Virus record (IMG/VR): IMGVR_UViG_3300020196_000205 | Location: 1-26,394 of that record | Length of the DNA stretch: 26,394 nucleotides | Reading direction: 5' to 3' (one strand) | From: a virus | Shown: piece by piece, positions 1 through 26,394 of the stretch | Numbering within the stretch: the first letter of the stretch is position 1 | Layout: every line of letters starts with the position of its first letter | Position numbers and translations under genes: made by a program | Notes under the pieces: model-generated | Databases searched by the model: none | What the model was told of the DNA's origin: nothing | The model's input: the letters and a program-made list of their open reading frames with translations, nothing else

Positions 1-2755
1 TACTGTCTATAACAATTTTATCCCATCTTGGTAAATAATTAGCAATGCTTGTATTAAAATCTGTACCAATTTTTGGTATATTTGGTGCAAATGTATTTAA
101 TCCAGAAATAACTGGACGATAATCAATCACATCATGAAGAGGTATTGAGACAGTTGAACCATCTGAATTGGTCACTTTGAATTCTGGTATATCTTCATAA
201 TTGAGAGATGAATAGCTATCAGCACTGAAATAATTTCCTGTACCACTATAAGCAAAGTATTTGTAATTTACTCTAATTGCTCCAGTTGGTACACCAACAC
301 CATCTTTTAATACTAATGCACCTTTTTGATAATGTGTAGGTCTTTGACCTGAATCTAATGTAAATCTACTTGTAATATTAATAGCACCAGCTGAACTGAA
401 TGCTGAATAATTTCCTGGAGTCATTAACACTGAAACTATTTCACAAACATCAGCATGATCTAAAAGAATAGATTTACCAGTGACATTTAAAGCTGTTGTT
501 ATATCTTGTGTATAACTAGTTTTTGTTTTAATTTTTTCTCTAGCACTTATTCCTGTTTGTAATATACTTGTTAAAAGTGTATAGCTTCTTGCACCAGTTA
601 AACCAGAAATAGTGACTGTTTTTCTATTTGCGTTATTATCAAATGCTATTGTAGCTGTTGTTAATGCTACAATTGTTTTTGCAACATTATCAAATAATGT
701 ATAGTTATTTAAATCAGCATCTGTTAAAAAGAATTCAGTAGATTCTGTTAAAGTATGTATCCAATCACCACCTGCAGTTGTTGTAGCAGTAATCATTCTT
801 CTCACAGTTTGTGTAGATGAAAGAATTGTGTCTTGACCTGTAGCTGTATCTAATCCTCTTAATGTTTTTGTATTTTCTATTCCAGTTTGAAAAACGAGTG
901 GTAAATATTCAGGATCGTAAATTATAGTATTACCACGTGCATAAACTACACCTGTGTAAGTTGCAGCAAAATTTCTATCAATTGTTAATGAAGTTGGTGA
1001 AGCTATTGCATCTACAAATCCTACAAATGTATTTGATGTTGTTAAAACTACAGCATCTCCTATTTTAAATTCATCTTGAAATCTTGTTCCAATACCTGTA
1101 AGAGTAGCAGATCCTGAAGTTCCTGATACTTGACCAATTAAAGACTTTGGTGCAATAACTTGATCTACTTCAGCATAAAACCCAATTGGATTTGTTGCTC
1201 CAACATCAGAGATCCATTTGACATCTCTCTCAAAGTTATATCCTGATTCTAATTTTAAATCAAAGAAAGAAAGTTTATATTTTGGTGTTCCAGTATAATC
1301 TGAAGAATGTAATTGGAAAGAACGAATTCTTGCTGTTCCGAGTAAACCTGTTTTATTTAAATTTGTAGTTGTCCCAATAGTGACACCACCTATATGATTG
1401 TCAATACCAGCCCATAGGTAAACTAATCCAAAAGTATTTACAGGAGGAAGACCTTGCACTGCTGAAACAATTATATTATTTCCTACAGTTGTTCCGATTG
1501 GTTGATCGTCAAGACGAGAAATGTGTCCACCTTCAACATTACCAACAGGTCTTGCTTTATCTACATCTAAAAATTTAGTTAAAATTGATTCTACTTCATA
1601 TCCATCAATGTAAGCTTTTCCTGGATCTATTGCAAGTGCTATTTTATTTGCATCACCATATTTGGTGCCAGAAACTGGAATTGCAGGTGTTGCAGGATAT
1701 ACTCCATTATTAGTTCCAGTAATTAAATGCTCTCTTGGTGCAAGAACAAATTTATTTACTTCATAAGAACCTGATTCATCAAATGTTCTTCGAGCAAAAG
1801 TTTTTTCTAATTCAGCATAAGATGTTTTATCAACTTTATGTAATAATCTGCCATCTTTTAAACGTAATAATTCTATAAATTTAATTGTATCTGTAGTATT
1901 TAATTCTAATCGTTTTAATCCAACTGACACTTTATAACGATGTGCTCCTGGAGCAGCATAGTTATTTGAACCTTGTGCGTTATCATTTAATGAAGCATCT
2001 TGTTCTGGTGTGACTACACTTTCTGTGACTTCAAATCCAACACGAGCAGTGACATTATTGATAAATCTACCAACATATAAATGTAATTCAGGATTCTTTA
2101 CAAAGAAACCATCAATGTAATATATTCCTTCTTTAACTTCAACAACTGTTGCAAGCCCTAATACATCGCTTGATGGATTATTTGTATATGTAGTTGCTGC
2201 TTGTCCACTATCTCCAAAACTTTTTATTTTTACAGATATATCACTTACTTGATTTGTAGTTAATCGATAGTTTTTTGCTGTTGTGTTATCAGCTGCAAAA
2301 GCTGTTATTGTTTCTCCTGGAATAAATCTTTTTGTAATTCCATCATCAGCTGTATCTGTGACTTTATAATAAAGAGTAGCAACTGAACTATCTCCTGGAA
2401 CCATACAATTACATTCAGATGTATCATTAACTACAGCTTTGACACCTGATGTTGCTCCTGTAATTATTTTATCTCTGAATTGAGTTAGATAAGAAGTGAC
2501 ATTAGTGTTTCCAAATAGATCTTCTAATTTTGCAAAGTGAACTTTTGAGTCAAAATTAACTTCTCCTGGAACAACCATTGCTCCATTTTTGAAGAAATGA
2601 TCTCCAAAACGTTTAATTTGATTTTGTAGGATTGTTTGAAGTTGGGTTAATTCACGTGCTTGAACTGCATATCCTGGACGAAACAATACTCGAAGGAATT
2701 GTTTCGACTCATTGAAGTCATCAAAATATGGAGTGACGTTAAAATTAATACTCAT
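1..2755 (-). CDS. DUF4815-type virion structural protein, partial at left edge
   Basis: Open without a stop from an ATG at 2755 to the left edge, giving at least 918 residues; the C terminus is outside the window. The N terminus (MSINFNVTPYFDDF, then a stretch including AVQARELTQLQTILQNQI) is the conserved opening of a large structural protein common in marine T4-like phages, which I recall as the DUF4815 family. The rest is beta-rich, Ser/Thr/Gly-rich and has no Cys-rich or enzymatic motif, as expected of a baseplate-periphery or fibre-anchoring component. It is the last gene seen in the baseplate operon, 34 bases after gp8, where T4 carries genes 9 to 11. Family assignment is from memory of the N-terminal motif; the virion role is inferred from synteny. 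No internal stop or frameshift was seen. Confidence 0.8.
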   Translation of the reverse strand, partial: MSINFNVTPYFDDFNESKQFLRVLFRPGYAVQARELTQLQTILQNQIKRFGDHFFKNGAMVVPGEVNFDSKVHFAKLEDLFGNTNVTSYLTQFRDKIITGATSGVKAVVNDTSECNCMVPGDSSVATLYYKVTDTADDGITKRFIPGETITAFAADNTTAKNYRLTTNQVSDISVKIKSFGDSGQAATTYTNNPSSDVLGLATVVEVKEGIYYIDGFFVKNPELHLYVGRFINNVTARVGFEVTESVVTPEQDASLNDNAQGSNNYAAPGAHRYKVSVGLKRLELNTTDTIKFIELLRLKDGRLLHKVDKTSYAELEKTFARRTFDESGSYEVNKFVLAPREHLITGTNNGVYPATPAIPVSGTKYGDANKIALAIDPGKAYIDGYEVESILTKFLDVDKARPVGNVEGGHISRLDDQPIGTTVGNNIIVSAVQGLPPVNTFGLVYLWAGIDNHIGGVTIGTTTNLNKTGLLGTARIRSFQLHSSDYTGTPKYKLSFFDLKLESGYNFERDVKWISDVGATNPIGFYAEVDQVIAPKSLIGQVSGTSGSATLTGIGTRFQDEFKIGDAVVLTTSNTFVGFVDAIASPTSLTIDRNFAATYTGVVYARGNTIIYDPEYLPLVFQTGIENTKTLRGLDTATGQDTILSSTQTVRRMITATTTAGGDWIHTLTESTEFFLTDADLNNYTLFDNVAKTIVALTTATIAFDNNANRKTVTISGLTGARSYTLLTSILQTGISAREKIKTKTSYTQDITTALNVTGKSILLDHADVCEIVSVLMTPGNYSAFSSAGAINITSRFTLDSGQRPTHYQKGALVLKDGVGVPTGAIRVNYKYFAYSGTGNYFSADSYSSLNYEDIPEFKVTNSDGSTVSIPLHDVIDYRPVISGLNTFAPNIPKIGTDFNTSIANYLPRWDKIVIDS

Positions 2756-2774
2756 GTTATTCTATTTAAATTTA

Positions 2775-2793
2775 GTAAGAAACAAATTCTTAC
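2775..2793 (-). other. Intercistronic 7-bp hairpin at the gp8 stop codon
   Basis: GTAAGAA (2775-2781) and TTCTTAC (2787-2793) form a perfect 7-bp stem with a 5-base loop that includes the gp8 stop codon. No T-run follows on the minus strand, so it is not a canonical terminator; it could be an mRNA-processing or translation-spacing element between gp8 and the next gene. The bases that follow on the minus strand (TTTAAATAGAA) weakly resemble a late promoter. Confidence 0.3.
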
Positions 2794-4205
2794 ATTTCAA
2801 CTATAATCTTAATATCTTCGATTTGGTCAATCGCACGATTAATAGGTCTTCTATTTTCTACATATATAACATCACCACTGTCTGCTTGTATTTCTGGATT
2901 TGTTAAAGCACCAGAAGTGAATGTCACAGCTGTTGGTGTGACGCCATCAGCAGCAAACATTGTAATTGTTTCTCCTGATTGAAAAGCTGCTCCAGCAATG
3001 TTATCAGTTCTTTCTTGTATGTATCGAATAGTTGTACCAGCAGTATCAATACTTATAATTCTTCCATAAGCATTAGAAGTTCCACCTCTAATTATTCTAT
3101 CAACTAAAAGTACACCATTAAGAGCAGAATATGCCATTGCTTTAGATGCTGTTCTTGTTGAAAGAGTAGCTACAGTAGATGATCCAAAATTAAATGGATC
3201 TCTTATAAGTGTGATTCTTCGATAGTCATTATCAACTGGGAAGTCGCCTGACCCATCGTTGTATTCTAATCTAACGTTCATCATAACATAAAATCCACCA
3301 AGTTCTTTTATAGCATCAATACCATGTCCACCTTTTGGAGATATGATTACTGTTGCTGCAGCATTTGCACCACCACCACCTGTGAATGTCGCAGTAGCAT
3401 AAGTGTATCCTGAACCACCAGATGTTATAGAGATTGATGTAATAGTATTTGTACCAGCATCACGCACAGCAGTTGCTGTAGCACCTGTACCATCACCTGT
3501 GATTGTCACAGTTGGAACTGATGAATATCCTGAACCAACATTTGTCATTACTATGTTGTCAATTCTTCCGTCGACGGCAGCTTGCTCAACAAGATATTGA
3601 CTGTAGTATGCATCTGTGACTCCAGGATTTGTAATGAGTTGTTTAACTGGAATGAAATCTGTAGAAACGAATTTCAAAACGTTAGCAGGAGAAACTGTAA
3701 ACATATATTTCCACGAATAGCCATCAGCTGTTGAAAATATAGAAGTACCAGTTCCTGTAGGTTTAATTGTACTTGCTATAAGTGCACCTTGTGAATTTCT
3801 ATTTTTGATTACTTTATAAACGTTATATTCATCTGTGATTATGAAAAAGTTTGCATCAAATAACGTTGCTGGAGTTGTTGCTCCACCAGAGTTAATATTT
3901 ACACCAGCAGTGACACCATTATAATCATGACGATAAATGTCATAATATTTTCCTGATGTCCAGTCTCTTCTTGGAATTGATAATATTACATCTGATGCTT
4001 GTACTCGCTTTAATGCGATCATATCATCCCAGTAATATAATTCGTCGCCGACTGTGTCTTTTGGTGTGTCTGGTAAATTGTCGTCAGCCCAAGATTGTGG
4101 ACGTCCGATACCCAGATAAATTGAAGTAGGGGATGCTTCATCGAATCCCTCTAAAAATGATTGCGCATTATGAATGCGGAATTTATTTGATATAATTGCT
4201 GCCAT
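2790..4205 (-). CDS. 8: Baseplate wedge protein gp8
   Basis: This 471-residue protein matches T4 gp8 at both ends: an N-terminal SNKFRI block, IPRRDW at residues 77-82 (same motif in T4 gp8), and a C-terminal ENRRPINRAIDQ block from residue 450 that corresponds to the T4 ending ENRPPIIMAMDQ. gp8 is a dimeric wedge subunit of the baseplate that binds gp7 and gp10 in T4. It is longer than T4 gp8 (334 aa); much of the excess is a Gly/Thr-rich insert at about residues 220-290 holding two GSGY-type repeats (224-247 and 263-287). It lies between the gp7-position gene (18 bases upstream) and the DUF4815 gene. The TTAAAACAAATAGGAAAG leader supplies an AGGAAAG ribosome site for the ATG at 4205. Confidence 0.9.
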   Translation of the reverse strand: MAAIISNKFRIHNAQSFLEGFDEASPTSIYLGIGRPQSWADDNLPDTPKDTVGDELYYWDDMIALKRVQASDVILSIPRRDWTSGKYYDIYRHDYNGVTAGVNINSGGATTPATLFDANFFIITDEYNVYKVIKNRNSQGALIASTIKPTGTGTSIFSTADGYSWKYMFTVSPANVLKFVSTDFIPVKQLITNPGVTDAYYSQYLVEQAAVDGRIDNIVMTNVGSGYSSVPTVTITGDGTGATATAVRDAGTNTITSISITSGGSGYTYATATFTGGGGANAAATVIISPKGGHGIDAIKELGGFYVMMNVRLEYNDGSGDFPVDNDYRRITLIRDPFNFGSSTVATLSTRTASKAMAYSALNGVLLVDRIIRGGTSNAYGRIISIDTAGTTIRYIQERTDNIAGAAFQSGETITMFAADGVTPTAVTFTSGALTNPEIQADSGDVIYVENRRPINRAIDQIEDIKIIVEM

Positions 4206-4223
4206 GATTCTTTCCTATTTGTT

Positions 4224-6854
4224 TTAAGTATATAGGTCGAATAATAAGTTATTATTATCCCAACCATAAATTGTAGCGTCCATTTCTACACTGTCCGCAT
4301 CCATTGTAAATGTATCGTCAAACGTAAATCTCACATCGTCTGTAGAGAATCTTAAAGCTGATGCTGGAAGTCTCACGATACCAATTTCTGATTCTATTGC
4401 AAAATTGACTTTCTTATATGGATTATTTAGTATTTCCAAACAAGTTATGTCTGAAAAATCCTTAATTTGTGTGTTTCCAAAAACCCAATAATTAAAATTA
4501 GGATTTGGATAAGTGTTAATAACACCATATGTCCCTGTGGTAAATGCAGGTGTTCCTGTAAGGTTTGCAAATTTAGTACCAGAAACACTTGGTTTATGAG
4601 TAAATTTAAATCTTTCTAAATCTACTAAATTAGTTCCAGCTCTTCTTGCACTACCATCGAAAGCAGGAGTTGATGTTTCAAGCAAAGTTATTGGGTTTCG
4701 ATCTAGTTTTTTGACTATTTGATCTTTCTTTAAGAATATAGAAAGAGTCTTTTCTTGTTCAAATCCTATAACTTCTGATCTTAAATCTAAAAGATAAGTT
4801 TCTGCAGTTGAAAGCTTTGGAAATGTTAATGTTGGTAAAAATTCTGGATTTAATATATTTAGTCTCAAAGTTGTAGCAATAAAATCCGTAATTTTAAGTA
4901 CTATTTGTTCTTTGCTCAATGTTGCAAACATTTCATTAGCAGTTCTATAATTACCTACTGCTTTCATTTTCATATCAATTATTTGACGAATTTGATAGTT
5001 TAATATTTGCACCTTTAATTTAACATTTGTAGAAATGTTATTTTTAACTTTAACTTCTCCAAATAATGCAAGCCCGATTGGGTGAAGTAGTTTTTTAACT
5101 GCATCACGATACAAATTAATACTTTGTCCTACCTTAATGACATAAGAGAAATCTTGATAATATAAAGAGTCTTGAATTCGTTTTGAACTTTCTGATAATT
5201 GACCATCAGAACCACTAAACCCTCCAATTTGAGAAGTTAATGCATTCACTCTTACACGAACATTAGGATTTGATATTGAACAAATTTTAGCTGTTGATAA
5301 AGAAGTTAATCCTTTAATATTCATATTATTTGAAAACATACCAGACTGCTCTCTTACAAATATATCTGAATCTTCATCTAATATATAACCACTCTCATCT
5401 TCTTTTAAAAAACCAGAAAAAGATGAAGCTTGTTTTAATTTAATTAAATGTGTATCATTATCAATTTTTTCTAATACACCAGTTGCTATTTGCTGTTTCT
5501 CTGATAAAAATTTATCACCATTTTCTAGAATTAAATTATCATCAGTATTTCTTTCTAAACGAATTGATTGAGGCAAACTAGTAATTGTTTCACCAAGAGA
5601 AAATGCACCACTTGCAGTTTTAATTACCATATAAAGAGGTATAAAGAAATCAGGTGGGTTTACATAATCAAATCCACTTTCAGATGTGACAATACTTGTA
5701 ATTTTACCAATGCTCTTTGATCCAGCTAATATTTTTCCATTTGCTCTTCCTGCACCAGTTGGAAGAGAAAGAATAGGTAGTTTATTATAAAAAGCTCCAG
5801 GAGAGAGTATTGTTGCTTTTTTGATTGCTCCAGTATTTGAAGATTCAATGTCTATTTCTCCTAAATCTTCATTCAATATAAATCCTGTACCATCTTCTTT
5901 TAGTAAAGAATCTCTATCAATCTCAGATATAAATCCTGATGCAGATAATGATGGAGATAATTCTGGACCACCTGTTCCAGCATTATTAAATGTTATTGTA
6001 TCATTTAATTGATATCCAACACCACCACTAGCAACAATTAATTCAGTCACAGATCCTGGAAGAATTGCACCAACTTCTGAACGTGCAAGCACACCTGTAG
6101 GAGAACTGAATTGAATCACATCACCTATTTGACTATATGCACCACCTTCAATAATATTAAATTTTTCTATAATTGGAAGAACAGTACAAATAATATCACC
6201 AAATGGTGTTATGTTAGACTTTCCTGTTATTGTGAATGTTTCAATATCATTAGTTTGTTTAAATACTCCAGTCAAACTATCTTTGCTAATTGTTATTTCA
6301 GCAATATCTAAATTTAAAAAACGAAACAGAATAACATTTTCAACTCTGGCTGTTGCTTTTTCTATTACACCATTTGGAAATATTCTAGTTTGTGTAATTA
6401 ATTGTCCTAATAAATTACGAGCATCTCCTGTTGTAGCAAGAACACGAATTATTTGTCTTTCGCTCCATTTACCATCTGATACACGAAGCATATCAACTTT
6501 AGGAAAATATAATTCAGCATCTTCATTAAACAATATACGAAAAAGAAATTTATATGAAGCTTCTGTTCCTTTTGATAGATATAAATCTTTAATATGTTTT
6601 GCTAGATATCTTTTATCTGAAAGAACTTCTTTTGGAATGCTAGGTAATATTTCTTTTGAGAAATAGTCAACAAACATATTGACAGTATTATCAATATCTC
6701 TTATGTCTTCTAAATGTTGTTGTGGGTAAAAATTTTCAAGAAATTCGTAATATGCTTTTAGAAAGTCAATAAACTTTTGATTATCATCCCTTACAAATTC
6801 AGGGACTTGTTTACTAACGACTATCGATGCTGTTGCTTTTACTGAAGCTGGCAT
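4224..6854 (-). CDS. Large baseplate wedge-like structural protein in the gp7 position
   Basis: An 876-residue protein between gp6 and gp8, the place of gene 7 in T4, but I cannot see direct similarity to T4 gp7. Residues 10-110 form a conserved-looking helical domain (VPEFVRDDNQKFIDFLKAYY, then YLSKGTEASYKFLFRILF) that I recall from marine T4-like baseplate proteins. The middle is beta-rich with GSGY-like elements (near 278-300 and 390-400) and three short acidic repeats of the form LLKEDGTGFILNEDL (317-331), NLILENGDKFLSEK (440-453) and FLKEDESGYILDEDS (482-496). The C-terminal third is mixed. The ATG at 6854 follows gp6 by 6 bases, so translation is probably coupled. The role as gp7 equivalent is inferred from position; a different wedge or fibre-connecting protein is possible. 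Confidence 0.65.
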   Translation of the reverse strand: MPASVKATASIVVSKQVPEFVRDDNQKFIDFLKAYYEFLENFYPQQHLEDIRDIDNTVNMFVDYFSKEILPSIPKEVLSDKRYLAKHIKDLYLSKGTEASYKFLFRILFNEDAELYFPKVDMLRVSDGKWSERQIIRVLATTGDARNLLGQLITQTRIFPNGVIEKATARVENVILFRFLNLDIAEITISKDSLTGVFKQTNDIETFTITGKSNITPFGDIICTVLPIIEKFNIIEGGAYSQIGDVIQFSSPTGVLARSEVGAILPGSVTELIVASGGVGYQLNDTITFNNAGTGGPELSPSLSASGFISEIDRDSLLKEDGTGFILNEDLGEIDIESSNTGAIKKATILSPGAFYNKLPILSLPTGAGRANGKILAGSKSIGKITSIVTSESGFDYVNPPDFFIPLYMVIKTASGAFSLGETITSLPQSIRLERNTDDNLILENGDKFLSEKQQIATGVLEKIDNDTHLIKLKQASSFSGFLKEDESGYILDEDSDIFVREQSGMFSNNMNIKGLTSLSTAKICSISNPNVRVRVNALTSQIGGFSGSDGQLSESSKRIQDSLYYQDFSYVIKVGQSINLYRDAVKKLLHPIGLALFGEVKVKNNISTNVKLKVQILNYQIRQIIDMKMKAVGNYRTANEMFATLSKEQIVLKITDFIATTLRLNILNPEFLPTLTFPKLSTAETYLLDLRSEVIGFEQEKTLSIFLKKDQIVKKLDRNPITLLETSTPAFDGSARRAGTNLVDLERFKFTHKPSVSGTKFANLTGTPAFTTGTYGVINTYPNPNFNYWVFGNTQIKDFSDITCLEILNNPYKKVNFAIESEIGIVRLPASALRFSTDDVRFTFDDTFTMDADSVEMDATIYGWDNNNLLFDLYT

Positions 6855-6860
6855 AGTTTT

Positions 6861-8708
6861 TTATCTACTGTTTGTAAATATAAAATCTTTTCCTGACACA
6901 CTTTCGCCAGAAGCAATTTTATCAGATATAATATTTACTTCTATATCCTGTTCTCTTATAAATGCTAATTGATTTCTAAGAGATATTACATCATAAGAAG
7001 CAGGCTCTACTGTAAAAGTTATTTTACCATTAATATCACCTTGTGATATATTGATGCTATCGATTGATATTTTACCTGTTGTGTAATTTACTGTACCGAT
7101 ATATGATGGTGTATAAATTTTAACATTTGCAGCAGTAAGATAAAATAATCTTAAATCGCCGATTGCGTTATCTTCAATGTAATATGTATCTACACTTCCT
7201 GCTATTGTAAATCCTGATGACGATAAAGAAATAGAAGCATTTTGTGTTGAAGTTGGTTTATAAATTGGATTATTTAATGAGAATGTATATTTTGTATTCG
7301 TATTAAATTGTGGTGTTAAAAGATACTTTAATTGAATTTTAGTAATGTTTGAAACAATGCTATTTTCACTTTTGTCAATTAAACTAGATAATGCTGACTC
7401 ACGAAATACAGCATCAAATTTATTTAAGTTGCCTGTGTTATAAGCTTTTATTGTATCAACCACAATGCTTTTTATAGTGTCAGCACTACGAGTTGTTAAT
7501 TTTGGATTGTAATATACATTTGAATTTACTGATATGTATAGTATGTCAGGATCAACTATTTCTGGAATAATACTTACTAAACTTTTTCCTTTTATAATAT
7601 CTTTAATAATAATTTGTTTAGTGCTTTGTGTTAATGTATCTCCTGTTTTTGGTTTAATACAAATATATGCTTTTCCATAAATTGGTGGATCATTTTCTTC
7701 ACCACCCCAAACTGAAATAGCATCAACGTTATTATAAAATTTTGGAATAATTACTTTGTAGTCATCTGCAGTCACTGCTCTATTTTGTGCTGTAAAACTT
7801 TTTGGAGCATTAAATTTAATACTATCAATTGTTTCAGGTATAGAACCACCAGCTGCAATTGCTTTTGTCACAATTGATACGTTGGCTGTATTTGTAAATG
7901 CGTTTCCTGTGTATGTGAAAGTAGCTGTACCATTTGGTTCTGATTCATTGCAAACAAAATAATCTATAAGAATATTTGCACCATTTGCTGGAGCAAATCC
8001 TAAAAGACCATCACCAAAAGAAATAACATAATTACCATCATCATTTTCTTTTAAAAAATAAACACGTGATACTGGAGTTAATGTAGAGAAATTATCAGCA
8101 AGATTATATACTGTGTTTGCTGCTGATCCTGCTACCTCTTGAACATTGATTTTAATTGTTGAAGTATCTACTTTAGCATTTGGAATTACATAAGATCCAT
8201 TCGTGACCATTGAATATGTTTTTTGTAATAATCTTCCTTCAATTATAGGAACATTTAAAAATGAATATGTATTTGTGATAGAACGAGAAACAGTGGTTGT
8301 ACTATCAGTTAAAAAATTAAAATTACTTCCACTAAAATTTGAACTGAATGAAGTTCCTGCTGGTATAGTAAGAGTTGTTGGATTTCCTGATACGTTCGAT
8401 ATAACAAGATCAATAAGTGCTTTTGAAGCAATACTTGATGATGGAGTATATCCTAATGATTTAGCAAGACTTACAACTGATGAACGTTTTACAGCACTAT
8501 CTAAAAACATTTCATTAACACTTAAATTATAATACAAAGCATTATAATGTGTGTTGTAAGCAAGTACATCTAACAAGATTGAAAGACCAGATCCTTCAAA
8601 ATTGTAATCGCTAAATGCATTTTGTGCTTTTAAATATGTCTTTATATTCTTTTTTATTTCATCAAAATCTAATTCAGTGACTTTAATGTTTCTACTTGTT
8701 TCAGCCAT
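6861..8708 (-). CDS. 6: Baseplate wedge protein gp6
   Basis: A 615-residue protein with the characteristic gp6 N terminus: a TELDFDEIKKNIKTYLKAQ block followed by the conserved SGLSILLDVLAYNTHYNA segment (about residues 42-59) and FLDSAVKRSSVVSLAKSLGY. gp6 belongs to the baseplate J-like family; in T4 it forms the continuous inner ring of the baseplate together with gp25 and gp53. Length is close to T4 gp6 (660 aa). Its ATG overlaps the gp25 stop as TAATG, so gp25 and gp6 are translationally coupled, matching their tight structural association. No odd truncation was seen. Confidence 0.93.
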   Translation of the reverse strand: MAETSRNIKVTELDFDEIKKNIKTYLKAQNAFSDYNFEGSGLSILLDVLAYNTHYNALYYNLSVNEMFLDSAVKRSSVVSLAKSLGYTPSSSIASKALIDLVISNVSGNPTTLTIPAGTSFSSNFSGSNFNFLTDSTTTVSRSITNTYSFLNVPIIEGRLLQKTYSMVTNGSYVIPNAKVDTSTIKINVQEVAGSAANTVYNLADNFSTLTPVSRVYFLKENDDGNYVISFGDGLLGFAPANGANILIDYFVCNESEPNGTATFTYTGNAFTNTANVSIVTKAIAAGGSIPETIDSIKFNAPKSFTAQNRAVTADDYKVIIPKFYNNVDAISVWGGEENDPPIYGKAYICIKPKTGDTLTQSTKQIIIKDIIKGKSLVSIIPEIVDPDILYISVNSNVYYNPKLTTRSADTIKSIVVDTIKAYNTGNLNKFDAVFRESALSSLIDKSENSIVSNITKIQLKYLLTPQFNTNTKYTFSLNNPIYKPTSTQNASISLSSSGFTIAGSVDTYYIEDNAIGDLRLFYLTAANVKIYTPSYIGTVNYTTGKISIDSINISQGDINGKITFTVEPASYDVISLRNQLAFIREQDIEVNIISDKIASGESVSGKDFIFTNSR

Positions 8709-9100
8709 TATCGTGTTCTTTCGAGTGTTAAAGTTAATTCTATTGGTGTAGCTGTATTAATAATTTTAAATACAATACGAATATCTACATAATTTTCGTC
8801 TGGACGAACCAATACAAACACATCAACTAATAATACTCTTGGTTCGTAATTTCTTATAACATCAACTATACTTCTTTTAATTACAGCTGTAGCCATTTCA
8901 GTGACTGGTTCAAAAAGCATTCCTCTTACTTGACAACCGATTTCACTATGAAAAGGTCTTTCAAAATTTTTAGTAAGTATTAGGTTTCGAACACTTTGTT
9001 TAATCGCTTGCTCGTCATATTTTATAGCTACATCCTTATTTACAGGGTGTGCTGTAAAGTTTAAATCTAAATCTGCGAATGTACGAGTATTAGTTGGCAT
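8708..9100 (-). CDS. 25: Baseplate wedge protein gp25 (GPW/gp25 family)
   Basis: A 130-residue protein, the usual length for gp25 (132 aa in T4). Typical features are the N-terminal FADLDLNFTAHPVNKDVA block, the NLILTKNFERPFHSEIGC segment (about residues 37-54; compare the family's L-T-x-x-GER-x-x-x-P-x-x-G) and a beta-rich C terminus ending in a LTLTLER strand. gp25 is the sheath-initiator-like wedge protein that interacts with gp6 and gp53 and primes sheath assembly. It lies immediately after the PAAR gene and overlaps gp6 by one base. Confidence 0.92.
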   Translation of the reverse strand: MPTNTRTFADLDLNFTAHPVNKDVAIKYDEQAIKQSVRNLILTKNFERPFHSEIGCQVRGMLFEPVTEMATAVIKRSIVDVIRNYEPRVLLVDVFVLVRPDENYVDIRIVFKIINTATPIELTLTLERTR

Positions 9101-9111
9101 ATTACTATTTA

Positions 9112-9414
9112 TTATCCTATGTTGACTTTTGGTGACCCTAATAATCCAACTTTATCACCACATAATATAGGATCTAATATCCTTACAGCTTGTCTTCCCT
9201 CAATATTACATTTTAAAGAGCCAATTACTACTAATCTACTTGGTGAAGGGTGTACTACAATACCACAAACATGTGTAAGATACATTGTATATAAAGTCAA
9301 TGGAATAGGTAAACCTTGTATAAAAGTTTTACTTGCAAAAGGACCAATTGGTAAAGTTGGTGGAAAACAACCATGTCCAAATGATAGTGTTGTTGCTACT
9401 GCTGCTAATGGCAT
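9112..9414 (-). CDS. PAAR-motif spike-tip protein (T4 gp5.4-like)
   Basis: A 100-residue protein rich in Gly, Pro and short beta strands, with the conserved HG near the start (SFGHGCFPPTLPIGP) and the later GSLKCNIEGRQAVRILDPILCGD segment typical of PAAR/DUF4280-like spike tips. PAAR proteins cap the trimeric gp5 beta-helix as a sharpened cone with a bound metal ion; His14, Cys16, His49, His54 and the two later Cys are possible ligands. It begins 2 bases after the gp5 stop, so it is expressed with the spike it sits on, as with gp5.4 in the T4 tail. Confidence 0.85.
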   Translation of the reverse strand: MPLAAVATTLSFGHGCFPPTLPIGPFASKTFIQGLPIPLTLYTMYLTHVCGIVVHPSPSRLVVIGSLKCNIEGRQAVRILDPILCGDKVGLLGSPKVNIG

Positions 9415-9416
9415 AT

Positions 9417-12374
9417 TTATCCAACCTCTGGTATTAAAGAGAAATCATCTGATACTTTTAAATGATCTCTCATAGTAAATGTTTCGAATCTATTTCCTGA
9501 ATATTTCCATGAACAATGCAACCAAACTGATTTTTTACCTGCATACGATAACACTATACGATCAAATCCATAAGGTAAAGATAAAGCTAAATCTATTGCT
9601 GCTTGATAATGTTGAGCACGATTCCAGCTTGAAAATATAATATCAACAGCTTCACCTGTATAATGTTGAGATGTTTCAGGAGATCCTGCTTGAATTTGGT
9701 TATTTCTATATCCATTTATAATTAAAACGTTTTTGAATAAATCTTTCATTGGTTCAATAAGATATGTTGCCATTCCTTTTAAATTACAAACTATTTGTTT
9801 TGGTTCTACTCCCATTTGTGAAATAATAGGAATACCACCATTTCGATTTAATGCTCCTAATTGAATACGAGCAGATAATTGTAAGCTTGGTTCATAGGTA
9901 GATAATCCATAAATGTATTCACATTTTTGTTCTGCTGCTGCAATATCTGATTTAACTGTTGGTGTAGTTTTAACAGAAACATCACCTAAATCTAAATTCT
10001 TACGAATATATAAACCACGTTGTACTTGACGTTCACGATGAGTTTGAGCATCTCCTTCGTCTGGAACTTCATACACAAAGAATTCTCTTGCTGATCTTGA
10101 ATTGACTTGTAGTTCAGGTATTACTGGCATTTGAGTATCAATTATTTCATTTGATGTTAATGCTAATCCTGATGGTGTAAAGCCATTTGCTATATCAACT
10201 TTACTACCATCTAATTCTAAAACTTGTGCTGCACCTAATGTAGCCATTCCTTTTGATTCCATTCTTATTTGTGATGCAATTAATCTAAATTCACCACCTA
10301 CATTTAAATTCATGTCTCCAGCAACTGTCACTTTACAATCATTATTAATTACAACTTCTCCTGGACCATCTATTCTTATTTTTGCTCCAGCTTGAAGCAC
10401 AGCATTTAATTCACCATATACTGTTAAATTTTTTGTTCCACCAACTAATTCATAAGTGTTTCTTTCACTAATTGAATAACGATCTCCTACTACACGATCA
10501 GTTAATGTACCATTATGATCCCATTCCATCCAACTACCACGTTTATGGAATATATTAATTCGTTCAGCATTTGGTGTATCATCTAATTCGAATACATGTC
10601 CTCGTTCAGTTTCAACAACTTTATTAAAAGGATATTCAGCATTGTAAGGTATTTCACACTGATCCCATGTGTCATAATTAAATCTTTCAATTCCTAATGC
10701 TCTTGCTGATTCTTTTACATAGACTGAAGTTTTATCTATATTCTCATGACGTGATAATCTAGATGTGTCTGGCTCATTTACATATTCTAAGTATCCTGAA
10801 GCAACACCAAAAGATCCTGATGCTGGATTTGAAACAAGACCAGCATTACCAAATTCACCATTATCAGAAATTGGCTTTACATATGCAGTGTTCTCATCAA
10901 ATAATGTTCCTCCTAAATTTGGCACTCCAACTGAAGTAAATTTTTTTGCTGCTGCTGCACGTCTTGCTTTTTTAGTTGATGATTTACCACCAAATAATTT
11001 TCCACCAATACCACCAAGGTTAAATCCACCAAATCCTCCGAGTAAATTTGATATATTACCTGATGTTATATTTGATATAGCAGAGGAGATGTTCCCACTC
11101 ACACCACCTAATATATTTGTCACTGAAGCACCAATATTTGTCGTGTTTAAAACATTTGATATATTTGCGATACCAGTTGAACTATTTAAAATATTTCCAA
11201 TACCTGAATTAGATAATACGTTTGTCACATTTGATAAAGAACCATCTGCTATGTTGGTTAAATTTGAAGTTATAGATTGAGCACTACCACCCAAATTATT
11301 TAAAAGGTTTCCTGAAATATTTTGAATTGAACCTGTAATTGTTCCAGTTAAATCTGTTCCTGATGTTAAGTTAGAAAATAATTCTTTTCCTGTTGTAATA
11401 GAAGAACCCAAAGATCCTGATGTGACACCACCTAATATATTATCAAAACTCTTTTCACTCATTATTCCTTGAATAGCACCTGCTGCTCCTTGATAGTCTA
11501 ATGAATTCATTAACTTGGGAATAGAAGAATTAGCAAAATTTTTTACACCAATATCAGATGCAACACTTACTAATGAATCAAACATTTCTTGTGACACTGG
11601 TGCTCTTACAACACTTGTAAGTTTATCAGCTACATCTGTTTGTAAATAGTTTTTAAATTCAGTTTGTGCTGTAGCTATATCTATACTTCCAGGAAATGAT
11701 GTTGTGACTGCTTTTCCTTGAAATGTATCTTGACCATAACCGATTACAGTTTTAACTACATCACCAGCAGCATTTGTAATTTGTACAGCATCTGCTGTGA
11801 ATGGTGTGTTTGCTATAATATCTTTTACTGTAGTGTCTGTCACAGAGAAAGTAGAAAGTGGTCTTGCTTTTTCTATCTCTAAATCTCCTTTTAATAAAGC
11901 TTTAGAATCTTCAGATACTTGTGCTGCTGTTTGTACATTGCCACCACTTTTTGTAGCTACAGCATTAATTATGTTTACATTTGAATCTATTTTACATGAT
12001 ACAAGTTTTGATACACCATCAGAACCAATTTTTACTGCTGTGTTTGCATTTCCTTTTCTATCAGATGGTTTAAGAACTAAAGAATTATTTTGATTTTGTG
12101 GAACACCTGCAATTGTACCAAGTATGACTGGAGTTTGATCATCTTTATCAGTGAATGTGACAAGAACTATACTTCCTAAAACTATTCCTGTTGGCGATAC
12201 ACCAATACCAGCACTTGCTGCTGAATTGACTGGTGATATAGGCATAGCCCATGGTAAATCTATTGTAGGAAGTATTGCAGGGTTTTCATCATGAACACCC
12301 ATTACTCTCACTTGACATCTACCAAGTTTTAAAGGATCGTTTCTGTTTTCAACTTTACCAATAAATAATTTCAT
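9417..12374 (-). CDS. 5: Central spike/baseplate hub protein gp5 with degenerate lysozyme and C-terminal M15 peptidase
   Basis: A 985-residue trimer-forming spike protein. Residues 1-95 are the gp5 OB-fold (opens KLFIGKVENRNDPLKLGRCQ). Residues 178-305 align with the T4-type lysozyme domain at its expected place: VIGYGQ (210-215) and FDSLVSVASDIG (265-276) are recognisable, but the catalytic Glu and Asp are not. A Ser/Asn/Gly-rich repetitive stretch covers 315-465 and ends in a basic patch (KKARRAAAAKK, 468-478). Residues 590-730 look like the beta-helix spike. Residues 860-960 carry the M15 zinc-peptidase motif SxHxxGxAxD (S902, H904, G907, A909, D911) and a distal WLH (H953). The probable role is piercing the envelope and cutting peptide cross-links in peptidoglycan during injection. 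It starts as TAATG on the gp27-like stop. Confidence 0.88.
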   Translation of the reverse strand: MKLFIGKVENRNDPLKLGRCQVRVMGVHDENPAILPTIDLPWAMPISPVNSAASAGIGVSPTGIVLGSIVLVTFTDKDDQTPVILGTIAGVPQNQNNSLVLKPSDRKGNANTAVKIGSDGVSKLVSCKIDSNVNIINAVATKSGGNVQTAAQVSEDSKALLKGDLEIEKARPLSTFSVTDTTVKDIIANTPFTADAVQITNAAGDVVKTVIGYGQDTFQGKAVTTSFPGSIDIATAQTEFKNYLQTDVADKLTSVVRAPVSQEMFDSLVSVASDIGVKNFANSSIPKLMNSLDYQGAAGAIQGIMSEKSFDNILGGVTSGSLGSSITTGKELFSNLTSGTDLTGTITGSIQNISGNLLNNLGGSAQSITSNLTNIADGSLSNVTNVLSNSGIGNILNSSTGIANISNVLNTTNIGASVTNILGGVSGNISSAISNITSGNISNLLGGFGGFNLGGIGGKLFGGKSSTKKARRAAAAKKFTSVGVPNLGGTLFDENTAYVKPISDNGEFGNAGLVSNPASGSFGVASGYLEYVNEPDTSRLSRHENIDKTSVYVKESARALGIERFNYDTWDQCEIPYNAEYPFNKVVETERGHVFELDDTPNAERINIFHKRGSWMEWDHNGTLTDRVVGDRYSISERNTYELVGGTKNLTVYGELNAVLQAGAKIRIDGPGEVVINNDCKVTVAGDMNLNVGGEFRLIASQIRMESKGMATLGAAQVLELDGSKVDIANGFTPSGLALTSNEIIDTQMPVIPELQVNSRSAREFFVYEVPDEGDAQTHRERQVQRGLYIRKNLDLGDVSVKTTPTVKSDIAAAEQKCEYIYGLSTYEPSLQLSARIQLGALNRNGGIPIISQMGVEPKQIVCNLKGMATYLIEPMKDLFKNVLIINGYRNNQIQAGSPETSQHYTGEAVDIIFSSWNRAQHYQAAIDLALSLPYGFDRIVLSYAGKKSVWLHCSWKYSGNRFETFTMRDHLKVSDDFSLIPEVG

Positions 12375-13648
12375 TATGCTAATTCTCCCAGTCCTTGGCT
12401 TAAACTATCCTTAATTAATTCTAAAGTACAAGTGTGTTTACTTTCACCATTTATATTATGATTAATCGCAGAAATTAAATAATTGCCTGAATAAGTAGGA
12501 TCTACCATATCATTTGATTTATCATTAACAGTCTCTACTCTAAATGTTTTTACTTTAACAACTTTGCCTGCTGTATAATCCGTTCTTCCAAGTGTTGTAA
12601 TCTTTAATTTAAATCCTTGTGTGTTTGCGAGTGCTGATAATCTAAAAAGAAACTTATCACTATTTGATACATCATCAAAACCATTATGCATAGCTGTGTG
12701 TTTTATTTTATTATATACTAAACTATCTGGAGCAGAAACAACTTCTGTGCTGTTTAATGGGAACTTATTTAAATGTGGAATTTTATTGAATTGTTCTTGA
12801 GATGAGAAATATTGTCTTTTGAATCTTTTTGTTACCATATCATAACTTGTAAGATTAGAAGTAAACATACCTTTAGAAAGTCTATCTATAAAATCAAATC
12901 CTTCAGGAATATTCAGAGTAAGTATTCTTTTAAAATCTTGTTCTACGTCTTTTATAGTATCGCCAACGTTTGTTTCAGTTCTTTCATAATTATCAAATAT
13001 AAAATCTTGAATGGGATTCCCAGCATAAAGAGAATGTAAAGAAATAAAGTTAAACCCATCACGATTTTCATAAAACATATAGGAAGAAATATCATTTTTA
13101 TTTACACTTTTTTCAGCAATATAATTTAATGTTTTAACAGGACTCCAATTATTCGCAACAAACTTTATACCATTAATTGATTCTTCTACTAAAACTTGTT
13201 TATCTGTTAATAATCCTTGATTATCTGTTCTTATTAATTTATCTGCTAGATCAGAACAAAACCCAGACCAAGCATTATTTAAACGAATATTAAGATCACG
13301 AACAGCATCTATTGAAATAAATTCTAATGTGTACATTGATAGTTTATCACGTACTGTTGATTTATCAGATACTTTATAAACATAAAATTTACCATTAATT
13401 CTTTTTTCAAATCCAGGAGTAGTAATATCTAATACAAGAAACTCTTCACCTATAATTGGAAGCTTGTTAATTAAATCGTATGATTCTACTAAAAGAAGTG
13501 ATCCTGTAATGAATGGCGAAAATAAATCTTCATAGATATTTAAATTGCTAAACATACCTATTAAATTAATGGTTGAATATTTACCAACCAATTCCATTTT
13601 CCTTATATCAGTATCGCCTGCTTGTGTTAATTTATCAGAAAATGCCAT
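12374..13648 (-). CDS. gp27-like baseplate hub protein
   Basis: A 424-residue protein directly upstream of gp5, the gene of its expected partner, and of similar size to T4 gp27 (391 aa). It shows the pattern of gp27/VgrG-N-like hub proteins: an early NIYEDLFSPFITGSLLL block (about residues 37-53), a GEEFL segment, and the middle NWSPVKTLNYIAEKS ... YMFYENRDGFNFISL block (about 166-205), where hub proteins form their tube-like domain. The hub ring connects the tail tube to the gp5 spike. The ATG at 13648 follows gp53 by 9 bases. Assignment rests on pattern and context; sequence identity to T4 gp27 is low. Confidence 0.68.
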   Translation of the reverse strand: MAFSDKLTQAGDTDIRKMELVGKYSTINLIGMFSNLNIYEDLFSPFITGSLLLVESYDLINKLPIIGEEFLVLDITTPGFEKRINGKFYVYKVSDKSTVRDKLSMYTLEFISIDAVRDLNIRLNNAWSGFCSDLADKLIRTDNQGLLTDKQVLVEESINGIKFVANNWSPVKTLNYIAEKSVNKNDISSYMFYENRDGFNFISLHSLYAGNPIQDFIFDNYERTETNVGDTIKDVEQDFKRILTLNIPEGFDFIDRLSKGMFTSNLTSYDMVTKRFKRQYFSSQEQFNKIPHLNKFPLNSTEVVSAPDSLVYNKIKHTAMHNGFDDVSNSDKFLFRLSALANTQGFKLKITTLGRTDYTAGKVVKVKTFRVETVNDKSNDMVDPTYSGNYLISAINHNINGESKHTCTLELIKDSLSQGLGELA

Positions 13649-13657
13649 AATTATTCT

Positions 13658-14176
13658 TTATAATGTAGTATTTAAATTATTTGATTCGCCAACTAAATCT
13701 TTTAACTCTTGAACAACTGCTTGAATTAAAGATGGTGCTATAATTTTAATTCTTCTTTTAGCTTCGTTCTTTTCAGTTTCATAATCTTTATTTGTAATTC
13801 CTACAGCACCAATCACAGTACTATCAACTACAAATCCATCTTTTCTGTATTCTTTAATTGAGTTTTGTGTTCCAGGATATTTTTTATCTACATATAACAT
13901 TAACTGATTATATGATAAAGGAAAATCATCATAAACATTATAACGATTATTAGCTAACATAATTGTCCAATGTAATGTAGCATCTTTATAAAACTTTTCA
14001 GCAATAATCTCAGGTGTTTCTCCCTCACGTATATCATAATATTCCCAAAGAGTTATATTAGAAAGTGCTTGCTTTCTAATTCTAACATTAGTTGTTATAT
14101 CTGTGACTATTTTAAATACATCTACGTTTTTTTCTCTTAACGTATAATATATTGTAGGAAACCTTTTAAAATACAT
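13658..14176 (-). CDS. 53: Baseplate wedge protein gp53
   Basis: A 172-residue protein close in size to T4 gp53 (196 aa). The N terminus (YFKRFPTIYYTL, then VTDITTNVRIR) and the region YYDIREGETPEIIAEKFY (about residues 46-63), followed by HWTIMLANN, are the LysM-like core that gp53 uses to clamp the gp6-gp25 inner wedge in T4. It has a clear AAGGAGATAATT ribosome site before its ATG at 14176 and follows the gp48-like gene by 14 bases. The C terminus (about 110-172) is charged and less recognisable. Confidence 0.88.
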   Translation of the reverse strand: MYFKRFPTIYYTLREKNVDVFKIVTDITTNVRIRKQALSNITLWEYYDIREGETPEIIAEKFYKDATLHWTIMLANNRYNVYDDFPLSYNQLMLYVDKKYPGTQNSIKEYRKDGFVVDSTVIGAVGITNKDYETEKNEAKRRIKIIAPSLIQAVVQELKDLVGESNNLNTTL

Positions 14177-14190
14177 AATTATCTCCTTAA

Positions 14191-15336
14191 TTAAAATGTG
14201 TCAGAACTAGCACCAAAGCCTGAAGAAAAATTAGCATTAGTATTTCTTCGCTGAACTTCACCTTGTTCTAATGCATCTTTAGTAATAATAGAAACTTCTT
14301 TAAATGTTAAAGCTACTGAATATGATGTTGGTGATCCATTTTGAAAAGTACTATATTGAGCATTCGGTGCATAGTTTACACTCATTGATTCTAATACAGC
14401 TGATCTATGTCTATGAATAAATCTATTCTCTACTCCTCTATGCATAAAGAATATATCAAATTCAGCAGGATATTCGAATACGAATCCAGCATTATCTTTA
14501 AATCCTGGATGCATATGATATTTTAATTCGTCTATAATTCTTTTTACATTCTCAGCTTCGTTTTCACTTCGTGGATAAAATTCATAATTATAAGTAAATG
14601 ATCTAAAAGGTACTCCTTCAAATATTTGTTCTTTCTTAGGGTTGAAAGCTAGACCTGCTAATTTTCCAACAACTTTACCAGTGTCAGTACCTCCTATTGC
14701 TTTTAAACCACCTGCTAAAGCTAAATCTAATCCTTTAGCATCAACTTCTCCTGATTTTGTTAAATCTGATTTTGCACCAATAACTTTATTTAAACCTCTA
14801 CCAGCCAGTTCCGCTACATCAGCTGATGCTTCACCATATGTCACACCATAATTTATTGCTATGTTATTTGGTATATGTAATGCGATTGCAGTTTGTAATC
14901 TTTTTCTTGGTTTACCAAATGAACCAGCGATAGTGTCAGAGGCTACAAAAGCTGTACCGCCTAAAGCAAGTAATCCAGCACCAATTCCACCAACTCCTGT
15001 CAATCCAGAAGTGATACCTACACCTAATGCACCTAATGTTCCAACTCCTGTTGTAATAATACTTCCCAAACCTTTATTACCTAAATTTTTTAATCCTGAT
15101 AATTCTTTTCCTACTCTTGATGTGACATTTGGTATAGCACCACCTCTGTCATCGCTTCTTGTGAATACTGAATCTGCTGTGATGTTAATATAAATCATCA
15201 TGTACTGATTACCATATTCATTCTTTGAAGGATCTACTGAGAGTAGATCGTTAGGATACATATACTGTTTTGTTTTGTATAAATGATCTCCATAGTCGCC
15301 GAAGTTAGCTGAAGGAGTTGTATTTGAAATTGCCAT
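14191..15336 (-). CDS. 48: Baseplate tail-tube cap protein, gp48-like
   Basis: A 381-residue protein, first gene of the minus-strand baseplate operon, similar in length to T4 gp48 (364 aa). The tube-domain signature is at residues 244-262 (FRSFTYNYEFYPRSENEAE), followed by KRIIDELKYHMHPGF, as in tube-cap and tube-initiator proteins; the last third has the beta-rich tube fold (SVNYAPN, SYSVALTFKEV). Residues 80-135 are a Gly/Leu/Ile-rich hydrophobic stretch that may pack in the hub. gp48 sits on the hub and seeds gp54 and then the tube. gp54 is a homologous fold, but the plus-strand gene at 16419 suits that name better, so this is called gp48-like. Confidence 0.72.
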   Translation of the reverse strand: MAISNTTPSANFGDYGDHLYKTKQYMYPNDLLSVDPSKNEYGNQYMMIYINITADSVFTRSDDRGGAIPNVTSRVGKELSGLKNLGNKGLGSIITTGVGTLGALGVGITSGLTGVGGIGAGLLALGGTAFVASDTIAGSFGKPRKRLQTAIALHIPNNIAINYGVTYGEASADVAELAGRGLNKVIGAKSDLTKSGEVDAKGLDLALAGGLKAIGGTDTGKVVGKLAGLAFNPKKEQIFEGVPFRSFTYNYEFYPRSENEAENVKRIIDELKYHMHPGFKDNAGFVFEYPAEFDIFFMHRGVENRFIHRHRSAVLESMSVNYAPNAQYSTFQNGSPTSYSVALTFKEVSIITKDALEQGEVQRRNTNANFSSGFGASSDTF

Positions 15337-15343
15337 ATAAATA
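15336..15343 (+). promoter_or_regulatory. T4-type late promoter box TATAAATA (rightward)
   Basis: Perfect match to the T4 late promoter element TATAAATA, 24 bases upstream of the gp4 ATG at 15368 and pointing into the plus-strand morphogenesis block. Late promoters are read by the phage sigma-like factor gp55 with coactivator gp33 and the sliding clamp, and have no -35 box. A gp33-like gene is present in this window. Confidence 0.6.
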
Positions 15344-15356
15344 GAATTGACCTTTT

Positions 15357-15365
15357 TATTTATTA
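15357..15365 (-). promoter_or_regulatory. Late-promoter-like box TAATAAATA (leftward)
   Basis: The minus strand reads TAATAAATA here, one base from the T4 late element, 20 bases upstream of the gp48-like ATG. It is the only upstream promoter-like sequence for the whole leftward baseplate operon. In AT-rich DNA such a box can arise by chance, so support comes mainly from its position in the 31-base divergent gap. Confidence 0.4.
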
Positions 15366-15367
15366 CT

Positions 15368-15817
15368 ATGTTTCACACAAGAAGATACAAACCAATACAT
15401 CCAGAGAAATACGCAGGAGATCATACACAGATTTATCTTCGTTCATCTTGGGAAACAAAATTCGCTCTTTGGTGCGATAAAAACCCTTCAGTCGTTTCTT
15501 GGAAGAGTGAAGAAGTTATTGTTCCTTATCGTTCACCATTAGATAATCGAATTCATAGATATTTTGTTGACTTTACTATAACTGTAAAAGATAAACAAAC
15601 ATCTACTCTTAAGACTTATTTAGTTGAAATCAAACCATATTCTCAGACACAAACACCAGTATATCCAGGAAAACAATCAAGAAGATATCTAAAGGAATGT
15701 GAGACTTTTATAGTAAATACAGCTAAATGGAAAGCTGCAAGTGAATACGCAGCAAATAGGGCTCAAAGTTTCATTATTTTAACAGAAAAAGATTTAGGTT
15801 TACAATATATTAAATAA
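15368..15817 (+). CDS. 4: Head completion nuclease gp4
   Basis: Closely follows the T4 gp4 pattern: YRxxWE-type block (YLRSSWETKFALWCDKNP, residues 23-40), SWKSEEVIVPY, YFVDFT (65-70) and YLVEIKP (84-90), then the YLKECETFIVNTAKWKAA segment. D68, E87 and K89 form a PD-(D/E)xK-like nuclease core. In T4, gp4 acts on the filled head before tail joining. I chose the ATG at 15368 (149 aa, as in T4) instead of an in-frame TTG at 15347: the TTG lies just after the late promoter box and would barely be transcribed. No strong ribosome site is visible. It is the first gene of the rightward block. Confidence 0.9.
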   Translation: MFHTRRYKPIHPEKYAGDHTQIYLRSSWETKFALWCDKNPSVVSWKSEEVIVPYRSPLDNRIHRYFVDFTITVKDKQTSTLKTYLVEIKPYSQTQTPVYPGKQSRRYLKECETFIVNTAKWKAASEYAANRAQSFIILTEKDLGLQYIK

Positions 15818-15825
15818 ATAGATGT

Positions 15826-16419
15826 ATGGCAAGACCAAGACAATCAGCACAAGATATATATGACAAATATAGACAAGATAAATCTATATTAACAAAGTCA
15901 TTAAATTGGTTTCAAAAAGAAGCGAATAAATTAAGAACTTCTAGAATTGTACCAACAACATTAATAAGACCTGATGGGAATAATCGTATTGCATCAACTA
16001 TTATTCCAGGAAATTTATATATGTATTTTTATGATGCAAAAACAAAAGACAAGCTACCTTATTACGATCAATTCCCTTTGGTGTTTCCTTTTGACGCAAC
16101 ACCAGATGGGTTTATAGGATTAAATATGCATTATCTACCTTATCAATTAAGAATAAGATTGTTAGATAGATTATTAGAGTTTGCAACAAATAGAAAATAT
16201 AACGAGACTACTCGTATTCGTTATAGTTGGAACACAATACGATCAGCAAGTAAATTTCGTTTAGCTATGCCTTGTGTTAAAAAATATTTGTTTGATTATG
16301 TACAATCATCAATAATTAAAGTATCACCTGAAAATTGGTTTACTGTAATGATGCTTCCAGTAGAAAGATTTACAGATAATAAATCAAATGTTTGGGCTGA
16401 TAGTATAGGAAAAATTTAA
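15826..16419 (+). CDS. Conserved T4-like phage protein of unknown function
   Basis: A 197-residue protein between gp4 and the gp54-like gene. The N terminus is charged and helical (residues 1-40). The core, LYMYFYDAKTKDKLPYYDQF (64-83) followed by GLNMHYLPYQLRIRLLDRL, is a striking motif that I have an impression of from other T4-like genomes but cannot tie to a T4 gene. No signal peptide, membrane segment or catalytic motif is visible. The gene begins 8 bases after gp4 and its TAATG end overlaps the next gene, so it is co-expressed with head-completion and tail genes and is probably a structural or assembly protein. Confidence 0.7.
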   Translation: MARPRQSAQDIYDKYRQDKSILTKSLNWFQKEANKLRTSRIVPTTLIRPDGNNRIASTIIPGNLYMYFYDAKTKDKLPYYDQFPLVFPFDATPDGFIGLNMHYLPYQLRIRLLDRLLEFATNRKYNETTRIRYSWNTIRSASKFRLAMPCVKKYLFDYVQSSIIKVSPENWFTVMMLPVERFTDNKSNVWADSIGKI

Positions 16420-17318
16420 TGTCAATTTTAGATATATTTGGATTAGGACGTTCTGAACCACCTACATCGCCACAAGATATAAAAAGATTTATAGCAGAAG
16501 TTAAAAAAGATGGAATTTCTAGAACCAATCGTTTTGGTTGCACAGTAGAACCACCTAAAACTATAAGAACAAATCCAGCATTCGCATCAGCAGATTTTTA
16601 TAGAAAACTTTATTTGTATTGTGAGTCAATTAATATTCCTGGAGTTAATTTATCAACAGTGCCAGTAAGAACCTTTGGTGAAACAAGAGAAATGCCTTAT
16701 GAGAAAGTATTTGATCCAGTCACAGCTGTATATTATGTTGACACTGCTTTTAAAGTGAAAGCATTCTTTGAAGCTTGGCAAGATTCAATTCAAAATACAA
16801 CTGATCGAACAATACAGTTTTACGATAATTACATTAGTACAATTACATTATTTGTGAATGATGTTGCAAACAATACAAGATATTTAACAAAGCTACATCA
16901 AGCATATCCAAAAACAGTTCAATCAATTCAATTAGGACAAGCTTCAAATGAACCAGCAAAAGTTTCAGTGACCTTTGCATATAAGTATTTTACAACAGAA
17001 TTATTTGCTCCACCTCCTCCAGCACAAAAAGGATGGATTCAAAGAATATTAGAAGGAGCACAAGAGATAGGAAATCAAGTATTAACTGATCCTGTAGGTG
17101 TGATTGTAAATTCATTACCAGTTGCTGCAAATTATTTTAGTGATTTTTCTGGATTTCAAAATTCTTTTACTGATCTTTCAAATTCAATTGGTAATAATCG
17201 AAACAATCAATTTGCACCACAATATAATAGTGCACCACCAGATATATTAAATGCTGGTGTTAAGTTTTCACAACAAACATTAAGTGGAATGATAGGACAA
17301 TCGTTTAGAGCAATTTAA
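16419..17318 (+). CDS. 54: Baseplate tail-tube initiator, gp54-like
   Basis: A 299-residue protein near the length of T4 gp54 (320 aa). Residues 35-200 have a tail-tube-like fold: NRFGCTVEPP, a YLYCESINIPGVNLSTVPVR strand pair (67-86), YYVDTAFKVKAFFEAWQDSI (104-123), and a final VSVTFAYKYF strand (183-192), which compares with the TFAYR ending of the T4 gp54 core. gp54 sits on gp48 and starts polymerisation of the gp19 tube. The C-terminal 100 residues are Asn/Gln/Pro-rich and probably flexible. Starts TAATG on the previous stop. gp19-type tube protein is the alternative, but the length and the C-terminal extension favour gp54. Confidence 0.65.
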   Translation: MSILDIFGLGRSEPPTSPQDIKRFIAEVKKDGISRTNRFGCTVEPPKTIRTNPAFASADFYRKLYLYCESINIPGVNLSTVPVRTFGETREMPYEKVFDPVTAVYYVDTAFKVKAFFEAWQDSIQNTTDRTIQFYDNYISTITLFVNDVANNTRYLTKLHQAYPKTVQSIQLGQASNEPAKVSVTFAYKYFTTELFAPPPPAQKGWIQRILEGAQEIGNQVLTDPVGVIVNSLPVAANYFSDFSGFQNSFTDLSNSIGNNRNNQFAPQYNSAPPDILNAGVKFSQQTLSGMIGQSFRAI

Positions 17319-17328
17319 GGATTTTATA

Positions 17329-17754
17329 ATGTCTAAAATAGATGATACATTAAGTGATAAATTAAATATAGAAAAGATTCCTACAATTGAGCCTGAATTA
17401 ATTGTAGTTAAAAAAGATTCGAGAGAAGAAGATAAAACAAAGAGTGATATTGTAAATGATTTCAATACAACTCGAGCCAATCTTCATAATCTTTTAGTTA
17501 AAGGTGAAGAAGCATTAGTTCACTCTCTTGAAATAGCAAAACAATCAGAACATCCAAGAGCATTTGAAGTTGTTGGAAATATGATTAAACAGTTAGCAGA
17601 TGTGAATCAACAACTATTAGATTTACATAAACAAACAGCATCTGTAAGTTCTATAGAGAAAAAGAATACAGTGACGAACAATAATGTATTCGTAGGATCT
17701 ACAAATGAATTGAATAAGATAATTAAAAATTATAAAGAAACTGAAGGAGAATAA
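17329..17754 (+). CDS. 16: Terminase small subunit gp16
   Basis: A 141-residue protein matching T4 gp16 (164 aa) along its length: an acidic N terminus with IEPELIVVKKDS, NTTRANLHNLL where T4 has VVRRNMH, the helical AKQSEHPRAFEVVGNMIKQL segment (about residues 64-83; T4 has [20 protein letters not shown]), QQLLDLHKQ (T4 REILKLHKD), and the C-terminal NNVFVGSTNELNKI (T4 NATVFMGSPTELMDEI). gp16 forms ring oligomers through central coiled coils and regulates the gp17 packaging motor. It starts 10 bases after gp54 with GGA as a short ribosome site. Its position among tail genes, away from gp17, is unusual compared with T4. Confidence 0.9.
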   Translation: MSKIDDTLSDKLNIEKIPTIEPELIVVKKDSREEDKTKSDIVNDFNTTRANLHNLLVKGEEALVHSLEIAKQSEHPRAFEVVGNMIKQLADVNQQLLDLHKQTASVSSIEKKNTVTNNNVFVGSTNELNKIIKNYKETEGE

Positions 17755-17758
17755 TAGT

Positions 17759-18508
17759 ATGGCTTTGCCTATGAGTAATACACCGATTTATACTTTACGT
17801 GTACCCTCTACAAAACAAGAGTATAAATTTAGACCATTTTTAGTAAAGCAAGAAAAAGCATTACTAATCGCTTTTCAATCTGAAGATGAAAAGGTAATGG
17901 TGAATACATTAAAAGAAGTTATTAAAGAATGTGTTATTGGTATAGATGCATCTAAACTTTCTTTATTTGATATTGAATATATTTTTTGTCAAATAAGAGC
18001 AAAGGCAGTTGGTGAAACTGTTGAATTGATTGGAAGATGTGATAATGAAGAGTGTCAAAAAAAAGAAGAGAGTAAAAAAGTTATTATTGTAAATATAGCT
18101 GATGTAGAAGTTTTTACACCAGAAGGACACGAAAATAAAATACCTTTATTTGAAGATGTTGGTGTGATGATGAAATATCCATCACTTGACTTATTACTAA
18201 CATTAAAAGATATGAAAACAAGAACAGTTAAAGGTAAAGAAAAAGAAACTGAAACAAATAATTACTTTGATATAGTAGCACAATCTATAGAATACATATA
18301 CGATGGACAACAAATATTTTATACTAAAGATCAAACAAAAGAAGAAGTATTAAAATTTGTTGAAAATCTTACATCTGAACAATTTAAAAAATTGGTAAAC
18401 TTTTTTAATACAATGCCTAAATTGACTAAAGAAATAAAATGGAACTGTCCTGTATGTAATAAAGAACAAGTTAGAAAGATAGAGGGTTTAGCCAATTTTT
18501 TTTCGTAA
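17759..18508 (+). CDS. 26: gp26-like baseplate hub/tail assembly protein
   Basis: A 249-residue protein with the opening I associate with marine T4-like gp26: IYTLRVPSTKQEYKFRPFLV (residues 10-29), then KQEKALLIAFQSEDE. It has two Cys pairs, C94-x4-C99 and C230-x2-C233, that could form a zinc ribbon bridging middle and C terminus. In T4, gp26 helps hub assembly; here the gene stands directly before the probable tape measure, the usual place of a tail assembly chaperone. The last codons read through a run of eight T (18496-18503) just before the TAA, a likely -1 frameshift site into the next ORF; frameshifted product would be about 312 residues. It starts 4 bases after gp16 with GGAG as ribosome site. 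Confidence 0.78.
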   Translation: MALPMSNTPIYTLRVPSTKQEYKFRPFLVKQEKALLIAFQSEDEKVMVNTLKEVIKECVIGIDASKLSLFDIEYIFCQIRAKAVGETVELIGRCDNEECQKKEESKKVIIVNIADVEVFTPEGHENKIPLFEDVGVMMKYPSLDLLLTLKDMKTRTVKGKEKETETNNYFDIVAQSIEYIYDGQQIFYTKDQTKEEVLKFVENLTSEQFKKLVNFFNTMPKLTKEIKWNCPVCNKEQVRKIEGLANFFS

Positions 18509-18528
18509 TGCTCAGTCATGAGTCATTA
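18496..18528 (+). promoter_or_regulatory. Predicted -1 programmed frameshift site (slippery T run plus hairpin)
   Basis: In the gp26 frame the sequence reads AAT TTT TTT TCG TAA, so 18496-18502 is a canonical X XXY YYZ heptamer (T TTT TTT). A hairpin follows: TAATG (18506-18510) pairs with CATTA (18524-18528) and CTCA (18511-18514) with TGAG (18519-18522), with one bulged T and a GTCA loop. The downstream ORF is exactly in the -1 frame. The hairpin contains the zero-frame stop and the ATG of the short ORF. Confidence 0.65.
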
Positions 18529-18696
18529 GTTAATTTTTACAAAACTAATTTCGCATTAATGCAATATCATAAGTATTCACTGACCGAGCTTGAAAATCAA
18601 TTACCCTTTGAGCGTGAAATATATATTGAAATGCTAATCAAACATTTAAATGATGAAAAAGCAAAAGCAGAACAAAGAAGATTAAGTAGAAAGTAA
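18508..18696 (+). CDS. Short ORF, likely -1 frameshift extension of the gp26-like protein
   Basis: A 62-codon ORF whose ATG overlaps the gp26 stop by one base. It is helical and charged, with LENQLPFEREIYIEMLIKHL (about residues 28-47) and a Lys/Arg-rich C terminus. No ribosome site lies at a usable distance before the ATG, and the ATG is buried in a hairpin; the same frame is open upstream through the slippery T run. It therefore probably exists mainly as the C-terminal part of a gp26 fusion, like lambda G-GT. Independent translation by stop-start coupling (TAATG) cannot be excluded. It ends 6 bases before the tape-measure gene. Confidence 0.75.
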   Translation: MLSHESLVNFYKTNFALMQYHKYSLTELENQLPFEREIYIEMLIKHLNDEKAKAEQRRLSRK

Positions 18697-18702
18697 AAAA
18701 AT

Positions 18703-20457
18703 ATGGTAGTACAAGCATTCGGAGGACTCGTAGCAAGAACAGCAGCACAAGGTGCTGGTGCATCAGTAAGAACAGTTGGTGCTGGTAGTGCTGTGAGAGG
18801 TGCTACAAATATTTCATCAACAGTTAGTGGTGTAGCTGGAAGTACAGTTGGTCAGGGAAGAAGTGGAAAATCTTCTATACTTGATTCAAAAGGGAATCCA
18901 ATAATTACTCCAGCCAAAACAGGTGTCGCTCCTGCAGGTGGTGGAGCATCTTTAGAACAGAGTAGAGAAAGTAATGCTCTTCAAGATAGAATGATTAATT
19001 TACTTGAAGCAATTGAAGCTAATACTTCAGGTAAAGGACAAGATGTAGCTTCAACGAAACCTCAACAAACATTAATGGAAAGTGTAATGTCGACACTTGG
19101 TGGCATGATATCAGGAATAGGAGGATTGCTTACTGGGCTTGGAATTTTTAAGGGATTTAAAGATGCTGCAGCTGCAAAAGAAAGAGGAGAAAGTGAATTT
19201 GGTATATTTGCTGAATTTGTTAAAGGTACAATCAAAGGAATATTAAATATTCCATTCAACATAGTTGATAATATTTTAAATTTATTTGATATAGACATTC
19301 CTGATAATATGGGTGATTTAATTGTTGAGGGTGCAATAAAAATGGTTAAAGATCTTGCTGATTATATTAAAAATTTACCTGATCGTATTATGAAAGCAAT
19401 AACAGGTATGATTGAAAATATTGGAATACCAGAGTTTAAAATATTTGGAAAATCATTCGGTCCTTATTATCCTTTCCGTGGAGATGGAGAAGTAAAACAA
19501 GAAGATACACAAGGTCCACCTCAAACAACTACAACTAAAACAGTAATGCCTGAAGCTAAAAACAAAGAGGGCATATCAGACGATTTAAATATAAAAGAAT
19601 TTGGTCCTGATGCAAAAGTCACTGTATCAGGTGGAGAAACAAAAACATATAAAGCAAAACCTTTTAATAAAGAAGCTTATAAAGCAGCTGAAGAAAAACT
19701 GAAATATCAAGAACTTCAAGGAACAACATCATTTGTAAAAGATCCAGTCACAGGTGAAGGAGCAACAATAAAACAAACTTCAAAATCTATGACAAAGCAA
19801 CAAGCAATGGAATTTTTAGCCAACAATAGTGCAAGATACGGATCAATGATTGACCAAATTAATGAATATATTAGATTTGCTTTTCAAGATGGTAAACCAA
19901 TGCCAAATATTAATGAATTACCATTTATGAGACCAGGATCAATGCCACGAGCAAGCAAGGGAGAGGAAGAAAAACAAAAAATGTTTATAGATGCTGTTCA
20001 TACAGTATATCCTGAATTAATTCAAAAATTATATCAATCAAAAACAAAAGATGGTAAGTTCAATACTTCAGATTTACTTAGAGATTTAAATGATCCAGAA
20101 GGTCAGGCAGATTTGCAAAAAGCTGGAGCAGGTTATACAGAAGCAGATAAAAGTACAGTTGCTCTTGATTCTTTTAATCCAATATTTAATGAGGTAAAGG
20201 GTGTAGGATTAAATGCAAGAATAAAAAACAGAGAATTAGAAAAAGCAAACGAATCTCAGAGTGGAAATGCTGTAATGAATAGTTCTGCTGCTGCCGAAGC
20301 TGCAAAATCTAAAGAGTCGAGTAATGTTGTAATCAATGCTCCATCTTCAACTGTAAATGCACCAAAATCATCGAATATGGTAATGCCAGAAAATATAAGA
20401 AATAATGAAACGAGTATGTCTCGATATATAGATAGTCTGAGTGGTGTAAATATTTAA
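18703..20457 (+). CDS. Probable tape-measure protein (gp29-like)
   Basis: A 584-residue protein, almost the length of T4 gp29 (590 aa), immediately after the chaperone-like pair. The N terminus is Gly/Ala/Ser/Thr-rich, residues 120-175 are hydrophobic and Gly-rich (MISGIGGLLTGLGIF), and 175-245 form amphipathic helices with hydrophobic runs (GILNIPFNIVDNILNLFDID), as in tape measures that insert into the membrane. The rest is charged and helical (330-520). The C terminus has a VVINAPSSTVNAPKSSNMV-type repeat and ends in MSRYIDSLSGVN. No enzymatic motif is visible. The assignment is from order and composition, and a different internal tail protein is possible. Arginine is mostly AGA, as in the other virion genes. 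Confidence 0.6.
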   Translation: MVVQAFGGLVARTAAQGAGASVRTVGAGSAVRGATNISSTVSGVAGSTVGQGRSGKSSILDSKGNPIITPAKTGVAPAGGGASLEQSRESNALQDRMINLLEAIEANTSGKGQDVASTKPQQTLMESVMSTLGGMISGIGGLLTGLGIFKGFKDAAAAKERGESEFGIFAEFVKGTIKGILNIPFNIVDNILNLFDIDIPDNMGDLIVEGAIKMVKDLADYIKNLPDRIMKAITGMIENIGIPEFKIFGKSFGPYYPFRGDGEVKQEDTQGPPQTTTTKTVMPEAKNKEGISDDLNIKEFGPDAKVTVSGGETKTYKAKPFNKEAYKAAEEKLKYQELQGTTSFVKDPVTGEGATIKQTSKSMTKQQAMEFLANNSARYGSMIDQINEYIRFAFQDGKPMPNINELPFMRPGSMPRASKGEEEKQKMFIDAVHTVYPELIQKLYQSKTKDGKFNTSDLLRDLNDPEGQADLQKAGAGYTEADKSTVALDSFNPIFNEVKGVGLNARIKNRELEKANESQSGNAVMNSSAAAEAAKSKESSNVVINAPSSTVNAPKSSNMVMPENIRNNETSMSRYIDSLSGVNI

Positions 20458-20458
20458 T

Positions 20459-21097
20459 ATGATGTCATCCTTTAAATCTTTTGCGGGTACTGCAAATGAA
20501 TATAAAGATGGTTGGCTAACTGTCTTTGATATTGATGATACACTCTTTTCAACCACTGCAAAAATCCGAGTACGAAATTCAATCACAAATGAAACAATTA
20601 AATCGCTAACTGCATCAGAGTTTAATTCTTATCATCTCGGACCCAATGAAAAATTTGATTTTACCGAATTTAAAGATGCTGAGAAGTTCTATAAAGAATC
20701 TACACCAATCGGACGAATGATGCGTCGAGCAAAGTTAATTCTCGCATCGGCAAAGAAATACCCAAATTCAAGAGTGATTATTCTTACCGCAAGAACTGAT
20801 TTCGACAGTAAGAGTATTTTTTTAAAGACTTTTCGTAAATTTGGATTTGATATTGATAACGTAAGAGTTGAACGTGCAGGGAATATTACAGATTTGACAA
20901 ATGGTGCTGCTCGAAAGGCGATGGTTCTTCGAAAGTATCTCAATACAAAGTCTTTTTCTCGAGTGAGATTTTTTGATGATGATCGGAATAATCTAATTGC
21001 TTTTTTGAGATTGAGTCGAGAATTTCCGACAATTTCTTTTGAAGCTTATAAGGTAAATGGATCTACAGGAGAGATCCGAAGTTTTAGAAGTATTTAA
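20459..21097 (+). CDS. HAD-superfamily phosphatase, polynucleotide 3'-phosphatase-like
   Basis: A 212-residue protein with all HAD motifs: I, DIDDT (D24, D26, T28); II, IILTAR (T110); III, K153 in an ARKAMVLRKYL helix; IV, FFDDDRNN (D173-D175). The short cap and the spacing resemble the phosphatase half of T4 polynucleotide kinase, without a kinase P-loop. Possible roles are 3'-phosphate removal from nicked DNA or RNA, or nucleotide dephosphorylation; substrate cannot be read from sequence. It starts 1 base after the tape-measure stop and is the last gene before the convergent terminator. By hand count 9 of its 19 Arg codons are CGA, against 2 of 18 in the tape measure, so it has the codon style of the right-hand genes. 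Confidence 0.8.
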   Translation: MMSSFKSFAGTANEYKDGWLTVFDIDDTLFSTTAKIRVRNSITNETIKSLTASEFNSYHLGPNEKFDFTEFKDAEKFYKESTPIGRMMRRAKLILASAKKYPNSRVIILTARTDFDSKSIFLKTFRKFGFDIDNVRVERAGNITDLTNGAARKAMVLRKYLNTKSFSRVRFFDDDRNNLIAFLRLSREFPTISFEAYKVNGSTGEIRSFRSI

Positions 21098-21112
21098 TCT
21101 TAATCATAAACC

Positions 21113-21160
21113 CAACAGGGCTATTTTATACTCACACTTCTTGCAAGTCAAGCCCTGTTG
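21113..21160. terminator. Probable bidirectional terminator between convergent blocks
   Basis: CAACAGGGCT (21113-21122) and AGCCCTGTTG (21151-21160) form a perfect 10-bp stem around a 28-base loop that itself holds the palindrome CTTGCAAG (21140-21147). It lies between the 3' ends of the HAD gene (plus) and the 88-residue gene (minus). A TAATTTATTT stretch follows on the plus side and GGGTTTATG on the minus side. The loop is long for a standard intrinsic terminator, so a cruciform or RNA-processing role is an alternative. Confidence 0.5.
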
Positions 21161-21176
21161 TAATTTATTTGATTTC

Positions 21177-21443
21177 TTATTTTATAATTGATATACTTGA
21201 ACGTTTTTCCAACCATACCTTAAATAAAGTATCGATTACCAACTCATGCGAGGTTGGCTCAAATAACTTCAGTATTGTTGTCTTTCCGATCTCTCGATCA
21301 AAAGCTTCTCGAAGAATAGTTCGAGTCGTTTCTTCACGTTTCATTGACTTATAAAGAAACAATGTAAGAATTACAATTGCAATCATTAATGCAATACTCA
21401 ATCCAACTGCAATTGGAGATTCTTTTTTATTATTCAAGATCAT
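21177..21443 (-). CDS. Small single-pass membrane protein of unknown function
   Basis: An 88-residue protein with one strong membrane segment at about residues 11-30 (AVGLSIALMIAIVILTLFLY), a short positively charged N terminus (NNKKES) and a charged helical C-terminal domain (KREETTRTILREAFDREIG). By the positive-inside rule the charge pattern is ambiguous. The ATG at 21443 overlaps the end of gp32 by 14 bases, so it is expressed with gp32 and may be translationally coupled. I do not recognise a family. A role at the membrane in replication or host takeover would be a guess. Confidence 0.7.
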   Translation of the reverse strand: MILNNKKESPIAVGLSIALMIAIVILTLFLYKSMKREETTRTILREAFDREIGKTTILKLFEPTSHELVIDTLFKVWLEKRSSISIIK

Positions 21444-22320
21444 TTGCTATTCCCTGAAAATAACCTAATATATCCTCTTCTTCTTTTCGAATTGAAGATT
21501 TACCATTTGATTTAGGTGTATTTGAGATCGTAGTTTTTTCTGCAGTTGTATTCATTCCCACTGATTCAAGAACTTCTGAGAGTCTTGCACTCAATGTTTC
21601 ATAGCTTTTAAATTGATTCTCTGCTACAAAGGGAGCAAGAGTGTAAGCTTTTGAAAGAATTTCTGTCATTCTTTTCTCATCACTATTCGCAAGAACTGTT
21701 GGCTCAAGAAAAGATGATTGATCGTAGTTTGCAAAACCATCAACCTTTCGCATTCTTAAACGAAAATCTGCACCAGTAAATGCATCGAATATATTAATCG
21801 GTTTCTCATCAGCAAAACTTGGTTTCGCTTTCTCCATAATCTTATCAAAGATCTTTCGACCGAATTTAAACAATCTAATTGTTCCTTCATTCGCTGGATT
21901 CTTCGGATCACTAATAATGTAAACATTCGAAATATAGTGAAGTCTTCGCTTTTGCTTTCGAGCGATTTCACGATTCGCTTCAAGATTCGAAGCCCATAAT
22001 TTACTGTTTAATTCTGAGACAGGATCTTTTTTTCCTAACGTTGTAAGACTATTCTCAATATACCACTTACCTGTTGGTCCTTGAAAACCATGACTGAATA
22101 ATCTTACCCATGGAAGTTCATCGGAAGTTGTACGTGGTAGGAATCGAATGACTGCGGTTGCGTTGCCCATTTTATCTGGCTCAAGTTTCCAAAAACGAGT
22201 GTCTTCGGAAGAGTCTTTCTCAGAGGATGAAGTACCCTTTGAGATTCTTTCATATTCACCTGTAATCTTTGTAAATTCTGAATTACTCGAATTACGAAGT
22301 GCATTGATATCTATATTCAT
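21430..22320 (-). CDS. 32: Single-stranded DNA-binding protein gp32
   Basis: A 296-residue gp32 (T4: 301). The core matches closely: FWKLEPDKMGNATAVIRFLP (residues 43-62; T4 WKLKLDNAGNGQAVIRFLP), SHGFQ and GKWYIEN (76-90), RRLHYISNVYIISDPKNPAN (125-144) and FKFGRKIFDKI. The T4 zinc ligand His64 has its counterpart (H77), but the three Cys ligands are replaced: the stretch after GKWYIEN reads SLTTLGKKDPVSE. The N terminus would carry the cooperative LAST-like function, and the C terminus is acidic (EEEDILGYFQGIANDLE), as needed to contact replication proteins. Strong GGAG ribosome site, own sigma70-type promoter and a repeat-bearing leader precede it. Confidence 0.95.
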   Translation of the reverse strand: MNIDINALRNSSNSEFTKITGEYERISKGTSSSEKDSSEDTRFWKLEPDKMGNATAVIRFLPRTTSDELPWVRLFSHGFQGPTGKWYIENSLTTLGKKDPVSELNSKLWASNLEANREIARKQKRRLHYISNVYIISDPKNPANEGTIRLFKFGRKIFDKIMEKAKPSFADEKPINIFDAFTGADFRLRMRKVDGFANYDQSSFLEPTVLANSDEKRMTEILSKAYTLAPFVAENQFKSYETLSARLSEVLESVGMNTTAEKTTISNTPKSNGKSSIRKEEEDILGYFQGIANDLE

Positions 22321-22334
22321 ATTATACTCCTTTT

Positions 22335-22361
22335 TTATATGCGTTATATGCGTTATATGTG
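22335..22361 (-). repeat. Three tandem 9-bp repeats in the gp32 leader
   Basis: TTATATGCG occurs at 22335-22343 and 22344-22352, and TTATATGTG at 22353-22361. On the gp32 mRNA this reads CACATATAA CGCATATAA CGCATATAA, beginning about at the predicted transcription start and ending a few bases before the AAAAAAGGAG ribosome site. T4 gp32 represses its own translation by binding an AU-rich leader after nucleating at a pseudoknot, so these unstructured AU-rich repeats are a candidate equivalent. Confidence 0.6.
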
Positions 22362-22365
22362 TTCT

Positions 22366-22394
22366 ATTATATACTAAAAATACTTGGATGTAAA
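22366..22394 (-). promoter_or_regulatory. Sigma70-type promoter for gp32
   Basis: Minus strand TTTACA (22394-22389), 17-base spacer, TATAAT (22371-22366). Predicted start near 22359 gives a leader of about 39 bases. The -10 lies in TAGTATATAATA, the same 12-mer as in the promoter before the gp33-like gene. Confidence 0.7.
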
Positions 22395-22427
22395 GGGCAA
22401 CCTCTCACAGTCTCGTATAGATCGCCC
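22395..22427 (-). terminator. Hairpin after the small exported protein, possible weak terminator
   Basis: On the minus strand GGGCGATC (22427-22420) can pair with GGTTGCCC (22402-22395) in an 8-bp stem with two G-U pairs and a 17-base loop, followed by TTTA. It lies between the 59-residue gene and the gp32 promoter and directly abuts the -35 box. The T tract is short, so termination would be partial. Confidence 0.4.
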
Positions 22428-22440
22428 AATACATTAAAGA

Positions 22441-22620
22441 TTACTTTTTCTTTTCTTCTTTCTTTGGCTCTGGACATTTGATTACTTTACCATCTTTGTC
22501 CTTACATTCTTTTACAACAGCTGGTTTATCAGCTTTTGGTGCTTCTTTCTTTTCTGATGCGATTGCGCCAGAGAAAGTGAAGAGAATGGCCATTAAAAAA
22601 ACTAATATATTTTTCATCAT
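22441..22620 (-). CDS. Small exported lysine-rich protein
   Basis: 59 residues starting MMKNILVFLMAILFTFSGAI: a short basic start, a hydrophobic core and an AIA-S cleavage site near residue 22 form a classic Sec signal peptide. The mature part is about 37 residues, very rich in Lys, Glu and Pro, with two Cys 10 apart (ECKDKDGKVIKC) and a KKEEKKK tail, so it should be periplasmic with a possible disulfide. I chose the ATG at 22620 because the AAGGAGG site is then 8 bases away; an ATG at 22626 would be only 2 bases from it. It lies between gp33 and gp32, where T4 has helicase loader gene 59. Family unknown; exclusion or envelope modification is a guess. Confidence 0.75.
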   Translation of the reverse strand: MMKNILVFLMAILFTFSGAIASEKKEAPKADKPAVVKECKDKDGKVIKCPEPKKEEKKK

Positions 22621-22651
22621 AGACATTACCTCCTTATAAGGTTATAATGAT

Positions 22652-22678
22652 ACGTTTTTAGATTACCGATAAAAACGT
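22652..22678. repeat. 9-bp inverted repeat upstream of the exported-protein gene
   Basis: ACGTTTTTA (22652-22660) and TAAAAACGT (22670-22678) are perfect inverted copies separated by 9 bases, 32 bases upstream of the start at 22620. A second, weaker repeat (TTTTTGAAA 22699-22707 with TTTCAAAAA 22721-22729) lies between it and the gp33 stop. Either could end gp33 transcription, or the first could be a regulator site; a -10-like TATAAC lies between the repeat and the gene. Confidence 0.4.
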
Positions 22679-22741
22679 TCAAAAATCGGATTTGCTCTTT
22701 TTTGAAAAGGGTTTAATCTCTTTCAAAAAGTTCGTAAATAT

Positions 22742-23308
22742 TTATTCTAGTGGAAGAGTCGCGAGTTTCGAATCACCTTTTAATAATCTTCGAGATCTTG
22801 CAATTGCTTCAAGCTTGGATCGAATACTGTCAGTCAACGAAGATCGAATCTCTTCGAAAGTTAATGATCGTTCTTCACAAAGTTCAAGAATTGCTTCAAT
22901 ATATGTATAAGAGTCATTCTTCTTTGAGAGGACTCGTTTTTCGATCTCTCTTACGATTTCATTCGGAAGCCCAGAAAGAGTCGGAAGTTTCTCTTTTGTA
23001 TTCTCGTATGATATCCACATTAAACAATCTTCAATTCTTTCATAAGATGCGAAGAAGTCATAATAAAGTTTCCAAAGAGGATTGGATCGACTCTTATTCC
23101 GATTCTCATGTAATGCAGTACTCAATGCACCCTCTGATACATTCAGAAAGTTTGAGAACCATCGTTCTAATGAACGTTTCTTTAAATTCAAATAACCAAC
23201 AATCTCTTGTTTTCGGAGGATTGAAAGTCTCTTATAATTCAGACTCTCAATATTCGTTAGAGATCGATTCAATCTTTCGTAGTTCTCTTTATTCCAATTA
23301 TAACGCAT
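22742..23308 (-). CDS. 33: gp33-like late transcription coactivator with N-terminal extension
   Basis: A 188-residue protein whose C-terminal third resembles T4 gp33 (112 aa): EIEKRVLSKKNDSYTYIEAI (121-140; T4 IIEKMVEEFGMSYLEAT), ELCEERSL (T4 FLEENSI), SIRSKLEAIARSRRLL (161-176; T4 GIIEKIQSEAIDENLL), and a short hydrophobic-acidic tail ATLPLE where T4 ends in the clamp-binding LDFLL. gp33 bridges RNA polymerase and the sliding clamp at late promoters. Residues 1-110 are an extra basic, helical, aromatic-rich domain absent from T4 gp33. Position upstream of gp32 matches T4. The predicted promoter leaves only about 4 bases of leader and no ribosome site is seen; an internal ATG at residue 97 (23020) is an alternative start that would give a 92-residue, normal-sized gp33. 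Confidence 0.65.
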   Translation of the reverse strand: MRYNWNKENYERLNRSLTNIESLNYKRLSILRKQEIVGYLNLKKRSLERWFSNFLNVSEGALSTALHENRNKSRSNPLWKLYYDFFASYERIEDCLMWISYENTKEKLPTLSGLPNEIVREIEKRVLSKKNDSYTYIEAILELCEERSLTFEEIRSSLTDSIRSKLEAIARSRRLLKGDSKLATLPLE

Positions 23309-23318
23309 AATGTAAGAT

Positions 23319-23347
23319 ATTATATACTATTTACGATTAAAAGTCAA
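23319..23347 (-). promoter_or_regulatory. Sigma70-type promoter for the gp33-like gene
   Basis: Minus strand TTGACT (23347-23342), 17-base spacer, TATAAT (23324-23319) inside TAGTATATAATA. The -35 overlaps the last codons of the upstream gene. The predicted start (about 23312) leaves a leader of only about 4 bases before the ATG at 23308. Confidence 0.65.
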
Positions 23348-23631
23348 TCCTTTTTTAATGGTGTATAAGGAAGCCCAAATCCAGCACTCAAAGGTTGGCT
23401 ATAAGTAGTTTCCAATTCTTTTTGAGTCACATTCCATGGTACAATTCTCGTTGCCCAGACTCCTGGAACAATCTGAAAACGATGCATTCGAATAATCTTT
23501 GCTTCGATTAAATCATCGATTAGATGCATGCAAATTCTTGCTTTCTCTTGAACACTACAATAAGAGCCATATAACCATCCAGCCCCAATTCCAGCTAATA
23601 CAAAGAATCCCCAAACTTCAAATGGTAGCAT
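23344..23631 (-). CDS. Small protein with N-terminal membrane segment, unknown function
   Basis: 95 residues. An N-terminal hydrophobic Gly-rich segment (residues 5-24, EVWGFFVLAGIGAGWLYGSY) looks like a signal anchor; it is followed by a helical CSVQEKARICMHLIDDLIEA stretch and a mixed C terminus ending in two Lys and an Asp. Three Cys. The start at 23631 abuts the stop of the next gene upstream (23632), so the two are coupled. No family recognised. The 3' end overlaps the -35 box of the gp33 promoter. Confidence 0.65.
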   Translation of the reverse strand: MLPFEVWGFFVLAGIGAGWLYGSYCSVQEKARICMHLIDDLIEAKIIRMHRFQIVPGVWATRIVPWNVTQKELETTYSQPLSAGFGLPYTPLKKD

Positions 23632-23937
23632 TTAATTTCTCCTCATTTTTGAGATCTCAATCGCCTGCTCTTCATTAAGAATTGGAATCGCATTACTCTT
23701 ATGCATTGTCGCAATTCCTTTAATGAGTGAGCCTGTATAGGTATTCGACGAAGATCGATTTGTTGGTCCATTAATATTATGCGATGAATTATATGGGACT
23801 TCACGAGACACTTTCAATTCATAATTCGGTCTCGAGTTCGGATCGATATTAAAAGATTTATCTAATCCTTGAGATTGAAGCCAAGACTTATGTTCGGCTC
23901 TTAAATCTCTTAATCTTTTACGTCTCGCATTATCCAT
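23632..23937 (-). CDS. Conserved small phage protein with basic N terminus
   Basis: 101 residues. The start is strongly basic and helical (ARRKRLRDLRAEHKSWLQSQ), the middle is Ser/Asn-rich and probably disordered, and the C terminus, LIKGIATMHKSNAIPILNEE followed by QAIEISKMRR (about residues 72-100), is a motif I recall as recurrent in small hypothetical proteins of marine T4-like phages. Function is not known to me; the basic ends suggest nucleic acid or ribonucleoprotein binding, which is inference. It follows the 91-residue gene by 19 bases. Confidence 0.72.
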   Translation of the reverse strand: MDNARRKRLRDLRAEHKSWLQSQGLDKSFNIDPNSRPNYELKVSREVPYNSSHNINGPTNRSSSNTYTGSLIKGIATMHKSNAIPILNEEQAIEISKMRRN

Positions 23938-23956
23938 AATTTATGAATATAGTATC

Positions 23957-24232
23957 TTAGAATCGATTTGCTGGCGGAACTGCATCATACTGTGCTTGTA
24001 GTTCAGCCTTTGTTGGTATCGCTTCACTGATGGTTTTTGTAAACCCTTCAAGAGTGGATGCTCCCTCGTTTCCAGTTATAATCGGTGCAGGGATTTCTTT
24101 CTCAATTACATCGATGATTTCCATTCCCGCAGTGTGTCGATTTTCAGCAAAGAATGCTCGTGCAGCATCTTCGTTGATTGCTTCAAGCATATGTGTCTTT
24201 CGACCTTTACATATAAATTCGTATCTTTTCAT
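23957..24232 (-). CDS. Small soluble protein of unknown function
   Basis: 91 residues opening with MKRYEFICKGRKTHMLEAIN and then EDAARAFFAENRH, a small alpha-beta pattern (strand, strand, helix over an acidic DEA-like segment) that also occurs in the 120-residue gene at 25220. The C terminus is Ala/Pro-rich and ends AVPPANRF. An AGGAGAAATCA ribosome site precedes the ATG, and the gap to the HTH gene upstream is 9 bases. No enzyme motif or membrane segment. Confidence 0.68.
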   Translation of the reverse strand: MKRYEFICKGRKTHMLEAINEDAARAFFAENRHTAGMEIIDVIEKEIPAPIITGNEGASTLEGFTKTISEAIPTKAELQAQYDAVPPANRF

Positions 24233-24241
24233 TGATTTCTC

Positions 24242-24454
24242 CTAGTAGTTATTCAGAGCCACTTCAATCGCTTCTCTCTCATCAGAAGAATCATAAGAAT
24301 AATCAGAATCGAATGTTTCCTCTTCTGAATCATAAAGACTTCCATTCAATATAGATTTTACCTGAGATTTAGAGATTCCAAGGTGGTCTGCAATTTCAGC
24401 ATTATTTAGTTTCTTTGACTTTAGATTTTTTACTTCATCAATTAATGACATCAT
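24242..24454 (-). CDS. Small helix-turn-helix protein with acidic tail
   Basis: 70 residues. Residues 17-37 (LNNAEIADHLGISKSQVKSI) form a clear helix-turn-helix of the resolvase/sigma-like kind: a helix, the H-L-G-I-S turn, and a recognition helix. The second half is very acidic and Ser/Tyr-rich (YDSEEETFDSDYSYDSSDER) and may mimic DNA or contact RNA polymerase. Such small HTH proteins usually act as regulators or terminase-like adaptors; regulator of this gene block is my inference. Two adjacent ATGs (24454, 24451) are possible starts. It is first after its own TATAAT promoter, with an A-rich leader and no ribosome site. Confidence 0.75.
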   Translation of the reverse strand: MMSLIDEVKNLKSKKLNNAEIADHLGISKSQVKSILNGSLYDSEEETFDSDYSYDSSDEREAIEVALNNY

Positions 24455-24489
24455 ATATTTACGTTTTTTTGTTTAGTTAGTTTTCAAAT

Positions 24490-24518
24490 ATTATACCATA
24501 TTTTGGGTTAAAAGGCAA
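24490..24518 (-). promoter_or_regulatory. Extended -10 promoter for the HTH gene
   Basis: Minus strand TTGCCT (24518-24513), 17-base spacer, TATAAT (24495-24490), with TGG directly before the -10 giving an extended TGnTATAAT. Predicted start near 24483 gives a leader of about 29 bases, mostly A and T. Confidence 0.6.
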
Positions 24519-24536
24519 GCACTATAAGCCATTGAT

Positions 24537-24740
24537 TTATATATCTTTTTTCGCAGTTTTACTCGTTTCGATTACAATATTCCCAGAAATAAACGTTGGA
24601 GTAAACCCCTTTGCTTGTAGTATTGTGGCATGTTTCTCAGCTGAGAACCAATCAGTAAAGATTGTAGTCGTACCCGATTCACGATCTCTATATTCAATTC
24701 GAAGATTTTTCTGCATTCTCAAGGAAGAGTTGGTTTTCAT
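24537..24740 (-). CDS. Small soluble protein of unknown function
   Basis: 67 residues, basic, with beta-strand pattern (LRIEYRDRESGTTTIFTDWF, then SAEKHATILQAKGFTPTFI) and a Lys-rich end. It overlaps the upstream gene by 47 bases if the ATG at 24740 is used; an in-frame ATG at 24716 would cut the overlap to 23 bases, and neither has a good ribosome site. The strand-helix-strand pattern with a conserved-looking FSAEKHA helix suggests a small folded domain. No family recognised. Confidence 0.55.
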   Translation of the reverse strand: MKTNSSLRMQKNLRIEYRDRESGTTTIFTDWFSAEKHATILQAKGFTPTFISGNIVIETSKTAKKDI

Positions 24741-25008
24741 TATTCGTTCTTATCGTACCGAGCATTTCAATCGTTCGATCAATATAAGAGGTTTCGACTA
24801 CACTGGGTGAGAAGTTATTATTCTCTGATTCGATTATATTCTCAAACATTAACGTATAGAGTGAATCGCTCTGTATGGGTTTCTCAAAATGCGAAGTATC
24901 TGGTCCATAAGCAAGAGTTTCGAATGTAAGAATATAACGATCACGAATTCGATAAACATTCGAATTCTCGTGTTCTGGTTTTAGATCGATTCCGAGTTTA
25001 AGTGACAT
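24694..25008 (-). CDS. Small acidic protein of unknown function
   Basis: 104 residues from the ATG at 25008, which has an AAAGGAT ribosome site and lies just past the stop of the upstream gene (25010). The open frame extends further upstream to 25086, but that part lies inside the upstream gene and I reject it. Contents: MSLKLGIDLKPEHENSNVY, a RIRDRYILTFETLAYGPD strand pair and an acidic, Asn/Glu-rich second half (MFENIIESENNNFSPSVVET). Looks soluble. No family recognised. Confidence 0.65.
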   Translation of the reverse strand: MSLKLGIDLKPEHENSNVYRIRDRYILTFETLAYGPDTSHFEKPIQSDSLYTLMFENIIESENNNFSPSVVETSYIDRTIEMLGTIRTNNENQLFLENAEKSSN

Positions 25009-25009
25009 A

Positions 25010-25204
25010 TTATCCTTTGATTCCAAAATGAAGAAATACGAAGAGGAGGAGAAGACAAGGAAAGAAGATCCAAGGTCGTTTCTCAAGATCTGCAGCCCAC
25101 ATTAAACCTACCATTCCAAGGAGTAGCATGACTCCCACAGTGAGTTCAATGTCTCGCAGTATTTGAAAATACTCCCAACCAAATTTATTAATCGTATCTC
25201 GCAT
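25010..25204 (-). CDS. Small two-helix membrane protein
   Basis: 64 residues with two hydrophobic helices, residues about 22-38 (LTVGVMLLLGMVGLMWA) and 44-61 (PWIFFPCLLLLFVFLHFG), joined by a short DLEKR loop; it should be an inner-membrane hairpin. Small size and two helices are compatible with a holin, but genes for lysis would usually be in a late block, and this one lies in an early-looking minus-strand run, so a membrane role in host takeover is equally likely. It starts 15 bases after the 120-residue gene. Confidence 0.65.
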   Translation of the reverse strand: MRDTINKFGWEYFQILRDIELTVGVMLLLGMVGLMWAADLEKRPWIFFPCLLLLFVFLHFGIKG

Positions 25205-25219
25205 GAATTACAAGACTAT

Positions 25220-25582
25220 TTATTTACTCACTGGATTCAGTTCCGAGTATCTACTATACATCTTTCCTGGATCGAGTTCTTTGTATTCAAGATCGTACAT
25301 GTTATCATCCTGATCCTCCACTACAGTTCCAAGATAGGTCACCTTTGTGTCTGGGCTCTCAGCATCGATCACTGTAGTTTCGATTCTCGGAGAAGTACAG
25401 GTCAGATCCGAAGTAATTGCACTGTAGTTTAATCCACCCTCTTTGATATAAAGATCGAATGCTTCATCAGCAGAGTTTGCAAGAATTTCTTGTTCGAGTA
25501 CCAGTTCGTGTTTACACACAATTTTATACACTGATTTACCCTTGTCTTCTTTCGTTAGAATTAACGCAGTCTTTGGATTCAT
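25220..25582 (-). CDS. Small acidic protein of unknown function
   Basis: 120 residues. An N-terminal strand-strand-helix pattern (KSVYKIVCKHELVLEQEILA, then NSADEAFDLYIKEG) resembles the start of the 91-residue gene at 23957, which suggests two copies of one small fold. The rest is acidic (TVVEDQDDNMYDLEYKELDP). Good ribosome site (AGGAAAACTAAA) before the ATG at 25582, one base after the stop of the tiny gene upstream. No family recognised. Confidence 0.7.
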   Translation of the reverse strand: MNPKTALILTKEDKGKSVYKIVCKHELVLEQEILANSADEAFDLYIKEGGLNYSAITSDLTCTSPRIETTVIDAESPDTKVTYLGTVVEDQDDNMYDLEYKELDPGKMYSRYSELNPVSK

Positions 25583-25583
25583 T

Positions 25584-25757
25584 TTAGTTTTCCTTTCTCG
25601 ATTTTAGATATCTTTCACTCAGAATTGCATAGTCATTCCAGCTTAAATTCTCAATATACATTCCTGTAGTTTCTTTTAACCAGTCTTCGAAGTCTCTCCA
25701 AAGACCATTCGGTGCAACCAATCCAGCTTGCAACATTTTTACAGATTCAGTCTTCAT
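25584..25757 (-). CDS. Tiny gene, 57 residues, unknown function
   Basis: An ATG at 25757 opens 57 codons beginning MKTESVKMLQAGLVAPNGLW and ending in SERYLKSRKEN. It contains the aromatic-charged stretch RDFEDWLKET and has the codon style of its neighbours. Its ATG overlaps the stop of the upstream gene (TAATG) and its stop is one base from the next ATG, so it fills the otherwise empty gap exactly. That fit is the main evidence that it is real. Confidence 0.65.
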   Translation of the reverse strand: MKTESVKMLQAGLVAPNGLWRDFEDWLKETTGMYIENLSWNDYAILSERYLKSRKEN

Positions 25758-25867
25758 TAGATCTTACCATAGAGTTTCTCGTATGCCAATAACATTCCAT
25801 ACATATAGCCATAACCAAACGCAATTATACTCACCGAGTAGATTAAATATTTCCAATAGTTTTTCAT
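25757..25867 (-). CDS. Tiny membrane peptide, 36 residues
   Basis: Starts MKNYWKYLIYSVSIIAFGYG at 25867 and ends LAYEKLYGKI. One membrane segment (residues 7-29) with Lys and aromatic residues at both ends. Both ends are TAATG overlaps (with the 90-residue gene upstream and the 57-residue gene downstream), giving a tightly coupled three-gene chain. Too short for family recognition. Confidence 0.6.
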   Translation of the reverse strand: MKNYWKYLIYSVSIIAFGYGYMYGMLLAYEKLYGKI

Positions 25868-26139
25868 TACTTACTCTCCTGTTCGTCGCCTACAGGTATT
25901 TCAAATTTAGAATCAAAGATTATATCTCGCATATCCGAAGCAACTTTTTCAAACTTTACGATTGGATTACCCATAGATTCTAATCTTTCATATTGAGTAA
26001 GATTATTCAGATCATAGGGAGCGAATTGAGAATATTCAACTTCACCATCCGCATAGGTTAATTTCCAAAAGGTATTTAAATCAATTTTACCCTTATCAGT
26101 ACTTACGATATTATTTACTTTTTCTTTTTGTTTTGTCAT
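25867..26139 (-). CDS. Small soluble protein, first gene of the small-gene run
   Basis: 90 residues with a basic start (MTKQKEKVNNIV), then FWKLTYADGEVEYSQFAPYD (24-43), and an acidic end (PVGDEQESK). The WKLTYADGEVEY strand pair and GNPIVKFEKV segment suggest a small beta-rich fold. It is the promoter-proximal gene of the minus-strand run. No ribosome site is visible before the ATG, and the nearest promoter would start transcription about 2 bases upstream, so leaderless translation is possible. No family recognised. Confidence 0.68.
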   Translation of the reverse strand: MTKQKEKVNNIVSTDKGKIDLNTFWKLTYADGEVEYSQFAPYDLNNLTQYERLESMGNPIVKFEKVASDMRDIIFDSKFEIPVGDEQESK

Positions 26140-26147
26140 ATGCGAAT

Positions 26148-26176
26148 ATTATACTATACAATTGAGGCGAAATCAA
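26148..26176 (-). promoter_or_regulatory. Proximal sigma70-type promoter of the small-gene run
   Basis: Minus strand TTGATT (26176-26171), 17-base spacer, TATAAT (26153-26148). The predicted start near 26141 leaves almost no leader before the ATG at 26139. Confidence 0.6.
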
Positions 26177-26181
26177 GGCGA

Positions 26182-26210
26182 ATTATACTTGCAAATAAAA
26201 GTGTTGTAAA
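26182..26210 (-). promoter_or_regulatory. Distal sigma70-type promoter of the small-gene run
   Basis: Minus strand TTTACA (26210-26205), 17-base spacer, TATAAT (26187-26182): the same two hexamers and spacing as the gp32 promoter. The start would be near 26175, 36 bases before the ATG. It lies 34 bases upstream of the proximal promoter, and the two -10 regions share GTATAAT followed by TTCGC or ATTCGC. Confidence 0.65.
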
Positions 26211-26215
26211 TCAAG

Positions 26216-26394
26216 AACTTAGAGAAGAACAAAGGAAGTACGCAGTGGTGTTGAGTTTCTTCGAGTGCGTGCGAGAGAATTTCGAAGCTCGGGATAAACA
26301 CTGCTTTAGATTGCCAAAGAGCTTCGGAGATTGTCGTTTCGAGTCGTGTATGTGCGAGGCTGTGTCGGCTCTGTGTCGTTCGTGTGTGAGCGTT
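26216..26394. other. GC-rich, G-skewed right-edge segment of unclear content
   Basis: By hand count 86 of the last 174 bases are G or C, far above the rest of the window, and the plus strand is rich in G and in TCG/GTG words. It holds an inverted repeat CGAAGCTC (26283-26290) with GAGCTTCG (26319-26326) and a direct repeat CTGTGTCG (26360-26367 and 26371-26378). A plus-strand frame is open from an ATG at 26140 to the edge (85 codons, Cys-rich), and a minus-strand frame is also open from the edge to about 26173. Because both strands are open and the first part of the plus frame covers promoters, I do not call a gene. Confidence 0.4.

Follow-up and report, generated by a model that had tools for sequence, protein, structure and literature searches.

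In the window, a virus record of 26,394 bases with a GC content of 32%, one gene on the minus strand encodes a protein that its sequence marks as gp5, the central spike of a T4-type phage, and two domains of this spike have each lost a Glu that relatives carry: a GH24-fold domain lying after the OB fold and ahead of the beta-helix, and a C-terminal zinc domain of the M15 type. Sequence comparison gives good support to the former being a dead GH24 domain on an inherited dual-enzyme spike. The M15 domain of the clade to which the window belongs may be disabled as well, which is the likelier reading. An earlier sequence-only reading had noticed a GH24 fold without catalytic acids together with a C-terminal M15 zinc motif, and that observation as a whole holds.

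Domain layout and genomic setting of the spike

The spike contains both the N-terminal OB domain and the gp5-type beta-helix that mark T4-type gp5 proteins (Table 1). Its gene is flanked by a tail protein in the gp27 position on one side and by a separate PAAR protein on the other, beyond which come gp25 and gp6. In a comparison of gp6, Methylophilales phage Melnitz (40.6% identity) and Pelagibacter phage HTVC008M (41.3%) come closest among named phages. The linker contains a basic KKARRAAAAKKF stretch. Elsewhere in the window, a 584-aa protein with no PHROG match (18703-20457) occupies the place where a tape measure is expected.

Table 1. Positions of the spike gene, its domains and key residues, and the neighbouring tail genes in the window.
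Feature	Position	Strand	Basis and remarks
gp5-type baseplate spike	9417..12374	-	985 aa; OB fold, GH24-fold pseudo-lysozyme, low-complexity linker, beta-helix, C-terminal M15
OB domain, residues 1-98	12081..12374	-	Pfam Gp5_OB 6.3e-14; T4 gp5 match
GH24-fold domain without catalytic residues, residues ~170-305	11460..11867	-	Pfam 3.9e-9; AF2 and PDB Z 16.4; alignment of relatives
Thr190 at the catalytic Glu position (T4 gp5 Glu184)	11805..11807	-	alignment of relatives; T4 residue from PMC7650644
Gly/Ser/Asn-rich linker, residues 306-512	10839..11459	-	largely missing from relative L054
beta-helix region, residues ~565-735	10170..10682	-	phmmer to T4 gp5 and 9f4a over 571-710; dedicated helix HMM
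C-terminal M15-type zinc domain, residues ~815-985	9420..9932	-	phrog_894 2.8e-10; AF2 pLDDT 93.8; 1lbu Z 10.7
Glu900 (acid)	9675..9677	-	acid in 13/13 clade sequences, 2/76 others
SQHYTGEAVD, residues 902-911, predicted zinc ligands H904 and D911	9642..9671	-	columns invariant in 49-domain alignment
Ser943, where 76/76 non-clade relatives carry Glu	9546..9548	-	alignment of M15 sequences
H953, third predicted zinc ligand; WLH is residues 951-953	9516..9518	-	invariant column
PAAR tip protein, separate, 100 aa	9112..9414	-	phrog_281 2.1e-13
tail protein in gp27 hub position, 424 aa	12374..13648	-	phrog_350 2.1e-80; gp27 name inferred from gene order
gp25 baseplate wedge	8708..9100	-	profile matches (Pfam, PHROG)
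gp6 baseplate wedge	6861..8708	-	profile matches (Pfam, PHROG)

A GH24 fold without its catalytic acids

Residues 178-305 had been taken for a T4 lysozyme domain from their position and from the segments VIGYGQ (residues 210-215) and FDSLVSVASDIG (residues 265-276), and profile and structure comparisons bear this out. The Pfam Phage_lysozyme match (E 3.9e-9) covers residues 208-302 and enters the profile only at position 17, leaving its Glu-bearing N-terminal part unmatched. Modelled with AF2, residues 155-345 (mean pLDDT 77, with low ends) superpose on phage endolysins with Z values reaching 16.4, the value for AbLys1 (rmsd 2.7 over 148 residues), and on T4 lysozymes with Z ~10.5-11. The catalytic residues of T4 gp5 are given as Glu184, Asp193 and Thr199 (PMC7650644), and L080, a relative whose site is intact, can be aligned to solved GH24 lysozymes across the Glu and the Asp. 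Aligned with such intact-site relatives, the window spike has the fold with Thr190 in place of Glu, Asn201 in place of Asp and Val210 at the position of the catalytic Thr, in agreement with the claim that neither Glu nor Asp stands at the catalytic places; the Asp position is still Asp in several sisters. That the old domain is kept as a fold, as had been proposed, accords with the folded model and with purifying selection (dN/dS well below 1).

Relatives were sampled as the best 80 of 368 and the best 80 of 192, and all residue counts describe the sequences fetched rather than the whole collection; the GH24 and M15 counts were made regardless of whether an OB or helix domain was present and include relative L121, which has neither. 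A further set of GH24 relatives yielded nothing new beyond L121. Among 79 unique GH24 sequences, the Glu position holds Glu in 48 and Thr in 14, is deleted together with the catalytic hairpin in 11 (L076, L170 and nine of the L227-L256 group), falls in a frameshifted piece in 1 (L056) and is uncovered in 5. The 14 Thr sequences are the window clade, all 14 members of which lack the Glu. L056 enters this table as two pieces, one with and one without the Glu, and a break within the GH24 region leaves its gp5 (L056:3978-6555) in two reading frames, either genuinely or by assembly error. L197 keeps the Glu and differs at the Asp and Thr positions, possibly a further degenerate case.

An M15-type zinc domain with Ser in place of a conserved Glu

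The SxHxxGxAxD motif (H904, D911) and the WLH motif (H953) previously assigned to the M15 type are present and lie inside an M15-type fold, where they supply the HxxxxxxD pair and the later His. A chance motif was considered and set aside, as shuffling the protein 20,000 times gave SxHxxGxAxD in only 3 cases and the fold is confirmed. The domain is matched by phrog_894, and its match to Pfam Peptidase_M15_3 is weak (E 0.049) and falls below the curated cut-off (14.2 vs 23.2 bits). The AF2 model of residues 772-985, made from 49 sequences (mean pLDDT 93.8, pTM 0.90), finds the Zn DD-peptidase 1lbu as its best solved match (Foldseek 4.7e-4; Z 10.7, rmsd 3.1, 128 residues), and in a viral structure library its top matches include proteins named Gp5 N-terminal OB-fold. 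Hedgehog domains match it at Z ~6, which is in the common range, with borderline best profile E values of 0.0055 and 0.012. Invariant across the alignment of 49 M15 domains are Arg890, Ser902, His904, Gly907, Ala909, Asp911, Trp951 and His953.

A second acid is missing here, a loss overlooked in the sequence-only reading. The window has 'FDRIVLSY' (937-944), with Ser at 943, where relatives have, for example, 'YDQLILEY'. Position 943 is Glu in 76 of 92 unique M15 sequences, Ser in 12, Cys in 1 and uncovered in 3; the 13 cases of Ser or Cys come exclusively from the window clade and L054, and free-standing phage peptidases, as well as one MAG locus, are among the 76 with Glu. A profile of 11 M15 domains pairs the conserved Glu with the Glu in 'FDWVYYES' of Sonic hedgehog (Shh; E 0.012, borderline), and Ser943 thus stands in the window where an equivalent of Shh Glu177 is expected. 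In Shh, E177 is the base proposed to deprotonate the zinc water (PMC4102407, PMC6027127). By analogy, the Glu lost at 943 may have been a general base, a catalytic role suggested by the borderline profile match (E 0.012) and by conservation. The acid at 900 varies between Glu and Asp within the clade, and all 13 of its sequences retain Arg890, Ser902, the zinc ligands and Trp951.

Evolutionary history and selection

In a tree of 40 spikes built without the GH24 columns (L197 stands outside the loss count, and L018, which has no OB domain, is absent), loss of the GH24 active site amounts to four changes, namely one substitution in the window clade and three hairpin deletions. The M15 domain is retained in all four, and its Glu is intact in the hairpin-deleted lineages. 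L051, the sister to the window clade plus L054 (support 100/100), keeps both Glu residues. Because intact GH24 and M15 domains occur together in relatives and GH24 loss is repeated, the inherited state was likely a spike with two enzymes, from which the muramidase was lost later and more than once. A single origin of the hairpin-deleted forms is disfavoured when they are constrained to one clade (AU p 0.0105), as is forcing L076 and L086 alone together (p 0.0078), both values coming from a test whose group was defined after the first tree was viewed and from phage genes, which recombine.

The sequence-only reading held that lysozyme had been swapped for the peptidase. The tree contradicts this, as M15 sits behind an intact GH24 across the surrounding tree, sister L051 included, and this co-occurrence likewise speaks against M15 having been gained as a replacement. 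The alignment of related gp5 proteins that it had proposed does place the loss of the muramidase Glu on the branch to the window clade, but the peptidase was not gained there, being in all likelihood already ancestral. The muramidase Glu and the M15 Glu were both lost on this one long branch, which makes them a single event statistically. The suggested change of chemistry from glycan strands to peptide cross-links is doubtful in the window phage because the expected M15 base Glu is Ser943; it fits the hairpin-deleted relatives better.

Across six pairs within the window clade, dN/dS is 0.19-0.27 for the GH24-like domain and 0.18-0.24 for M15, against 0.03-0.15 (10 usable) and 0.04-0.09 (9 usable), respectively, across 11 pairs from GH24-intact lineages; these pairs are non-independent and carry signs of recombination, with dS differing between domains of one pair. 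Both domains seem to be under looser constraint in the clade than in the GH24-intact lineages, and neither is drifting freely.

Probable lysis genes in relatives

Each of the four long relatives (L184 and L181-L183; 119-160 kb) encodes a separate GH19 protein of 207-216 aa, likely the lysis enzyme or endolysin. In these four, gp5 is the sole match to PF08291, and Amidase_2, VanY and M15_4 find no match in any (0/4 each, E <= 0.001). In the L008 genome, gp5 is the sole match to PF00959.

Possible explanations

By a small measure, we favour the explanation that a dual-enzyme ancestor lost both Glu residues on the clade branch and kept the folds, leaving a spike that would act mainly mechanically. 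In the ancestral chain, the OB fold would have been followed by a GH24 muramidase, then by the beta-helix and lastly by an M15-type zinc peptidase. On the branch to the window clade, as the sequences show, the muramidase lost its catalytic Glu, and the peptidase, while keeping its zinc ligands, lost an otherwise invariant Glu; if that Glu was the general base, the peptidase would be dead or badly impaired. Both domains may persist for the shape of the spike, for a zinc-stabilised tip structure or for peptidoglycan binding, and the spike would cross the wall mainly by mechanical means, with lysis probably left to a separate GH19 protein; phage phiCD508 is a precedent for penetration without wall enzymes (PMC11948020). 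More tentatively, and with some doubt, we propose a T4-type spike that once had two enzymes and now has none, both catalytic acids lost on one branch and folds and zinc site kept, with a needle that may work by force, binding and metal-stabilised structure. Counting against a dead M15 domain are the zinc-site residues unchanged in the clade and a dN/dS well below 1, as in a working domain, as well as the acid that the 13 clade sequences acquired at 900 and a hedgehog fold match of only Z ~6.

Apart from the hedgehog match, these features would suit an M15 domain that is still active, with the acid at 900, in the loop before H904, standing in for Glu943 in a spike that cuts peptides only. Every one of the 13 clade sequences has Glu or Asp at 900, against 2 of the 76 others, the two acids exchange within the clade, the zinc-site residues are all kept and dN/dS is ~0.2. 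However, a single evolutionary event underlies the pairing of 943 with 900, which is not statistically independent; position 900 lies four residues before the zinc His and has no catalytic counterpart in the hedgehog descriptions of the papers cited above; and constraint on M15 is weaker than in Glu-bearing lineages. We consider such activity unlikely, though deserving of weight. Acquisition of the peptidase to replace the lysozyme, shifting from glycan to peptide cutting, would explain why the GH24 site is lost while an M15 fold is present, and the M15 Glu is intact in the three other inferred GH24 losses; yet M15 and intact GH24 occur together in the sister and across the tree, contradicting the order of events, M15 is also found beside GH19 (BUCT-ZZ01) or Phage_lysozyme2 (Cr30) middle domains, and the window M15 lacks the conserved Glu, which makes this very improbable. 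That the GH24-like domain is still an enzyme through other residues is scarcely credible: its fold is kept and some sisters keep the Asp, but the Glu is absent throughout the clade and in the window the Asp and Thr positions have changed too.

The spike bears on the question of whether contractile phages need to cut peptidoglycan for entry or merely push. One spike scaffold found with two intact enzymes, with one, or apparently with none forms a natural series for this question, and suggests that the two spike enzyme modules are separately dispensable and that M15 modules can be carried by the gp5 part of the tip or by its PAAR part.

Comparison with known systems

Sequence databases already contain gp5-OB proteins with M15-like ends, so the architecture itself is present there; an M15 domain in a T4-type gp5 is not described in the titles and abstracts of open-licence PMC papers under the terms searched. 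In Pv27, an M15-annotated protein is encoded near baseplate genes (PMC12063606). The gp5 of Melnitz is divided into an OB and VanY protein and a helix and M15 protein, and the split gp5 of Melnitz-3 (L029:4962-8005) gives two M15-type domains; Melnitz has no lysin-like genes other than gp67, according to its paper (PMC9004378). M15 sits on a PAAR protein, not on gp5, in Astolliot, Vibrio phages 207E48.1 and 1.244.A, Aura and PA5oct, and the loci of M15-PAAR fusions in five phages are L033:5934-6938, L034:5353-6339, L035:3446-4453, L036:3455-4477 and L037:3389-4378. No long gp5 was found in the regions near gp6 of HTVC008M, Mosig and P-HM2, and the gp5-OB gene in the Mosig region is interrupted by the end of the stretch. 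A scan of genome contigs gave one distant locus.

The window spike shares the OB fold, the GH24 domain and the beta-helix with T4 gp5, but lacks the catalytic residues, has a long linker and carries an extra C-terminal M15 domain that finds no match in the T4 chain. Its M15 domain shares the fold and the His/Asp/His zinc motif with the Zn DD-peptidase 1lbu (M15A) and with hedgehog domains, whereas it has Ser943 for the base Glu and belongs to a phage spike. A C-terminal M15 domain like that of the window, with its Glu present, also ends the gp5 of Pseudomonas phage pf16, which has no middle domain, of Caulobacter phage Cr30, whose middle domain is Phage_lysozyme2, and of Synechococcus phage BUCT-ZZ01, whose middle domain is GH19. 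The gp5 proteins of the L051, L058 and L080 type (IMG/VR contigs) share with the window spike the full order OB-GH24-helix-M15, yet in these both catalytic Glu residues are present.

Follow-up and report, generated by a model that had tools for sequence, protein, structure and literature searches.

A probable -1 frameshift joins gp26 to a gp51-like C-terminal domain in a single tail-assembly-chaperone gene

Results

In the window, that is, the whole stretch of 26,394 nucleotides analysed, gene 26 and the small ORF that follows it form, with a probability of about 0.93, one tail-assembly-chaperone gene whose long form is made by a -1 frameshift. The initial annotation had proposed that a programmed -1 shift joins gp26 to a short C-terminal extension, and comparison with relatives supported this proposal. 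Judged from sequence, a -1 programmed ribosomal frameshift at T_TTT_TTT is very likely. The features concerned are the following.

17759-18508, + strand: gp26 ORF, putative short chaperone form (TAC-N), 249 aa; Pfam T4_baseplate 2.3e-54, PHROG 150 3.5e-59
18482-18487, + strand: GAGGGT, Shine-Dalgarno-like, candidate upstream stimulator, 8 nt before the heptamer
18496-18502, + strand: slippery heptamer T_TTT_TTT, within T8 (18496-18503); T_TTT_TTN in 140/140 non-redundant loci
18502-18696, + strand: -1 frame extension, gp51-like C-domain, 64 residues plus stop; PHROG 634 1.2e-23, aligned with T4 gp51 200-244
18506-18508, + strand: zero-frame stop TAA of gp26, sharing bases with an ATG as TAATG
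18506-18528, + strand: hairpin, candidate downstream stimulator, 9 bp, one bulged U, loop GUCA
18508-18696, + strand: ATG-started version of the -1 ORF, 62 aa; ATG 18508-18510, stop 18694-18696
18703-20457, + strand: ORF that follows immediately, tape measure candidate by position and size, 584 aa

Slip site and reading frames in the window

The 3' end of gp26 reads GAG GGT TTA GCC AAT TTT TTT TCG TAA, with the heptamer just ahead of TCG TAA, near the gp26 stop as first described. It falls at codon 246 of 250 and is the sole in-frame instance of T_TTT_TTY among the 21 window genes examined. The window sequence also confirmed that the second ORF lies exactly in the -1 frame and that this frame is open over the heptamer, the closest -1 stop upstream starting 25 nt ahead of the first Phe codon. 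Recomputing the predicted fusion gave 248 + 64 = 312 residues with the junction ...NFF/FVMLSHE..., both identical to the earlier prediction. Another slippery run, A8 at 18057-18064 (CAA AAA AAA GAA), is present inside gp26. As a shift site it was set aside: the -1 frame stops there after five residues, and the run lies within an insert that the cyanophage relatives do not have.

The overlap of the gp26 stop with the start of the second ORF (TAATG) was missing from the initial annotation, and it allows a rival reading, termination-reinitiation, in which gp26 ends at TAA and ribosomes restart on the overlapping ATG to make a free 62-residue gp51. The annotation of gp51 as a separate gene in some databases (e.g. 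P-SSM4 PSSM4_014.1) would fit such a product. At the window junction, no Shine-Dalgarno core is positioned for this ATG, in agreement with the original claim that the second ORF has no usable ribosome site. Among the 78 relatives found with the gp26 profile (see below), 47 have no ATG ahead of the conserved core and 25 have neither ATG, GTG nor TTG, yet all keep the frame and the T run; only 2 of the 78 have a start codon with a suitably spaced Shine-Dalgarno core. Moreover, reinitiation would not require six Ts, and T4 gp51 holds the N- and C-domains in one chain. We therefore regard reinitiation as a very improbable account of the locus, although in the window lineage a minor free C-domain product could arise through TAATG. 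Frameshifting accordingly stays the preferred reading.

Conservation of the T run and frame among relatives

The gp26 profile picked up 80 loci, reduced to 78 by removal of near-duplicates, with named phages included (first set). A scan with the C-domain only added 62 further non-redundant loci (second set), for a combined sample of 140 non-redundant IMG/VR and phage loci. Alignment of the junction across these relatives, the check that the initial annotation had called for, showed the T run and the -1 frame to be kept with no exception in either set. T_TTT_TT[CT] was present in all 78 loci of the first set (56 TTC, 22 TTT) and T_TTT_TTN in 62/62 of the second, as T_TTT_TTY in 55 and as T_TTT_TTA or T_TTT_TTG in 7. 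In these seven the second Phe has become Leu (TTA or TTG) and the six Ts are retained; the persistence of T6 while Phe changes to Leu is a direct argument that selection acts on the nucleotides. T_TTT_TTC was also found in Delftia PhiW-14, Aeromonas AsFcp_2, Vibrio CZ01, Citrobacter Ci1, Ochrobactrum ORM_20 and Vibrio Bakedbeans. In the relatives the -1 frame codes for a conserved domain and is open across the site, and the second domain lay in the -1 frame wherever its profile matched, including 62/62 of the loci selected by the C-domain alone. These alignments establish, at the level of sequence, the slip site, the frame, its openness and the C-domain homology of the frameshift locus.

Codon usage in the first set pointed the same way. 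The first Phe codon is always TTT, as compared with 74% elsewhere in the gene (p 8e-11, 78 loci), and the codon preceding it is always NNT (78 observed versus 52 expected, about 1e-14), values that overstate independence since the loci are related.

The sequence variation at the site bears on a further rival, slippage of RNA polymerase on T8, by which mRNAs with an altered number of Ts would give the long form from edited transcripts. The window lineage does have an 8-T tract, and the same fusion would result. However, many relatives have only six Ts followed by C, A or G, and a six-T tract is too short for efficient polymerase slippage; besides, the phase of the heptamer suits tandem tRNA slippage. 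Edited transcripts are thus even less probable than reinitiation as the source of the long form, and tRNA slippage on the ribosome is retained.

Each of the complete phage records searched contained a single N-domain locus and at most one detectable C-domain locus. In the complete relatives checked, one N-domain gene is adjoined by one C-domain, unlike in T4, where the C-domain lies inside gp51. In Vibrio CZ01 the N match falls in two pieces of one gene. Some public genomes carry the gp51-like extension without any annotation (L007 3214-3390, L013 3217-3384). In a group of Ackermannviridae-type loci (L011 3214-3238, L100 2229-2253, L105, L016, L101 and L102), A_ATT_TTC or A_CTT_TTY replaces T_TTT_TTY; the C-domain of these loci is still in the -1 frame.

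Candidate stimulators around the slip site

Upstream of the heptamer, the Glu codon located five positions ahead of the first Phe is GAG in 53 of 67 relatives of the first set versus 27% elsewhere in the gene (p 5e-19, to be read with the same reserve about relatedness), which places GAGGGN about 8 nt before the site. In the second set, GAG occupies this position in 14 of 27. GAGGGN may stimulate the shift from upstream, as the corresponding element of dnaX does.

Downstream, the 9-bp, one-bulge hairpin reported initially is indeed present, and its 5' arm contains the ATG of the second ORF. As evidence it is ordinary when taken alone: 19 of 200 shuffles folded as well, the z-score for 60 nt was -1.42, and we rejected it as strong stand-alone evidence. 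An unremarkable hairpin is what one might see if gp26 and the second ORF were genes independent of each other, with the T run a coincidence and no fusion made. Against this stand the frame and heptamer, universal in 140 loci, and the codon bias relative to background, so that chance is hardly credible and the least probable of the accounts considered.

Relatives were more informative for the proposed frameshift signal. A 45-nt segment beginning 3 nt downstream of the heptamer folds more stably than its shuffled versions (mean z -1.46, 38% below -2), as compared with means of -0.55 to +0.08 at nine other offsets. L006 and L017 retain the stem seen in the window, whereas L028 does so only in part, its outer stem being lost. 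In one clade an 11-bp stem begins 5 nt downstream of the site; two of its pairs show compensatory double changes, and 95.5% of cells are paired. In another clade a less well supported 9-bp stem occupies an adjacent register. Both counts lean towards structures, as the clades were chosen because they fold. Together, GAG enrichment and downstream folding in relatives support candidate stimulatory elements near the site.

Protein families, T4 counterparts and predicted structure

The match of gp26 to T4_baseplate (PF12322) spans residues 9-248 and lies above the cut-off. That of the -1 ORF to PHROG 634 ('baseplate hub assembly catalyst') covers nearly the whole ORF, which also matches the C-terminal end of PHROG 150 (positions 237-280 of 282); this suggests that in some phages both parts occur in one chain. 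NCBIfam gave no significant match for gp26 or the -1 ORF. Against the family profile that we built, T4 gp26 (208 aa) gives a match up to its FF end (2.4e-18), and T4 gp51 (249 aa) has the C-domain at 200-244, aligned with the -1 ORF at 1.6e-7, together with a weak N match, both E-values coming from a search of seven proteins only. By these alignments, the second ORF is the C-domain of gp51, carried within gp51 in T4. At the slip position, T4 gene 26 reads GAG TTC TTT GAG (G_TTC_TTT): the slippery run is gone, and each form has its own gene, gene 26 encoding the short one and gene 51 the long one. Acinetobacter phage AB-Navy4 likewise has two separate genes, arranged as in T4, and no C-domain locus was detected for it in the search of complete phage records.

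Window gp26 contains two cysteine pairs, C94/C99 and C230/C233, that resemble a zinc ribbon. Such pairs also occur in T4 gp26 and in the Ackermannviridae-type proteins; in the cyanophage relatives NPNT replaces the second pair.

The AlphaFold2 model of gp26 (pLDDT 87.8) ends in a helix at 243-248, and that of the -1 peptide is helical from residue 2 onward, which would fit one helix running unbroken across the junction. A fold search of the PDB with gp26 returned as most probable match the HK97 chaperone 2ob9, with a probability of 0.63 but an E-value of 0.72, below significance; 2ob9 and 3fgx were sub-threshold fold matches only. The C-domain fold search was uninformative, and the sequence search found no solved structure.

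Neighbouring genes

The initial annotation had placed a tape measure gene after the frameshift locus. A long ORF does come directly next, starting a few nt after the -1 stop, and in 75 of 89 loci an ORF of at least 250 aa lies no more than 400 nt away. Its identity, in contrast, comes from position and size: the 584-aa product had no family match in Pfam, PHROG or NCBIfam, and assignment by homology to T4 gp29 was dropped, with no significant match. It is a candidate tape measure protein. On the other side, a gene resembling the terminase small subunit (17329-17754; PHROG 445, 1.1e-38) separates a tail-tube-like gene from gp26.

Discussion

In the mechanism that we propose, most ribosomes would stop at TAA 18506 and release the 249-residue short form. 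A fraction would pause at the site, perhaps aided by the upstream GAGGGT and the downstream hairpin, and two Phe tRNAs would slip back one base on T_TTT_TTT to give the 312-residue long form, whose C-terminal end is a helical domain of the gp51 type. On the model of lambda G/GT, the tape measure would be coated by many short subunits and a few long ones, and the C-domain of the long form would recruit tail tube subunits. For the window phage, we infer the efficiency of the shift, its stimulation, the chaperone function and the partners.

gp26/gp51 is probably a chaperone pair of the lambda G/GT type, as first suggested, and the comparison fits because the second ORF is the gp51 C-domain that is fused inside T4 gp51. 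With lambda and its long-tailed counterparts the window shares a short protein, a -1 slip within a few codons of its stop, a long fusion with a C-terminal domain and then a long ORF. The likeness shown here is one of arrangement, and the lambda slip site differs from the T_TTT_TTY of the window. One record speaks against a chaperone: gp26 of Dickeya phage LIMEstone1 (L100 1447-2253) is listed as a confirmed structural protein. Chaperones of the G/GT type are usually absent from virions and are expected to leave the finished tail.

In T4-like phages, tail assembly chaperones were reportedly identified by Vladimirov, Gautam and Davidson in 2022 (Virology 566:9-15), with gp26 as the short form and gp51 as the long form. 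Going by the T4 genes, the window apparently encodes the same two proteins; T4 and AB-Navy4 keep two separate genes, whereas the window would make both forms from one locus. A passage of PMC10885494, drawing on Vladimirov et al. 2022, describes some T4-like phages as having a short gene alongside a longer, fused one, and a passage of PMC12846349 credits the same study with poly-T -1 slippery signals in TAC-N genes of T4-like phages. As far as these passages go, the frameshifted kind of chaperone is already known and the locus type of the window probably is too. As PMC12846349 describes the layout, the chaperone locus of Vandenendeviridae/Andersonviridae, which are different phage families with the site GTTTTT, likewise carries a conserved -1 site rich in T where TAC-N ends, and a C-domain that is missed or misannotated, as here.

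G-T frameshifting is held to be widely conserved, with T4 listed as an exception (PMC5009743). It is conceivable, though we consider it somewhat doubtful, that frameshifting is the ancestral state of T4-like phages as a whole, with a signal in three parts (GAGGG, T_TTT_TTN and hairpin), that the two T4 genes are a late hard-wired replacement after duplication, and that certain Ackermannviridae even seem to use non-canonical shift sites. If so, the statement that T4 is the exception would become one of secondary loss of recoding.

Databases name these proteins 'baseplate hub' or 'hub assembly catalyst', and the second ORF is often missed or split. Reading the locus as one frameshifted gene corrects the annotation in many marine T4-like phages, and the locus offers a clear comparison of recoding with gene duplication for the same job.
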